In this document: positions 1 through 64,000 of the stretch, piece after piece
Position numbering within the stretch: position 1 is the first letter of the stretch
How the letters are laid out: every line of letters begins with the position of its first letter
Source of the DNA: Zygotorulaspora mrakii
Taxonomy: Eukaryota > Ascomycota > Saccharomycetes > Saccharomycetales > Saccharomycetaceae
NCBI RefSeq assembly: GCF_013402915.1
Contig: NC_050725.1
Location: 682,001-746,000 of the forward strand
Length of the DNA stretch: 64,000 bases
Direction of reading: 5' to 3'
Program-made: the position numbers and the translations under genes
The notes under the pieces: generated by a model
Told to the model about the DNA's origin: nothing
The model's database searches: none
Seen by the model: the letters and a program-made list of their open reading frames with translations, nothing else

Positions 1-76
1 AACATTATGTTGAATATATATCCTTAATATAAAAAAAATCTATCAATTTGCACATTCTACAACGGCCAATCATTAA

Positions 77-1480
77 TTAATCAAATTTAATTTTCTTTCC
101 TTCAAATTTGGCATTCATCTGCTTTTCTTCGGCTTTCTTCTTCGCAACCCATGATGGATGTTCAGGCTGTAGTTTAGGTGCTGCTGGTGTATTGTAAGTT
201 CTCTGGAAATTTACTTGTTCCACCTCTTTCGCAGCTCTTTTTGCAACTCTTTCTTCATACTCTTGTTGTCTTCTCTTCCTGTCATCCATATCTTTCTGTA
301 CTTCCCTTTGGACGTGTTTAGCTGCCCTTCCATATTTCTTTTCCCATATTTTCTGTCTCGCTCTTTGACCACGTCTATTCTTTTTCTTTTCGACTAGAGA
401 TATCTGTTCCCTAGCGATTTTATCTTCCGCAGGATCAGACTCATCGTCAGAATCAGCTCCACTATAATATCCTGCCATTAACTCTGGTAATTCAGTTTTT
501 TGCTTCTTCTTTTTTGGCATCTCTGCATCATCTTTTTCCTCCTCATAGTCCAGTTCTTCGACATCATTTTCCTCATCAGGCTCCTCGTCCGTTACCTCAT
601 TATAATTGACATTTGGATCCAGCGTATCTACCTCATCTTCTTCTTCGTCATCTGATGCAGCCAGTAATCCATCGTATCTTTCCAAACTTTCTTCATCCAT
701 TTCATTTTGCTCTAACGCTTGTTGTTCTTCACTCTGTTCAATATCAGGAGGCCCCAACATACCATTGTTACTGCCTTTCATCACCGGTGCATCTTCCATA
801 TCTTCAAATGACTTGGAGTTATTTTTCACTTTCTTTTCCTTCTTAATGGCAAGGAAGACGTCCATCCCCGCGTTAAATCCAGCAAATAGTTCCTTGCATT
901 TCTCGTTATTCATAAAAATACTAACCAACTGATCTGCCTTATCTGTTTTAAGAATGACCTCATTCCAAACCCTACTCGGGTTGAACTTTTGTGTCTTGTC
1001 TTGATGAATTTTCCAAAATGGATGATCTAAAAACCAACCTGGTGTTGGTGTGTTTTTAGACGGACAAAGTCTGGCAACTGAAAGTTTTATGACCTTGGAT
1101 TTGCTAATGAGTTCCACAAACTCTTTCAAGCCGTATTGTGATTCTAATGCTTTGATAACAGTAGTGAAATCTATCTTTGCCTTCTTGGTAGGACGATATT
1201 GTAAAATCTGTTTATGTAAAAAAGACTGTAAATGCCCATCTAAATGATACACTTTTTTACTGAATATTTCAGTTTTTAGTGCATCCAGACTTTTCGACAC
1301 GTCTGTCAATGTCGATTCTGCAAGCAATTTAGCTATTTTTTTGGATGTTTTCTTGGATTTTGCATTGAATATCTTTGTTGTGCTGTTTAGACGTGGTTGA
1401 AACTCATTCAAACTGCCATTGAGATAGTGATACTGGTACTCCAAGTTGTCTAGCTTAAAAATCAAATTATCCTTAGGCAT
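77..1480 (-). CDS. BUD22: BUD22 ortholog, nucleolar small-subunit ribosome biogenesis factor
   Basis: The 467-residue protein matches the Bud22/SRFB1 family, which acts in the nucleolus in early 18S rRNA processing and 40S assembly; in S. cerevisiae it is about 519 residues. The N-terminal ~200 residues are a basic conserved region. The middle (about 225-350) is a low-complexity acidic stretch with many D/E runs, followed by KKKKQK-type basic patches. The C-terminus carries the family signature, a HPSWVAKKKAEEKQ-like segment running to a terminal GKKIKFD. The start is an ATG at 1480. A perfect PAC-type motif (1553-1561) lies just upstream, as expected for a ribosome-biogenesis gene. The neighbours (snoRNA cluster, SEC59, CLU1) reproduce the YMR012-014 block. 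Identification by family features and synteny is secure. Confidence 0.95.
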   Translation of the reverse strand: MPKDNLIFKLDNLEYQYHYLNGSLNEFQPRLNSTTKIFNAKSKKTSKKIAKLLAESTLTDVSKSLDALKTEIFSKKVYHLDGHLQSFLHKQILQYRPTKKAKIDFTTVIKALESQYGLKEFVELISKSKVIKLSVARLCPSKNTPTPGWFLDHPFWKIHQDKTQKFNPSRVWNEVILKTDKADQLVSIFMNNEKCKELFAGFNAGMDVFLAIKKEKKVKNNSKSFEDMEDAPVMKGSNNGMLGPPDIEQSEEQQALEQNEMDEESLERYDGLLAASDDEEEDEVDTLDPNVNYNEVTDEEPDEENDVEELDYEEEKDDAEMPKKKKQKTELPELMAGYYSGADSDDESDPAEDKIAREQISLVEKKKNRRGQRARQKIWEKKYGRAAKHVQREVQKDMDDRKRRQQEYEERVAKRAAKEVEQVNFQRTYNTPAAPKLQPEHPSWVAKKKAEEKQMNAKFEGKKIKFD

Positions 1481-1973
1481 TCTTACCTGGTATATATTCA
1501 GTATTCTTGCTACACGATCACCCTCACTTGGCTTTAGTTGATGTCAATTTTGGCGATGAGCAGTCATCTTAATGTACTTTGAAATTTTTTTCCGAGTACT
1601 GCTAGTTCTATATGGCGGTGTACGGGTGTTATCATCAGTAAGCACAACGCTCACTACTGATGCTTCAGGTCTCATCACAGAGAGAAGCAACAGCAGAGGA
1701 TGATATCACAGAAGCACTTGTCAAGCTCAAAGCTAGGTGACTGTTCAAATTCACACTTAAATACAAGAATATCCGAAGGAATATTTCACCTAGACATTTC
1801 GTGTCATAAGATAGGTACAGAGAATGGTTACAATAAGTTAAAAAAAATGAGTGTACATGAGCAGAACCGTGGAAACGAAATCGCTGTAAAAGCAGTACAC
1901 TTGACCTCAAGTGTACTAAAGAGAATAGAATATCTTTCAGAGGTCATGGGACAAATGGATATGATAAAGTAGT
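1481..1973. other. Intergenic, BUD22 promoter and downstream end of the snoRNA cluster
   Basis: This holds the BUD22 upstream region with its PAC site. In S. cerevisiae the snoRNA cluster has a seventh member (snR72) on this side. I looked for a guide matching the 25S region around A876 and did not see one. Several isolated C-box-like (TCATCAC at 1672-1678 on +) and D-box-like strings occur, but no convincing snoRNA could be assembled. Confidence 0.5.
1553..1561. promoter_or_regulatory. PAC motif upstream of BUD22
   Basis: GCGATGAGC is an exact match to the core of the PAC element bound by Dot6/Tod6, about 75 bp upstream of the BUD22 ATG. An A/T-rich near-match to the RRPE element (AAATTTTTT, around 1582-1590) sits beside it. 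The PAC+RRPE pair is the known signature of the ribosome-biogenesis regulon. Function is inferred from motif and position. Confidence 0.6.
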
Positions 1974-2082
1974 AGGTATCAGTGCCACGCCCTGTCACAG
2001 GCATAATATCATCAACATTTCCAAATAAACAATAAGGAAATACAGTTGACCGTCGTGAAATTGTGGGATTCATCATAAACAT
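1974..2082 (-). ncRNA. snR73: box C/D snoRNA, snR73 ortholog (25S C2959)
   Basis: On the minus strand a C box ATGATGA (2076-2070), a D' box CTGT (2045-2042), a C' box TTGATGA (2015-2009) and a D box CTGA (1982-1979) follow in order. The plus strand at 2048-2058 reads GACCGTCGTGA, identical to 25S rRNA around C2959, so the RNA is antisense to it. The fifth base from the D' box is the C of GAC, the known snR73 target. The span of about 109 nt agrees with yeast snR73 (~106). The terminal stem is weak, so the ends are approximate. rRNA numbering is from memory, cross-checked by counting from known modified sites. Confidence 0.88.
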
Positions 2083-2144
2083 GACCGTAATAATTCCATT
2101 TGAATCATGACTGGAGCTCTTGAAATATTCGTTTCTCTATAAAT

Positions 2145-2246
2145 AATTCCATCAGACACTGTTAACTCTATCTGACATACTGGGATAAACCCATTCAGAC
2201 ATATGCTTGTCTAAATCGAGAAAACTGTTTCATCTTCTGTAGAATT
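2145..2246 (-). ncRNA. snR74: box C/D snoRNA, snR74 ortholog (18S A28)
   Basis: A D' box CTGA (2198-2195) is preceded by a guide antisense to CATATGCTTGTCT (plus strand 2200-2212), which is the 5' region of 18S rRNA. The fifth paired base from the box is A28, the snR74 target. A C-like box AAGATGA is at 2236-2230 and a D box CTGA at 2155-2152. The ends can pair as AATTC (2246-2242) with GAATT (2149-2145), giving a terminal stem. The C box departs from the RTGATGA consensus at its second base, so the precise box assignment is less sure than the target. Confidence 0.85.
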
Positions 2247-2389
2247 GCCTCTATCTTTCCCAGCGAATGTTAGTCCTTGTGATATTATGACACCTGAGAA
2301 TTCGGCCAGTGTCATCTTCTGATAACAAACTGCAGATCTTTCTGAGTCACTGTTTGTCTCGAAATTTGTATTCACTAAATGAACATGTG

Positions 2390-2480
2390 GATTTTCAGAA
2401 AGGCATGAATGGTATATTTTGTAATGTTTTGTCTTCACTAAATGTTCAGACTCGTCATCTATACTGTATCATCACTAAAC
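2390..2480 (-). ncRNA. snR75: box C/D snoRNA, snR75 ortholog (25S G2288)
   Basis: A perfect C box GTGATGA (2475-2469), a D' box CTGA (2449-2446) and a D box CTGA (2398-2395) are present. The D' guide is antisense to CTCGTCATCTA (plus strand 2451-2461) of 25S rRNA, and the fifth base is G2288, the snR75 target. The length of about 90 nt fits the yeast RNA (~89). Next to the D box, the plus strand at 2403-2412 reads GCATGAATGG, which is also in 25S about 20 nt beyond the first target (see findings). Confidence 0.9.
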
Positions 2481-2559
2481 TCGTTGCACAAATACAAACT
2501 CCATTCAAACAAAGCGACTCGAGATAAATCGTATTCTCAGGTGAAATCTCTTCACTCTC

Positions 2560-2664
2560 TCACAATGAATCAGTAGCGTGGGTTTTCTAGGCCCACTCAA
2601 AAGCATTGTCACTCATTCAATTTTTATCAGTGCCCAGTGCTGTTACTCGTCATCTTCATTGTAA
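2560..2664 (-). ncRNA. snR76: box C/D snoRNA, snR76 ortholog (25S C2197)
   Basis: A C-like box AAGATGA (2656-2650), a D' box CTGA (2630-2627) and a D box CTGA (2573-2570) are present. The guide is antisense to TGCCCAGTGCT (plus strand 2631-2641), a 25S segment in which the fifth base from the box is C2197. A six-base terminal stem, ACAATG (2662-2657) with CATTGT (2567-2562), closes the RNA directly at the C box. About 105 nt, close to the yeast length. Confidence 0.88.
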
Positions 2665-2785
2665 ATAAAAATCTTTTCCTGAGGAAAAAAATTTGAAAAC
2701 GACTGTTTCCAAATCCATGTTTTTCCCTAGAGAAGATATCATTAATGAATAATTGAGTTTCCATACAAATGGAAAAAAGTAATAC

Positions 2786-2873
2786 AAAGTCAGATATAGT
2801 GCAAAAACGTATCAACATATACTCGTTCAGCCAGTAATTCCAGCTTTTGTTTTTGTTTTAATCATCATTTTAA
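2786..2873 (-). ncRNA. snR77: box C/D snoRNA, snR77 ortholog (18S U578)
   Basis: A perfect C box ATGATGA (2868-2862), a D' box CTGA (2830-2827), a C'-like TTGATAC and a D box CTGA (2793-2790) are present. The guide is antisense to GTAATTCCAGCT (plus strand 2834-2845) in the 530-loop region of 18S rRNA, and the fifth base is U578. The length of about 88 nt equals that of yeast snR77. Confidence 0.9.
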
Positions 2874-2999
2874 GACCATTTTTTCCAAATAAGATAGAAA
2901 CCCTGAGGATAATACAAGGACAAAACAAATTATTGAAGTTCTCCTGGACTTCAGTTTTGGCAATGCTAGGAATGACCTTGCTAAAACCAATACATTCGT

Positions 3000-3086
3000 T
3001 ACCCTCAGTGAGATATGCATGATCGGTGTTCTAATCACTAAAATTCAGAAACTCTAGTTTGTATTGTTTTATCATGGTCATCAGCG
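3000..3086 (-). ncRNA. snR78: box C/D snoRNA, snR78 ortholog (25S U2421)
   Basis: A D' box CTGA (3048-3045) is preceded by a guide antisense to ACTCTAGTTTG (plus strand 3051-3061) of 25S rRNA, putting U2421 at the fifth position. A D box CTGA lies at 3008-3005. The C box is either ATGATAA (3075-3069) or CTGATGA (3084-3078). Length is about 87 nt, as in yeast. It is the 5'-most member of the cluster, nearest SEC59, the same order as in S. cerevisiae. Confidence 0.87.
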
Positions 3087-3336
3087 GAAACGTGAAGTGT
3101 ATTGATTTTTTTGCCGAATAACTATGTGAATAATTTCTTTTGTACTTGAATATCCTACAGAGTCCATGTAGTCACATTTATACATGTCTCACCATGGTAT
3201 CTATTCATGTTTTTAGAAGTTACATGACACAACCACGAAAGAGTTACGAATCTTCGTCCTTTATATATGGTTTTTTCATCAGTTTTTTCAAAAAATTTTC
3301 TGGTCAATTCGCTTTGAAAAATTCTGCGGTATTACA

Positions 3337-3344
3337 TTAGGGCT
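3337..3344 (-). promoter_or_regulatory. Tbf1-type site upstream of the snoRNA cluster
   Basis: AGCCCTAA on the minus strand matches the Tbf1 consensus ARCCCTAA exactly. It lies about 250 bp upstream of snR78, with a TATATA sequence in between (about 3258-3265). Tbf1 is a known activator of yeast snoRNA genes, so this is the likely promoter of a polycistronic snoRNA precursor. Function is inferred. Confidence 0.5.
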
Positions 3345-4669
3345 TTTAGTTAGTGTGTGGGTTTAATTTCGTACGTTGAAGACGCATTTCGTAAAGTCAT
3401 ACTTCATTTTGGAGATATTGAGCTTGCTTCTTGCAGTTGTCCGTGTGATATTCCCGACTTTTCAACGAATAGAGCACTACTTCGTGACCGTACTATCTAA
3501 CCACCCAGTATTCGTCAGAAACCACGGAGTTGTGTTTTATTAAAATTGTCCGTGTTACATAAGTACCCACTCTTTGTCAGGAATTTGAGACTCTGAATCG
3601 GACTGTTTCTCCGAATTCTCCTTGTCTGCTATAGCTGGATATGCTTGGCTTACTCTGCTGTATATTCTGCGGCTTTAGGGCAAGAATATTCCCTTTTGTC
3701 GAAACAGTGGTTGAACCAGAATCAAAGCCAGTTATTTTGCCCTCCTTGTGAGCTGAGAATAGAACTCTGGTTGCAGATAAATCGTTAGCACCTCATAGAT
3801 AACTAACGTCGGACACTGCTTATTTACCTTGCTAGTCAGTTTGCTTATACCCTTGACTGTTGTAGGAAGTAGCTTATGAAAATCCCGTGCCTCAGTTTCA
3901 CACGTCTCTGTCAGTGTAATGACACTGATAAAGCTATGTGCAGGTAAAAGCCAGTCAGGAAATTATTTCAGTGTCACATTTTTGCGCTTACACCGTAGTT
4001 GAAGGATGGGAATTCTGACTGTCGAGTTACAGACATCACTGAAGCTTACCAATGCGAATATCGTTCTCTATTCTGCTGAGATTACCTTTTTTTAGCAATG
4101 AAGAATGAAATCATTCAGTATCGATTTTCATCATGCTATCATCACGGTTGATCCAAGGACTGTCTCCCTTGCGTAATTTAACGTCTTGTCGTTTCTGTAG
4201 ATGGAAGTAATTGGTGTACTTTGGTGTGAATGCGAACTCAGATCCGACTTGCTCGAAGTCCACTGCGACACTCCTTTTCCATTAACCAATAGCCTTGGCG
4301 CGTACTTAAAAATGGCAGAGTCTCTACGTATTTTTAGCTTGAGAGCTTTGATTTACATTCTCTCATGTAGTTGATCAACATTCCCACTGTGTTGCAGAAT
4401 GTTAAAACATCATTCGTTCCCACCAAGATGATAGTCTACTCTCTCGTCTCGGAAAGCTCAGTAAATGAGCGTCATTCACACTTCAATAGCAGACATACCT
4501 TCAGCTTGCCTCTATCTCACAAACTCGGACACGGTACGTGAGTATTCTGCTTAAGTTCCTTCTAAACTTCGGCGGCAAAGATTTTAAGCGAAGCAGTTTG
4601 TTATAGCCCGGGTAACACATATAAAAACCGCGCTGCGTTGACACGAACCTGCAAGGAATTGTATTTGAA
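3345..4669. other. Gene-poor intergenic region between snoRNA cluster promoter and SEC59
   Basis: About 1.3 kb with no open frame of note, no recognisable tRNA, LTR or centromere elements, and stops in all frames. It must contain the SEC59 promoter, including a Reb1-type site at 4608-4615. The rest is unexplained; it could hold an unrecognised non-coding RNA or a decayed gene. Confidence 0.4.
4608..4615 (+). promoter_or_regulatory. Reb1-type site in the SEC59 promoter
   Basis: CCGGGTAA is an exact Reb1 consensus, about 140 bp upstream of the SEC59 ATG, a typical position for this nucleosome-clearing factor. Confidence 0.5.
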
Positions 4670-4873
4670 ATGGATCTTATCGATTGTTCATTTAATTGGA
4701 ATCAGCCGCCTTCAATGCAATCAGGTCCTAGCGTGAAATTGAAGTGTTATTTATGTCAAGACGAAGAGGTGGTTATTCGGGCACTGCAGGCGCAGCTCGT
4801 ACCGCTGCAAAGGAAGAACAGAGTAAATCCGAACCACAAGAAACCCAACCCAAGGATAATTACTCCGCACTAG
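4670..4873 (+). other. Upstream ORF overlapping the SEC59 start out of frame
   Basis: An ATG at 4670 opens a 67-codon frame that runs past the SEC59 ATG (4753) in a different frame and ends within SEC59 at 4873. The encoded peptide has no recognised domain. If the mRNA leader includes 4670, this would act as an overlapping uORF. The TSS is unknown, so the uORF may also lie outside the transcript. Confidence 0.3.
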
Positions 4874-6291
4874 ATGAACTATTGGCTCCTGATGTGATCG
4901 TTCAGCTGTTCATACTATGTATATCGATTCATTTTGCGTTTGCGAAGTATGGTGGCTTTCAGGGTCCTTTCTTCCTACACTTTCAAAATTGTGCTATTAT
5001 TGTAATAGCAATACTTGTGAGCGCATACTCAAAATATAAGTCGAGCGGTTACAATCCGGGAACGCTGCCAAAGTTCCAAGTATTCTACTCATTTTATTTA
5101 CCCTTCATGCTTTCGCTTTTGTTCAACGAGCGATTGACGCTAGTTAATAGCGCTTTGGTGCTAAATATCGTTGAGATCCCATTACCGTTCCGGATTCCAA
5201 TGCAGTGGATGCTCATTCAACTGCAGGCACCGGAGGACTCCCCTAAAGCACCTATTCAGAGTTTTTTGGCAATCATAATTAACTACGTGTTTTCTATCGT
5301 GCTTGCCAAGATCAGTCATTTGAAAAGCCTTGACAACGTGGATTGCAGTTTGTTCAGTATTTTACTAACTGATGTGCTGTTTTTGATTCAATCGGATTCC
5401 ATCTATTTTCAAGTCTTAAAAAATACACTTTTGGCATTTTTAATAGTTGTCAGTTTCAATTACGTGATGTCCTTTCTTTTAAGTTCATTTTCCGATGGAT
5501 ATATGAGGTCAATTATGTTGTTCACAAGTTTTGTGGCTGGAACACCATTCATTATCAAGAAACTACTAATCATTGACGAAAAGGATCCGTTGGATTGGCT
5601 TTTGGACTACATATCGGGCTCCAAAACTCGGATAACAATTCTATCAACGTGGTTAATTTCGCTTTTCGTTTTAGTTCCAAATATTTTGATCTTCAAATCC
5701 AACTTTTCTTTGAACACATCGAGAAAAGTTTGGCACTTTTTGATATTATTGCTGATAAGTAAGCCATTTTTAATGGACCCTGAATTCGTGAAGATTTCTT
5801 TGGCTGGTACAATTGTTTTGTTTTTGACTGTCGAGTACCTCAGATATTTGAAGCTTCAACCATTCGGCGAATATCTCGATGCAAGACTAAGACTCTTTTC
5901 TGATTTTCGTGATGATAAAGGTCCAATAATCATTTCATACATTTATCTGATAATTGGCGTTACCGCACCATTATTGATAGCCAACTCGCCAGTTGGACTA
6001 ATCAGTCTCGGTGTAGGTGATTCATTGGCTTCCATTATTGGCGGGAAATGGGGTAAACGTTATTGGCCAGGAACAACAAAGACTGTTGAAGGAACGTTAG
6101 CATTTGTCGTAAGTACGTCTGCGACAATGTATTTCTTCAAAGAAAATCTTGGCTATTTTAACGGTATCTCTCATACAAATTTGTGTATTGTATGTCTGCT
6201 GAGCGGTTTACTTGAAGGAAATAGTACTCTGAACGACAATATACTGATTCCTGCATTTATGTTGATCATTGAAAGGCTACTGTGTGAATAA
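4753..6291 (+). CDS. SEC59: Dolichol kinase (Sec59)
   Basis: A 512-residue polytopic ER membrane protein. It phosphorylates dolichol with CTP, supplying dolichyl phosphate for N-glycosylation, O-mannosylation and GPI anchors. The C-terminal half carries the CTP-transferase region: KVWHF near residue 320, then EYLRYLKLQPFGEYLDARL, a D-rich FRDDKGP segment, GVGDSLASIIGGKWGK and TKTVEGTLAF, all shared with yeast Sec59; LEGNSTLNDNILIPAFM is near the end. Many hydrophobic segments precede it. The frame is open from a GTG at 4744, but an in-frame stop lies at 4729 and the first ATG is at 4753, which I take as the start. Length matches S. cerevisiae (519). Convergent with CLU1. Confidence 0.95.
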   Translation: MSRRRGGYSGTAGAARTAAKEEQSKSEPQETQPKDNYSALDELLAPDVIVQLFILCISIHFAFAKYGGFQGPFFLHFQNCAIIVIAILVSAYSKYKSSGYNPGTLPKFQVFYSFYLPFMLSLLFNERLTLVNSALVLNIVEIPLPFRIPMQWMLIQLQAPEDSPKAPIQSFLAIIINYVFSIVLAKISHLKSLDNVDCSLFSILLTDVLFLIQSDSIYFQVLKNTLLAFLIVVSFNYVMSFLLSSFSDGYMRSIMLFTSFVAGTPFIIKKLLIIDEKDPLDWLLDYISGSKTRITILSTWLISLFVLVPNILIFKSNFSLNTSRKVWHFLILLLISKPFLMDPEFVKISLAGTIVLFLTVEYLRYLKLQPFGEYLDARLRLFSDFRDDKGPIIISYIYLIIGVTAPLLIANSPVGLISLGVGDSLASIIGGKWGKRYWPGTTKTVEGTLAFVVSTSATMYFFKENLGYFNGISHTNLCIVCLLSGLLEGNSTLNDNILIPAFMLIIERLLCE

Positions 6292-6357
6292 ATTTACTAT
6301 ATAGCATGTAAATATATCTATTTACAGGACGAAATTTTTTACATTATTTGCAAGTCA

Positions 6358-9300
6358 TCATTTTTTTTTGTTTTTATTTTTATTTTTTTTCGTCTTTGTC
6401 TTCTTTGAAGACTCTTGAGAATCACCTTCAATGAAGCTCAACAACTCTTCCACTGACTTATCAGCCAACTCTGGATTTGGTCCTTCATCTATGCTTTTAG
6501 ATTCTTTCCTTTGAGCTTTTCCTTCGGTGTTATTACTTTTTGTTTGCTCGTCTTGCAATGCTTTTTGTTGTTGCTTAGTTTTCATCAAATTATTCAGTCC
6601 TTCGTTCCATTGTTTGGCTTGCACAGATAGTTCATGGTTCATACCTAATTGAGTAGTGAATATGTCTTTAGTGCAAGAGATATGTTCCAAAGCGCGAGGC
6701 ATAATGTTCATGGAAGCATATATGTTACCAATACGGGACTGAACATATCCAAATTCCAACGAGTCCGCGCTATCCAAAGACACAATAATTTCTGCCAGGT
6801 GTTTCAAAATATCAATCGCTAGTCTAGGATTTTCAATGCCGAGTGCGAGCTGCTCTAAGCTGTTTAGTGCACTAATTACAATGGGATGGTGAACTGCGAC
6901 CAAGTTGAAACTTTGAACTGTGCTTATAATTCTTTTATAAACCAAAGCAGTGTTTAGGACATTTTCACTGGATAGTTCTAATACAGCCAAATTTGATAAA
7001 GAGCGAAGCACCTCAAAAGAATCAATGCCACATACTCTCTCGTAGATCATACAGGCTTTGCGGGCAAAATTTACTGCCTCTGGAAGCAAACCCACATTGT
7101 TGTAAATTGTGGAAAGTGATAAGTTTTTTTCTGCAACACTCTTAGATAAAGTGGAAGAAATATCCTCTCTTATAGTGACAGATTGGGACAAAAGGCTCAA
7201 AGCTGTATTCTGATCACTTTCGATAGTTGCAGCTCCCTGAGCCCAAAGTTCATCACTCACGATAGAGTCATATTCGGCACTCTTCACACGTGGAATGATA
7301 GTAACATCTTCCGCTGAAAATGTTGCTAAGGGCTCCAAAAACCTGGATTTTTTCTCCTGTAATTGCTTTGCAATTTCTAATTGCTCTCTATTGAAAAAGT
7401 AATCCTTATTGGCAAGTTGTATACCAAACTGATAACAAATAGATCTAATTAAAGCGAATGGGGCAGCCGTATATTTCTCAATCCAATTGGAAGGTAATAC
7501 ATATCGGAAACGAAGGAATGCCTGCTCAGAGATGGATTCCAATAAACTGGAGCGAGTCAAGGTGCAAAATTCATAGCCGTTCAAACCGTCTCCAGTTTCT
7601 GCTGAAGGTGAGCTATTGTATCCGATTCCAAAAACCAAATTGAATACGAAAGCAATGAGAGCTGGAACCAAAGAGAGAGGGATATTCTTGCTGTGCTTTC
7701 TTAAGATATGTTTTATAGATCTAGAGATAATCTCAATCTCAGATGCATGGATCAAAGGTAACAACTCATCTTTATTAATAATGAAAGGTGCTTCCTTAGT
7801 TGGCTTCCTGAGCTCCTCTTCAGGTAGCTTGATTTGCTCGGTTAACTCTTTTGGTACTTCCTTGCCTTCTTGAACATATTTGTTGATCTCTTCTTGTCTC
7901 GCCTTAATCAATTTTTCAACCTTGATCAAATACTCTTTTTCCCATTCTTCGTGTTCTTTATTCCCTTCAGCAACATCGTTCAAGTGACTTTGATACTTCT
8001 TTATTTGATCATCTAAGCATTTCTTAGCTAACTCTATTAGTGTACCAAGATAACGAACATTGACACCATTAATGTGTAAATTCTCAACAACATGCTCTCC
8101 ATCATAAGGAGCAGTAACATTTCCTGTCGAGTAATCCTCAACAATACCTGGCAGGATAACATCACGCAAATAATCCGAGATTTCATCTACAGTTCCGTCT
8201 GATATACCTTCTACTTGATAAGCGTCAGGATTGAAGGAGAATTTGTTGTCTTCGTATGCAGTATTATAGTCCAAACCTTCTTTTTGTATCTTTTGCTGCC
8301 ACCATTTCTCAACTAGTTCAGGGCGCAATAAAGTTTGCCTATGGGGATACTGTTTTTCAACGTCAACATTATCATAGTGGTCTCTGACAAAATTGATATC
8401 TAATGGGCATGTATTTGCCAAATCAAGAACGTATTTTCTTTTATCGAATCCCATGATCCCCTTAGATTGAGAAGAAAGAGTAATGCCAGAGCCATCGATC
8501 TCATGAGACTTTAAATGAAAGACTTTCGCAAGCTCCTTTTGAATCGCATCATCAAACGCTTTATTTGAAATTACTCTCCTGGTTGACTCATCATAACCAT
8601 ACATTACAGAAATGTCATTTGGTAAATCTTCAACTAGATCCTCGCCTGTCTCCGGATCTCTGTAATTTTTAGTACCCATGGTGCTTAATAGACCGGGGAC
8701 AGGTGTTTGAGCCAAAATTCTCCTACCACAAAACTCGACAATTGTAGACAATAAATAGCGAATCTCTTGAGTACCCACACGGTTTAACAAATTGATGATT
8801 CTCAAGTCTTGGTTTGATGCTGCTATTGCTGCTTCATGACCACCTTTTGACTCAAATGCACCATTAACATCGCTAACGAATGAGTAGAAAATATTGTCCT
8901 TTAAGAAAATCTGTTCATTCTTTGTGGCATCTGGATTCATCGCAACGAAATCGCCATAAAAGATAGACATTGCACCTTTTGTTGCAACAACAGTAAATTC
9001 GCTAATAATTTTAGCCAATAATTTTTCAGAGTCCATACGTGCCTGAAGGGTATCTGCAGGCAAGTCCTTGACTGCCTGAAATTCGTCGTTGAAATTTCTC
9101 TCAGTCTCAAATGATAGCGAATCCAATTGCATGCGCAGATAATCACCGCTGTGAACAGTTGAGGTTGAAACCATCCACGGTTTATGCAAAAATGTGTTAA
9201 CAGGTTTGATGTAGGCGATAGGATTTAGATCTCGAACTTTCTTTTCAAAATCGTTTACATGAGAAATCAGCTTCTTGGAACGCAGGGCTAATAAATCAAA

Positions 9301-10161
9301 TAACGTGTGTTTCGCCTGTGATGAAACTTTGCCTTCATTTGCGAACTCCTTTGGAACAGGATCAAAAGAAGTTGAAGTTGATTTATTGATGAAGAACCCA
9401 GAGGTAGAGGCTGTAATATGGAAATTTTCACCCTCTAAAGTGCCAGCTTGTAAATATAATAAATGACCTTCTGATTTGTATGATGGCGGAACTGGATTAT
9501 AAGCAGAAAGACTCAATGAACGCAAACATGGGGTAATAATATTACTTTCAGGTGCATTTACTTCCGTGACACTAGAATGGTTAATGCCACTTAGAATCTC
9601 CTTTACAGTTCTTTCAAAATCACTTTTTTCTGAATCTGACACCTTTAAGACATGTTTTTCTGACAGTTTAGAATCCTCAGATTCGTCTTCATCTTGCTCC
9701 AGATTCCGCTTGATATCAGATAGTCCCAATTGCTGAAACTTTGAGCTTGTAGACGCAGCGAATTCAGATAATCCGTCTATGGTTTCGGGAGAGAATCCTA
9801 GATATTCACGCAAAGTCAAGACATGCTTCAAAACATCTCTGGTACAATAAGGCTTCAAAACAATTTGTAGGTTCAAAAAAAGTTCATTGCCAATAATATC
9901 GCCCAGAATTTGAAAGTCTTTCAAAATTCTCTTACCGAATTTCAGATCAATATTGGTTAGATATCTGGTAGCATAAGTTACAGCAAGAACATCTAGAATG
10001 TCTTGGACCTTTGCCTCTCTTGAAAATTGAAATTGTACCTCAGTAAGAGGCTGCTGTTTCTTCTTCTTAGAAGCGCCAGCACTGATCAGTCCTGCTGGGA
10101 GCTTAATGCAAACTTCCAAATTAGTCCTCTTGCCATTAGGCTCCTTGTCGTTATCAGACAT
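6358..10161 (-). CDS. CLU1: Clustered mitochondria protein Clu1
   Basis: A 1267-residue protein, the CluA/CLUH family, cytoplasmic, RNA-associated and needed for normal mitochondrial distribution; in yeast it also co-purifies with eIF3. Order: an N-terminal ubiquitin-like/CLU-N region (residues ~15-100), the CLU central domain (~330-620, with GSGITLSSQSKGIMGFDKRKYVLDL), a charged helical region (~690-790), TPR-like repeats (~970-1180) and a lysine-rich tail (KKTKTKKNKNKNKKK). The longest frame starts at TTG (10179); the first ATG at 10161 gives MSDNDKEPNGKR and a length close to the 1277 of S. cerevisiae, so I use it. Adjacent to SEC59 as in YMR012/013. Confidence 0.95.
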   Translation of the reverse strand: MSDNDKEPNGKRTNLEVCIKLPAGLISAGASKKKKQQPLTEVQFQFSREAKVQDILDVLAVTYATRYLTNIDLKFGKRILKDFQILGDIIGNELFLNLQIVLKPYCTRDVLKHVLTLREYLGFSPETIDGLSEFAASTSSKFQQLGLSDIKRNLEQDEDESEDSKLSEKHVLKVSDSEKSDFERTVKEILSGINHSSVTEVNAPESNIITPCLRSLSLSAYNPVPPSYKSEGHLLYLQAGTLEGENFHITASTSGFFINKSTSTSFDPVPKEFANEGKVSSQAKHTLFDLLALRSKKLISHVNDFEKKVRDLNPIAYIKPVNTFLHKPWMVSTSTVHSGDYLRMQLDSLSFETERNFNDEFQAVKDLPADTLQARMDSEKLLAKIISEFTVVATKGAMSIFYGDFVAMNPDATKNEQIFLKDNIFYSFVSDVNGAFESKGGHEAAIAASNQDLRIINLLNRVGTQEIRYLLSTIVEFCGRRILAQTPVPGLLSTMGTKNYRDPETGEDLVEDLPNDISVMYGYDESTRRVISNKAFDDAIQKELAKVFHLKSHEIDGSGITLSSQSKGIMGFDKRKYVLDLANTCPLDINFVRDHYDNVDVEKQYPHRQTLLRPELVEKWWQQKIQKEGLDYNTAYEDNKFSFNPDAYQVEGISDGTVDEISDYLRDVILPGIVEDYSTGNVTAPYDGEHVVENLHINGVNVRYLGTLIELAKKCLDDQIKKYQSHLNDVAEGNKEHEEWEKEYLIKVEKLIKARQEEINKYVQEGKEVPKELTEQIKLPEEELRKPTKEAPFIINKDELLPLIHASEIEIISRSIKHILRKHSKNIPLSLVPALIAFVFNLVFGIGYNSSPSAETGDGLNGYEFCTLTRSSLLESISEQAFLRFRYVLPSNWIEKYTAAPFALIRSICYQFGIQLANKDYFFNREQLEIAKQLQEKKSRFLEPLATFSAEDVTIIPRVKSAEYDSIVSDELWAQGAATIESDQNTALSLLSQSVTIREDISSTLSKSVAEKNLSLSTIYNNVGLLPEAVNFARKACMIYERVCGIDSFEVLRSLSNLAVLELSSENVLNTALVYKRIISTVQSFNLVAVHHPIVISALNSLEQLALGIENPRLAIDILKHLAEIIVSLDSADSLEFGYVQSRIGNIYASMNIMPRALEHISCTKDIFTTQLGMNHELSVQAKQWNEGLNNLMKTKQQQKALQDEQTKSNNTEGKAQRKESKSIDEGPNPELADKSVEELLSFIEGDSQESSKKTKTKKNKNKNKKK

Positions 10162-11840
10162 TTCAATTATATCAGTCAATTCGATAAACCACTTGAAGAT
10201 TTAATAATATCTTCTAAATTAGTTTATTTGACTTTGTTAAATAGTCGACTTTATGAAATATGAATAAAATGTTGGACAGGCTTCCTTCCGCTGAGAAGCG
10301 GGAAATTTTTCGAAAGTTTTAAGCGCATTGAAACTTAACGCATTGGGACGGCGAATCGCTAGACAGAGAAAAAAACGAAGGATCCCGACAAGTTGCCATT
10401 AGTATTACTGTATGTTCAGGGAAGCCAATGACTCGTGCTGAATTTTTTTTAATAATCAGTATTACTACGCCACTTTTCCTGCAGAGAAAGTGGAGAGAGT
10501 TCAATAATGGTATTTCTGAAGTTTGATCCATTCTGTGCTGGCAAAACAATACTTCTTTTTAAGTGAGTATGTAGGCCACCTTGTTTCGACACCTGAATAG
10601 TCACTAAGGCTCCTGAAAAACAATTCCATTGGGTAAGTGTGATCTGAAATCACGGGTTAGTTTGTCTCGTATACAAAAAGTGGCAACTACAGCGCTATTT
10701 CAAAGGAATTGGCAAAGTGAAATCAAAATGATCATATATAACTTATATCTCACAAAATAAATGATGGAGAAGCTATAATTATTTCCATATGATCTTCCAC
10801 TGCATGGTTATGAATTTAATGGGCATGTGTTTGCCTGCTTCATCTTTGAGATTACTGCTCTGATGAACTATGGAGTTTCATTTCTTTAACGCAGATCTGG
10901 GAGCCGCCGATAAAGGATGACGGAAATTTCCAAAGAGTAATACGTGCAACTGTTGTCTGTTTCTTCCCCTAGATCAATTCCATTCACATCACTCTCAAGA
11001 GATAAATTCTTGTGTTGCAATGCTATATTGTTCAATGCTATATTGTTCAACGTTATAGCTACCCTACAGTAAAGAACCAACTTTTAATATGTCATATAGG
11101 TAAATATATATGCCAATGACATGACAGACACTTGTAGCTCAAGTATCTTTTTAACCCAATCATACAGGTTTCTAAGTGTGAGAATTTGGGGAACCTACAC
11201 CAGAAAATCACGATGTCAGTGCGCTGTGGATTTTGAATCACCAGAGTTAAGTCTATTTTTTGTACTTTCTTGCCTTCGAAATTTCCCGATCCCCCAATAC
11301 TGTCTTGCACAAAGAATGCTTTGGGTTGGCATATTTTCAACTTGATGTGTTGTAATGCATGCAATTTGGCAGTCCAGCTTGGATTTTCTACGCTCTTTCT
11401 ATCGAGCTGCAAGTGAAGAAATCCTGCATTTGTGAATGTCTTCACGATGCTTCACAAATTGATTGCCACGATATTCCACAAATGGAATCCTATTGGTTGT
11501 AAGCAATTTTCTGTGAGGCATCTTATAAAATACATTGATGGCCATCCCTTGAGCGATTTGAGTGTGAGCAACCAAGTATTGTGCTATAAAGTAGTATAGA
11601 CTGTGGAAAGATTAGCCGCTTATGAAATCCCATGTTTTATATAGTGTCGTTGGTCACGTGAAGAGGAAACTTACACTCAAACTAGAAATCCCTACCGAGA
11701 TACGGCTTCCATAACAAGAAATGATAAAGTAGCTAAGGCAATATAACATAGAATGAATAAACATTGCAGGAGATATAGCTAGGGTGGGTCGGCTAGTGGA
11801 TTGTCTGGGGAAACTTCATAGCATTTCCCAAGTTTTACCG
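10162..11840. other. Gene-poor synteny junction between CLU1 and VPS24
   Basis: About 1.7 kb between divergent CLU1 and VPS24, holding both promoters. No tRNA, LTR or conserved ORF is visible. The largest frame (11092-11445, minus) begins at GTG and encodes nothing I recognise. A short 15-bp tandem repeat is at 11016-11060. The left flank matches S. cerevisiae chromosome XIII order and the right flank XI/VIII order, so an evolutionary breakpoint, or a lost gene, falls here in one lineage or the other. Confidence 0.5.
11016..11060. repeat. 15-bp tandem repeat, three units
   Basis: TGCAATGCTATATTG, TTCAATGCTATATTG and a diverged TTCAACGTTATAGCT follow head to tail. Confidence 0.7.
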
Positions 11841-12515
11841 ATGGATTATGTCAAAAAGGCGATATGGGGGCCAGATCCCAAGGAGCAACACCGTGCTATC
11901 AAGGCTACTTTGAGGAAGAATGGAAGAAATATAGATAAAACTCTGCGAGAACTAGCAACTCTCCAACAAAAGACGCAGCAGCTGATTAAGAAGGCAGCGA
12001 AGAAGAACGAAGTCAGTACGGTGAAGTTGTATGCTAAGGAGCTATATGCAATCAATAAGCAGTATGACCGAACATATGTGACAAAGGCTCAGCTGGAATC
12101 CGTGGGGATGAAAATTGAGGAAGCTTTCAGAATGCGTACTTTATCACATCAAATGGCAGATAGTGCTGAACTTATGAGAGAGGTGAATTCCCTAGTCAGG
12201 CTGCCACAGTTGCAAAGCACGATGATGGAGTTGGAGAAAGAATTAGTCAAAGCGGGCATCATAAGCGAAATGGTAGACGATGGGCTGGAGAGCGTACAAG
12301 CAGAAGACGACGAACTTGATGAAGAAATTGATGAAGAAGTGAACAAGATTGTCGAAAAATACACCAACGAGAAATTCGATAAGATGCACGAGGTTCCTAA
12401 ATCCGAACTGCCCACATTTGAGAAGGAGGAAGAAGTTCCTGAAGAAAGAATTGATGAAGAGGCGGACAACATGCTGAATGAGATGCGGGATCGTTTGAAG
12501 GCTTTACAAAATTAG
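11841..12515 (+). CDS. VPS24: ESCRT-III subunit Vps24 (CHMP3)
   Basis: The 224-residue protein begins MDYVKKAIWGPDPKEQ and has the length of yeast Vps24. It polymerises with Vps2 on Snf7 filaments at endosomes to form intralumenal vesicles and recruits Vps4. Visible features: a basic N-terminal helical hairpin (residues ~1-140, with RKNGRNIDKTLREL and KQYDRTYVTKAQL), an acidic linker (~165-200) and a C-terminal MIM1-type helix, EADNMLNEMRDRLKAL, which binds the Vps4 MIT domain. The open frame extends upstream to a GTG at 11784, but the ATG at 11841 aligns with the family start. Convergent with OPI1. Confidence 0.97.
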   Translation: MDYVKKAIWGPDPKEQHRAIKATLRKNGRNIDKTLRELATLQQKTQQLIKKAAKKNEVSTVKLYAKELYAINKQYDRTYVTKAQLESVGMKIEEAFRMRTLSHQMADSAELMREVNSLVRLPQLQSTMMELEKELVKAGIISEMVDDGLESVQAEDDELDEEIDEEVNKIVEKYTNEKFDKMHEVPKSELPTFEKEEEVPEERIDEEADNMLNEMRDRLKALQN

Positions 12516-12582
12516 GTGGTATGCTCTTGATTGTACATATATGTATATATGTGCGTATTCTTATAAATTCTGATTCCTCTTT

Positions 12583-13704
12583 TTATCGAGGTCCATTTTC
12601 CTCTATTTGTTCCTTTTCTAACTGCTCTCTGATTTGACTTTTTAATTGCTGGTGTATGAACTTTTGTTTTAATAATTCCTTCACCTCTTGTTTATGTTTT
12701 ACCCATTCTTCCGCTCTGCCCAAGGTACAATCTACTACATCCATTACGTTTTTGACCATATTCAAAGATTCTTCGGCAAGAATTAAAACTTTACCATTAG
12801 CGGACAGCCTCTTTCTATGCCGTCTTGCTTTTGGAGACATGGAAGATTTATGAACGCTTATTGTCCAGTTTGTTGGTAAATTGAGTAGAGTTTGGCGTAC
12901 TTGTGATCTCGCAGGTTCCGGCAATGAGTTTCCTGCAAACTTAGAAATCAATGAATAGACTTTTTTAACAGTTCCAACCACTTCCATTTTTATAACTCTG
13001 GACTGATCATCTAGAGAATCAGAAGCATCAAAAAACTCCTCATCCGAATCATCATCCGAATCGTTACTAATGTCGCTTCCGCATTCCTCTTTGTCATGTA
13101 TGTTCCTTGGAGGATGGGAAACTGGTTTGCCTCGCTTAAGAAACTTCTTATCCTTTCTTTCTTTCTCAACTTGGGTTTGCAGGACCGAAACCCTATTTGT
13201 GAGCTGCTTGTTAGCTAATTTTAGGAGATGCAAGCATGCCATTAATCGTTTTTTCGATTCAATAGACATGTTTAACTGATATTCCTTCAGGTTGCCTTTA
13301 CTCTTAGCAAGAGCTTTAGTGATCTTCTGTCGCTTCGAAACATTGTCGCTACCTAAATCGTAGTTGGGTTCATCGCTTTTGGGGATATCATTAAAAGATT
13401 CCCTTGAAGGTCCCCGCTCTTTCTCAAGTAAGATAGATGCAGCCCTCTTTTTACTGTTCATCTCATAGAGCGTGACAACGTTATTGATAATGGAATTCCG
13501 ACGCACCTTTTCCAGCAGAGAATATTGTGAGCCCTGCAATGCTTGACTATTTAAACCCGGATCCTCTTTTTTTATCACTTCTTTTTTGTTTTCAAGTTCC
13601 TTACTTAGCACATGCTCGTCTGCATGTGAATTCCTTAAAACATCAAGCATCTCAGCAGCTTGAACATCTTCTTCTGATAGACTCGGATGTTGTCTCAACG
13701 GCAT
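12583..13704 (-). CDS. OPI1: Opi1, repressor of phospholipid biosynthesis genes
   Basis: 373 residues. Opi1 binds phosphatidic acid and Scs2 at the ER; when phosphatidic acid falls it enters the nucleus and represses Ino2/Ino4 targets. Seen here: the N-terminal LSEEDVQAAEMLDVL Sin3-interacting segment, a central KEYQLNMSIESKKRLMACLHLLKLANKQL leucine-zipper region, an acidic DDDSDEEFFDAS stretch with an FFAT-like core, KMEVVGTVKKVYSLISKFAGNSLPEPARSQVR, and the C-terminal activator-interaction domain (NGKVLILAEESLNMVKNVM, AEEWVKHKQEVKE). The polyglutamine tract of the S. cerevisiae protein (404 residues) is missing, which accounts for most of the length difference. A putative target gene, CKI1, lies in this window. 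Confidence 0.96.
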   Translation of the reverse strand: MPLRQHPSLSEEDVQAAEMLDVLRNSHADEHVLSKELENKKEVIKKEDPGLNSQALQGSQYSLLEKVRRNSIINNVVTLYEMNSKKRAASILLEKERGPSRESFNDIPKSDEPNYDLGSDNVSKRQKITKALAKSKGNLKEYQLNMSIESKKRLMACLHLLKLANKQLTNRVSVLQTQVEKERKDKKFLKRGKPVSHPPRNIHDKEECGSDISNDSDDDSDEEFFDASDSLDDQSRVIKMEVVGTVKKVYSLISKFAGNSLPEPARSQVRQTLLNLPTNWTISVHKSSMSPKARRHRKRLSANGKVLILAEESLNMVKNVMDVVDCTLGRAEEWVKHKQEVKELLKQKFIHQQLKSQIREQLEKEQIEENGPR

Positions 13705-14126
13705 TACGGTAATTATATTCTTATGATAATGTTAATGAAGTCTCTGGATGTATTCAAATTCACTTTTGAATAGAAAACCGGCTAGTTGCAATCAAAATCT
13801 TCGTTACAATTTTGGTTACTACCAAAAACTTGCAAATCGTACCGTCTTCCTTCCTTCTATATTATACCTCTAGCCACTTTATTCGAAGGATACAATTGTG
13901 ACACCAGAATTTGGGGAGGTTTCCAATAGCGTATTAAAAATATCGCGATTATTTCTTGTATATTGTACATTTGAGCATCTTGTTTTTTTTCATCTGATTC
14001 GGATGCGAGTATATGTCAGGTCTGGAAAATTGGTGTGAAACGGACCGATATTTCAGACATTTCACCTAAAAATGCTAACGAGAATGTATCTATCTGCTTT
14101 CTTATAAATACCTACACTGAGTAATT
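13705..14126. other. Divergent promoter region, OPI1 and the 464-residue gene
   Basis: About 420 bp; A/T-rich, no recognised motif or gene. Confidence 0.5.
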
Positions 14127-15521
14127 ATGTTTACCAACATAAAATGGACCACAATTAAGCGATTCAACAGTCAATGGCGACAACTGGCTCAATGCTATGA
14201 AAAATTACCCGAAAAACTGTCATTACTATTACAAGATGAAGAGGGCACCAGAAGGACGATCCGCTGTGGAGTTATATTGCCTCGCAGGCAAGAAACTAAC
14301 CACTCCGAATTCATCAGTGCTCTGCTCTCTGATGTTTATGCTCGAGATCAAACATGGTTCAGAACGTTAGTAACGCGATATCATGGAAAGAATGTTTCCA
14401 ATGTACTGATGAGGTACGGTCAGCAACTTGACTTACTTAAATCTGAGAGATCGATAATGTTGACACTGCCATCGCCGTTTTTGAAAAGGTACGACGTTGA
14501 GTTCTTAGAGTTTCATGACAATGAAAGACCGGAATATGAAAGGGGCTGCCATTTATATGTTGATTTAGGTGACTCACCGTCTCGTGTCTGGCCTACAATA
14601 AGCATCAATGACACTAAAATATCTAAAGAACTACTTCTCTCCAGCTCAGTTAATGCAAAACTTGCTCTTAAAGCCACGATAGATTTTGTGCGAGATAAAT
14701 CTACTGTTGATGAATACCTAAGAAATATGGAAACTTCAAACTTTGATAACATCTCAAAAAGATTGGGAAGTATCCTTGAAGATAAAGAAACAATATTCAA
14801 AAATCTTCAGAAAAGTATAATTGAAAATATCAAAAGGACAGAACTTCCCTTGGAACGGAAAAAGATGATAGAATATGAGAGAAAACAAATGATGAGCGAA
14901 ATCGAAAGCTGGAGTCAATTAGCACATTTAGAACTGCAGACAGTAATTAATCCTCTTCTCGACCAATTTTCGAGGGAGCACCTGTCGATATGGAAAATCT
15001 ACACCTACTCTGAAAGCAAATTGAAGCTAAATTTACTCGAACTTCTCGTTGAACCTCTCACTCACCTAAAAATGAAAAGCTCTTTGTTCAAGCTCTCGGG
15101 CAAATTGCAACTTGATGACACTCTGGCATTGAAGTCGCCTTTAGAAATACAAAATATTGGTCAAAGAGTTTTAAAACTTCACGGGAAAGCAAATAAGGCT
15201 ATCTATCAGAATTTTTTTAGCTTGCAATTGCCATTAATTCTCTGCTCTGTAGTAGGTGGACTTTCTGAACAATTCTCCTTTTATTCAATGGGGTCGCTGG
15301 CGTCTTTCGGTATTGTTCTTGGGTTCAAAAGGGTGATGTCTTATTGGGATGAAACCATGAAAAGTTTACAACAAGATATTATAGCAAATATAAGAGAAAA
15401 TATAGAGAAAGATAAAGCAATGCTGGTGGCAAGTGGTAGAGAACGCTTCAGTGAGAAAGAGTTCAAGCTCGATCAAAAAATAAAAATAATAGACTCGTTA
15501 CCCAACGAATTGAAAAAATGA
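14127..15521 (+). CDS. Mitochondrial-looking membrane protein, possible Mmc1-like
   Basis: 464 residues from an ATG. I do not recognise an S. cerevisiae ortholog at this position (between OPI1/YHL020C and APM2/YHL019C). The first ~30 residues are rich in K/R and S/T and nearly free of acids, like a mitochondrial presequence (MFTNIKWTTIKRFNSQWRQ). The body is mostly helical and charged (about 200-330). Near the C-terminus two hydrophobic segments separated by a short polar turn (about 360-402, LQLPLILCSVVGGL and GSLASFGIVLGF) form a hairpin, followed by a ~60-residue charged helix. This layout resembles fungal Mmc1, a dynamin-superfamily-like pseudoenzyme of the inner membrane; no GTPase motifs are visible. 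The Mmc1 assignment is a guess from architecture. The gene is real by length and codon pattern. Confidence 0.8.
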   Translation: MFTNIKWTTIKRFNSQWRQLAQCYEKLPEKLSLLLQDEEGTRRTIRCGVILPRRQETNHSEFISALLSDVYARDQTWFRTLVTRYHGKNVSNVLMRYGQQLDLLKSERSIMLTLPSPFLKRYDVEFLEFHDNERPEYERGCHLYVDLGDSPSRVWPTISINDTKISKELLLSSSVNAKLALKATIDFVRDKSTVDEYLRNMETSNFDNISKRLGSILEDKETIFKNLQKSIIENIKRTELPLERKKMIEYERKQMMSEIESWSQLAHLELQTVINPLLDQFSREHLSIWKIYTYSESKLKLNLLELLVEPLTHLKMKSSLFKLSGKLQLDDTLALKSPLEIQNIGQRVLKLHGKANKAIYQNFFSLQLPLILCSVVGGLSEQFSFYSMGSLASFGIVLGFKRVMSYWDETMKSLQQDIIANIRENIEKDKAMLVASGRERFSEKEFKLDQKIKIIDSLPNELKK

Positions 15522-15563
15522 TTCAGTAGTATACAACATAAAAAATGTATGTATGTACATGTA

Positions 15564-17156
15564 TTAAACCAAATATGCATATTCTTCATCACTCACAGTT
15601 TTATATCGAACCCAAGGAAAAGACTGATATTGCAATTGCTCCTCTTCTATTTTGAGATACTCGACCTTCAGTCCACTACAAGTACAATAAGGCACCTCGA
15701 ATCTCATAGTTACCAGGTTCGAAGCAAGGCTGATGGTTTTCGAGACATCATCTTCGTGAATTTGTTTGTAAAGCTCTTCTAATTTGGGCCCTTCTCTTAT
15801 TGGAGGTGGATTCATTGAGTTTCTTAGTTCCTCCACCTCTTTTTCATACTCTTCTTTGTTGAATAAAGCAAATTCTGCAGTCATTGATAGTTTGGTCTCG
15901 CCGTGCCCACCTTTCATGGCTCCAACTTCCCAAAGCAAAAAATCTTCACTCAAGTTGAAAAGAACATTCCCTGTACTGCTTTTGAACCTTGCTGGCTTGC
16001 GCAGGTCTATTTCATAGTCTTTAAATATTTGTGATAATGGAACTTTAACGCTTAAACCTGAAGTGGAATTTTGGCCCTTGAAATGAGTTTCAATAGTCAC
16101 TAATATTTGTACTTTGTATTTTTTGATTTTGGCTTTGACTTCATATGAGCTTAATTTAAGCATGGGTGGGTCATTTACATGTCTCTTCAGTTCATACTTA
16201 CAAAGAACAAAGTCTCCATCGGGTGGAATAAATTGAATCTCCTTTTCATTCAATGATTCCAGTGAAACACATTGATGAAACTTGGAATTTGATATGAATT
16301 GAGCATCTCTTTTCAACAATTTGTTTATTGCAATTTTTAGCTTTGGCATTCCTGACAGATAAGATTTGCAAAATATTTGACCATGAATCAAATTTGTTCG
16401 GATAATACCTTGCTCGAAATCCATGAAATACTGGACCCGTTCTATCACATCAAGAAAGAACTCATTTTTACCATAATGTATACCTTTTGTTCTCCAAGAA
16501 ATTGGCATCACTGTTGTATTAGCAATAAAGCTATTGTATGTATCAACACCTTCCTCGTCGAAAGTATCTTTCGTACTCGTTTTTTTTTCGTTGGTACTTT
16601 TCGATATTTGTAGATATTTGTATAAATCCGGCATACCACTAACCCTCTTAGATTTCTTCTTAGCTTCATTGTCGCTTTCTTCACTGTCTTTAGCACTGGC
16701 ATCTCTCAATTGATTTATAATAGTGGAATCAGGCATGTTGATCTTGATTCTCACATAATCCTTCAGTATACTAGATTCAGTTGATTGGACGATACCAAAA
16801 TCTATGGTTTCCTCAAAGAGTTCCATTATCAATAAAACATTATCTAGAATCATATTTCTATCAAGTACTGGTGTTTCTAGGAACTTTTTGAGGAGCAAGT
16901 GGAACTGATCCAAGAATGAAATGACACACATTATATCACAGTCATAGTCGCTCGTGTGAACAGCCGAGAGAAATATCAGTGAATCCCTCTTGATTCTTAT
17001 GAAGTGCCAGTTCAACGACGTAGTAATTGGTGGTGAAGCCGGTTCATATACTCTCTTGAACAATTGGGCGATATACCGAAGGTTCGGTATTGACTTTATA
17101 TTCTTCGATATTAGGGGCTCCAGATTTTCATCAAGTATGTATATGCATGAAGACAT
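15564..17156 (-). CDS. APM2: AP-1-like clathrin adaptor mu subunit Apm2
   Basis: 530 residues. Apm2 is the alternative mu chain of the AP-1 complex in trans-Golgi/endosome traffic. The N-terminal ~140 residues are the longin-type mu domain (SSCIYILDENLEPLISKNI, LLIMELFEETIDFGIVQ). A charged variable linker (~155-205) follows, and the C-terminal mu homology domain starts around residue 215 (PISWRTKGIHYGKNEFFLDVIERV) and ends with FPWVRYKTVSDEEYAYLV. S. cerevisiae Apm2 is longer (605), mostly in the linker. Position between OPI1 and the YHL018W ortholog matches YHL019C. Confidence 0.93.
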   Translation of the reverse strand: MSSCIYILDENLEPLISKNIKSIPNLRYIAQLFKRVYEPASPPITTSLNWHFIRIKRDSLIFLSAVHTSDYDCDIMCVISFLDQFHLLLKKFLETPVLDRNMILDNVLLIMELFEETIDFGIVQSTESSILKDYVRIKINMPDSTIINQLRDASAKDSEESDNEAKKKSKRVSGMPDLYKYLQISKSTNEKKTSTKDTFDEEGVDTYNSFIANTTVMPISWRTKGIHYGKNEFFLDVIERVQYFMDFEQGIIRTNLIHGQIFCKSYLSGMPKLKIAINKLLKRDAQFISNSKFHQCVSLESLNEKEIQFIPPDGDFVLCKYELKRHVNDPPMLKLSSYEVKAKIKKYKVQILVTIETHFKGQNSTSGLSVKVPLSQIFKDYEIDLRKPARFKSSTGNVLFNLSEDFLLWEVGAMKGGHGETKLSMTAEFALFNKEEYEKEVEELRNSMNPPPIREGPKLEELYKQIHEDDVSKTISLASNLVTMRFEVPYCTCSGLKVEYLKIEEEQLQYQSFPWVRYKTVSDEEYAYLV

Positions 17157-17275
17157 CAGAGTGCCGACTTATTTAAAGTAAAACTTAATTGAATGCTAAC
17201 AGGACCTTTGCCTATCCTGTACTTTTCTTTACCAGTAATTTACCAGTAACGTTCAACTTTTTTTAAACCGCGGCC

Positions 17276-17283
17276 AACCCTAA
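17276..17283 (+). promoter_or_regulatory. Tbf1-type site in the APM2/MCO14 divergent promoter
   Basis: AACCCTAA matches the Tbf1 consensus, about 60 bp upstream of the MCO14 ATG and 120 bp from the APM2 ATG. A single motif; function is inferred. Confidence 0.35.
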
Positions 17284-17336
17284 TTCAAGTTAATGAAAAT
17301 GTTGATACACTCACCGCCAACCAATTGGGTTTTGCA

Positions 17337-17663
17337 ATGTACAATAAATTGACCAAAGTGGCACCTATTGCTCTCTCTGCAGCTGAAATAAACAAGAAAC
17401 TTGCCGAAATACCCAGTTGGCTAGTCGTGAACAATGTATTGACAAGGGATATTAGATTCAAGGATTACGAAACAACATGGGCATTTCTCAATCAGGTTGC
17501 AATGAGATCACATTTGTGGGGTCACCACCCAACTATTACAACGACGTATAGTCAGGTCAAACTAGAACTTACTACTCATTCTCTCGAAAATAAGGTTAGC
17601 GACATCGATCTGAAACTTGCGAAAAGATATGAAAGATATGTAAACCTCTACGAAAAAAATTGA
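17337..17663 (+). CDS. MCO14: Pterin-4a-carbinolamine dehydratase-like mitochondrial protein (YHL018W)
   Basis: 108 residues from the ATG at 17337; a 112-residue frame begins at TTG. The protein has the DCoH/PCD fold signature HLWGHHPTITTTYSQVKLELTTH, with the paired histidines that bind the pterin, and a LAKRYERYV C-terminal helix. The N-terminus (MYNKLTKVAPIAL) is basic and could direct import; the yeast ortholog (120 residues) is mitochondrial. PCD enzymes dehydrate 4a-hydroxytetrahydropterin, but yeasts lack the aromatic amino acid hydroxylases it normally serves, so the role is unclear. Synteny with APM2 supports the call. Confidence 0.9.
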   Translation: MYNKLTKVAPIALSAAEINKKLAEIPSWLVVNNVLTRDIRFKDYETTWAFLNQVAMRSHLWGHHPTITTTYSQVKLELTTHSLENKVSDIDLKLAKRYERYVNLYEKN

Positions 17664-17696
17664 ATACGTACATATATACAGATAAAAGATTGGCAA

Positions 17697-17732
17697 TGCA
17701 CTAGTTAAGGTGCACTAGTTAAGGTGCACTAG
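17697..17732. repeat. 14-bp tandem repeat across the NFU1 stop codon
   Basis: TGCACTAGTTAAGG occurs at 17697-17710 and 17711-17724, with the first eight bases again at 17725-17732. The NFU1 stop codon (17719-17721) lies inside the second copy. Confidence 0.85.
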
Positions 17733-18576
17733 CATCTTTGCCGTTCTTTGACTGAATCCTTCGCTCGAACTTATCGAATTCTTTCAATGCAACCTCTTCT
17801 TCTGGATCGAGCATTTGAACCACACTTTGAACCTCTTCAACGTAGTGTTTAAGCATGGACTCAATGCCATGCTTTAACGTATCCTCACTCGAAGAGCAAG
17901 ACTTGCACGCACCCTGTAATTTAAGATACACAGTACCTGATTTGGGGTCAAACGCCCGATATTGAATATCACCGCCATCGTCCTGAATTGCTGGTCTAAT
18001 TCTTGTCTGGATAATCTCGTCGATCATGTCGCTGACCTCTTTGTCCTCTTCCGTTAGGTCAAATTTGGGCATCGTCATCTCATAACCGACTTCTTGGCTA
18101 TCTTTCGCACTGTGAAACTCCTCCGTAAGTGTATTTTCGCCAGAGGCCAAATGTTCAGTCAGTAACTCGATTACCTTGGAGTTCACTTGATTCCAGTGAA
18201 CCATAGGATCCTTGTTAACTGTTATAAAATTATCGCCGATCATCAGTGACTCAACGCCGGGACATTGCACAAAAATGCGCTGAGCGAGTTTGGAATGCGA
18301 TATTAGTGAATCGTCCGTATTCTTAATCTCCACACTACTGCTACCATGGTCTTGAAGCAATTCTCCATCCGTGGAGACGAATTTTACAGCGTTCTCGTTA
18401 GGTGTGGTCAAGGTCTTGATTGAAATCCACCTTTGTGCTACCGCAGGCTGCCAACTAAAGCGACCCCTAGAAGCCAACCCTAAGACACTACCAACTCGAC
18501 TTTTGAACATTATCACTAACAAATATCCTCTAGAGCTAAAAATCCTTGGTACCTTTCTTCTAAATTTGAATATCAT
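17719..18576 (-). CDS. NFU1: Nfu1, mitochondrial iron-sulfur cluster carrier
   Basis: 285 residues, with a basic presequence. Nfu1 works late in mitochondrial Fe-S assembly, passing 4Fe-4S clusters to proteins such as lipoate synthase and aconitase. Order: presequence (1 to ~50), the Nfu N-terminal domain (about 85-175, RIFVQCPGVESLMIGDNFITVNK) and the C-terminal NifU domain (about 190-270) with the cluster-binding CKSCSSS, i.e. the CxxC motif. An alternative ATG at 18510 (MFKSRVGSVLG) would give 263 residues, nearer the 256 of S. cerevisiae. Synteny with PTM1 matches YKL039/040. Confidence 0.95.
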   Translation of the reverse strand: MIFKFRRKVPRIFSSRGYLLVIMFKSRVGSVLGLASRGRFSWQPAVAQRWISIKTLTTPNENAVKFVSTDGELLQDHGSSSVEIKNTDDSLISHSKLAQRIFVQCPGVESLMIGDNFITVNKDPMVHWNQVNSKVIELLTEHLASGENTLTEEFHSAKDSQEVGYEMTMPKFDLTEEDKEVSDMIDEIIQTRIRPAIQDDGGDIQYRAFDPKSGTVYLKLQGACKSCSSSEDTLKHGIESMLKHYVEEVQSVVQMLDPEEEVALKEFDKFERRIQSKNGKDASAP

Positions 18577-18771
18577 TGTTAGTGATTACCAACAATTTCG
18601 TATTTGTATAATCTCCAAAATATCTCACACGTGAATTTCACATGCCTGCAGCAAACAGTAAATCGAGATTGGGCAGCTGAAGTGCTTGCTACGACCTGCT
18701 AGCAGCGCTAATCTACTGGTATGGCGTGTATCATAGTTATGGCCGCATATCTATAGTCCTGTCTCTATTAG

Positions 18772-19011
18772 TATCCCAAGTTGAAGGCCGATAAGCTGGT
18801 CAAATATTTTGGGCCGCTGCATCAATTAACACGTTCTTACCTCATGGAAAAGACATACCAATCACCAAGAGTCATGATGCAAGTATTTTTGAAGCAAGCT
18901 GAAGACATTGCCAGCACTGATGAAGACCAAATGAGCATGCTTGCTGCACGCTGTGCATTGGAGCGATGCCATTTGCTCGAAAAACAGGGGCTCATTCTTA
19001 ACGGGTGCTAA
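18772..19011 (+). CDS. Candidate small gene, start or first exon unknown
   Basis: An open frame of about 79 codons follows a TAG at 18769-18771. It has no ATG until codon 25 (18844; 55 residues), although the codon content upstream of that ATG looks protein-like (KADKLVKYFGPLHQLTRSYL). The bases before it, TCTCTATTAG, resemble a yeast 3' splice site, so a spliced gene with an upstream exon is possible. An ATG at 18642 opens a 12-codon frame that could be that exon, but no clean GTATGT/TACTAAC pair in phase was found. No family recognised. It may also be a gene relic or a chance ORF in the NFU1-PTM1 divergent spacer. Confidence 0.25.
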   Translation, partial: YPKLKADKLVKYFGPLHQLTRSYLMEKTYQSPRVMMQVFLKQAEDIASTDEDQMSMLAARCALERCHLLEKQGLILNGC

Positions 19012-19160
19012 AATGAAAAATAGGAGCCATTAAAATAATTTATCGAATATACCAAATCGCGATATAAAATTGATAATTGTGACCTCTGTTTATCTAAGAG
19101 AAGCAGGTTGTGAACTGTTCTCTGTCTGGGTTGTAGATTGTATAACTATCAATTAGAGAA

Positions 19161-20699
19161 ATGCAGCTGCTTCGACTACTGGCCACATTATGGGTTTTGC
19201 TGAATGCTGGCATGGTTCATGCCAACAGACAAAAGATCAACGAGAAAGTGATTCAGACATGCTCTGGAATGTACTCTAAGGAAGATTGGGGAGGTAAGGT
19301 TGATCCTTTCATCTCATTTAATATGAAGCAGATTAGCGAATTAGCCGAAAACGATCCGGGAGTCATTGTAGCGATTTTTGATTATCAAGATTACCAACAT
19401 TTAGGCGCAAAAACAAATGATGACAGGAATTATTATGTATGTGATGATTATGCTATTGAGTTGAGCCTTTGTGATGCCGAGCATAAGAACGAGTTCATTG
19501 TAAGAGACATTGCCTATGATCCATTTACAGAAACCAACAGAACTTTGGTCAATCAGGTGATGACATTTTCGCAAGACACTGTGGGATTACATGACACCAA
19601 GTATCCGGTATTAAAAACCGGTTACTTTTGTGTAGCTGCAATCTCAAGCTCTGACAACACCAAGTTTAATGCTGTCATCAATTTCAGAAATGCCTATGGT
19701 AATTTAGCGGCCGCTGAGGTTAACAAATTACCGCTTTATGGGCTATTGGCTATTGGATACGTCATTGCAATGGCACTGTATTCGTTTGCATTCTGGAAAC
19801 ACAAGCATGAGTTATTACCTTTGCAAAAGTACTTGTTGGCATTCTTCGTTTTTTTAACAGCAGAGACAATATTCGTATGGGCATTTTATAATATTAAAAA
19901 CGAAAAAGGTGATTCAGCTGGTTTAAAAGTATATGTTGTATTTCTTGCCATTTTATCAGCGGGTAAGGTAACATTTTCTTTTTTCCTTCTATTGATCATT
20001 GCTTTAGGATACGGTATTGTTTTCCCCAAATTGAACAAGACATTGATGAGGCGCTGCCAAATGTTTGCTGCATTTACTTACGCACTTTGTATTGCGTTTT
20101 TGATTCAAGACTATTTACAAGATCCTGACTCTCCCTCTCTGCTTATTTTCATTACGGTGGTTCCATTAATGCTCACTATGTTCGCCTTTTACTTTATGAT
20201 TTTGAAATCAATGACCAACACAGTCCGTTATTTGAGAGAGCAAAGGCAAATGGTCAAGTTGAACATGTACAGAAAGTTACTTACAATCATTTATGCTTCT
20301 CTTTTGATTGTAGCAGCTGGTTTGGTAATATCTACTTTTGTCTTTGTAGGTATGAATACTATCCAAATGGTGGAGCAACATTGGAGAACTAGATTTTTCT
20401 TCACAGACTTCTGGCCAACGCTAGTTTACTTTGGGGTCTTTGTGATCTTTACATTTATTTGGAGACCAACGGACACCTCCTATATGTTAGCATGTTCTCA
20501 GCAATTACCTACTGATCCAGAAAACGTGGCCGATTTCGATTTGGATGACTTACAATCTTTGGGTGAACCAAGTAACAATTTTGATGACACAATTAGAGAT
20601 GATGATATGATATTTACTGATGATGAGGATAATGGAAACGAAAGAGAGAATCAAAAAGCCAATCAGGAGCCAAATAAAATGTCAAGTAAACCAACATAA
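19161..20699 (+). CDS. PTM1: GPR107/108-like seven-TM Golgi/endosome protein (Ptm1 / YHL017W)
   Basis: 512 residues. A signal peptide ([21 protein letters not shown]) is followed by a ~165-residue lumenal domain with several cysteines, and then seven membrane segments from about residue 190 to 440 (first: [23 protein letters not shown]). The cytosolic tail is acidic ([31 protein letters not shown]). This is the Lung_7-TM_R family. S. cerevisiae has two copies, PTM1 (YKL039W) and YHL017W; the flanking genes here come from both regions, so this is the unduplicated gene. Molecular function in yeast is not established; family members act in Golgi/endosome traffic. Confidence 0.92.
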
Positions 20700-20988
20700 A
20701 TTGAAAACGGAGAATGAGAGGTTCATTTAAAGCGAACAAACTTATAATTCCTGTTTTCGATGGCAGAAATTTCAAATCAGTTTATTTGTGATTTTAATAT
20801 GACACTGAAAATATTTTAAATAAATTCAACGGTTTCTATAAACCCAAAAAAATCTAAATTATTATATACTATGCACACCAACTTTTATATATCAATCGTT
20901 GTATCAATCTTAAAAAAGGATATAAGTATTGTCTATGTAATAATGCAGGGTTTTTGTAGTTCTATAAAATTGAACAGTCCATTGTTAA

Positions 20989-23904
20989 CTATTTAAGATG
21001 AAAAGTCTTGCCGATTGTGGTTTTCATTTTCCTTGCAGCATTTGATCCTGCATTGTGATGGGCTTCGGAGGTTTTTGGGAACTCTTCTTCGTCATCGTCA
21101 TCTCTCGGAGCAGAAAATTGGCCAAGTGCATTTAATCTTCTTTCCCTCTCTATTGCTGTTTCAGGTTCTTCTTCTCCAGAATATCCTAATACGCTATTTG
21201 CTAAATCACCGCTTTCCTCATCATAACTGTCACGATCACCTGAATATTCAGAATCATCCTCATATTGATCAGTGTCATCTTCATATTGTTCATCTCCATC
21301 TTCTTCTTCTTCGTCCTCGTCTTCCTCTTCATCTTCTTCTTCGTCATCTTCTGATAATGAATGCCTGTTTTTTGGTGCAGGAGTTAAATTTCGCACCATT
21401 TTTTTTAAATCATCTGTTTGCGTTTCAGCACTGCTAGGATTGCTTGGTTGTGGTTTTGCTTTCAGCCCAACTGCTGATAAAGCCTTCGAAACAACGCTAC
21501 CGCTTCTCTCTCTGGCAAAGTTCTTTGTTTTGTCCGCATGAGTATTAATTTTGTAACGCCGTAAAACTTCACCCTCTTCATCTTCTATAATTAACAAATT
21601 GTCAATCTTGTATGCATAATATTTGTTATTGCGATCTGCATCTACAAGACCATGCATTTTGATAAAGTTTGGTGGAGTAACTATCTTTTGAAGATTCCTT
21701 AGACTGTGGGCAGATTTTTCACTCAAAGTTCTGGACAGACTGGACGAAATACTTGCCTCTTCGTCCTTTGGAGGTTTGTCAAATTGTGCTTGATCTATAA
21801 TTTCACCGTCTTTATTTTCAATAATAATCTTATTATTTTCTTGATAGGCGATATGTGCTTGTTGTTCTCTCTTTCGCAGTCTCTCGGCTCTCTCAGATTC
21901 GGTTGAGCTCTTTGATTCGTTTTCCCAATCTTTATGTTCGTTACCTTCCGAAGCAGTTTTCTCTAAATCTTGCTCGTGCCCATGCTCTTTATACTCCTTT
22001 TCGTCAACCTCATCCTCAATATCCTGCAAATCGGGATTTCCAGTATTTGTTGCAAAGGAATCCAATCCATGTATGATATGTGCAGTTGTACGACCATCCA
22101 TTACATTCAGTGTCTCTTGAGTATTCTCACTTGATGTTTGCTGTTCAGATTTGTCAAGAGCTGCCTCTTCATCTTCTTCACTTTCGCCCTCTCCTCCCTT
22201 AGCGGTACTTAAAGCAAATGTGGCAGCTCTGGCCTCCTTTTCGCGTTGTAGTCTCTCTCTACCCAAGTCATTAAGTTCTTCATCATAATCTTCATGATCC
22301 TTTGTACCACTTTTAGATAAAACGCCGAAGAGTTCTCTTCTCTTTCTATGTCTTTTCTTATGTTTACGTCTTCTCATGCCACCAGCAGGTTTGGCAGGAG
22401 TTCCACTTGTTTCAACCTTTTCATGAACACCAGAAACAGATGGTGCTTCTGTATCGACACGTTGTAAGGAAAAAGACCTTCCAGTTTTATCCAATGAAGG
22501 TAATCTTTGCATCCAAGAACTTTTACCATTGCCATTGGTTGTATGTGTTGTAAATGTCTTGGTCAAAGTAATTGTATTCAAATGGCGACCGAGGGTGATA
22601 ATAGCAACCGATGAACCATGAACAATAATAGAAGTTACAATGAAAAAAGAGGTCATAGGCCATAAACATGCGATAAGTTTCCAATGAGGTGACCCTTCTT
22701 CCGGTAGGTCACTAAGCGGAGTCTCTTCGTTATTGACGCTTAGTTCTAATTCACTTCGGGCCAATATGGCAGCAAAAATTGCACCAACACCAATTGGTCC
22801 AAAGTGCCCAACAAACATCGCTTCACGCCAGGATTTTATATCTGGTATAAATGGTTTCAAAATTAAAATTGCGGGTATTCTTCTTAAGAAAATGACAACA
22901 AAAGAAAGAATAATCAATCTCCAAATATTAGTTCCGATTGCAGGATTATTAAATTGTTCCCAAGGAATGATTGCGCCAAAATAAATGAAATATGCATAGT
23001 TTAGTAAAACATCTATCACAGTAGATATATTACTATCATGAGTTTTCTCTGAAAACCAACCGTCCCAGGAAAAGGCTGTACCAGCAGCAAAAGAGACTAG
23101 CAAATCATCAACACCAAGCAATGAACCAAATCCCGCGCACATAAATGCCAAAACCACGTAAAATGCTAAAAACGATTCGCGATCGATGATTCCACTCTTT
23201 TCGGCATATTTGATACAAACTTTACCAAGGTATCCTATGACGACACCTAAGAAACAACCGAAAATGCATTCATAAAGGATGGTAACACAAATCCAGTCTT
23301 TGACAATTTCCCTACCATTACCAGCGTGAATGATCAGGTTTAAAGATAGGTAAATAAAAGGAAATGCCATCCCATCATTACACCCCGATTCGGCAGATAG
23401 TAGGTTTCTTAAATGGCCAGGAACTCTTTGCGCAAATTTACCGGACACGACAGATTGAGCCAAGATAGGATCCGTTGCTGTGATGCAGGAAGATACCAAC
23501 AAACTATCAGCAAAATTCAACGCTGGCATCACTATCCAAACGAATAAACCTATTATCAACCACCCCGACGTCATCACGGGAAGTAGCAGCAATGCAACAG
23601 AGTACCAATGTTTCCACATGTACTTTCTGGGCAGCTCGACGGCCACAGCAAAAATCTGTAAACATAAAACGATCCTGGTAATTTCTAAAGTTATACTATC
23701 GGAATGACCCCATGATAGAGGATTGAACCAGTTCAAACAGTGAGGCCCAACGATAAGTCCAAATATCCCTGCAACAGTAGACTCACCAATATAAAGTTTC
23801 TCCTTCACGAATAAAGACACTAAAGAAAAGATAGATGAGAAAACACCAACACACGCATACGCAACGTGAGCTTTTGATACTTCCAGTTGCTCCCAAATGG
23901 CCAT
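20989..23904 (-). CDS. NHA1: Plasma-membrane Na+,K+/H+ antiporter Nha1
   Basis: 971 residues, close to the 985 of S. cerevisiae. Nha1 exports Na+ and K+ in exchange for protons. The first ~430 residues hold about 12 membrane segments; the ion-binding motif is seen in [15 protein letters not shown], and [18 protein letters not shown] follows. The remaining ~530 residues form the long hydrophilic tail typical of fungal Nha1, with a conserved region just after the membrane domain, a basic patch ([18 protein letters not shown], ~515-535) and a strongly acidic run ([21 protein letters not shown]) near 860-890. The tail governs cation response and signalling in yeast. Confidence 0.96.
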
Positions 23905-24924
23905 AATTAGTAAGCCTGTTGTACAGTAATGCGGCTATGTTTGCATACACTTCTAAAGTATCGCTAAAATCCAAGATCTTTCCTCTTTTTTGATTGGTAA
24001 ATCATGAAGATTACAGTTCAGATAGAGATCAGAAAACAAAGGAAATCCATTCAATCTCTTCTCACATTTAAGAAAGGGTCCTTCTCACTTCCTTTTTGCG
24101 ACAGAAAAACAGAACACAGGGTAACACCATAAACGAGGCGCAGGGTTACCAAGACTGGCCGGGTGTCCGGCTTTCTGACCTCCAAAAATCTCCTGTGTCC
24201 GGGTCACCGCACTGCTTGATGCATGGGTCTACGAGATTTCTAAAATGTTTCTCAAACGTTTCCTGAGCCAATTTCGTTTTTATGACCACTTTGGAAAAAG
24301 CTCCCTCGTGAAATGATCATTTTCCTAAGCCTTTCGGTACCGTGGTGAACGGCTTTTCTGGTGTTAGCCAGTTCGCTTGTGTGCTTGTGACTGGCTCTTC
24401 TCCGGTTAACCAGTTCTATGTGTATAGTACTAAAATTAAAGCACATTGAGATCTGCAAGCAACGTAGGGCATGAGATAAGATTCAGATCTTCTTGTGCGT
24501 TCAGTGCGTACATCGTATTGTGCTACTCTACTCTTCTTGGTTGGGTTTTGCAGTTGAACAGATAGACGCATGCCTGCTTCGATGTCAGCACATCGGTGCT
24601 CATTTGTATCGCACGCACGGACAAAGGGTGCATGCAGGTCTCTAGCAAATGCGATTCCTGATAACTAGCAGTCTTGAACTAGAATGTATAGCCATCCCTG
24701 CTCAACGGTCGTCGTCTCAAGTGTCTACACCGCGACTATATCGTTGCAACTCACTAGGTAAACTGTTGATAAGGACTGGGTGTTTCTTAGTCCGGGTAAC
24801 TGCTACCAAGAAAATAAAAATAGTAATATACAGTTTTCTATATGCTTTCTGGTCAAATAAATCCTTTGACTTGATAGAGTCTTTAAGACTTGGAATCTTT
24901 CACTTCATATATGTGTAGCCCTTT
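23905..24924. other. NHA1 promoter region and SAC3 3' flank
   Basis: About 1 kb between two minus-strand genes. No tRNA or ORF of note. A Reb1-type site is at 24792-24799, and the motif GTGTCCGG occurs twice (near 24168 and 24194). Otherwise nothing recognised. Confidence 0.45.
24792..24799 (+). promoter_or_regulatory. Reb1-type site near the SAC3 3' end
   Basis: CCGGGTAA exact consensus. It lies about 125 bp beyond the SAC3 stop, where Reb1 could act as a roadblock terminator, or it may serve the distant NHA1 promoter. Confidence 0.4.
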
Positions 24925-27900
24925 TCATTTGTTGTGGACTTTTCTTTTCACAGACTCAATCAAATCTTTCAATTCCAGAACGTCTTCACTTATGCTGTCG
25001 TCCTGTGCGGCCTCAGATATGTTACTTGGCCGACTGGTTACATTAGTGTTGGAATTGAGCGGTGTTTGGTATAAATCAGGCTCGTGTATTACCGTTGGGT
25101 GCTCGAAGGAGGAATTGGAGATCTGCGAGTAGTCTGTAGCAGAATTTAACATGCAACCAGTGCTTATGGGCACGACTGGCAGATTGGTGCTATGACTGGG
25201 GGTTCCGCCTGCTAGAACACCGTGGTAACTAGGTACCCTTGGTGCTCTGCGCATCTTTGTCGCTAAATGGGAAGGTATGGCAGGCGAGGATGATGATAGC
25301 GATCTGATTGCAAGGGGCGTCTTGAATTTATAGTCTTTTCGCTTGGATAAGAGAACTGGTAACTTCTTTTTCTCATTCTTCGGGGAAGCATCGATGTGCG
25401 ACTTTAGATGAGCATACGTGTTACGCTGATCTTCCTCCTCCTTGTATTTTCTTTGCTCTGATTCCAACATATGCCGCATTTTTTCGTCGATGGCCTGCGT
25501 GGTTCTTGGTTGGTGACGTGATTTAACCGTTGAATTTGTTTGTCGTAAGCTTGCATGATATTTTCCTCTTTCTGTTAGCTTATAACGGAATCGATTCGCA
25601 ACTTGCTTAAGGACCCTTTCTAATTCTGCGTGAGGTGAATTGCCACTAATTGCAACGATATTTATATCCTCCAAGATGCCGCAGAAACTCTTGGAAATGC
25701 GATTCAATTTCAAACACCTAAAAATTGTGGCATCCGATAAAGGTGTCTCTGTTGATTCCCAGTAAAGAATAAGTATACTAAAGTTAACATTGGTATTTAA
25801 AGAAATACCAGTTGCTAGTTTGATCAATTCTTCGCCATCTTGTTGTAATTTCATCTCCAGATCGAAAATATTTGAATCAGTAACACCGGTATTGAAAACC
25901 AGCAGTTGCAAATTTGCGAAAGATGCTGGATTGTAGGTCGAATCAATACAGTGTATACTCAACTTTAAAACTTCGTCTTGCAAAATGGTTTCCTTTGAAG
26001 GATCTGATTTCCCAAATTTACTCATCGCCCAATTGTTTGGAATTGAAGTCCAACTCGTTCCGTAGATGAAGATAGATAGCGTTACCTGATGCTTTAGGGA
26101 TTTACATTTATCGCGCAAAGGTTCAAAATATATACTTTTTGTGTCCATGGGTTCCCAAACCTCAAGACGTTTCTCAGTCTGTTTCGAAAAAATATTAGCT
26201 TCATCAAAAACTGGCGAAAATGTTATGTCTTTCCCTAAAGAATGTGGAAGAACGAACGAGGAAGCCCCGTTGTTACAAGGAGTTGAAAAGATTTTTGACT
26301 TTTTGAGTAAAGGTACACCAAGCTGTCGTCCAGCATTTTGAAATTCAGCCTTCCTCTTATTCTCAGTGTCTCTCTCTTCCTTTCGCGTTTTATAGCACAT
26401 TTTCCATTTGTTAAACCCCCGTGATTTCAACTTCCTCTCCCGAAAGACTTCCGCTCTCGATCCAAGGTAAATATTGTAAATTTTCTCGTGTAAGAAAGCG
26501 TAATACAATTCTCCAGTCAGCTTATTAATATTCCGCTTTTCGATAATTTTTTTCTGCATTGCATCATTGGCTATTGTTGTCATCATATCTTGAACAACCT
26601 TTTTGATAATTTCATTGGATATATCACGAGCGGCTTGATTTTTTAATTGAATCGTCTCAGCTTCAATTTCAAGATTCTTCGCTTTCTTTCTTTCTACTGC
26701 TTTTGGCACCAATTGGAGTCTGTTTTTTGTACCATCTTCTAAAAGTGATCTTTCCTTTATGTTTTCCTTTGCAGCAAGTTTAGCATTACCGTCGGGCAGT
26801 AAATTTATATCTCCTTGATTTGAATTGTTAGTTCTTGCAGCGCCAGGAAGGATATTATTAGATGAAAATTCATTTTTAAACCCCCTCCTTGGTATAATTG
26901 TAGGAGAAGATGAACTAAGATCGAACTGTGGTTGCTGTGTTCCCAAAACCTTTTCTGTTGCGACACCTTGTTTCGTTAAAGAGGGCATCACGAAATTATT
27001 TTGCTCTGTAGAAATGTAATTAATCTTTCGTGTGTTTGCTTCGTTTTCAAGTCCCGTTTCCCTCTCTCTATTGGCTTCACCTACTTCGACCTCCTCTTCC
27101 TGTTCTTCCTCCTCATTACCATCTTCTTCTTGTTCCATTTCATCAATTTGGTGTCCAGCGTGATTTGTGCTCCCGATGTTGTTGTTTGGTATTGTATAAA
27201 CAGTCGGTTTTCCAGAATTAATAAGTTCAGGAAATGAAGTACCAAGGAGCAGATCATCGACGCATTTAAGTGAAGCTTGCTTAAGTGGTTGACTTTCGTT
27301 CAACTTGTGGGAATGATGTGTTAATGTTTTCAATTCTACACCCTCATCAGTAATATCAATAGAATAATATTTGCAAAAATCTTCAAGTTCCTCCTTACTG
27401 TTAAATAGAAACGTTTCTATCAAATGATCGCATGGAATTGGTTTATGCCTTTTGTTTATTGATAGCGATAGAGCTTTGAAGGCATAAAATCTTACCTCAT
27501 TGACATAAAGCTCCAAAAAGGACCCCATTAAGAATGGAACTCGTCCAGAGTTCAAAACTTGAAAAAAAGCGTTGTAAAAATTAAGGCAATTTTCAGTTCT
27601 TATAAATCCTCTCTTGTGAAAGCTCGAATTTGAAACATATCTTCTGAAACAAAGAGCAAGCTGAACAAGGTCATTTTGAAAAATATGAATTGGCAGTTCC
27701 TGAATATTCTTGTCATATTCTGGGTCTCTGATTTTGCTCAGAAGTGCGTACGCTCTAAATTCTGCCTCATTGGGGCAGTTTCCACCATTTGCTCTGACTT
27801 CATCATATATTTCTGATAAAGTAATTAATGATTTGTGCAATTGTTCTAATTCCTGCTGTAATGAAAATTCATTTTTTGATTTTCCCATAACATGAATAAT

Positions 27901-28857
27901 CAAGAGATGTATGCGAACAATTTTTTCATTACACTCAATAGCTTCGGGTCCAGAATAGTTTTGATATGTAAAATCTTGTCGTATGGAACGCATCCTGTCC
28001 CATATGAAACCTTCACTGTCAGGCAACGTAACTAAAAGATTATCGATGATATAATCAAGTGTAAGTGACAATATATGAGGTGGTCTGACATCCGATGGCA
28101 ATGGAGGTGCTGCTGCGGCTGCTGGACGAGCAAACACTTTCAAAGCCTTGGATCTTGAGGCTTTCTTCCCACTGGGATCATCCTTTTCGTAAGAGTACAC
28201 AGTATATTCAACATTTCTTCTAGCTCTTTCAAATATGGGACACATATCCAGACAGGTACCTTGAAAACTAATTGCCTCTGTCAAATCCTTGGCTGAATCT
28301 GCCTTGTCTACCAAGCCTTTATTTTCCATGATTTTTCTTTCCACATCTCTCATTTTCTTCAGCGTTTCGTATAAATCTGTTACATCTTCAATAGAATTTT
28401 CCAGCTTTAGCATTTTATCTTGATTTGCTCTGTCCCATGAATCAGGTTGAAACTTTTTTTGTTTCAACTGAGCTTGTTGACCGATTAAAAATCGTGGCAT
28501 GGGACGTAACTTGTGTTCTACATGACTAAACCCTAATCTCTCGGGTTCCGAGATCAATGCTCCTATATCTGCATCGCTTGATTGAGGGATACGAAGTTTC
28601 ATGTACTTATTACTCATTGGTTTATGTTTGATAGTTCTTTCGGGCTCATGAGTTATAGGTTTATTCGAGGGCTTTTTTTTTGATTGCTTTTGAGATGCAC
28701 TATCACGGTTACCAAAATGTGGCAATCCTGTCCTCTTTGCCTTCGAGGATACATCTGTAGTCCCACTGTTTATCGATGAGAAACCTCCATGGTCATTATT
28801 CCCTCCAAAAAAATTGAATGGGGAAGAAGGTATAGTGGTGCCGAAAGAAATATTCAT
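24925..28857 (-). CDS. SAC3: Sac3, scaffold of the TREX-2 mRNA export complex
   Basis: 1310 residues from the ATG at 28857; a longer frame begins with GTG at 28944. Sac3 holds Thp1, Sem1, Sus1 and Cdc31 at the nuclear pore basket and links transcription to export. The N-terminal region is Gly/Phe/Asn-rich (Mex67-binding). The SAC3/GANP domain begins at FQGTCLDMCPIFERARRNVEY (about residue 200) and extends through the winged-helix region to about 520. An acidic low-complexity linker (DEMEQEEDGNEEEE) follows. A C-terminal helical region (QAARDISNEIIKKVVQDMM onward) is the Sus1/Cdc31-binding CID. Length fits the 1301 of S. cerevisiae. Confidence 0.96.
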   Translation of the reverse strand: MNISFGTTIPSSPFNFFGGNNDHGGFSSINSGTTDVSSKAKRTGLPHFGNRDSASQKQSKKKPSNKPITHEPERTIKHKPMSNKYMKLRIPQSSDADIGALISEPERLGFSHVEHKLRPMPRFLIGQQAQLKQKKFQPDSWDRANQDKMLKLENSIEDVTDLYETLKKMRDVERKIMENKGLVDKADSAKDLTEAISFQGTCLDMCPIFERARRNVEYTVYSYEKDDPSGKKASRSKALKVFARPAAAAAPPLPSDVRPPHILSLTLDYIIDNLLVTLPDSEGFIWDRMRSIRQDFTYQNYSGPEAIECNEKIVRIHLLIIHVMGKSKNEFSLQQELEQLHKSLITLSEIYDEVRANGGNCPNEAEFRAYALLSKIRDPEYDKNIQELPIHIFQNDLVQLALCFRRYVSNSSFHKRGFIRTENCLNFYNAFFQVLNSGRVPFLMGSFLELYVNEVRFYAFKALSLSINKRHKPIPCDHLIETFLFNSKEELEDFCKYYSIDITDEGVELKTLTHHSHKLNESQPLKQASLKCVDDLLLGTSFPELINSGKPTVYTIPNNNIGSTNHAGHQIDEMEQEEDGNEEEEQEEEVEVGEANRERETGLENEANTRKINYISTEQNNFVMPSLTKQGVATEKVLGTQQPQFDLSSSSPTIIPRRGFKNEFSSNNILPGAARTNNSNQGDINLLPDGNAKLAAKENIKERSLLEDGTKNRLQLVPKAVERKKAKNLEIEAETIQLKNQAARDISNEIIKKVVQDMMTTIANDAMQKKIIEKRNINKLTGELYYAFLHEKIYNIYLGSRAEVFRERKLKSRGFNKWKMCYKTRKEERDTENKRKAEFQNAGRQLGVPLLKKSKIFSTPCNNGASSFVLPHSLGKDITFSPVFDEANIFSKQTEKRLEVWEPMDTKSIYFEPLRDKCKSLKHQVTLSIFIYGTSWTSIPNNWAMSKFGKSDPSKETILQDEVLKLSIHCIDSTYNPASFANLQLLVFNTGVTDSNIFDLEMKLQQDGEELIKLATGISLNTNVNFSILILYWESTETPLSDATIFRCLKLNRISKSFCGILEDINIVAISGNSPHAELERVLKQVANRFRYKLTERGKYHASLRQTNSTVKSRHQPRTTQAIDEKMRHMLESEQRKYKEEEDQRNTYAHLKSHIDASPKNEKKKLPVLLSKRKDYKFKTPLAIRSLSSSSPAIPSHLATKMRRAPRVPSYHGVLAGGTPSHSTNLPVVPISTGCMLNSATDYSQISNSSFEHPTVIHEPDLYQTPLNSNTNVTSRPSNISEAAQDDSISEDVLELKDLIESVKRKVHNK

Positions 28858-29078
28858 AGAATAAGCGTATGAACTCCTAATAACGCCCTCTAATCCTTGA
28901 GTCAACCGTCGGCTGATATAGCTGCTGGTCTTTGCAGCTACCACTATTACACAATGGTAAGTAGCCTTTTACTTTCACTTTTCAGTACTTTACCGCGCGC
29001 TACCTGCCTCCTCGCACAAAATGGCAAAACTGTGATAACCTTGAAAACGTAAACAAATTGAAATATATGCAAACTCTT

Positions 29079-30098
29079 CTATAGATAATATAAGCTAAAC
29101 CTTGTACATTTCAATGTTGAATCAGATACATGATAAACTGGAAGTTCATATTCAATGATTGCCTTTTCTAGGAATTCCGTCAAGACACATTCAGATCTTA
29201 AATGAATGCCGATGAGAGCATGTACCTCCATATCGTGGCCTTGGAAATATTCCATCAACTGGCTTAGTGTGTTCAAGAATGGGTTAATAAGATATTCGTT
29301 ATATATCACATCCATTGCGATTATGTGAATTCTCTTAGCAGTAGTCAAAGTATCTAACAGAATACCACTGGATTTCAATTTGAAATTTTCCCAATCTAGT
29401 AGCATTATCTCTAGTTTAACTTTAGGACTAGTAGATTCTAATTCGTCATCATGAAGGCCTAATGATTTTGAAATGCACTTCCGTTTGTTCAGTTGTAATA
29501 AATTTTCCTGCAACTTGAATTTCAGCTTATTCAATATACCTTTTTGATCGGTGCAGACAAATGTATCGACGTAGTTACTAAGAACAATTGGTAACATGCC
29601 TGATACCCCTGTTCCTAACTCCAAGACGCACATCGAATCGCCAGAGTTTGGTTTGGACAGCAGCGGTGAAATATTCAAACATTGACGTTTGGGGTCATTT
29701 AAGATCTCCACATCACCACCACTCCTCAGTGGTTCTGCGTTTTTGTCATAAAGAAGCCATTTGAGGAAAAATGGTGTTGTGGACCAAAGCACATAGCCTG
29801 TAGTAGAATTTGAATTATCTCTTGATGAGAAAAGGCTTGTTATAGACTGTTCTATAACGAAATTATACCTATCACTGGGTACTTGACGAGGCTTATTTTT
29901 TCTCTTCTTCAGTTTTTTCACCGCTGCAGGAGGTTCGATGTCTATTTCCAATAGATGTTCGTTCTTATTGAAAGTACCCAGATCTTGTTTTAGATCATCA
30001 GAATGTGACCCCAGATCAATATAACGTTCTAAGATGTGCTCATGGATAGTTTCTTCGTTTATATATTGCAAATGAAATACCATTGAAGACTTCCTCAT
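29079..30098 (-). CDS. RKM5: Ribosomal protein lysine methyltransferase Rkm5
   Basis: 339 residues from an ATG at 30098; the frame is open to a TTG at 30134, and a second ATG at 30083 is also possible. Rkm5 is a seven-beta-strand SAM methyltransferase that monomethylates Rpl1 at Lys46 in yeast (367 residues). Visible motifs: INEETIHEHILERYIDL at the N-terminus, SAM motif I VLELGTGVSGMLPIVL (about residue 165), the acidic post-I TDQKG, and the AMDVIYNEYLINPF segment typical of the METTL21/Rkm5 group. Lies between SAC3 and HOM2; in S. cerevisiae it adjoins NHA1 (YLR137/138). Confidence 0.93.
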   Translation of the reverse strand: MRKSSMVFHLQYINEETIHEHILERYIDLGSHSDDLKQDLGTFNKNEHLLEIDIEPPAAVKKLKKRKNKPRQVPSDRYNFVIEQSITSLFSSRDNSNSTTGYVLWSTTPFFLKWLLYDKNAEPLRSGGDVEILNDPKRQCLNISPLLSKPNSGDSMCVLELGTGVSGMLPIVLSNYVDTFVCTDQKGILNKLKFKLQENLLQLNKRKCISKSLGLHDDELESTSPKVKLEIMLLDWENFKLKSSGILLDTLTTAKRIHIIAMDVIYNEYLINPFLNTLSQLMEYFQGHDMEVHALIGIHLRSECVLTEFLEKAIIEYELPVYHVSDSTLKCTRFSLYYL

Positions 30099-30244
30099 TC
30101 TGTCTTTTTTCTTTACAAATTTTTTTGATATCAATCTACATTTTAAACTACAAATTATTAACTTGCTGGAAGAACATTTGTTAATCAGGCGAAATGTTTA
30201 GAGGGATGAGAATTAAAGAGTCTAATTAATTATAAAAGATCTAT

Positions 30245-31327
30245 TCAAATCAATTTTTTAGCCAATAAGATTTCGGCAATCAAAATACCAGCACCAGCGG
30301 CACCAATAACTGTGTTATGAGATAAGACGACCATTTTGAAATCTAAAACAGGGTCTTCTCTGACTCTACCAACGGAGACACCGAAACCAGCATCTCTGTT
30401 CCTGTCAAGCCTTGGTTGAGGTCTATCATTTTGTTCAAGAACATGAATTGTTTGCTTTGGAGCAGAATGACAGCCCAATTTGTAAGCATCACAAACGTAG
30501 GTTTTCAAACAATCTTTAACTTGCTCCACGGAAGGTGCTGGTCTATTTTTAAATCTCAACGAGATACATTCGGTGTGACCGTCAGAAACGGCGACTCTGT
30601 TGCACTGAGCGGAAACCTTGATCTCTTCTGATGACAAAGCACGAATCTCCTTCTTGTCAGACGACAAATGACCTAAAATCTTTGTTGTTTCCCATTCAAT
30701 CTTATCCTCTTCGCCACCAATGTAGGGAACAATGTTGTCAAGGACATCGATGCCTGGAATACCAGGTGAGAAACCTGCACCAGAGATAGCTTGTAGGGTA
30801 GTGGTAGTCAATGCATCAATTGGGCCGAACTTTTCAACCAATGGCTTCAAAGGTGCGACCAAACCTGCTGTTGAACAGTTTGAAATACAAACGATGAAAC
30901 CTGACTTTTTACCATCTGCTTTTCTTGCTTCAATCATGTCCAAGTGTTCTGGGTTGACAATTGGGACGACCAATGGCACCTCTTGTGCTCTTCTATAATT
31001 TTTAGCGTTTGAGACGACCGCCAACCCAGCTTCAACGAATTCCTTTTCGATTGGTCCGGCGTAGTCAGCATCAAGCCCGGAGAAGACAATGTCACACTCT
31101 TTGAAAGCATCAGACTTACACTCGCTGACAACGATATTTTCGGCAAACTCAGGCAGCAAGTCGGTTTGCTTCCAGACGACCGCATCTATGTACTTTTTGC
31201 CTGCAGATCTCGAAGATGCACCTAGAACTTTCAGTTCGAAGTCAGGATGGTCAGCCAGCAGCAAAATAAAACGTTGACCCACTGCACCAGTGGCCCCAAG
31301 GACACCTGCGATTTTTCTTGCACACAT
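30245..31327 (-). CDS. HOM2: Aspartate-semialdehyde dehydrogenase Hom2
   Basis: 360 residues from the ATG at 31327 (MCARKIAGVLGATG), close to the 365 of S. cerevisiae. The longer frame starts at a TTG. Hom2 reduces aspartyl phosphate to aspartate semialdehyde with NADPH, the second step toward threonine and methionine. Motifs: the dinucleotide-binding GVLGATGAVGQRF at the start, ASSRSAGK, the active-site cysteine in SNCSTAGLVAP (about residue 150), and the catalytic histidine region SDGHTECISLRFK. A Gcn4 site (TGAGTCA, 31454-31460) lies 127 bp upstream, consistent with general amino acid control. Confidence 0.97.
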   Translation of the reverse strand: MCARKIAGVLGATGAVGQRFILLLADHPDFELKVLGASSRSAGKKYIDAVVWKQTDLLPEFAENIVVSECKSDAFKECDIVFSGLDADYAGPIEKEFVEAGLAVVSNAKNYRRAQEVPLVVPIVNPEHLDMIEARKADGKKSGFIVCISNCSTAGLVAPLKPLVEKFGPIDALTTTTLQAISGAGFSPGIPGIDVLDNIVPYIGGEEDKIEWETTKILGHLSSDKKEIRALSSEEIKVSAQCNRVAVSDGHTECISLRFKNRPAPSVEQVKDCLKTYVCDAYKLGCHSAPKQTIHVLEQNDRPQPRLDRNRDAGFGVSVGRVREDPVLDFKMVVLSHNTVIGAAGAGILIAEILLAKKLI

Positions 31328-31453
31328 TTCCACACTCGATTGATATGATAAGCCGAACGAAGTATGTTCCAATTGTAGACTGCCATCGTGCAATTATCCC
31401 ATTTTCTTGATTCTCACATATTATCTTGATTTTTCAGAGACCACCGCTCTGCG

Positions 31454-31460
31454 TGAGTCA
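31454..31460. promoter_or_regulatory. Gcn4 site in the HOM2 promoter
   Basis: TGAGTCA is an exact Gcn4/bZIP half-site pair, 127 bp upstream of the HOM2 ATG. Amino-acid biosynthetic genes are standard Gcn4 targets. Confidence 0.65.
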
Positions 31461-31510
31461 ACATGAGCTGCACGGGAAAAGAAAGTGAAAAAAACGAAAA
31501 AATGAACGAG

Positions 31511-31518
31511 CCGGGTAA
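31511..31518 (+). promoter_or_regulatory. Reb1-type site between RPA14 and HOM2
   Basis: CCGGGTAA exact match, 64 bp past the RPA14 stop and about 185 bp upstream of the HOM2 ATG. It could insulate the two tandem genes. Confidence 0.5.
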
Positions 31519-31581
31519 ACACACTTGTCAAACGCATACGTAGTACACACTATAATATAATATACATGGTCGTTGTGCCGC

Positions 31582-31947
31582 TTATTCCTCGAAAGTTTTC
31601 TTTGTGCCTCCGGTGGCACTTTTGGTGACCGAGCCGGTCCCGTTGGCCTCGTCCGCCGACGACCCCTCTGTCGCAGCTGCCGCTGTGACGGTGACTGGTG
31701 CTTCGGCCAGTATCGTGGGTGGCAGCCCTTTGAAGTCCCTGTGCATTCTCTTGAGCTGTGACAGCGCAGCGCTGAGATTGACGTCTACATCTGTTGCATC
31801 CGGACCGTCTTTACTCGCGATGAACTCGTCTAGAAATAGCAAGACCTCATCCTTGGAGGCATGCTGTGGCTGCTGTAGAGCATGCACTACGACAGGAGTA
31901 TTCAACGTGGTGGCAGCCACGAACCCGGGTCTCTTGCTTTTCAACAT
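31582..31947 (-). CDS. RPA14: RNA polymerase I subunit A14
   Basis: 121 residues (S. cerevisiae 137). Rpa14 forms the Pol I stalk with Rpa43. The shared elements are ATTLNTPVVVHALQQPQHASKDEVLLFLDEFI at the N-terminus and LSAALSQLKRMHRDFKGLPP in the second half, ending with SATGGTKKTFEE. It is the only short subunit with this pattern, and the position beside HOM2 and CPR1 matches YDR156W. The gene is markedly GC-rich compared with its neighbours and borders the GC-rich island upstream. A PAC core (31965-31972) sits 18 bp before the ATG. Confidence 0.93.
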   Translation of the reverse strand: MLKSKRPGFVAATTLNTPVVVHALQQPQHASKDEVLLFLDEFIASKDGPDATDVDVNLSAALSQLKRMHRDFKGLPPTILAEAPVTVTAAAATEGSSADEANGTGSVTKSATGGTKKTFEE

Positions 31948-31964
31948 CCTGCTCTGTTCGCGAT

Positions 31965-31972
31965 GCGATGAG
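31965..31972. promoter_or_regulatory. PAC motif upstream of RPA14
   Basis: GCGATGAG core of the PAC element, very close to the start codon (18 bp). Pol I subunits are members of the PAC/RRPE regulon. Confidence 0.45.
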
Positions 31973-33083
31973 TCGAGTGGATTGCAATGCCCATTGCAGA
32001 GAGCTCGTTTTCATATTTTTCCGTCTCATCTGAAAGCAGTGTCCGAATCGACTGTCCGAATCGACTGTCCGGACTGCTTGTCCAACTGTCCGACTCCACT
32101 GTCCGGTGTCCGGCGCGCCCAGGTTCCGCGACACACCGCGACCCCGCCATCTGCTCGTGCCACGCTGCAGCCGTCAAGGCTCGCCAGAACGAACCCTCGC
32201 TCGCAGCTGCCTCACTACTACTCGACGTCCTCGAGGATCTCGCCTCCTCTCTCCCCTCGAGGTCCCCGGACCTTTTACGAGAAACAGAAGCTCAGCGGCT
32301 AAATCTCCCGATACCCACCGGGAGACTCCCAACGCGGCAGCCCGTGCTCTCGCCCTCTAGAGATCTCACCCGTCACCGAGAGTCCTGCGACCGCTGCACT
32401 ACGCTACACTATGCAACTTCGGCGGCTACCGCCTCCGTGATAACACGACTCACTGCTACAACACACGTCCCGTGACGAAAACTCCACATGTCCTTTCTGC
32501 TGGGGGCATGTGCCACAGGCAGTTCAACAGCTGGCAAGAGGCCTTGAACGCATCACCGTCTACGAGTCTGATTCCCGCTGGCCTACAGCTTCACAGCTTC
32601 CTCTATTTGCCTTGCCAGCAATCACAGGGGGGCGAAGCACGCAACGTGGCAGCGCAAAGGGGCGCACAGCGAAAATCCACATCCGTGTAGCATGCTGTTG
32701 CTATAATAGAAAATGGAAAGAACGTTCCAGAACAATTATGTGTGTGCCGTGGACCGTGACGTGGACTGTGACGTGCTACAATGCGCTGTGACGCGACCCA
32801 TTTGGGCTGTTTTCAGGGGTGTTTTCATGCGATTCGCAGGCCTGCATGTTAGGTTTCCCTTTCGGGGTCTGGTTCCGGTTTGCGGGCTGGTGGTTTCTGG
32901 GCTCAGGGTGGTCTGTGTGGTGGGCGCCCGGTAGGCTGCCGGGTCTCATTACGTCTTTCGTCCTGGGCAGGAACGTCCAGCTAGCAGCGGTGGTAGCCGG
33001 CCTCCAGAAGGGATGTGCTTGCAAGGAAGAACCCATGAAGGGCGATTACACGGGTCATACAGTCTGGCGACGAGCGGGAAAAG
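31973..33083. other. GC-rich intergenic island between RPA14 and CPR1
   Basis: About 1.1 kb of divergent promoter DNA. Hand counting of 32101-32400 gives 197 G+C in 300 bases (66%), far above the ~40% of the surroundings. Because of the composition, stops are rare and several overlapping frames are open on both strands (for example 31987-32475), but none looks like a protein family, so I do not call a gene. A 13-bp repeat is at 32041-32113. Confidence 0.6.
32041..32113. repeat. 13-bp degenerate tandem repeat, GTCCGAATCGACT
   Basis: Two perfect units GTCCGAATCGACT (32041-32066) are followed by GTCCGGACTGCTT, a short GTCCAACT, GTCCGACTCCACT and two truncated GTCCGG units. Confidence 0.8.
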
Positions 33084-33090
33084 TATAAAA
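33084..33090 (+). promoter_or_regulatory. TATA box of CPR1
   Basis: TATAAAA, about 100 bp upstream of the CPR1 ATG, the usual distance for a strongly expressed yeast gene. Confidence 0.6.
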
Positions 33091-33185
33091 GAGAGGGCGT
33101 TTTGGTAGGTCCAGGGAGCAGCGTGAATGCCGGTGGAAGCGAGTGGCCGTAGCACAGAATATCTATAACTAGCACAAGTCAAGCG

Positions 33186-33674
33186 ATGTCAAAGGTCTTT
33201 TTCGATGTTGAAGCCGATGGTCAACCATTAGGCCGTATCTCTTTCCAATTGTACAACGATGTTGTTCCTAAGACAGCAGAGAACTTCAGAGCTCTGTGCA
33301 CCGGCGAAAAGGGATTCGGCTACGCCGGATCCCCTTTCCACCGTGTGATTCCAGATTTCATGCTGCAAGGTGGTGATTTCACCAACGGTAACGGTACCGG
33401 TGGTAAGTCCATCTACGGAGGTAAGTTCCCGGACGAGAACTTCGTCAAAAAGCACGAGAGACCAGGTTTGTTGTCCATGGCCAACGCGGGCCCAAACACC
33501 AACGGGTCGCAATTCTTCATCACCACCGTCCCATGCCCATGGTTGGACGGCAAACACGTTGTGTTCGGTGAAGTCATTGACGGTTTCGACATTGTCAAGA
33601 AGATTGAAACTCTAGGTTCTCCATCTGGTGCCACCAGAACGAAGCTTATCGTCTCCAAGTCTGGTGAATTGTAA
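33186..33674 (+). CDS. CPR1: Cytosolic cyclophilin A (Cpr1)
   Basis: 162 residues, the same length as yeast Cpr1. A peptidyl-prolyl cis-trans isomerase and the cyclosporin A receptor. All active-site positions are visible: [15 protein letters not shown] (catalytic Arg with Phe, Met and Gln), [25 protein letters not shown] and the cyclosporin-contacting tryptophan in [13 protein letters not shown]. Codons are biased toward the set used in highly expressed yeast genes. Synteny RPA14-CPR1-ENT5-GIR2 follows YDR156-152. Confidence 0.98.
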
Positions 33675-33823
33675 GCAGGTCGATGAAGTGCGAGGCAATG
33701 CAGGGCTGCATAGCCTTTAGCCTAGTTAACGATTACTATCTAGATTATTTACGTATTCTAACCTCTTTTGACATGTGACTTCGCGGTTTCGACTTGAAAT
33801 TTCATTCCCGGCGTGGTGATCGG

Positions 33824-33831
33824 TTACCCGG
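33824..33831 (-). promoter_or_regulatory. Reb1-type site between CPR1 and ENT5
   Basis: TTACCCGG on the plus strand, about 160 bp upstream of ENT5 and 150 bp past the CPR1 stop. The 317-bp spacer shows no other feature. Confidence 0.5.
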
Positions 33832-33991
33832 ATACACGCTTTTCCCGCATCTGTTAACCGTGAACAAGCTAGACAAACAGAAAAAAAAATGGGTGGCTAT
33901 TGATAGAGATGTTGGCAGTGCTCAGCTGGAGCACCGGGATCATATTGCTCACGCCACACAGCATTCAATATAGCGGGTATTCGTTCAGGCC

Positions 33992-35170
33992 ATGGACTCC
34001 TTATCTAAGAAGATTCAAAATTTGGGTATCCACGATATTCGCAATGCGGCAAGATTTGCTCAGAATATGATTATTCAGTATGATCCTTATCAGGTCGATA
34101 TTCGTCGTGCTACAAATACAGATTCTTGGGGCCCAACTCCTAAGCATTTGGAAAAGGTTTTGAGAAACAGATATCAAGTGCCACTCTATTTGATGACAGA
34201 GTACACATTGAAACGTTTGGTAGATCACATTGCGACAAGACCGAAAAATTTATATGAAAAGGCCAGAAAGGATTATGTAAATTATGGATCAGAATGGAGG
34301 GTTGTGTTTAAATGTTTGGTAGTTGTGGAGTATCTACTGCTCAACGTTGGTGACGGCGATGAGTTGAACCAGGTTAGAAGTTGTTTGACCACACATAAGC
34401 ACATTATCACTAGAGAAGCAATGGAATATAGAGTTGCGTTTTCCAATGACGGTAAGATGGAAGTCCACGAACGGGGTATAAAAAAAAAATGTGAAAACAT
34501 ACTACAATTGTTGGAAGATTCTCAATATTTGAAAAAGGAAAGAAATAAAAACGGTAAGAATCATTTAAAGATTCGATCACAAGGTATTTCATCATTGTAC
34601 AATGCCAATCCCGTCAGCGGAACCGATGACGTGAGTGAACTTGTCGATGGTGAGGACGATGATGAGGATATTGTCGTTGGTAATAACAATGCAGAAACAG
34701 GTTCTGCTGCACAGAGAAATCGTAGGCGTTCAACAATTGAGGAACAAAGAAGACAGAGAAGAGAGATTTTAAGGGAAAAAATTAAGAGCACTGAGCAGGA
34801 AAGAAAAAGACAACTGAATAATCAGCAAAACATTCCAGACCTCATCGATTTAGACTTCAATGAAGCGCAACCATCAGCACCGCAAAATGGAAGCGATGCG
34901 GCCATTCCTGTTTTTGGTGAGGAAGACGGCGATGATGACGATGACTTTGGCGATTTTCAAGGAGGATCGAATGGTAAAACGGTATCAACCGCCGGAACTA
35001 CCACAACAACAGGAGCACATGCTCCTTTAGACAATGACTTGTTAGATTGGTCAGCTTCCCCAAACGCACAAACGTCAAATGCAACGCCAAGTGCACAATC
35101 CAATCAGGCTAATGGTCAAAAAGATGACGCATTTGCAAATTTATTCTCATATTCAAAATCACTAATATAG
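33992..35170 (+). CDS. ENT5: Ent5, ENTH-domain clathrin adaptor at TGN/endosomes
   Basis: 392 residues (S. cerevisiae 411). The N-terminal ENTH/ANTH-type domain spans residues 1 to about 180 ([56 protein letters not shown]). A basic coiled-coil-prone stretch follows ([23 protein letters not shown]). The C-terminal tail has adaptor motifs: DLIDLDF (clathrin-box-like), DDDDFGDFQ (acidic-Phe motif bound by GGA/AP-1 ear domains) and LLDWSAS. Ent5 binds phosphoinositides and works with Ent3, AP-1 and Gga2 in Golgi-endosome sorting. Confidence 0.94.
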
Positions 35171-35242
35171 TTTTTGTTTACTTTGTGTAAAATCCTATCC
35201 TGGAAAAGGTAATGAAGGGGAAAAATATATGATGTTTATTAA

Positions 35243-36025
35243 CTAAATTACAGATTTTTTTAATTTTTCGGCTGTTGTATTCACTTCACTCTCTTCTTCG
35301 TCGAACTCACCCGCCAAACCTCTTTGGAAAATCTGCTTACCAGTGAGCCTGCCATGATGCGCTTGTGTCCTTCTTTGCTCGTCCTTTTCATCTAGCTTCC
35401 ACTCTTCCCTGAATTTTGATCGCCATTCCAGGTAGGACTCCCGCGTAACTTTTGTACCTTGAAATTTTTTCTGCTCTTCCCTCTCACGCTTTTGCAGCTC
35501 CAGTTCGTGCTCTCTCTTCAACTTATTGATCTCTCCGGTGTACCAACTTTCGCTCAACTCCTTGATAGACGAGATCAATGCAAAACACATCTGCGTGCCC
35601 TGCAACATTTCCTCTTCAATTTGTTCCTCAATCCGCGCTTGCAACTCTGGAATGAAATGTTCAAAACTGACTGCATCTGCAAAATTTTTCAATTTACGCT
35701 CAACCTTATTACCGTGCTCATCGTACTCCTGCTCCTCTTCTTCTCTTTCTTCGTCACTCTCGCCATCTGCATCTTCCAAGGGCTCTTCCTCTAGATGGAA
35801 TTTCATTATGGGCGCTTCATCGGGATATTTCTCCGGCAGCAAAAACTCCACAATTAACAGCAACCTCTCGGTGAACTTAAAGTCTTCAACCTGCGGTTCC
35901 AGTTCACATTTGCTGGTAAATCTGATATCGGGATACTTTTTTTCAAGAATCTCCAGATCCTCCGTGTCTGGATAGATGGACTCCAGCACCTCTAGTTCCT
36001 CAGCTTGCTCAGTCTTATAGTCCAT
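35243..36025 (-). CDS. GIR2: Gir2, RWD-domain protein binding Rbg2 and Gcn1
   Basis: 260 residues (S. cerevisiae 265). It begins with an RWD domain (TEQAEELEVLESIYPDTEDL to about residue 130) interrupted by an acidic insertion (DADGESDEEREEEEQEYDE). A charged helical linker and a C-terminal DFRP-type segment follow (RESYLEWRSKFREEW near 205, GRLTGKQIFQRG near 230). Gir2 stabilises the translational GTPase Rbg2 and competes with Gcn2 for Gcn1. The gene lies between ENT5 and the zinc-finger gene, as in YDR153-151. Confidence 0.95.
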   Translation of the reverse strand: MDYKTEQAEELEVLESIYPDTEDLEILEKKYPDIRFTSKCELEPQVEDFKFTERLLLIVEFLLPEKYPDEAPIMKFHLEEEPLEDADGESDEEREEEEQEYDEHGNKVERKLKNFADAVSFEHFIPELQARIEEQIEEEMLQGTQMCFALISSIKELSESWYTGEINKLKREHELELQKREREEQKKFQGTKVTRESYLEWRSKFREEWKLDEKDEQRRTQAHHGRLTGKQIFQRGLAGEFDEEESEVNTTAEKLKKSVI

Positions 36026-36223
36026 TGCCCACCTTGATGTGCTAGTGTGCCCTATGCTTATAACCTATTTCTACCATTTACTGTTTCTCAATGACTACCT
36101 GCATTTTTGTTATTTTTCAAGCATAGATGACCTATGCGTGCTAGATTTCAAATTCCAGTAGCGGAATTCAAATCAGGGCTGGCTTTTAAAGCATTTCTTG
36201 ATTTGTGCCCTAACTACTTAAGT

Positions 36224-36288
36224 CATGTGACAGACACGTGAAGCACGTGTGATCAGAATATTATCTCGTCACCTGATATGCACGTGAC
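36224..36288. promoter_or_regulatory. Cluster of four E-boxes
   Basis: CATGTGAC (36224-36231), CACGTG (36235-36240), CACGTG (36244-36249) and CACGTGAC (36281-36288). CACGTG is bound by Cbf1, Pho4 and Tye7-type bHLH factors; the GTCACATG/GTCACGTG forms match the Cbf1 site. Roughly 200-260 bp upstream of GIR2. Confidence 0.55.
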
Positions 36289-36402
36289 TGCGCTTCACGA
36301 TCATTCCTCTCTAATACCACTACCAATATTGAGTTTTCTTAACATCAAGACTACTTGACCTGTCTCCATAGCTCTTCTCCGAAAGTGACAGTATTTTATT
36401 TT

Positions 36403-36431
36403 GGTTCGATGCCACCATCAGGAATCGAACC
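36403..36431. promoter_or_regulatory. Opposed B-box-like sequences, possible TFIIIC site or tRNA relic
   Basis: GGTTCGATGCC on the plus strand (36403-36413) faces GGTTCGATTCC on the minus strand (36431-36421). The second is a perfect tRNA B box. No tRNA can be folded: the would-be T stem on the minus strand does not pair past two bases, and no A box or anticodon arm is found upstream. It may be a relic of a tRNA or an extra-TFIIIC (ETC) site. Confidence 0.35.
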
Positions 36432-36510
36432 GGGGCGCTTTATTCTTTTTTTTTCACGTCATACCGTTGTTGCGTGAGATTTCAAACAGCACCCACTGAA
36501 AAAAGAAAAT

Positions 36511-36517
36511 GGGTGCA
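36511..36517 (-). promoter_or_regulatory. Aft1/Aft2 site (TGCACCC)
   Basis: GGGTGCA on plus, the reverse of the iron-responsive TGCACCC element, 263 bp upstream of the CTH gene. Confidence 0.6.
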
Positions 36518-36627
36518 GAATCCAAGGCCAGCTGTGGATTCAAAGAATAGAACTTTTGTGTCGGATCTGCATATCAAAGGTCAAAGAGGTGCTAGCCGAT
36601 TACACAAGATGGGTGAATTGTTGCTTA

Positions 36628-36634
36628 TGCACCC
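36628..36634 (+). promoter_or_regulatory. Aft1/Aft2 site (TGCACCC)
   Basis: An exact iron-responsive element, 146 bp upstream of the ATG, between the first site and the TATA run. Confidence 0.65.
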
Positions 36635-36678
36635 TTTCAGCTTCAAGTTGTAGTCCTTTATCACTGGGCGCATATGTG

Positions 36679-36692
36679 TATATATATATATA
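36679..36692 (+). promoter_or_regulatory. TATA element of the CTH gene
   Basis: An alternating TA run of 14 bases, about 90-100 bp upstream of the start codon. Confidence 0.55.
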
Positions 36693-36779
36693 AGGACTGC
36701 CTCACGTTTAAATAAACTCGGATATCCTGGTGCTGCAGGAAGAATATCACAGTTAGCTGGTCCTTCAATTAGGTGGGAA

Positions 36780-37805
36780 ATGGATGGATTTAGTTATAGC
36801 TTTGGTAGAGCACCATCGCCCGGTGGAGATGGGGCCAATGTGGCTTATTTAGCTCGTACTCCCAGTGGAGGTAATTCCTTCACCACAAGTGCTTCAACTT
36901 GCACGTATACGTCTTCTGTCTTCTCCACGGAAGAGGACAGTTACGACTCTAGAATCAAAGAAATTGAACAGTACTACATCAAGACGCTGCTAAACGAGGA
37001 CGAAAATAAGGACGATTACAGGAACCACGATTCTTTTCTGAGCGATCATTCAAAGGTGCCCGTGAGCTACTATCAACACTTGAACGATTTCAAACCAAGA
37101 GAAACCGCACAACAACAGCAGCAGTGGCAATGGCAACAGCAGCTGCAACAACAGCAACAATGGCAACAACTACAGCAGCAACAGCAACAGCAGCAGGCAC
37201 AGTTACAGGCAGAGCTACAGAAGCAAAACCAACTTCAAACTACATATTCTAATGCCACTGGTGGTACAGAATCTGCAATTTCAAAGCCAAAAAATAAAAA
37301 GAATATTCTAGAGGTTGAAATCAACCACAATTTGAGACCAGTCGAAGATCCTCTTCCACTTACGACAGAGAACTTACAGAGGTTGACAATAAGCGGTTGC
37401 AACCAACAAAGATCTGTCTCCCGGGCAGATTCACAAAGCCTCTCTCAAGGATATCCTGGTATTCATAAGACAACTCAACCAGCTCAACAACCTCAATTAA
37501 ACAAAGAACTGTACAAGACAGAATTATGTGAATCGTTCACGACCAAGGGAAGTTGTAGATATGGTAATAAGTGCCAATTTGCACATGGGCTTCATGAACT
37601 TAAATTCAAACCGAAATCGAACAATTATAGAACAAAGCCTTGTGTTAATTGGACAAAAAATGGGTATTGTCCATATGGTAAGCGTTGCTGCTTCAAGCAT
37701 GGCAACGATGAGGATATTCAATTGCAAGCTGGGCATTCTGATAAATTTGCCAGTAGGAAAAATCTACATGCTAACGTTAAAGCATTGCAAAAAATCACGT
37801 GGTAA
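36780..37805 (+). CDS. CTH2: Tandem CCCH zinc-finger mRNA-decay protein (Cth1/Cth2)
   Basis: 341 residues. Two CX8CX5CX3H fingers near the C-terminus ([15 protein letters not shown]..., [15 protein letters not shown]..., about 245-315) identify the TTP/TIS11 family, which binds AU-rich elements and destabilises mRNAs. In S. cerevisiae Cth1 and Cth2 (YDR151C, YLR136C) degrade transcripts of iron-using pathways when iron is scarce. A glutamine-rich tract (about residues 105-150, CAA/CAG runs) precedes the fingers. One gene here stands for both. The two Aft1-type sites upstream favour CTH2-like iron control. The ortholog choice between CTH1 and CTH2 is not meaningful in an unduplicated genome. 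Confidence 0.94.
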
Positions 37806-37925
37806 GGAAAAGGAAGTTCTTTGGTTATTATTAGTTAGCTTTAATTTCTATTAATCATTATTTATATTTATTTATTAAGGAATATCAAATTTGAATTATA
37901 TACCTAAATCATAACTATTTTCATT

Positions 37926-40900
37926 TCACCCCTTGTTGACTTGCACTGACGAGCTTCTTGGCACTAGACGTTTGTACGATCTTTTAGAACTCGGTAGTCT
38001 GTTGAAACTTGAAAAGGTACTCGAGCTGAGGTTTGAAGCATTGTTGGGAAGTGGGAAAACTTTCCCGGTGTACATGTCATCGGTTGAATCGTTCGCAACT
38101 TCCTGGAGATTAGTACCTTTTGAACTCTTTTGCAGTAAGTATCGCAATGAATTAAACCAAACATTGTGCCTCCTTCTTGTTGGACACGTTATCTTTATCG
38201 TTTTATGAGCACTTGCGATTATTAAGCTCTTATGATAAAGGCCAGCCGGATATGGGTTTGAATCCGGCACACTTTCTACTCCCAATATGGTGGCACTTTT
38301 TGTTCTTTGTGAATTCGATTTACTATCCAAGATGGGATTTGTGGTAGACCAGTATAATGTTAATGTGTAGGGATGAATCCAAAAAAATCTCTCATGTCGG
38401 GATTCCATTCCAAGAAATCGGTGATATTTGAACAGATATTCTCCAATTACCGTTTGCGTCAATACAGGAATAATTGTTGAATCCTTTAGCGAAGCTATTG
38501 ATGTCAAGGATATATTATCCAGAAACTCCGATCCTTCTGAGTGTTCTGGCATCAACCCACTATTGTGGGGAATATACTGTTTGCGTAAAGTACGTTTCAT
38601 TGAAGTCCCCCCCGACACAGGACTCTGCGGTTGCAGAGTTTCCCAGCCATCATTGACACTCTGCGGGGATGTTTGAACTAAACCTCTTTTAGCCTCACCT
38701 TCCGTTTTAACCTCCAAACTTTCCAATCGTTGTGTTTTTGGTCTTTTTTGCTGTAAGGATCTCCTCGAATTCAATCTATCGTTCCTACTTTGCAGCAATA
38801 TATGCTGCTGATCATCGCCATTGGTTTTTACAGCTGTCAATTCCTGGTAATAGCTTCTAGGAAGCAGCACAACATCCTTTAGATTTGTAGGTCTTGATAA
38901 GGCTTTGCCATTCTCACTCTTCAAAGTGCCATTTTTGAGTGCTACATCAATGAACTCCTTGAAATGCTCTTCAGTGTCAAAATTCTTAGTAGCAATATTC
39001 ATGGACCCAGACTTTGAGCGAATTTGATTCAGCTCTCGGTTCTGAGTACCAGAATTCAGTTCATTAAAATCTTTACGACTAACTACAACCATTCCCTTGT
39101 CTTGTGCTTCTTTTCTCAAAAGCTCAATAGAAAGTGCCTTAGGAGTTTTCAAGTTTTTGTAATCTTGGGAGTTAATAGCCACCAAGTCATATCTTCTTGC
39201 GAAGCTAATAATCTGCTCCCTTGTCATTTGTGTATGGAATCTTAGATTATCATACTGATCTTTATCCAAAACAACCATGTTGTAATTTTCTGCTGCTTTT
39301 ACAATTTGCTTTTTACTCGTTGCGGAACTTTCCTTCAAAGCATCATAATCTTTTGTTTTCAAAGGAACAAGGTCATATTGCTGAGCTCGATCAATAACTT
39401 GATCAATGGTCATATTTGAATAACTTTTAAGATCATCGTAGTGTGTTTCGTTTAGTACAACCAACCCCTGGACTTTGGCACAATTCATAATCTGTTGCTT
39501 GTCAATGTTCGAGTAGTTTTTAAGCATCTCATATTCCTCCGCACTCAAAACAACCAGAGAATGTTGCTTTGCTTGTTCTATTATTTGGTTTGCTGTTAGT
39601 GTATACGCCTCTTGGTGTCCAGTCTCACTCTTTGCAAGTATGCAAGATCCGTCCTGCGTACCCTCAACAGAAGAATCATTTGATGAATTGACCTTCTCAC
39701 TCTTCTGCAACCCCATGTTCAAGGTGGATGTATCGCTCTTTACCAAAAGACTATTATTGGACTCATCATTTTCACCATTATCTCCCATATTATTCGTTTT
39801 TTCTATATTTTCCAGTTGGTCAAATCTTTCCTTCATAATCAGCACATATCCTAATTCATGTGCTCTATTTTTTATATTATCCAGTGTCATCAAGTCTCGC
39901 TCCAATTCACACTGGAAACTCTTGAATTCAACCTCAGAAAATAATTTGAAGTGCCACTCAGAAGCCTTAGCCCGAAGGCATCTTTCGTCCAAAACTGCAG
40001 AGTCATTTACATCACCAATAGTTTCAGTGGACGATATTACAGTGCCAGTTTTGAATATTCCATTTTCAACGTTTTTCCTCAGGATTGCACATTCAGAAAA
40101 TTCGTCGTACTCCGCTTTAGATACCAGTAAAAACCCCAGCTTACTTGCAAGTGCTTCAATCCTCTCTTTATCAACATTGCCCAAAACATGATTGGAATTC
40201 AAAGATGGCCCTGGACTGGTTAGGGATGGACTGTCCTTCACTGTATCCCGGTTTTGTTCATCTGAAATTAAACTCAAATGGTAGCCCATGCATTCGGCGT
40301 GTTTTCGCAGGTTCTCAAGTTTCTCTGCGTCTGGAGGTGAATCTACAGATGTGCAATGGTCCAGAACTGTTCCTGATACAGACTCAGTTTCGTTCTGTGA
40401 GCTTTCCCAAGAGTTTTCAACCCCTACAAGCTCTAGACTCCCTTCTGTCCGAATGAGTTTTCCCTGTGAGACATCATTTATCTTTCCATTTGTCTCCATT
40501 GACGTAAAGTGATCCGATGAGTCTTTGTTAACAAACGTCATATCGGTACCCACGCCATTATCTATTGTCTTTACACGGCGAGGAGTTGGAGATTCTGAAT
40601 CCTTGATATTTAAGGGTACAATTTGCATATCGAACCTTGCCGCCATCATTTCAAGGTCGCCGAATTCTAAGCTGTCGCCATGTGATTTCCTCTTGAGTAG
40701 CGCGCGGTATTCATCATTTGGAATGACAGTAAGGTCATATATCTTTGCGCCGTGATAAATATCACTTTTAGTCATGACACGTTCTTTTTGGTTATCTTTT
40801 AACGTTTTGTACTCGTCATTTGACAGAGTAACGAACCCAAGAATTTTGGTAGATTCAAGTATTTTTTCGGGTTTACCATTTTCATTTCGTATTACCTCCT

Positions 40901-43310
40901 CAAAGTATTGCTTGCTAGCTAATACCTTTGACGCATTTGACGGAGTTGTTGGTACTGACTTATCATTGATTTCTTTCAAAAGGCTATCATACTTATCGAT
41001 TGAAATAACCGCTAACCCTAATTTTCCGGCTTGTTTTTCCAGGTAATGCTTGCTGGGATTGTCCAGTTTATCAATCATTGTGTGATATTCGTTTTTGTTA
41101 ACCATAGAGAGGCCATTCTGCTCTGCAAACCCTTTAACGGCTTCTTCAGTTGGGTAATCCGCCTCAGACTTCAAAGTGTCGTAATTTTCCCTTGTGATAA
41201 TAACTGAAGCATTTTGTGCAGCATATGCTTCAATTTTATCAATACCGGGCGGTTTTGTCAGCTCTTCGTATTTTTTGGAAGCAAGTGGCACCAAATCGAA
41301 CTTAGAGCACAGCTTTAATACCTCCCTTTTATTAATTTTATTTGAGTCACCATTCAGCATTGCATGATAAGAGCTTTCCTCTAAAAGAACAAATTTTCCG
41401 TCCTCACCCATGTTTTTGAGCGCCTCCACATCATAAATACCACTCTGACATATATCCGTGATTTTAACCAAAACACAATCATACATTTTGGCCATCTTTG
41501 TCAAGTTTTCAAGACCAGAAGTACTAGCTTTTGTTTTGAGCTCTTCATATTCGTCCGATTTTATTACTGAATAGCCAATATTTGCGAGTTTCTTCTCATG
41601 AAATTCGAGGGGAGGAGTATTAATGAGGCTTTTCATTTCATCAAGTTCCGTGGATGAAAGAATTGTCAGCCCTAACTTTTCGCTATCACGCTCTAAGTCA
41701 CTTTTAGAGGGAGCTGTGAATCTTCTCTGGAGTTCATGGTATTTATCCATTGGCACAACTGTGTCCTTCTTGGATTTTTCGATTATCGAAATCTTATTTG
41801 AACTTTCCTTGGGGACCATTGTCATTCCAATACGTTCTAGCGCCTTTCGTATATGTTCCATATCAGGACGCTCAATGGAAGCCTGTAGCACTTCATGAGC
41901 TGCATTGTCATAAACGAAATAGCCACTGTTTTTTAGTTTATTCTGCATCTCCGTCAACGTAAGCTCTGGTCTTTTAGACTGCTGAATGAACTCCGACATC
42001 TCTTTTTGCATTTCATTATATGCCGGACTTGAAATAACTTTATAGCCAACAGACTCTAATTTACCTATCATTGATTCATTCGACAACAAATCATCATTAA
42101 CTTTTTCAGATGAATTATCGTTCGGTAGGGCCACTATAGTTCCAACCTCTAAAGCATTTAAAAATGGAAGGTCTCGGTGAATATTCTCGTCCTTGTCCGT
42201 GCCGGCTTTGAAAAATGCATCATTGTCATCGTAAGAGCTGTTATTTGTTGCATCCGTCAATTCTTGTGTCAAATGGTCTATTTCTTTTTGTGCTTCTTCC
42301 AGCTTACGTTCAAGCTGGAGATATTCAGTAGTTTCTTTAACGGATGCCCCAACATCAACGATGTTAGCTGTTTTTTTTTCATTTTCAAGCTCTGCAACAT
42401 GGTTTTCCTTTAGCAGATCTAATTCATTCCTGAGGTCAGCAATTTGTCTCTTTGTATCCTGTTGTATAATATTGGTATTGATAGATTGCTCTTCGATAAC
42501 AGCGTCCTTCTTATTCAGCTCATTTATATGCTCTTTTTTCAGTACATCAATTTCCTTATTGAGGTCGGTAATTTGTGTCTTTGTATTGAGAGTACCGATA
42601 TTAAGAGATTGTTCTTCAATAACCGCGTCTTTTCTAGTCAGCTCTTTGATATGTTCTTCTTTCATTACATCAATCTCTTTTCTCAGGTCGGCAATTTGTG
42701 CCTTCATACCTTGCCTGAGCGTTTCGATATTGAGGGATTGATCTTTGATTACTTCAGTTTTTTCATTAAGTTTTTCTTTCAGTTTTCCTATTTCGACAGA
42801 CATGTCCTTGAGTTCGAGTTCCAGGTGGCTCTTTGAGTTCTGCACTAATTCAAGTTCAGCAAGAGTTTGTGATCGTGCGTAGCTTTGTTCATCAAAGTCT
42901 TTTTTCAAATGATCATGCTCATCTTGAAGCTGCTCGCAATTTTGTCTCAAATTGTCAATGGACCTGGATTTCCCTTCAATTTCAATTTGTAATTTTCTAC
43001 ACTCCAACAACAAATTCTCACTTAGCCCCATTACAAAGTTCATATCTTCGCCAGAGTTTGTAGCCAGGAGACCTTGATGCGAAGAGCTCCCCGCAAATAA
43101 AGGTAAAGACGAGTTTTTGTCTCTCTTCCCTAGCAGGCCCGAAAACATCGAGTGTCGCTTATGTTCATTTTGAGTACTTTCCACACGACTAACAGCTGCT
43201 TTACCGAGTCCTCCACTATCTGGTCTATCCGATTCCTCATTTATTCGTTTGTGTATTGTTTCCAGCTCGTCTAACAAGGAATTTTTGTCGTCATTCAGCG
43301 GCTCAGACAT
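37926..43310 (-). CDS. NUM1: Num1, cortical anchor for dynein and mitochondria
   Basis: 1794 residues from the ATG at 43310; the frame opens at a TTG 12 bases earlier. Num1 tethers mitochondria (with Mdm36) and dynein at the cell cortex. Order: the N-terminal membrane-binding coiled-coil (CC/BAR-like, about 85-360); a long central region built of degenerate repeats that each contain a hydrophobic stretch then EYxxL (for example LGLTILSSTELDEM, YDLTVIPNDEYRAL, HSLVVLSAEEYEML), about 20 of them from ~430 to 1450; and a C-terminal PH domain (about 1590-1710, GEYLFKYHRFLGMESRHERFFWIHP). S. cerevisiae Num1 (2748) is longer mainly because of near-identical 64-residue tandem repeats, which are absent here. 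Confidence 0.94.
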   Translation of the reverse strand: MSEPLNDDKNSLLDELETIHKRINEESDRPDSGGLGKAAVSRVESTQNEHKRHSMFSGLLGKRDKNSSLPLFAGSSSHQGLLATNSGEDMNFVMGLSENLLLECRKLQIEIEGKSRSIDNLRQNCEQLQDEHDHLKKDFDEQSYARSQTLAELELVQNSKSHLELELKDMSVEIGKLKEKLNEKTEVIKDQSLNIETLRQGMKAQIADLRKEIDVMKEEHIKELTRKDAVIEEQSLNIGTLNTKTQITDLNKEIDVLKKEHINELNKKDAVIEEQSINTNIIQQDTKRQIADLRNELDLLKENHVAELENEKKTANIVDVGASVKETTEYLQLERKLEEAQKEIDHLTQELTDATNNSSYDDNDAFFKAGTDKDENIHRDLPFLNALEVGTIVALPNDNSSEKVNDDLLSNESMIGKLESVGYKVISSPAYNEMQKEMSEFIQQSKRPELTLTEMQNKLKNSGYFVYDNAAHEVLQASIERPDMEHIRKALERIGMTMVPKESSNKISIIEKSKKDTVVPMDKYHELQRRFTAPSKSDLERDSEKLGLTILSSTELDEMKSLINTPPLEFHEKKLANIGYSVIKSDEYEELKTKASTSGLENLTKMAKMYDCVLVKITDICQSGIYDVEALKNMGEDGKFVLLEESSYHAMLNGDSNKINKREVLKLCSKFDLVPLASKKYEELTKPPGIDKIEAYAAQNASVIITRENYDTLKSEADYPTEEAVKGFAEQNGLSMVNKNEYHTMIDKLDNPSKHYLEKQAGKLGLAVISIDKYDSLLKEINDKSVPTTPSNASKVLASKQYFEEVIRNENGKPEKILESTKILGFVTLSNDEYKTLKDNQKERVMTKSDIYHGAKIYDLTVIPNDEYRALLKRKSHGDSLEFGDLEMMAARFDMQIVPLNIKDSESPTPRRVKTIDNGVGTDMTFVNKDSSDHFTSMETNGKINDVSQGKLIRTEGSLELVGVENSWESSQNETESVSGTVLDHCTSVDSPPDAEKLENLRKHAECMGYHLSLISDEQNRDTVKDSPSLTSPGPSLNSNHVLGNVDKERIEALASKLGFLLVSKAEYDEFSECAILRKNVENGIFKTGTVISSTETIGDVNDSAVLDERCLRAKASEWHFKLFSEVEFKSFQCELERDLMTLDNIKNRAHELGYVLIMKERFDQLENIEKTNNMGDNGENDESNNSLLVKSDTSTLNMGLQKSEKVNSSNDSSVEGTQDGSCILAKSETGHQEAYTLTANQIIEQAKQHSLVVLSAEEYEMLKNYSNIDKQQIMNCAKVQGLVVLNETHYDDLKSYSNMTIDQVIDRAQQYDLVPLKTKDYDALKESSATSKKQIVKAAENYNMVVLDKDQYDNLRFHTQMTREQIISFARRYDLVAINSQDYKNLKTPKALSIELLRKEAQDKGMVVVSRKDFNELNSGTQNRELNQIRSKSGSMNIATKNFDTEEHFKEFIDVALKNGTLKSENGKALSRPTNLKDVVLLPRSYYQELTAVKTNGDDQQHILLQSRNDRLNSRRSLQQKRPKTQRLESLEVKTEGEAKRGLVQTSPQSVNDGWETLQPQSPVSGGTSMKRTLRKQYIPHNSGLMPEHSEGSEFLDNISLTSIASLKDSTIIPVLTQTVIGEYLFKYHRFLGMESRHERFFWIHPYTLTLYWSTTNPILDSKSNSQRTKSATILGVESVPDSNPYPAGLYHKSLIIASAHKTIKITCPTRRRHNVWFNSLRYLLQKSSKGTNLQEVANDSTDDMYTGKVFPLPNNASNLSSSTFSSFNRLPSSKRSYKRLVPRSSSVQVNKG

Positions 43311-43561
43311 TTGAGGGGACAAAATGATTTAATAGTACCAAATTGAAATAAATTATTCTCTTTAATTTCAAATTTGACAGAATCAAATACCGTGCTGAGG
43401 ATTAATTTAACAATGAATACGAATACAACCTATATATTAGTTAGAAATTAATCGTGTAGCCACAAGTTGAAGGTATGATGCGTTTCATGCCATTATGCAA
43501 GTCCGCTATTGTTTCCGCAACATTCGCGCGTTGAGGGTAACGTTGAAAAAACCCAATACAA

Positions 43562-45349
43562 TTAAGAGGACCTCAAACAAATTCCCTGCATATCTGCCCA
43601 TTCGCGAATGATTGGTTCGTTCAAATGATCTACGAACGGATTTGCAGCTGCGAGCTGTTTTATGAGATCTTTTAAGACAATGGGCTGAAAGGTGTAAACT
43701 TTCTCATGCAGCGAAGGAGATGACTGTACCAACGTTGTTAGTAGATCATAAACTTCTTTTCTTTGTTCCTTTGTATCCGTACTAGCATCTAGAACTTGGG
43801 ATGCTGCTTGCAAGGATGCAATCATCTCTGATTTAGATCTTGAGGGCTTCAGACCAATCTCCTTCAGATTTTGCCGCATTTTTGCCGCAGATTGAGACAG
43901 AATTTGAGAGTTTAGGTGGAACTCCTGACCATCCCGGGAATTTTCAGCAATGGGCTCTAAATCAATTACACAGAAGTCCTCATCATTATCTTCTGCCTCC
44001 GTATCAGGTACATTCGTCTGTGCATCTATTAAGTGCATCTCAAACAGTCTTGAAAAATATTCTTTGGCGGACGAAAGCTGAATTTTCCGCATTTTCAGTC
44101 GAATCATGTTGGCGCCCATTCTTGGCTCATCAGACCAAATTTTCGGTGAAGCTCGTATCGTAGGATTTCTAGTGGCCGGCACTTGAATAGATGTGGTTTC
44201 GTCCGATTTTAGTGGAGATATAAGACATTGCACCGCCTTAAAAGAGCTAGTTAGATCAATTATTCCTTCTGTATTAGGAGGCGGTAAAATGGGGGGAGCA
44301 CCAAAGTTCGTTAAGGTGCCTTTATATGGATTTTCTGACTTTACTGGTGGCACGGGAAAACTCTCATCTGTAGTGTCCGATACAATAGAGATATGATCGT
44401 CGTCATCATATTCTTCATCTGGTTGGTTTATTGGATCTTCCGATGTCAGTTCGTTTGTCCGATGTTCGAAAGGTGACTGTGATGCTTCGTCATATTTCTG
44501 TGAACCCTGCCCATGATTTTCTTCAAGTTTTTCCCCTACAAAGTCATCACTCATCACTTGAGATAAAGACATTATCGTGGCCTGTTGACTTTCTTTCATC
44601 GGTGACCCTGAGGGTGATGACATGCACTGATCCTTATAAGAATCATCGGGCGGGAGCTGAGACGACGTCCAAAGGTCTTGCTTCGTGCCTTCTACCCCGT
44701 ACAGAAAGTGATAAACCTCGCCCACCTCCTTGTATTTCGTTTGCGGAAATGTCTCCATCAGTCGCTGATATATATGGTTCCATTCCTGTGCATTATAAAT
44801 ATCATATTTTATCGGAGTCTTTTTTCCTCTCTTGTTATTCACCGATTTTGACAGTTGAGGAGTTTTTAGAATATCTTTAATTTTGCTGTGTTTGCCAGAT
44901 AGTTTCTTTAGAAGAACTTCTGATTTTGAATGCCCTTCAATATTTGTTTGTGTTACGGATTTTGCTCCGCTCTGTACTCTTTTTTTTGTTCTTGTGCTTG
45001 TTCTAGATTTTACCGCTGGCCAGGATTTCAAGATTGATTTTGCCTGTGAAGAATCAAGATTATAGTCGAATTGTCGTAACTTGGATTTCATTATATTTTC
45101 CTGCTCCAGATCATCCAGCTGGCCCTGTACCTGAGTATTGATAAAAATCGGCACTTCCTCTTGTGATTCAGCTACTGAAGACACAGAAGATAATCCCAAT
45201 GAATCGGGAATCAGGGTACCGCCGCCTACATCCATATCCAAACCCGGGTTAATATCCCCGTCATCACATTCATCGCCGCTCCCCTCGCAAACCTCTGGTT
45301 GACCCTTCCGAACAAGGTCCAAATTTCTGCGAGCCCGCTCGAGATCCAT
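43562..45349 (-). CDS. SLX4: Slx4, scaffold of the Slx1-Slx4 structure-specific nuclease
   Basis: 595 residues (S. cerevisiae 748). Slx4 activates the Slx1 nuclease, binds Rad1-Rad10 and Dpb11-Rtt107, and dampens checkpoint signalling. Sequence is divergent except for the C-terminal conserved domain (about 535-595, ending FVDHLNEPIIREWADMQGICLRSS), which binds Slx1, and a SAP-like segment around 480-510 (MRQNLKEIGLKPSRSKSEMIASLQ). The N-terminal part is low in conservation with many S/T and acidic residues, as expected of a heavily phosphorylated scaffold. The call rests on the C-terminus plus synteny (YLR135W). Confidence 0.85.
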   Translation of the reverse strand: MDLERARRNLDLVRKGQPEVCEGSGDECDDGDINPGLDMDVGGGTLIPDSLGLSSVSSVAESQEEVPIFINTQVQGQLDDLEQENIMKSKLRQFDYNLDSSQAKSILKSWPAVKSRTSTRTKKRVQSGAKSVTQTNIEGHSKSEVLLKKLSGKHSKIKDILKTPQLSKSVNNKRGKKTPIKYDIYNAQEWNHIYQRLMETFPQTKYKEVGEVYHFLYGVEGTKQDLWTSSQLPPDDSYKDQCMSSPSGSPMKESQQATIMSLSQVMSDDFVGEKLEENHGQGSQKYDEASQSPFEHRTNELTSEDPINQPDEEYDDDDHISIVSDTTDESFPVPPVKSENPYKGTLTNFGAPPILPPPNTEGIIDLTSSFKAVQCLISPLKSDETTSIQVPATRNPTIRASPKIWSDEPRMGANMIRLKMRKIQLSSAKEYFSRLFEMHLIDAQTNVPDTEAEDNDEDFCVIDLEPIAENSRDGQEFHLNSQILSQSAAKMRQNLKEIGLKPSRSKSEMIASLQAASQVLDASTDTKEQRKEVYDLLTTLVQSSPSLHEKVYTFQPIVLKDLIKQLAAANPFVDHLNEPIIREWADMQGICLRSS

Positions 45350-45473
45350 TTCCTACCAGTAGCAGTTCAGCGCTACCTAGGCATCATATAAGCAAATGAG
45401 CCGTCGGAATCGAAGGGTTCTGTTCATCAACACTTGTTTATCTTGTATTAAGTGAAGACAAACTTTCCAGTGT

Positions 45474-45481
45474 CCGGGTAA
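45474..45481 (+). promoter_or_regulatory. Reb1-type site upstream of SLX4
   Basis: CCGGGTAA, about 125 bp from the SLX4 ATG. Confidence 0.5.
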
Positions 45482-45713
45482 TACGATCATATATCACATA
45501 TTTAATATTACTAGCATAGAAAGCCTATGTAATCAGTTTGTGTCTCCTTTGTGACACCGATCATTGAAACCCAAGTCCCCCTACGATTGGGCAAGCGGCT
45601 ATGTTATACTCATGCAGGAGTAGCTTACTGTAACACCATTCTTGAGGTTGACCTGTATATGCCAAAGCAACAACAAAAAAGCCGCTGTTCGATTCTGCTA
45701 GAGATCGTTTAAT

Positions 45714-45719
45714 ACCAAT
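45714..45719 (+). promoter_or_regulatory. CCAAT box upstream of KGD2
   Basis: ACCAAT, with a second CCAAT (as ATTGG) near 45587. The Hap2/3/4/5 complex activates KGD1 and KGD2 in S. cerevisiae through such boxes; it lies 310 bp upstream of the ATG here. Confidence 0.4.
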
Positions 45720-46030
45720 TTTTTTGGTTGGTGCGCTGTCGGTACCGAAAGATTTTCCCTCGCAAAATGAGCTTCGCTCTGATATCGAAGATACTTTTTG
45801 CCAATTTTAAGGCAAAATGAGTCTTAATAAAAGAGTCCACCGAGGTAGAATCCAAAGATCTGTGGTAGGATCAGTTGTCATACACGTTAGTCTCAGGAGT
45901 AGCGTACTTTTGTCACACGTTACATATTCTTTTCCAACTACTTTAACATAAACATTTTTGTTTATTTTGTTCCAGTGGTACAAAAATTGACCTTTAAAAG
46001 TTCTTAGATTACGTGCTTAGCTTTTAGAAA

Positions 46031-47395
46031 ATGCTATCACTTTCAAGATCGTCCATCCGTGGGGCTACTTCAAATGCTCTGAGAGCGTCTGTTCTGTGCT
46101 CTTCAAGAAGAGCAGCTTCAAGCGCCGACTGGGTTTATGCCGGGAGTGCGAACAAGAGATATGCTTCAACCGCGCTTCTCAGAAACGAAAATGTTCATAC
46201 CAAAGCTTTAACACCATCTGCTAGGATTTTTATGGGGCGCCGTTTTGAGGCAACCTCTGTCAAAGTGCCTCCGATGGCCGAATCTCTGACTGAAGGTTCT
46301 CTAAAAGATTTCACAAAAGAGGTGGGTGACTTTATCGAAGAAGACCAGTTGTTGGCTACTATCGAAACAGATAAGATCGATATTGAAGTGAATTCGCCGG
46401 TCAGTGGTACCATCAAGAAGCTTAATTTCAAGCCCGAAGATACGGTCACAGTGGGCGAAGAGTTAGCTACTATTGAACCAGGTGAACGTAGTTCATCACC
46501 GGAGAAGAAAGAGGAGCCCAAGAAAGAAGAATCAGAAACTTCCGCTCCACCACCTCCTCCGACTCCTGCACAAGAACAGAAAGAGGAGCGAGAGGAGCCA
46601 AAGAAGGAGAAACCAGCACCTAAACCAAAGAAGGAGGAACCTGCACCTAAGCCAAAACAAGATGATTCGAAGCCTCTAGCTTCATTTACGTCGTTCTCTC
46701 GTGATGAGAGCAGAGTCAAGATGAACCGTATGAGAATGAGAATTGCAGAGAGATTAAAGGAATCTCAAAATACTGCAGCATCTTTAACAACTTTTAACGA
46801 ATGTGATATGTCTGCTGTTATGGAGATGAGAAAGCTATATAAAGATGAAATCATTAAGAAGAGAGGTACAAAGTTTGGTTTTATGGGTCTGTTCTCTAAA
46901 GCTTGTACTTTAGCCGCCAAGGATATCCCAGCAGTAAACGGTGCCATTGAGGGTGATCAGATCGTCTACCGTGACTATACTGATATTTCAATTGCTGTTT
47001 CTACTCCAAAAGGTTTAGTCACCCCAGTTGTTCGTAATGCCGAGTCTTTGAGTGTCCTTGAAGTTGAAGAAGAAATTGTTCGTCTGAGCACTAAGGCTCG
47101 TGATGGTAAATTAACCTTGGAAGATATGACTGGAGGTACTTTTACAATTTCAAACGGTGGTGTGTTCGGTTCTTTATATGGTACTCCAATCATTAATATG
47201 CCTCAGACAGCTGTTCTGGGTTTACATGGTATTAAAGAGAGACCTGTAACTGTCAATGGCCAGATTGTTTCGAGACCGATGATGTATTTAGCTTTGACAT
47301 ATGATCACAGGTTATTAGATGGTAGGGAGGCAGTCACTTTCTTGAGGACTATTAAAGAATTGATTGAGGATCCAAAGAAAATGTTGTTGTTCTAG
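46031..47395 (+). CDS. KGD2: Dihydrolipoyl transsuccinylase, E2 of 2-oxoglutarate dehydrogenase
   Basis: 454 residues (S. cerevisiae 463). Core E2 of the mitochondrial TCA-cycle complex; it transfers the succinyl group from lipoate to CoA. Order: a Ser/Arg-rich presequence (1 to ~65), a lipoyl domain (about 75-150) with the lipoylated lysine in ETDKIDIEV, a Pro/Lys/Glu-rich linker (about 155-225), and the catalytic domain (about 230-454) with the active-site [14 protein letters not shown] near the end. No separate E1/E3-binding domain is seen, typical of the eukaryotic enzyme. Start ATG clear. Confidence 0.97.
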
Positions 47396-47652
47396 AAAGT
47401 TTGGCAAGGTCCCGCGCACATTGGCTTTCTACTAATGTCCAGAGATGAATTATATGTGATCAATTTTTTAATGCATATGTAGTAAAACTATTTATTTTAT
47501 GTCCAAAGAGAGAACCAATTTCTATTCAGTTATTCGGTAGATACAACAATGCTAATTTTCACTTGACCTACCTGTTAGATATATATAGTAAACTGAGCAT
47601 TTACTATTTCGCAATATTGTGCAGAATTGAGCATTATCTTTGTTCCCTTGTT

Positions 47653-49440
47653 TCATAAGCCTTGGTTTGCGATAAACTCCACTTCGGATGCTATGCACTC
47701 ATCTTCATTAACTATTCCTTGTTTGATCAAATCGCCCCAGAATAGTGACATTTTGTCCCTACAGTAAAGTAAATACTCAAATGAATCAACATCGACACCT
47801 TCAATTCCCTGAATTATCGATTCGATGTTCACTGAATCACAGTTTTCTGTAGGATCAGTTTCAGATTTTATTAGGTATTTTCCTCCCCCTGTTCCTTCTG
47901 TTTCTTGATTTTCCAGACATTCCGTTTGCAATTGGCCACTTTGCAAAATTGCCCACACTGACCAGAAAAGTTGAACTGTAGGTCTCCATTTTAAAATTTC
48001 ATTATAGTATTTTCGTACCTCTGCATCTATCGAATCGGTTGAATTCCCTTTAAGGTGAGAAACGTACGAGTAGATAAAATTTAGCATATGCTCCTTGTTT
48101 GGAAATGCTTCCTTATTGCATTTGTATGGTTCTGCATTATTATAGTCATGCATCCATTCACTCAGATGGTTGGCTAAGTCATAAGCGGCAGGATTCGCAC
48201 CAGCGTACTCAAAATCAATTACAACCAATTTTTTGTCCTGACTTTGATCTTGGATTGTCGGATGAATAATTTGATCAAGTGAGACTTTTGACTCCGACGG
48301 AAATAAAGAAGTTGAAGAAGAACTTTTGTGAGCAAGGGGAATTGGCTTATCTGCTTTGATCACGGGTGATGTGAAAAGAAGATTCCCATATTGAGCATCG
48401 TTATGACAAAAAACCATGCTTTGATTAATATCTTCTTCGCCCTCTTTGGAAAGAAAATCACGATATCTCAGTATCAACTGCTTGAAGGATTTCCAATCAT
48501 GGCATAATAAAACACGCTTGATATTATCGTTGTTATCAACCCATTCTGGATGATTAAGTTCCAAGGTTTCTATCCACTTAGCAATCTTTGCCCAGCTTAC
48601 TGGTCCATTTTTCCTTTCAAAAGCTAGCAATGGTACTCCTGTGTGTAATTCTTTCATCCTGCGAGCAATTCTCTGCGATGTCTTCCAATCTCTAATATCA
48701 TCTTTCCCAAGAGTTTGTGCATTCTCCAAGAACTGTTCAAATCTTCCATTCTGGAAACATCCGTAGAGAGAAGGTCCAATATTACGGACAGAGAGTCTAG
48801 CCAAAACTTCTAATTCATAGTCTCTATCAATGATTTCACCGTTATTTTTACCAAAAACTCTCAAAAGTAATGACGGCAGTCTTTTGTATTCTACTTTGTA
48901 TATGACGTTGGTCATTGCTCCAGTTATCTTCGTCAATTTTAAAATATCTTTGTTCAGTGGCGAGACATCCTTGTGTCCCTTAACATGCCACTTGTGTATT
49001 TTCAGACTCTGAATTGTGTTGAGAACATCAGTCTTGAAGTAGTCTTGTGGAAGACTGCTGTCTAAGAAAGTTTTTACAAATGGGACTTCTATGACTTCAT
49101 TCGGTTCATTCAATCCCTGTGATGCGGCATGGATACCCAAATTTTCGCCTGCATCGGATCTATGACCATCGGCACTTGATAGGATTGATTCATCCTCAGC
49201 GGCGCTACCTGGTCTAAGTGAATCCCAAGGGCTATCTACTACAACGGTGTCCTCTCCAGTTGAAGCATCTGAGTAAACACTGATAGTACGAACTAGTCTT
49301 TGAGACGATCTTCTTCTTGTAAGCGAAAACGGTCTTCTCGACTTACTACTCGAACGGGAGTGAGATTCGGATGGTGTTTTTGGCCGCCCTGAAGAGTGAG
49401 AACTCTTGCGAGTAGTACTTCTGGAGCGAGATTCAGGCAT
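47653..49440 (-). CDS. CKI1: Choline/ethanolamine kinase (Cki1/Eki1)
   Basis: 595 residues from the ATG at 49440 (MPESRSRSTTRKSS); the open frame extends 78 codons upstream to a GTG, but that part is not conserved. It catalyses the first step of the Kennedy pathway, phosphorylating choline (and ethanolamine) with ATP. The Ser/Arg-rich N-terminus with SLTRRRSSQRLVRTIS matches Cki1 and carries PKA-type sites. The kinase core shows Brenner's motif FCHNDAQYGNLLF and the choline-kinase motif VVIDFEYAGANPAAYDLANH. S. cerevisiae has CKI1 (YLR133W, 582) and EKI1 (YDR147W, 534); length and N-terminus are closer to CKI1. A UASINO-like element is upstream. Confidence 0.95.
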   Translation of the reverse strand: MPESRSRSTTRKSSHSSGRPKTPSESHSRSSSKSRRPFSLTRRRSSQRLVRTISVYSDASTGEDTVVVDSPWDSLRPGSAAEDESILSSADGHRSDAGENLGIHAASQGLNEPNEVIEVPFVKTFLDSSLPQDYFKTDVLNTIQSLKIHKWHVKGHKDVSPLNKDILKLTKITGAMTNVIYKVEYKRLPSLLLRVFGKNNGEIIDRDYELEVLARLSVRNIGPSLYGCFQNGRFEQFLENAQTLGKDDIRDWKTSQRIARRMKELHTGVPLLAFERKNGPVSWAKIAKWIETLELNHPEWVDNNDNIKRVLLCHDWKSFKQLILRYRDFLSKEGEEDINQSMVFCHNDAQYGNLLFTSPVIKADKPIPLAHKSSSSTSLFPSESKVSLDQIIHPTIQDQSQDKKLVVIDFEYAGANPAAYDLANHLSEWMHDYNNAEPYKCNKEAFPNKEHMLNFIYSYVSHLKGNSTDSIDAEVRKYYNEILKWRPTVQLFWSVWAILQSGQLQTECLENQETEGTGGGKYLIKSETDPTENCDSVNIESIIQGIEGVDVDSFEYLLYCRDKMSLFWGDLIKQGIVNEDECIASEVEFIANQGL

Positions 49441-49592
49441 ATTGAATACGTACTTTTGTCTCGAGTTGCAGAAAGGTCGGTGACAAGTATCAATTGCAAA
49501 TATAAGAACTATATACCGTTTGGTGCGTTGTGATTTAAATATACTCTTTTTGTATACGATTCGATTTTTCACTCTGTCCACTTCACAAAATC

Positions 49593-49602
49593 CATGTGAA
49601 AA
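49593..49602 (+). promoter_or_regulatory. UASINO-like element between CKI1 and USB1
   Basis: CATGTGAAAA differs from the Ino2/Ino4 consensus CATGTGAAAT in the last base only. It is 153 bp upstream of CKI1, whose S. cerevisiae ortholog is regulated by Ino2/Ino4 and Opi1. Confidence 0.55.
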
Positions 49603-49707
49603 AAAAGGCGAGAAACGGATCTTGAAAACTGACACGGAAACAGAAAAGCGGTTGAGCCACAGGGTTCTCCACACAAATCTTTATACGTGAAGGAAGATTA
49701 AAGACCT

Positions 49708-50565
49708 ATGGAGTTGCTAGCAAGCAACTATTCTTCCAGTGAAAGTGGAAGTGGAAGTGGAAGTGAAAGTGAAAGTGATAGCGCCAGTGAAGTCGCTTTG
49801 GTTGAAGAGGCCAAAAGTGAGAAGACGAACACATTAAGCCCTTTACCAACTTCAATAATTGAAAAATATCATCTGCGGCCCGATAATATCATGAAACCCC
49901 TACGAACTACCGCCAAAAATTGGTCTACTTTCATATACCTCGAGTGGAGACCCACCTCCGCTGAGCGAAGCCTCTTGTCCAAGATGATAATGAGCCTTAA
50001 TAAAGCTTGTCAAGATGCAGACCTTTCAGCTGCCAGAAGGCTCTCATTTCATCCCTTGCACTTGAGTGCTTTGGGCTCGCCACTGCCACTTCACATCTCG
50101 TTATCGCAGAATGTTACGTTCGTTAATGAACAGCAGAGAGATAGATTATACGCCATTATATCGAAAAAGATAAAACAGTCCAAAATTATTGAACCGTTTC
50201 GGGTCAAATTTGAGCCAAAATATCAGTTACTTGCATCGAACAGGACAAACGTTGTCTTTCTAACGTTGCCTCTCACATCAGAAGTGAAGCGAAATGAAAT
50301 TTCAAATATCTGCGCCGCAATAACAGATGCGTTCAAAGATGTTTTCCCCAATTTTACAGACGCAGAACTACAGAACATCTCCATAAATACAGAATTCGCA
50401 CATCTGTCAATTGCACAAGCTGTTAATGTTCCACAAAGCACAACACAATACCTTCCACTTTTGCAATCTCATATTCCGACTCGTAACCGTTTCGAACCAA
50501 TTGAATTCAACATATCAAGTATCAAGTATGATAAAAATAGAGAGGTATTAAATATCCCCATATGA
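49708..50565 (+). CDS. USB1: Usb1, U6 snRNA 3'-end phosphodiesterase
   Basis: 285 residues (S. cerevisiae 290). A 2H-family 3'-5' RNA exonuclease that trims the oligo(U) tail of U6 snRNA. The two catalytic HxS motifs are visible: HISLSQN (about residue 130) and HLSIAQ (about residue 233). The N-terminus is a low-complexity Ser/Gly/Glu stretch encoded by a hexameric repeat (SESGSGSGSESESDS). The position, divergent from CKI1, matches YLR132C/YLR133W. Confidence 0.94.
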   Translation: MELLASNYSSSESGSGSGSESESDSASEVALVEEAKSEKTNTLSPLPTSIIEKYHLRPDNIMKPLRTTAKNWSTFIYLEWRPTSAERSLLSKMIMSLNKACQDADLSAARRLSFHPLHLSALGSPLPLHISLSQNVTFVNEQQRDRLYAIISKKIKQSKIIEPFRVKFEPKYQLLASNRTNVVFLTLPLTSEVKRNEISNICAAITDAFKDVFPNFTDAELQNISINTEFAHLSIAQAVNVPQSTTQYLPLLQSHIPTRNRFEPIEFNISSIKYDKNREVLNIPI

Positions 50566-50986
50566 ATACACCATCTCTACAGTACAGGACTTGGTATCCA
50601 GATTCTCTACAGTAAAAAAAACGTCATGTGAAGGTCAATTTTTTCTTATTGTCTAAACAAGGAAATGAGCTTGAACTCTGTTTGATCCTAAAATGGCAAA
50701 AGGTAAATATAACAACAATATAAGGCAAACACCTATATCGATTACTTTATGATGGGTAACGCTATTCTTTAAGTTAGCATTTGCAAACATGTTCATATTT
50801 AGTTTATTTGACTTTTGGGTTAGGTGATAGTAGGTGATATCCCACAGCAGTATCTTTGCTAGTAGTGGCAGTTCGTAAGAGACATACAAGAGACAACTCT
50901 GACCCATTGCAGTGAGAAAAGTCGTTCAAAAAGTATTTCAAGAAGTGATTATTCCTTTGTTTACCCTAAGGAGAGTGGTTTGAGCG
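50566..50986. other. Intergenic, ACE2/SWI5 promoter
   Basis: About 420 bp. The S. cerevisiae genes are driven by Mcm1-Fkh2 in G2/M, but I did not find a convincing composite site by eye. No gene seen. Confidence 0.4.
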
Positions 50987-53311
50987 ATGGAGCCAGCGAG
51001 CACTCCATGGAATATCGATCCGTCAGAGCTATTGAAGTCAAACAATTCCGACGATATATACGGCGGTGGTGACGGCGGGGCGATTAGTCTAAGCAATAAT
51101 AACAACCTTGGTCTTCCATCAGAGGGCATTGATGATTTGTTCGGATGTAACTACGATGGGGTTGACAACATTTTGTCTCAAGGACTCAGAGATTTGGATA
51201 TTCCACTGATTCCTCAAACCTTGGAAGGGAATCAGTATCCCTTATTGAAGGATGACATTAGTCAATTTTGTATTAGTGACAACTATGAGATGCCTAAAGT
51301 TTCCCCAGTGAACAGCCATAAGAGAGGACCAAGCGGTACAGCCATTTTTGGCTTTGCTAATCATAACAAAACATTAAGCATTTCCAACTTAAATAAACCA
51401 AATTTCGATATCCCAGAAGGCTCTGAGCTTTCAATGTATTTTGATAAATGGGATGAAGGTGGTTTCGTTTCCAACGGTAGTAGCATCCGCAAAGGCAATG
51501 GCTACGGAAAAGGCAACGGCTACGGAAAGGGCAACATTGATGGGAATAGCAGTGGTGGTCTTAGCCACGTACTGATGAAGCAACAAGAAGAGCTTAGAAT
51601 AGCCATGGAAAAACAACGAGAGGTTAAGAAAAAACTCGAGCAGCAAATACAGGAAAATAAACTGCAGCAGGAACGGTTACAAAGAGTATTCCATGAACAG
51701 CAAGCTATAGCGCAACAGCTCGCCATGAACAATGCGTCACCTGAACCCATAAGAACGCCACTACCAACTAGTGGAAATAAGTCAGCCCAAAATGAGATAA
51801 TTGTTACATCAAATTCCCACAGTGGGTATCAGTTCCCACCACCTCTTTCTGTGACTTCACCATCAGTCTCTAATACTTCGATGAATGGCTCTCCTTCGAG
51901 GAGAATCCATAGAGCGAAACCACTGGCTATTGGAGAGAAATCAGATTTTGAATTGCAGTTTCCAGCTTATAAACTTTCCTCTGACAGTGGTATTCATGAT
52001 GGAAACAGTCGTTCGATGGCAAAACATCATATACCCAATGACCCTGAGAATCCTTTTTTGTCGGAAAAACAATCAGTATCCACTATGCATCGAAGTAAAG
52101 AATCAATAACCTCAACCGTTTCTACAATACCTCACGAAGAGAATGAAAGTAGCGATGGCGAGGGTCTACTTGGTTTAGGAATTCAGCCAATGAGTAGGAA
52201 ATATTCGAGGGATTTGACAGATAATTATTCATTACGTGCTCCACCACTCGATATACTACCTCCAATTCCAGGTTCAACGAACAATACGCCAGCGAAGAAA
52301 CCGCAACTCCCGGAAAAACATACTTTTCAGCACACGCCAGTGAAGACACAACCTCAAAAACAAAATAATGACAACGAATACCCAACTCGAGAAAAACTAT
52401 TTCAGGAAAATGTTACCACACCCCAGTTAAAGCCGCCGCCGATCACAGTTATTTCCAGTAGAAGAAACAGTGAACTTGATTGCAACATCCAAGAAGATGA
52501 AATTGTAATGGAAGATGATCACGATTGTGGCATTGGTCATTGCCACCATAATCACGGAGTTTCTGGGGAACCAGAGAGCAGGTTTATCATTGCCAAGACA
52601 CCGTCTCCTGTACTTAAATCGCAAGGTAAGTTCGAAGGAGAATCGCCGCACTTCGACCTAAACGGCAGTGTAAATGGAAGTCCAATAAAGATCACAAGAA
52701 AGCCTACTACTCTTCCACGGGGATCAATTGATAAGTATGTCAAAGAATTGCCAAATAAGTTATTCGAATGCACATACCCGGGCTGTCACAAAATTTTCAA
52801 GAGACGCTATAATGTTAGATCGCATATTCAAACACATCTAGAAGACAGGCCTTACGTTTGCGATTTCGAAGGATGTAACAAAGCCTTTGTAAGGAACCAC
52901 GATCTTGTTCGACATAAGAAGTCGCATGCAGAGAAATCATACGCTTGTCCTTGCGGCAAAAAATTTAATAGGGAAGATGCTTTAATTGTCCATAGGAGTA
53001 GGATGATTTGCTCAGGAGGTAAAAAATATGAAAACGTAGTTATAAAAAAATCACCAAGGAGGCGAGGAAGACCAAAAAAGGATGAATTTAGAAGTGAAAC
53101 AAGTAGTCCTGTGAAAGAAACTTTCGCTAGGGGTAACGATGGCTACCTGATGTATAAAATGGAGGAACAACTCCGAAATGAAATGGAGAAATATGGATTA
53201 CTGCGACCTCCCTCAAATAGTAGCGCTAAACGTTCACCATCAGCGCAAAACAATGTTGAACCACCTACATTGAAGCACAGCTGGGAGGTGATGGAAACCG
53301 GTGGTCGTTGA
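50987..53311 (+). CDS. ACE2: Ace2/Swi5-type zinc-finger cell-cycle transcription factor
   Basis: 774 residues. Three consecutive C2H2-type fingers (about 595-680: FECTYPGCHKIFKRRYNVRSHIQTH, YVCDFEGCNKAFVRNHDLVRHKKSH, YACPCGKKFNREDALIVHRSRM) and the basic NLS with embedded CDK-type SP site (KKSPRRRGRPKK) are hallmarks of Swi5/Ace2, which activate daughter-specific and M/G1 genes. A glutamine-rich coiled coil (about 205-245, QQEELRIAMEKQREVKKKLEQQIQ) follows a glycine-rich segment with GYGKGN repeats. S. cerevisiae has ACE2 (YLR131C, 770) and SWI5 (YDR146C, 709); only one gene is present here, so the symbol is nominal. Confidence 0.93.
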   Translation: MEPASTPWNIDPSELLKSNNSDDIYGGGDGGAISLSNNNNLGLPSEGIDDLFGCNYDGVDNILSQGLRDLDIPLIPQTLEGNQYPLLKDDISQFCISDNYEMPKVSPVNSHKRGPSGTAIFGFANHNKTLSISNLNKPNFDIPEGSELSMYFDKWDEGGFVSNGSSIRKGNGYGKGNGYGKGNIDGNSSGGLSHVLMKQQEELRIAMEKQREVKKKLEQQIQENKLQQERLQRVFHEQQAIAQQLAMNNASPEPIRTPLPTSGNKSAQNEIIVTSNSHSGYQFPPPLSVTSPSVSNTSMNGSPSRRIHRAKPLAIGEKSDFELQFPAYKLSSDSGIHDGNSRSMAKHHIPNDPENPFLSEKQSVSTMHRSKESITSTVSTIPHEENESSDGEGLLGLGIQPMSRKYSRDLTDNYSLRAPPLDILPPIPGSTNNTPAKKPQLPEKHTFQHTPVKTQPQKQNNDNEYPTREKLFQENVTTPQLKPPPITVISSRRNSELDCNIQEDEIVMEDDHDCGIGHCHHNHGVSGEPESRFIIAKTPSPVLKSQGKFEGESPHFDLNGSVNGSPIKITRKPTTLPRGSIDKYVKELPNKLFECTYPGCHKIFKRRYNVRSHIQTHLEDRPYVCDFEGCNKAFVRNHDLVRHKKSHAEKSYACPCGKKFNREDALIVHRSRMICSGGKKYENVVIKKSPRRRGRPKKDEFRSETSSPVKETFARGNDGYLMYKMEEQLRNEMEKYGLLRPPSNSSAKRSPSAQNNVEPPTLKHSWEVMETGGR

Positions 53312-53344
53312 CTATAGATACTTGATCGTTGACTATAGATACTT
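53305..53344. repeat. 21-bp direct repeat across the ACE2 stop codon
   Basis: TCGTTGACTATAGATACTTGA (53305-53325) is followed at once by 19 bases of a second copy (53326-53344). The ACE2 stop codon TGA lies in the first copy. Confidence 0.85.
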
Positions 53345-53693
53345 TTATTATTATACCACATTTAGTTATATAGTTTCTATGGACTCTAAGCACTACGACG
53401 CAGGAATAGTAGCTATTTTATAGAATTATTGCGGACTCTATGAAATCGCTTTAGATTTCCACGTAAAAATGCATTTGACGATAAGGCGGAAGTTAGAGCA
53501 CATATCAAAAAAAGAGCTTCTATAACGTCTCTTTGAAATGAATTATGTTATACTTCCTTGATATAGAGTTTAAACTATACGAGAGGCAGTTAAAAGGGAG
53601 ACATATGCTTCATCGCCATTTGCTATTCCATGAATTTACACTTCGACTTTATATGGGGAATTTAGCCTCTGAAATATACTGTAATATTGAAGC
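53312..53693. other. Convergent 3' spacer ACE2 / DIP2
   Basis: About 380 bp between two 3' ends. Apart from the direct repeat at the start, no feature recognised. Confidence 0.5.
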
Positions 53694-56510
53694 TCATACT
53701 ACTGTCTCGAATACTCTCTTTCTTGCCAACTTCTTTTCTTCCTCAAGTTGATCGTATTCGTCGACATATTCTAGCTTGTGCTTCAAATCCCACTGTTGCT
53801 TAATGAATTTTAGTCCCGCAACGTTAAATCCTAAATCGTCTTCATTGGATTTCAAGGCATTTCTTAATTCTTCCTTTACTCTTGTAATTCTGATTTTCAG
53901 CTCTTCATTTTTTTGAGCCACGAGCTCTTTATGATTCGATCTGACAATGAAATATAGATTTCTGCAAACACATGCCAAATTGTTTTGGAGCAGGGATTTG
54001 TTCCTCATGACATAATCAAAGAAAGTCAAAAAGTTCAGGACATAGGAAAAAGGAAGTACTAACAAAGCATCCTCTAGTTGTGATGGTTTTATTTTTGTTA
54101 AAACATCCATTATGTACTGTTCGGGTGATTTTTTTAGCGCAGAAAGAATAGAATTCTCCGTAGGTTTACTTGGTTTGGCATGTTTTTTTTCCTTTTTCCA
54201 TTTCTTGAGTTCTTTTTCATACGCTTCTCTCTGTTCTATCTCTGGAATACCAAGATCCAACGCTTCCATTAAACGTTCACCAGCTTTCAGAGATTCTATG
54301 TTCAAATTACGAACATCTGTTGCTTCATCTCTTTCCACTGCGTCGTTTTCCTTTTTGAACATGTCGTCACCAGCACCGTCTTCTAGAGATGACAACAAAG
54401 TGTTTTCATATTGTTCTTCGGCCTCTTTTTCCCTTTCCTCCTCTAGAAAAACTTGATCGCCCGTTTCTTCCCAAATTCTAATGCTATGATCGTGAGCCGT
54501 CGAAACTACATGCTCACCATCACTCGAAATCGCTAATGTCCAAACTTCACTTTGATGGGCGCATAGTTTTTGGATACACTCAAATTTATCACCATCCCAG
54601 TATTTTATTTGTCCATCCTTGGAGCAACTGAAAAAATTATGTGACTCAGGTAGGAATTTTACGTTCATAATCGAGTCTTGATGAGCGAAAAGAGATTTGT
54701 GACAATCACCAAAGTCTAGACCCCAAACCTTTATGTTTTTATCGGCAGAGGAAGTTATGATCAGCTTTGAGTCAAAAGAAATATCAATGGAGAGAACAGG
54801 TAACTTATGACCGTATAAACTCAAGAAAAATTTCATAGTATCAAAAAAGAATACCTTGACAGTATTATCCAACAAAGATACTGCCAGAAGTTTATTCTCA
54901 GGCGACAGCCTAACGCTTAATATGTCATCGTTCAATTCTAATGTGGTATTGTGAGATAATTTCAAAGTAGGAATAAACTTGTTCAAAGTGCCTGGTACCA
55001 AACTATCCTCGATTTTAAAATTCCAAAACTTGACTGTCTTGTCGGCAGAACCGGTAACTAATCTTTTACCATCGTATGAAATATCCAATGACCAGATTGC
55101 CGCATTATGTGCATCATCTTTGGCATCTATTAAAGTGGAGGACGCTAAATCAAAAAGTTGCAATTCCCCCTCTCTCGTTCCTACTATGACTAGAACGCCA
55201 CCTGGTAAAAATTTACAGCATAAAGCGTATCCACATTCAAATGTCCTTATGCATAGTCTTGTCTTTAAATTCCAGATCTTCAATTGACCATTGGAGGCAG
55301 TTGCCAATAAAGTGTTATCACGGCTTATATCGATTGCACGAATATCTGTTCTATGACCATTAAGATCTATAGAATATATTCTGTTTGGTACCGGATGTCT
55401 TGGTTCTCTCTTCTCGTATGGAATAGAATAGTACTCTACAGTGTTACTTGAGGTTGTCACAGCAATCTCAAGCTTAGAAGATGTAGCGTGTGCCCACGAT
55501 GAGCCTTTGATTTTGAATGTTGATCTTATAACTTGGAATGAATGCATAACAGTGGACACATATGAAGATTTGATGTTTTCCTGAATCTCTTCATCAGTCA
55601 TACCTTTTTCTTTTAGCCTCTTTTCTCTTTTCTTCATGGCCTTGGCGATTTCTTCCTTCTTTCTTATCCTAAAAACTTCGATTGTTTTATCGGCATTTTG
55701 AATATAAAAGAACTTGACGTCATCTGGAGTTGTCATGAATTCCACCGACAATCCTCGCTGTTTACTTTGTTTTTCGTGAGTTCCTCTCTCAATGAGCTTT
55801 GAACCAGAATTTGCCTCGAGGTCTAATTGCCAGATCTTGATTTGTGAATCAGCGCCCGTTGTGATAGCTAAATCTTCGCAGATCCCCAATCCCCAGCATT
55901 CGCCAGTATGCGCGATATGAGTTTCAACACATTGCTGTGTTTTAAGGTCCCAAATTTTGACCAATCCATCCTTAGAGGTGCTTATCAACCATTCATCATC
56001 TTGCATCCAAATTCCAGATATTGCATCTTTATGCGACCTTAACTTGTATAGACCAACTTCTCCTATCAAATCCCACAAGATGATATCAGAATCTCTTGAC
56101 CCGGACACCATTCTCGTACCAGTAGAATCAAACTTTAAAACAGTTATAGCTGATTTGTGACCACTTAAAGATAGCAAAACAGTTTTTGACATTAAATCCC
56201 AAATTTTTATTGTACCATCTGCGTATCCAGCCGCTAATATATTCGTATCACGATGGTATTGAAGGTACGTAGTTTCAGCAGGCTTGATAGATTTTGCATC
56301 CGCCGCTCCAGGTGGCAGCCCATCTGACAACGAGGATACTAGTTCCGCTGTTTTAATATCCCAAATATTCACATTTTCAAGTGCCGCAGTAACAGCTCGA
56401 CCGGGATTGTTTTGTTTGCCACTAGCAGGAGGAATCCACACGCAGTTAGCATTTGAAGCAATAACACCAAACGAATTTGCTTGTTCAAATCGCTGGTATG
56501 ACTTAACCAT
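53694..56510 (-). CDS. DIP2: Dip2 (Utp12), WD40 component of the SSU processome
   Basis: 938 residues (S. cerevisiae 943). Part of the UtpB subcomplex that assembles on the U3 snoRNP for 18S rRNA processing in the nucleolus. Two WD40 propellers occupy residues ~1-690; repeats with clear WD endings include GTIKIWDLMSK, SDIILWDLIGE, GLVKIWDLKTQ, GQLKIWNLKTR, KTVKFWNFK and HSIRIWEETG. The C-terminal Utp12 domain follows an acidic and lysine-rich linker (about 700-800) and contains PEQYIMDVLTKIKPSQLEDALLVLPF. Its promoter has tandem PAC and an exact RRPE. Confidence 0.96.
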   Translation of the reverse strand: MVKSYQRFEQANSFGVIASNANCVWIPPASGKQNNPGRAVTAALENVNIWDIKTAELVSSLSDGLPPGAADAKSIKPAETTYLQYHRDTNILAAGYADGTIKIWDLMSKTVLLSLSGHKSAITVLKFDSTGTRMVSGSRDSDIILWDLIGEVGLYKLRSHKDAISGIWMQDDEWLISTSKDGLVKIWDLKTQQCVETHIAHTGECWGLGICEDLAITTGADSQIKIWQLDLEANSGSKLIERGTHEKQSKQRGLSVEFMTTPDDVKFFYIQNADKTIEVFRIRKKEEIAKAMKKREKRLKEKGMTDEEIQENIKSSYVSTVMHSFQVIRSTFKIKGSSWAHATSSKLEIAVTTSSNTVEYYSIPYEKREPRHPVPNRIYSIDLNGHRTDIRAIDISRDNTLLATASNGQLKIWNLKTRLCIRTFECGYALCCKFLPGGVLVIVGTREGELQLFDLASSTLIDAKDDAHNAAIWSLDISYDGKRLVTGSADKTVKFWNFKIEDSLVPGTLNKFIPTLKLSHNTTLELNDDILSVRLSPENKLLAVSLLDNTVKVFFFDTMKFFLSLYGHKLPVLSIDISFDSKLIITSSADKNIKVWGLDFGDCHKSLFAHQDSIMNVKFLPESHNFFSCSKDGQIKYWDGDKFECIQKLCAHQSEVWTLAISSDGEHVVSTAHDHSIRIWEETGDQVFLEEEREKEAEEQYENTLLSSLEDGAGDDMFKKENDAVERDEATDVRNLNIESLKAGERLMEALDLGIPEIEQREAYEKELKKWKKEKKHAKPSKPTENSILSALKKSPEQYIMDVLTKIKPSQLEDALLVLPFSYVLNFLTFFDYVMRNKSLLQNNLACVCRNLYFIVRSNHKELVAQKNEELKIRITRVKEELRNALKSNEDDLGFNVAGLKFIKQQWDLKHKLEYVDEYDQLEEEKKLARKRVFETVV

Positions 56511-56566
56511 ACTCCTAAATGATCTATATTATGCGTCCCCGATGTAGACTTACTATTTGTTGATAT

Positions 56567-56586
56567 GAGATGAGATGAGATGAGAT
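56567..56586. promoter_or_regulatory. Tandem PAC-type motifs, four GAGAT units
   Basis: Four GAGAT units in a row create overlapping copies of GAGATGAGAT, which fits the PAC consensus GMGATGAGMT. About 57-76 bp upstream of DIP2. Confidence 0.6.
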
Positions 56587-56598
56587 GTGCTTAACTGC

Positions 56599-56608
56599 AA
56601 ATTTTTCA
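56599..56608. promoter_or_regulatory. RRPE element upstream of DIP2
   Basis: AAATTTTTCA, the exact reverse of TGAAAAATTT, 90 bp from the DIP2 ATG and next to the PAC repeats. Confidence 0.65.
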
Positions 56609-56735
56609 ATATTTAGATATATATCGAAGTGAGGAATATCACGTGGAAAGAAGATAAAAGGTAAAAATATAATACAAATATAAGCTTACACACAACGATA
56701 CCACATCATATCATTCGGTCACGATATTGGTCGGA

Positions 56736-58430
56736 CTAAGAGGGAGGCTTTCCTGAAGACATGGATGAAACACTATTTGAATTTTTGGCAGAGGCAGCTT
56801 TTTCCGAATTAATTGTCTGAAGCTTTTGGTTGTAACTCTGCAATGGATTCCACTTTCTTGTAGTTCTAATCTCATCACCTGAATATCCGGGTATACGTAT
56901 ATTCCAGTTTCTTTCAAGATGTAATTGAATATCCCTTGTTTCCAGATTATCGGATTTTCTATGCTTGGCTAGTCTGCAGGCGAATCCCGTTACGTTGGTG
57001 ACAAAATCATCTGCTAAGTCCAATAGAAGCTCTTCTACATCACCATCAATCACCGTTTCACCATCTCCTTCGTCAATTCCTACACTTTTCACCAATTCTC
57101 TCAATTTTCTTTTTGACATAACTCTTTCGGTATCTACCTCATATGGTGGTAGTTTTGTCATTGCGGGAGTATTCAGAGCTGCAGCATTCATCGCTGTACC
57201 ACCCGTTAAACTTGGTCTATTGGTTTTGTACGTAACAGGTGCAGGTGTTCTCGACGTAACTGTTTCCGATATTGGTACTACAGGATCGGATTGCTTGAAT
57301 ATAGTGGGTTTAATGGACCCATTATTAGCAGCCATTGATGCAGCAGCGTTGACGCTAGTCACTTGGGATTGAGACTTTGAGACTGGATTTCCTGATGTTG
57401 ATTGTGTGCGATTCTGTTGAGGAAGTTTTTGCATCGTTACATTCCTAGGGGTCTCCTGTTGTGTTTTTGGCACTGCTGGAGAGTTGGCTACTTTTGGTGT
57501 AGATACCAACCCTTTTTCACTATTGAGATTAGAGGTAGTATTGACGGCTGAAACTTGTGGTTGCTGTACTTGCGGCTGCTGTACTTGCGGCTGCTGTACT
57601 TGTGGTTGCTGTACTTGCGGTTGCTGTACTTGTGGCTGTTGTAGCTGCTGCTGTGTTTGTGGTTGCATTGGTGCTTGTTTTTGTGCTTGTGCTTGTGCTT
57701 GTTGCTGCTGTTGAGCAAGTCGCTGCTGCTGTGTAGTTCTCTGCAGAAGTTGATGTAGATCCGGATTGTTTCTCGCACACTCAACGTAGAACCTCTTCTT
57801 ACGGTTCTGAAATTCTGCATGCTGAACAGTATACTCCATGCGTAACATCTTCAAACTGTTTGTTAACTCGGCTTTCTTTTCCTCTAGCTGTTCCCTCGCT
57901 GACACATCTGTTTGTTTATTGATCTCTTGCGATAATCTTTCAATGTGCTGCTGCAAATAAGCCGCTTTATCTCTTATGTTTTTAAATTTTGTTTGAAAAC
58001 TTTGTGATAATGCATCATGTTGCTGATTCTGCTCTGGTGTCAATACTTGCCTTATGAAGTTCGCCAGTTGGCTACCACTTGTTCTACTCTGCTGGCTACC
58101 CGTGCTGCCAGCACTATTTGGATTCACTGCTGCAGGTTTTGATATCGTGCTACTATTTCCTACGCCAGCGTTACTTCGATTTTGATTGTAAGCCTGACCC
58201 GCCTGTTGCAATTGTCTACTATAATTCTCACAGTAGGTCCTCAATTTTGTAGCATTCATCAAAAGCTCCCTCCCCTTGGGTGTACTTTCTCCAACATTCT
58301 TAGCCTCCCTTAGTAAAGCCATATACTGTTCCGTCATCTCCGTGAGTTTTCGGTTTTGTTGATTACCTACTGACTGCGAAACATTTGCTTGTCTGCTACT
58401 TGTGTCATTTGCGTTGTTTTGAAAAGACAT
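56736..58430 (-). CDS. TAF12: Taf12, TFIID and SAGA subunit
   Basis: 564 residues (S. cerevisiae 539). A histone-fold protein that pairs with Taf4 in TFIID and Ada1 in SAGA. The histone fold and flanking region lie in the last third (about 425-535: MSKRKLRELVKSVGI, VEELLLDLADDFVTNVTGFACRLAKHR, IQLHLERNWNIRIPGYSGDEI). The N-terminal part is Q/N/S-rich with predicted coiled coils, including a run of six QPQVQ units (about 267-297). The neighbours DIP2 and DCN1 are on YLR while TAF12 is YDR145W, another case of pre-duplication interleaving. Confidence 0.96.
   Translation of the reverse strand: MSFQNNANDTSSRQANVSQSVGNQQNRKLTEMTEQYMALLREAKNVGESTPKGRELLMNATKLRTYCENYSRQLQQAGQAYNQNRSNAGVGNSSTISKPAAVNPNSAGSTGSQQSRTSGSQLANFIRQVLTPEQNQQHDALSQSFQTKFKNIRDKAAYLQQHIERLSQEINKQTDVSAREQLEEKKAELTNSLKMLRMEYTVQHAEFQNRKKRFYVECARNNPDLHQLLQRTTQQQRLAQQQQQAQAQAQKQAPMQPQTQQQLQQPQVQQPQVQQPQVQQPQVQQPQVQQPQVSAVNTTSNLNSEKGLVSTPKVANSPAVPKTQQETPRNVTMQKLPQQNRTQSTSGNPVSKSQSQVTSVNAAASMAANNGSIKPTIFKQSDPVVPISETVTSRTPAPVTYKTNRPSLTGGTAMNAAALNTPAMTKLPPYEVDTERVMSKRKLRELVKSVGIDEGDGETVIDGDVEELLLDLADDFVTNVTGFACRLAKHRKSDNLETRDIQLHLERNWNIRIPGYSGDEIRTTRKWNPLQSYNQKLQTINSEKAASAKNSNSVSSMSSGKPPS
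57552..57644 (-). repeat. 15-bp coding minisatellite in TAF12 (QPQVQ)
   Basis: On the plus strand units of the type TGCGGCTGCTGTACT repeat about six times with third-base changes; they encode QPQVQ. Confidence 0.8.
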
Positions 58431-58622
58431 GGTCGACAGGCCTGAGTACCACCTCTTCGAGTCCTATTTGCACTGTATAGCCTTCACGCAGCACTGTGGA
58501 AGTGTCTTTTATTCTCCTATGATGAGTATCACTTTGGGCAACTTTTACTTGTAAGAACACGCCTTTCGAATAACGGAAAGTCCGGGTGACCATCTGGCGA
58601 GATATGTATCATATATATGTGA

Positions 58623-59504
58623 TTATAAAGCATTATTATCTAACAAGTATTCATAAAATTCATCAATTATGTAGGGCCAGGCATCTGCTTCGTTATAGGT
58701 ACTTTTGATTGCGTCTATTGTGGGAAATTTTTTGAAAAAGACTATTACCATTTGCCAACTGTCCTTCGAAATGACAGACTTATTCTCATCTTTTAAAAAC
58801 TTTACCCACAGCTCCAGTAGCCGTTTTTCAATGTGCAATGGGTATTTTGGCTGACAAAATATATTCCAATACTCGACAGCTGTATCGAGGTCTAAGTGAC
58901 GTTTATCTGGATCGACTACTAAATCAAAGGTGTATCTGTATATTTCAGTGAAATAGTCAATGTTAGTTTCCAACTTAGTGTCAAGATCTTCCAAAGTATG
59001 TCGAATTTGCTCTAATGTGGAGCACCCATGGTTGTAAAATCCCAACAGAAAACTCTCTTTCGAAATGCCATCGGCCAGATTCTTGCAATTCAACAGCTTG
59101 GCTAAGCAAAGTGTAACTAAATCGTCCAATGAATACTGTAGATCCTCTATAAGTCTTACGAGCCCCTCACTATCAATAATTCCGCCATCTTGAGCTGCGT
59201 AGTTTTCATAAAGCTTGCATAACTCTTCAGGATAGTCTATGGGATCACGGACGTTTAACGGGCCGCCAACGTAACTGCCGATCACTGTATCGTAATAGTC
59301 ATTCAATGCATAATTCATGCTCCAACGGTTTCTTCTTAGGTATTTTTCAGCTGTTCTCTTATCGCATTGAGCAAGAGACATAAAGGAACTGATTTCACCA
59401 TCATTTGTAGGCTATATAAATCAATTGAATAGAGTTCGTTAGTGTCGAGCTAGTATGATAAAAAGGATAGTAAAAAGTGAGTTAACATGTCACATACATA
59501 CCAT
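58623..59504 (-). CDS. DCN1: Dcn1, Nedd8 (Rub1) E3 ligase for cullins; one intron
   Basis: The gene is split: exon 1 is only the ATG (59504-59502), the intron is 59501-59412 (90 nt), and exon 2 is 59411-58623. The intron has GTATGT at the 5' end, CACTAAC as branch site (59444-59438) and TATATAG at the 3' end. The joined protein is 263 residues, starting M-PTNDGEISSFMSLAQCDKRTAEKYL, which restores the UBA-like N-terminus (S. cerevisiae 269, also spliced). The rest is the PONY/DCUN1 domain (about 70-255), with the WPYIIDEFYEYL cullin-binding groove. Dcn1 promotes neddylation of Cdc53. An unspliced ATG at 59381 would lose part of the UBA helix. Confidence 0.92.
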
Positions 59505-59691
59505 TCTCAGTCTCTGAGGCTCTTCCAGATACTCGAATGTAGGCAGCGCCTTTCTGTATACAAGCTATTATTGATATTTTTTGTTTTAAGGTACGCCGCG
59601 ATCTATATGGCTTTTTTTGTACTCTTTTAGGTTGAGATGTGTTCATTCAGAAAGAAAAAGTCATGGAAATAGAAATAACACTTCTTTCAAT

Positions 59692-62139
59692 ATGTCTCAG
59701 CATTATCCTGAAGACTTGAAGTTGCTGGTGGCAGATATATGTGCTATCGGATCGCAATTGCATCCCGGGACTGAGGACGATTTGGAGTCGTTACTTACTT
59801 GGCTGAATCCAAACGAAACTAACAGCAATCATCAATTGCGGCCGCCTGCTCTACGATTGAAAAACACCATTAAAGTATTTGCCAATCAACCTTTCAATAG
59901 CAGTTTTAGCAACGACGGTAATTTTGAAGGGATTAATGGACTAGAGAAGGAATTGCTTATCCTGCTGCGACAGTACTACATCTTCCAAGTCAGACTCAAT
60001 TTTTTCTTTAGATTTGATAATATAACGACTTTTAAGGACATCCAGAGGCTTGAAACATATTACGAATTCCCTCTGAAACATGTTTTTCTGTTCCAGCGTA
60101 ATGCTGAGGAATGGATTGTGGAGCGGAATGATCTAAGACACTACCTATTGAATAAAAATAACAAGTTCAAAGTACAGTTGAGGCAAAGACTGCGAACCCT
60201 AATTATGGACGACGATTTTGATCTAGCATGCGATGTTATACTTTTCTTAAACGAAGCGCAAGGTGCCCTATACTCCAGAGATATATTGCTCGATTTAATG
60301 TTAATCAAGATATCCCATTTTTGCGAGAAACATATGGAAAACATCTATGGGCACCATTTTTTAGTCATGGAAACATTTAATAGCTTTATCCTAAAGTACT
60401 GGAGTTATTTCGCGAGATTGTTGGGATGTCCAGAGGACGATCATGGATTGACTACCATAATTTATAATTGTTTTGAAAAACAGTTCATAAAGATAAGAAT
60501 AAAAGAAGTGTTTGATGTGTTTATCAATGAATACCCTGAATCGAAACCGACCATTTTAGAAATGAAAAAAGTGCTACACCATACTGATGATTTCAAGCAG
60601 CTTGTTATGCAGTTTCTGTCAGCGTTTGAAGCAAAAATATTAAATCCTAGTGTTACCACGGTTGATGCTTTACTTGCGTATGTAAAATCGATCAAATCGT
60701 TTTTGCTTCTAGATCCCACAGGCAAATATTTGAATTCTGTGGTGTTATTTGTAAAGGCATACTTTCAGGAAAGGCATGAACTAGTGGTTATACTACTATA
60801 TGCCATTTTAGATTTGCAATCAGAAGAGATATTTCAGCATATAAATCTGCCAATAGATATGAAACGCTTGAAAATTCTGGCAGAAGAGCTAAGAGACCCT
60901 GATTTTAACATTGAATCTAAACACCGTGCAGGGGGGCATTTTGAGAAAGGGACTGAAAGTTTTTTCAATGAAAGTTCAAGTGGCAAGGCAGGTAGTGATA
61001 CTCAATTGTTATATCAAGGCGTTTTAGAAAAGTTTCTAACATGGACCCCGGAGCCAACAGACTCAATACCGAGACCTTTCAATCAAAGTCATAGAAATCT
61101 CTTGGATGTATTAACGAATATGTTCGAATCTAAAGAGTTTTTCGTCTCCGAATTTTTGAAACTTTTGAGAAAGAAATTGTTGACACTAAAGTACTACAAA
61201 CTGAATCGTAACTGGTCAAAATGTTTGAAATTAATGAAAGAAAAACTCAAAAATGAGGGCAGTCGGATGCCCAATCATGAGTCAAATGCGAATGAAGAGT
61301 CAGCTAATAGTAATAATATGGCAGTTATGTTGAGGGATACAAAGAACAGCGAGGACCTTTGTAAGAGAATGCATCAAATTACTGATTTAGACCCCAGGAT
61401 TTTTCCAAAGTTCATATCCTTTTTATACTGGGACCGAAAACTTGACTATAAAAATGATACAACAATTGATTTCAAGCTGACAGAAGTTTTATCGCATGAA
61501 TTAGAGAAGTATCGTAACGTCTACAAAGAATTGCAGCCTGGACGTACTTTGCAGCTTTGTAAAGATCAAGGCGTAGTTGAACTAGAGTTATCTACCAGAG
61601 ACGGTTACACTCAAAAATATGATGTGACACTAGAACAAGCCACAGCCATTCAACTTTTTGATGGTGGTGAAAGTAATGAACGCATATTTCTATCTCTAGG
61701 CGAAGTAAGTATCCAGATGGAAATAGGTGAAGAAAGAGCACAAAGAGTTCTGCAGTTCTGGATTGGCAAGAGTGTGCTGTACAAAAATCATCAAGATTTG
61801 TATGGCTCCTGCGAAGGTCGGGAACAGGAAGTACGTGCACAGCATCAGAGCCCGCATAAGACCTCAAGTTATAGTCAAGACAGTCTTTTGTCACATGAAC
61901 AAGATGAACAAGACACGAAAGAATTTTCCAATAAAATATGGCCTTTCATAGAAGGTATGCTGAGAAATTTGGGCAGTTTGAAAGTTGAAAAAATACATGC
62001 GCTTCTGAAAGTAACTTTACCGAAGGACCTTGGCTACGACATGATTACTCATAATGATCTGGAGTCATATCTATCAATGTTCGTTGATGATGAGAAATTG
62101 GCTGTTCTTTCAAATAAATCCTATAAATTGATCAACTAG
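59692..62139 (+). CDS. APC2: Apc2, cullin subunit of the anaphase-promoting complex
   Basis: 815 residues from the ATG at 59692 (MSQHYPEDLKLLVADI); the longer frame opens with TTG. S. cerevisiae Apc2 has 853. With Apc11 it forms the catalytic core of the APC/C ubiquitin ligase for securin and cyclins. The N-terminal part is helical cullin repeats. The cullin homology region covers about 530-720 (LTEVLSHELEKYRNVYKELQPGRTLQL, VELELSTRDGYTQKYDVTLEQATAIQLF). The C-terminal winged helix (about 750-815) contains WPFIEGMLRNLGSLKVEKIHALLK. Position next to the YLR126C ortholog matches YLR127C. Confidence 0.95.
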   Translation: MSQHYPEDLKLLVADICAIGSQLHPGTEDDLESLLTWLNPNETNSNHQLRPPALRLKNTIKVFANQPFNSSFSNDGNFEGINGLEKELLILLRQYYIFQVRLNFFFRFDNITTFKDIQRLETYYEFPLKHVFLFQRNAEEWIVERNDLRHYLLNKNNKFKVQLRQRLRTLIMDDDFDLACDVILFLNEAQGALYSRDILLDLMLIKISHFCEKHMENIYGHHFLVMETFNSFILKYWSYFARLLGCPEDDHGLTTIIYNCFEKQFIKIRIKEVFDVFINEYPESKPTILEMKKVLHHTDDFKQLVMQFLSAFEAKILNPSVTTVDALLAYVKSIKSFLLLDPTGKYLNSVVLFVKAYFQERHELVVILLYAILDLQSEEIFQHINLPIDMKRLKILAEELRDPDFNIESKHRAGGHFEKGTESFFNESSSGKAGSDTQLLYQGVLEKFLTWTPEPTDSIPRPFNQSHRNLLDVLTNMFESKEFFVSEFLKLLRKKLLTLKYYKLNRNWSKCLKLMKEKLKNEGSRMPNHESNANEESANSNNMAVMLRDTKNSEDLCKRMHQITDLDPRIFPKFISFLYWDRKLDYKNDTTIDFKLTEVLSHELEKYRNVYKELQPGRTLQLCKDQGVVELELSTRDGYTQKYDVTLEQATAIQLFDGGESNERIFLSLGEVSIQMEIGEERAQRVLQFWIGKSVLYKNHQDLYGSCEGREQEVRAQHQSPHKTSSYSQDSLLSHEQDEQDTKEFSNKIWPFIEGMLRNLGSLKVEKIHALLKVTLPKDLGYDMITHNDLESYLSMFVDDEKLAVLSNKSYKLIN

Positions 62140-62241
62140 TTTTCTCTTATCAGCCTCTGATAGCACATCGCTACGAATGTTTATTTAGTCGATTAAAATG
62201 TAAACCCGCACATTCATTCGAATCAATCTTAATCAATTTGA

Positions 62242-63033
62242 ATGGTAGAGCAACACGGAGTAATGTCCAAGATTGCAATCTTATACACGGACCATCAAAA
62301 TGATTGGGTAAAGCCGTGGAAGGATTTTGCCGAGATGGGCATGAAGATTATCGAGCAGGGCAGAGAATTGGAAAACGATACTAGCGTTGAAGTAGAGTAT
62401 ACAGTTTTTGACATTTACCACAGTCAGTTTCCCCCAATAGAAGAACTGAAAACTGCAAACGGCTACCGCGGTATCTACATAACCGGGTCTCGCTATGATG
62501 CGCACGATACCGCAACCACCTGGGTCAACGAGCTGCGGATTTTTCTCAGAATGTTGCTTACCGAGGACGGCTATCCTCCTGTCGCAGGCATATGTTTTGG
62601 CCACCAGATCATAGCATCGGCTCTCAACGCCAAAGTGTGTAGAAACCCCTTGGGCTTGGAGATTGGTGTTACACCTATCACATTGAATAAAGTAGGACTC
62701 GCACTCTTCAGCGACGTTGCTGGCGCAACAATAAATATTTCAGAGCTGCATCAGGACGTTGTCGAGGAAACGCCGGAAGGGTACTCTAATTGGGGATCTA
62801 CCTCAGTATGTGAGCGCCAGGGTTTTTACAGACCCCAAAAAGCCATTTCTTTCCAAGGGCACCCCGAATTTCATACCGAGGCTTCGCAAAGAGCTCTAGA
62901 TGCTAAGCTGTCGAGCATCCCAAAGTCAGGCTTAAACAGCTACGACTCGGTGAAGACCCGAAATGCCACACTGAAGAACGATGGACCCTATGTAGCTAGG
63001 TACATTTGGAAGTTGTTTAAACGGGAGATCTAG
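62242..63033 (+). CDS. Class I glutamine amidotransferase-like protein (YLR126C)
   Basis: 263 residues from ATG 62242; a second ATG at 62263 (MSKIAILYTDHQ) aligns better with the yeast protein (251 residues) and may be the true start. The GATase1 nucleophile elbow is present: PPVAGICFGHQIIASAL, with the cysteine. The catalytic His-x-Glu is in FQGHPEFHTEAS. The order of Cys and His-Glu and the absence of a synthase domain place it with the stand-alone amidotransferases similar to GMP synthase subunits and gamma-glutamyl peptidases. In yeast it is uncharacterised and has been linked to copper/iron conditions; the substrate is unknown. Confidence 0.92.
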   Translation: MVEQHGVMSKIAILYTDHQNDWVKPWKDFAEMGMKIIEQGRELENDTSVEVEYTVFDIYHSQFPPIEELKTANGYRGIYITGSRYDAHDTATTWVNELRIFLRMLLTEDGYPPVAGICFGHQIIASALNAKVCRNPLGLEIGVTPITLNKVGLALFSDVAGATINISELHQDVVEETPEGYSNWGSTSVCERQGFYRPQKAISFQGHPEFHTEASQRALDAKLSSIPKSGLNSYDSVKTRNATLKNDGPYVARYIWKLFKREI

Positions 63034-63403
63034 TGAGTTCAACTAGCCCCAGCCATATCATACACTTGATAAAGTTCAGGCTGTTAAGGCACACAATATT
63101 CGCAACATTACGTAATACTACCATGCATAGCCACACTTATTGGTAATTCAAAGCCTGCTGGACTGCGGTTTTTGGTTTCTATACCGGCATTTTTTCTTCA
63201 CTTTTAACGGTTCTTAAAAGCAGGGGCTTTTCAATATTTTGCCACGTTTGGAATTATTTTTACGCGTTAACGAGGCTTAGGCTAAAAGAAAGTTTCTTCG
63301 AAACTAAGATGTATATATAATTATAAAGTTATTTAATTTACTATAGTAGTTGCTGGCTGAGAGCTGGAGAAAGATCGTTGAAAAGTCTGTGAAAGTAACG
63401 ACA
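63034..63403. other. Intergenic, yapsin promoter
   Basis: About 370 bp, A/T-rich near the gene, with TATATA around 63311. No gene or clear regulatory motif recognised. Confidence 0.45.
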
Positions 63404-64000
63404 ATGAAGTTTGGTTCCAGTTCTTTGGCATGCGCGGCCATCCTAGCCGGTGCGCAAGCGGGTGTGATCACTAAAAGGGAAGATGATAATATCGATAGCA
63501 ATGTGGGATACTTGCAAATTGGATTCGAAAAATTCCATGGACACGAATTTGATACTGCGGTGAAGAATAAGAGATATAGTGATATAATTGCCAAGAGAGA
63601 TAATGGAGCTTATTCAGTGGATTTGCTGAACAGAAACACATACTATGCGGCAAACGTGGAAATTGGGTCATCGAGGCAAAGAGTTGTGGCACTGGTCGAC
63701 ACTGGTTCTTCAGACTTTTGGGTGATGGGCAGTTCACTTTGCTCGAGCGCAGGTCGTGATGATTCGAATATATTTAGGTCTAACTCAGCGGTAGGGACGG
63801 CTTCTCAAACGGCGTCGGGTGGCTCTGCGACAGCAACGGCGGACTGTAGGACATATGGTAGCTTTGATCCTTCGAACTCATCTACGTGGAGGGAAAACAG
63901 CACTAGCTTTTACGTGCATTATGCGGACACAAGTGCGGCATCGGGTCCGTGGGGTACAGATACCATTGATTTCGGCAGCTTTAGCCTGGAAAATGCTAGT
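63404..64000 (+). CDS. MKC7: Yapsin aspartyl protease, 5' part (cut by window end)
   Basis: The first 199 codons of a GPI-anchored aspartyl protease of the yapsin family, which cleaves at basic residues and supports cell-wall maintenance. Seen: a signal peptide (MKFGSSSLACAAILAGAQA), a propeptide with dibasic sites (TKRED, AKRDN) and the first catalytic aspartate in VALVDTGSSDFWVMGSSL (about residue 100). A Ser/Ala/Thr-rich insertion follows, typical of the yapsin loop that is processed to give two chains. Synteny (after YLR126C) points to MKC7 (YDR144C), which shares ancestry with YPS1. The second aspartate and GPI signal lie outside the window. Confidence 0.93.
   Translation, partial: MKFGSSSLACAAILAGAQAGVITKREDDNIDSNVGYLQIGFEKFHGHEFDTAVKNKRYSDIIAKRDNGAYSVDLLNRNTYYAANVEIGSSRQRVVALVDTGSSDFWVMGSSLCSSAGRDDSNIFRSNSAVGTASQTASGGSATATADCRTYGSFDPSNSSTWRENSTSFYVHYADTSAASGPWGTDTIDFGSFSLENAS

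Follow-up and report, generated by a model that had tools for sequence, protein, structure and literature searches.

The intergenic interval at 1974..3086 of the analysed window, a 64-kb stretch of DNA from the yeast Zygotorulaspora mrakii, is almost certainly orthologous to the snR72-snR78 cluster of S. cerevisiae; six of the seven box C/D RNAs can be recognised in it, and they would arise from one RNA polymerase II transcript through Rnt1 cuts and would guide rRNA methylation. As judged from its sequence, it is an orthologous copy, in another yeast, of a classic, long-known snoRNA cluster, which was reportedly described in S. cerevisiae by Qu et al. in 1999 and has been under study since then. 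In the 5' to 3' direction of the minus strand, the six genes follow each other in the order snR78, snR77, snR76, snR75, snR74 and snR73, all on the same strand (Table 1). The locus adds six RNA genes which would escape an annotation of proteins alone, and it shows that the cluster and its neighbours are retained in a yeast close to Zygosaccharomyces and Torulaspora.

Table 1. Features of the cluster and its surroundings, in window coordinates; guide targets are given in S. cerevisiae numbering.
Feature	Position	Strand	Details
BUD22	77..1480	-	PF09073, E 6.2e-68; downstream of cluster, same strand
PAC word GCGATGAG	1553-1560	+	BUD22 upstream region
RRPE-like word AAAAATTT	1582-1589	-	BUD22 upstream region
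Rap1-type full word ACACCCGTACACC	1617-1629	-	BUD22 upstream region; sole copy in window
Hairpin, AGGU tetraloop, perfect 11 bp	1893..1918	-	-14.3 kcal/mol; immediately 3' of snR73; likely Rnt1 site
snR73 box C/D RNA	1977..2080	-	RF01207, 101.2 bits (cut-off 37), E 1.1e-15; D' CTGT 2045-2042; guide to 25S C2959
snR74 box C/D RNA, approximate ends	2150..2240	-	C box AAGATGA (degenerate) 2236-2230; D' CTGA 2198-2195; D CTGA 2155-2152; guide to 18S A28
Hairpin, AGAA tetraloop	2301..2336	-	-9.0 kcal/mol; snR75-snR74 spacer; likely Rnt1 site
snR75 box C/D RNA	2393..2477	-	RF01185, 65.9 bits (cut-off 40), E 3.6e-11; D' CTGA 2449-2446; guide to 25S G2288
snR76 box C/D RNA	2566..2658	-	RF01209, 97.9 bits (cut-off 55), E 1.2e-21; D' CTGA 2630-2627; guide to 25S C2197
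Hairpin, AGUC tetraloop, 12 bp	2689..2716	-	-9.5 kcal/mol; snR77-snR76 spacer; likely Rnt1 site
snR77 box C/D RNA	2788..2872	-	RF01181, 99.7 bits (cut-off 50), E 2.2e-13; D' CTGA 2830-2827; guide to 18S U578 (U577 here)
snR78 box C/D RNA	3003..3088	-	RF01176, 82.2 bits (cut-off 48), E 9.5e-12; D' CTGA 3048-3045; guide to 25S U2421
Possible TATA box TATATAAA	3260..3267	-	About 170 nt upstream of snR78; second such word 3175-3182
Possible Tbf1 site AGCCCTAA	3337..3344	-	Upstream of snR78
SEC59 (dolichol kinase)	4753..6291	+	Named homologues; upstream of cluster, divergent

A preliminary description of this DNA had proposed a snoRNA cluster at this place. Five Rfam gathering matches and six guides with the modified base at position 5 confirm it, and the identity, strand, order and targets given there for snR73 to snR78 hold. 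The scan of all 64 kb with curated gathering cut-offs returned the five snoRNA matches as the sole Rfam gathering hits of the window (E values from 3.6e-11 to 1.2e-21). The covariance models, which had been suggested as a check, thus placed snR73, snR75, snR76, snR77 and snR78 well above their cut-offs on the minus strand and left snR74 unmatched, so that family identity within cluster I is given by gathering score for five of the seven RNAs and, for the sixth, snR74, by guide and place alone. In the alignments, the C and D boxes and the guide stretches of the five Rfam members match the family consensus, the C box of snR76 being a variant, and the D' box of snR73 has the non-standard form CUGU. 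A search of the genome (10.45 Mb in 9 contigs) with the snR73 model gave a single match, at the cluster, among the 50 of 1169 first-look candidates that were scored. Within the joint reading of the locus, the identity of the RNAs, their order, guides and box spacing are its directly legible parts.

Guide function was assessed at every D-like box in the window (at most one mismatch; 3328 on the minus and 3208 on the plus strand) by setting the modified base against the fifth base upstream of the box and then measuring the helix running through it. For each target, the cluster guide was the best position-5 match on both strands of the 64 kb. On the readable 18S rRNA of the species itself, the snR74 guide forms 13 pairs, all Watson-Crick, to A28, and the snR77 guide 14 pairs (13 Watson-Crick) to U577, which corresponds to S. 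cerevisiae U578. The 25S stretch of the species reads N, and the four 25S guides were therefore scored on assumed S. cerevisiae letters, giving 12 pairs (11 Watson-Crick) at U2421 for snR78, 11 pairs at C2197 for snR76 and at G2288 for snR75, in both cases all Watson-Crick, and 13 pairs (12 Watson-Crick) at C2959 for snR73. Rival boxes in the window reached helices of at most 9 to 11 pairs on the same targets, and 7 to 9 when the best were chosen by Watson-Crick pairs. These 25S letters were checked by hand and carry the expected type of base at the positions of the published table; the stretch around A876, relevant to snR72 below, is less sure, as one neighbouring table site fits only with a one-base gap. 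The six bases are exactly those given in an S. cerevisiae target table (PMC8307265).

The earlier claim that the modified base is the fifth from a D or D' box was thus borne out for all six guides, on the species' own 18S for two and on assumed S. cerevisiae 25S letters for four. A guide length of 11-13 bases applies to five of the RNAs and is exceeded by snR77 with its 14 pairs, and pairing with the species' own rRNA stands for snR74 and snR77, whereas the four 25S guides pair with the assumed S. cerevisiae stretches. In the 1426 readable bases of 18S, no further targets were found: only the two known sites reach 10 Watson-Crick pairs, together with the snR77 guide in a shifted register, which would address U581 through a CTGG box. 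A second rDNA end is present at the tip of contig C6 (L005 1-679); compared with the copy on C4, its 683 aligned 18S bases show no substitutions and six gap openings, which looks like an assembly error and not like a divergent gene. As to function in S. cerevisiae, one study describes no clear change in mRNA levels in a strain without SNR72-SNR78 and no stable, reproducible rRNA hybrids for snR78 (PMC6171561).

The snR74 gene calls for separate consideration. No Rfam model matches it even at E<=10, and a genome search with RF00086 (SNORD27) found nothing at the cluster and, elsewhere, sub-threshold matches at chance level (best E 0.8, under a permissive cut-off of 10). In a 2012 paper snR74 is filed under RF00086 and snR72 is given no Rfam family (PMC3511168), so that Rfam models do not decide on either RNA. 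This missing Rfam support at the locus and the weak C box would suit the view that the stretch is a chance match and that a different RNA, encoded elsewhere in the genome, guides 18S A28; such a coincidence is, however, very unlikely, since a helix of 13 Watson-Crick pairs next to a perfect CTGA puts A28 at position 5, the second longest helix of the window comprises 9 pairs (5 Watson-Crick) with no other exceeding 7 Watson-Crick pairs, the locus is exactly where snR74 is expected, and the matches to RF00086 elsewhere are sub-threshold. By sequence, then, snR74 is identified through its 13-bp guide to A28 of the species' own 18S and its place between snR75 and snR73.

The six RNAs are probably transcribed as a single polycistronic precursor. 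In the proposed mechanism, RNA polymerase II would begin a single transcript close to the TATA and AGCCCTAA elements that precede snR78. Rnt1, an RNase III enzyme, would cleave this precursor at spacer stems capped by AGNN loops, after which exonucleases would shorten each RNA to the C/D core. Within the snoRNP, the guide would pair with rRNA and the methylase would place a 2'-O-methyl group opposite the fifth guide position, the predicted methylated bases being A28 and U578 of 18S and C2197, G2288, U2421 and C2959 of 25S. The single transcript, the Rnt1 cleavage and the actual methylation are the inferred parts of the joint reading.

Putative processing signals were found in some of the spacers. 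Among AGNN hairpins with a strength of at least -9 kcal/mol, three lie on the minus strand of 1481-3400, whose plus strand has none, compared with 20 in the whole window (12 minus, 8 plus). They occupy two of the five inter-RNA spacers and a position after snR73, the last being, of all tetraloop hairpins on the intergenic minus strand, the most stable. In the snR76-snR75 and snR74-snR73 spacers no AGNN stem satisfies the scan rule; in the snR78-snR77 spacer an AGGA stem can be seen by eye which fails the rule through a mismatch beside the loop, and upstream of snR78 there is a weak AGNN hairpin (-3.1). As some spacers have no rule-passing AGNN stem, the Rnt1 model is supported at some of the cuts, not at all of them. 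The AGNN loop is named as the Rnt1 signal in PMC13183374, and an Rnt1-type N-terminal domain (PF18497) is encoded in an open frame of 514 aa elsewhere in the genome.

Candidate promoter words lie upstream of snR78. Within the intergenic region the word ARCCCTAA, a possible Tbf1 site, occurs as a single copy (0.21 expected in 3272 nt, both strands; seven copies in the window). TATA-like words are common, with 49 in the window, and those on the intergenic minus strand are all upstream of snR78. TATA boxes, Rap1 and Tbf1 are the elements named for yeast snoRNA promoters in PMC7277114. In a second snoRNA cluster of the same genome, cluster II, ARCCCTAA is absent from 3 kb, which weighs against the Tbf1-type word being a general rule.

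Alternatively, the RNAs could lie in introns and be freed through splicing and debranching, the route taken in filamentous fungi and Candida. This arrangement is reported for Euascomycetes, Basidiomycota and most other Hemiascomycetes studied (PMC3596301, PMC5033589), with the exception of S. cerevisiae and yeasts closely related to it, whose cluster RNAs are described as deriving from unspliced transcripts (PMC3596301). A word GACTAAC at 2275, between snR75 and snR74, and a GTATGT inside snR74 could be read in its favour. However, the branch point word TACTAAC is absent from the 3272 nt of intergenic minus strand, and the sole two copies of GTATGT there, at 4498 and, inside snR74, at 2180, are not placed to serve GACTAAC; a raw count of branch-like words with one mismatch gives five in the 3272 nt. 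With no TACTAAC and just two GTATGT, splicing is unlikely and an intronic origin highly improbable. The absence of TACTAAC together with the AGNN hairpins in some spacers makes one polymerase II precursor cut by Rnt1 the likely mechanism.

The seventh member, snR72, stands after snR73 in S. cerevisiae (PMC3596301) and has 25S A876 as its target (PMC8307265). The corresponding region between snR73 and BUD22 (1481-1976) comprises 496 nt, long enough for snR72, and no snoRNA could be recognised in it. In 1481-3400, no D-like box yields more than 7 pairs (5 Watson-Crick) with A876 of the assumed S. cerevisiae stretch at position 5, and free complementarity to the A876 stretch in 1481-1976 does not exceed 7 Watson-Crick pairs among runs of at least 8. 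Over the whole window, the best helices with A876 were one of 12 pairs, six of them G-U, on the plus strand within SEC59, and one of 9 pairs with 7 Watson-Crick. A C/D-like pair at 1570/1501 (73 nt) was rejected as snR72: the search yielded no target for this pair, which sits ahead of BUD22 beside the PAC and RRPE words.

The search for snR72 was extended to the genome with guide patterns. Pattern GCTTTACCTCAT had two sites against one for the reversed control, and both were rejected as snR72, being in a long open frame or without a C box. Pattern TTTACCTCN{0,6}CTGA had 23 sites against 15 in the control, 22 of which were read; a C-like hexamer with one mismatch stands within 90 nt upstream in six of these 22 and an exact one in none, and the remaining site shares its 16 letters with a repeat located close to contig ends. 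That 16-letter word, TTTACCTCAAAACTGA, occurs within about 5 kb of the ends of contigs C1, C4 (both ends) and C6 (L009, L018, L028, G000:C6:1245778) in surroundings that are similar at the three places read, and is probably a subtelomeric repeat. Pattern GCTTTACCN{2,8}CTGA had 11 sites against six in the control, all of which were read. Across these three partly overlapping patterns, none of the sites read (2 of 2, 22 of 23 and 11 of 11) resembles a box C/D RNA. A fourth pattern including a C box, RTGATGAN{45,75}TTTACCTC, had two sites in the genome against five in the control, neither of them among the TTTACCTCN{0,6}CTGA sites with CTGA close behind.

At three of 28 distinct sites, at least 8 pairs form with A876 at position 5. 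Sites L017 and L023 were rejected as snR72, as they are inside open frames of 390 and 133 codons, as was L012, which has a C-like word and a 5-pair stem but is in a frame of 649 codons and fails position 5. The best evidence against a loss of snR72 is a non-coding minus-strand site on contig C2 (G000:C2:1261738-1261754; L014 = L034), where GCTTTACCTCCACCTGA, beside CTGA, forms 11 pairs (10 Watson-Crick) with the assumed S. cerevisiae stretch and puts A876 at position 5. It lies about 250 nt upstream of an open frame that looks like TSR1 and about 1.1 kb from snR34 (RF01254, 124.8 bits). No C-like word with fewer than two mismatches is found there, the terminal stem has two of five pairs and the D box is inside a predicted hairpin; given these features the site is judged to be probably a chance match.

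Loss or strong divergence of snR72 is plausible, with the reservation that the target letters are assumed S. cerevisiae ones, from which the species' own 25S could differ. That snR72, and 25S Am876 with it, was lost outright from an otherwise intact, unspliced cluster, as a natural deletion of one rRNA methylation, is a tentative reading that we place somewhat below an even chance, the C2 site having lowered our estimate slightly. In other fungi, snR72 has been lost from the cluster or moved (PMC3596301, PMC5033589). If snR72 were indeed gone, the ribosomes of related yeasts with and without Am876 would constitute a modest natural experiment. That the whole locus is a decayed, untranscribed relic, as the missing snR72 and the degenerate C box and lacking Rfam match of snR74 might suggest, is extremely unlikely, since each of the six guides is preserved and places its target precisely at position 5, the C/D boxes of the five Rfam members fit the family consensus (with a variant C box in snR76) and the sole genome match to snR73 among the scored candidates is at the cluster.

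The flanks of the cluster fit the S. cerevisiae locus as well. BUD22 and SEC59, named as neighbours in the preliminary description, were recovered through PF09073 and through dolichol kinase homologues, respectively. Homologues of SEC59 include Zygosaccharomyces and Torulaspora dolichol kinases with 53-56% identity and another relative with 69%, and two are named as similar to YMR013C SEC59; the SEC59 frame has no Pfam hit, and a comparison of BUD22 with the PDB gave no match. The next gene after SEC59 is CLU1-like, and the S. cerevisiae cluster has the same neighbours (BUD22, SEC59 and the CLU1-like gene). The Rap1-type, RRPE-like and PAC words before BUD22 are what would be expected for a ribosome-biogenesis gene. 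Between the putative cluster promoter and SEC59 lie about 1.35 kb (3400-4752); there is no Rfam match above cut-off in 3400-4752 and, apart from SEC59, no stop-to-stop frame of more than 82 codons in 3300-4760.

In comparison with known systems, the locus is closest to the S. cerevisiae snR72-snR78 cluster (cluster I), with which it shares the six RNAs, their order, strand and guide targets, the flanking genes, the lack of introns and RNase III-type stems between RNAs; it differs in that snR72 was not found and that the stems are recognised in some spacers only. Cluster I of Candida species and Pezizomycotina contains the same RNA families in the same order and, in several of the species, is likewise without snR72, but these clusters are intronic and spliced, (PMC5033589, PMC3596301, PMC2780460), whereas no TACTAAC is seen on the intergenic minus strand here. 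In N. crassa, CD5 is reported to join the functions of snR72 and snR78, while no D-like box in 1481-3400 of the present window has more than 7 pairs to the assumed A876 stretch. Within the same genome, cluster II (snR57-snR55-snR61; L002 1500-2015, contig C1) comprises other RNAs at another place, without the ARCCCTAA word seen upstream of snR78, and is likewise an intact known cluster, with three Rfam gathering hits on one strand.
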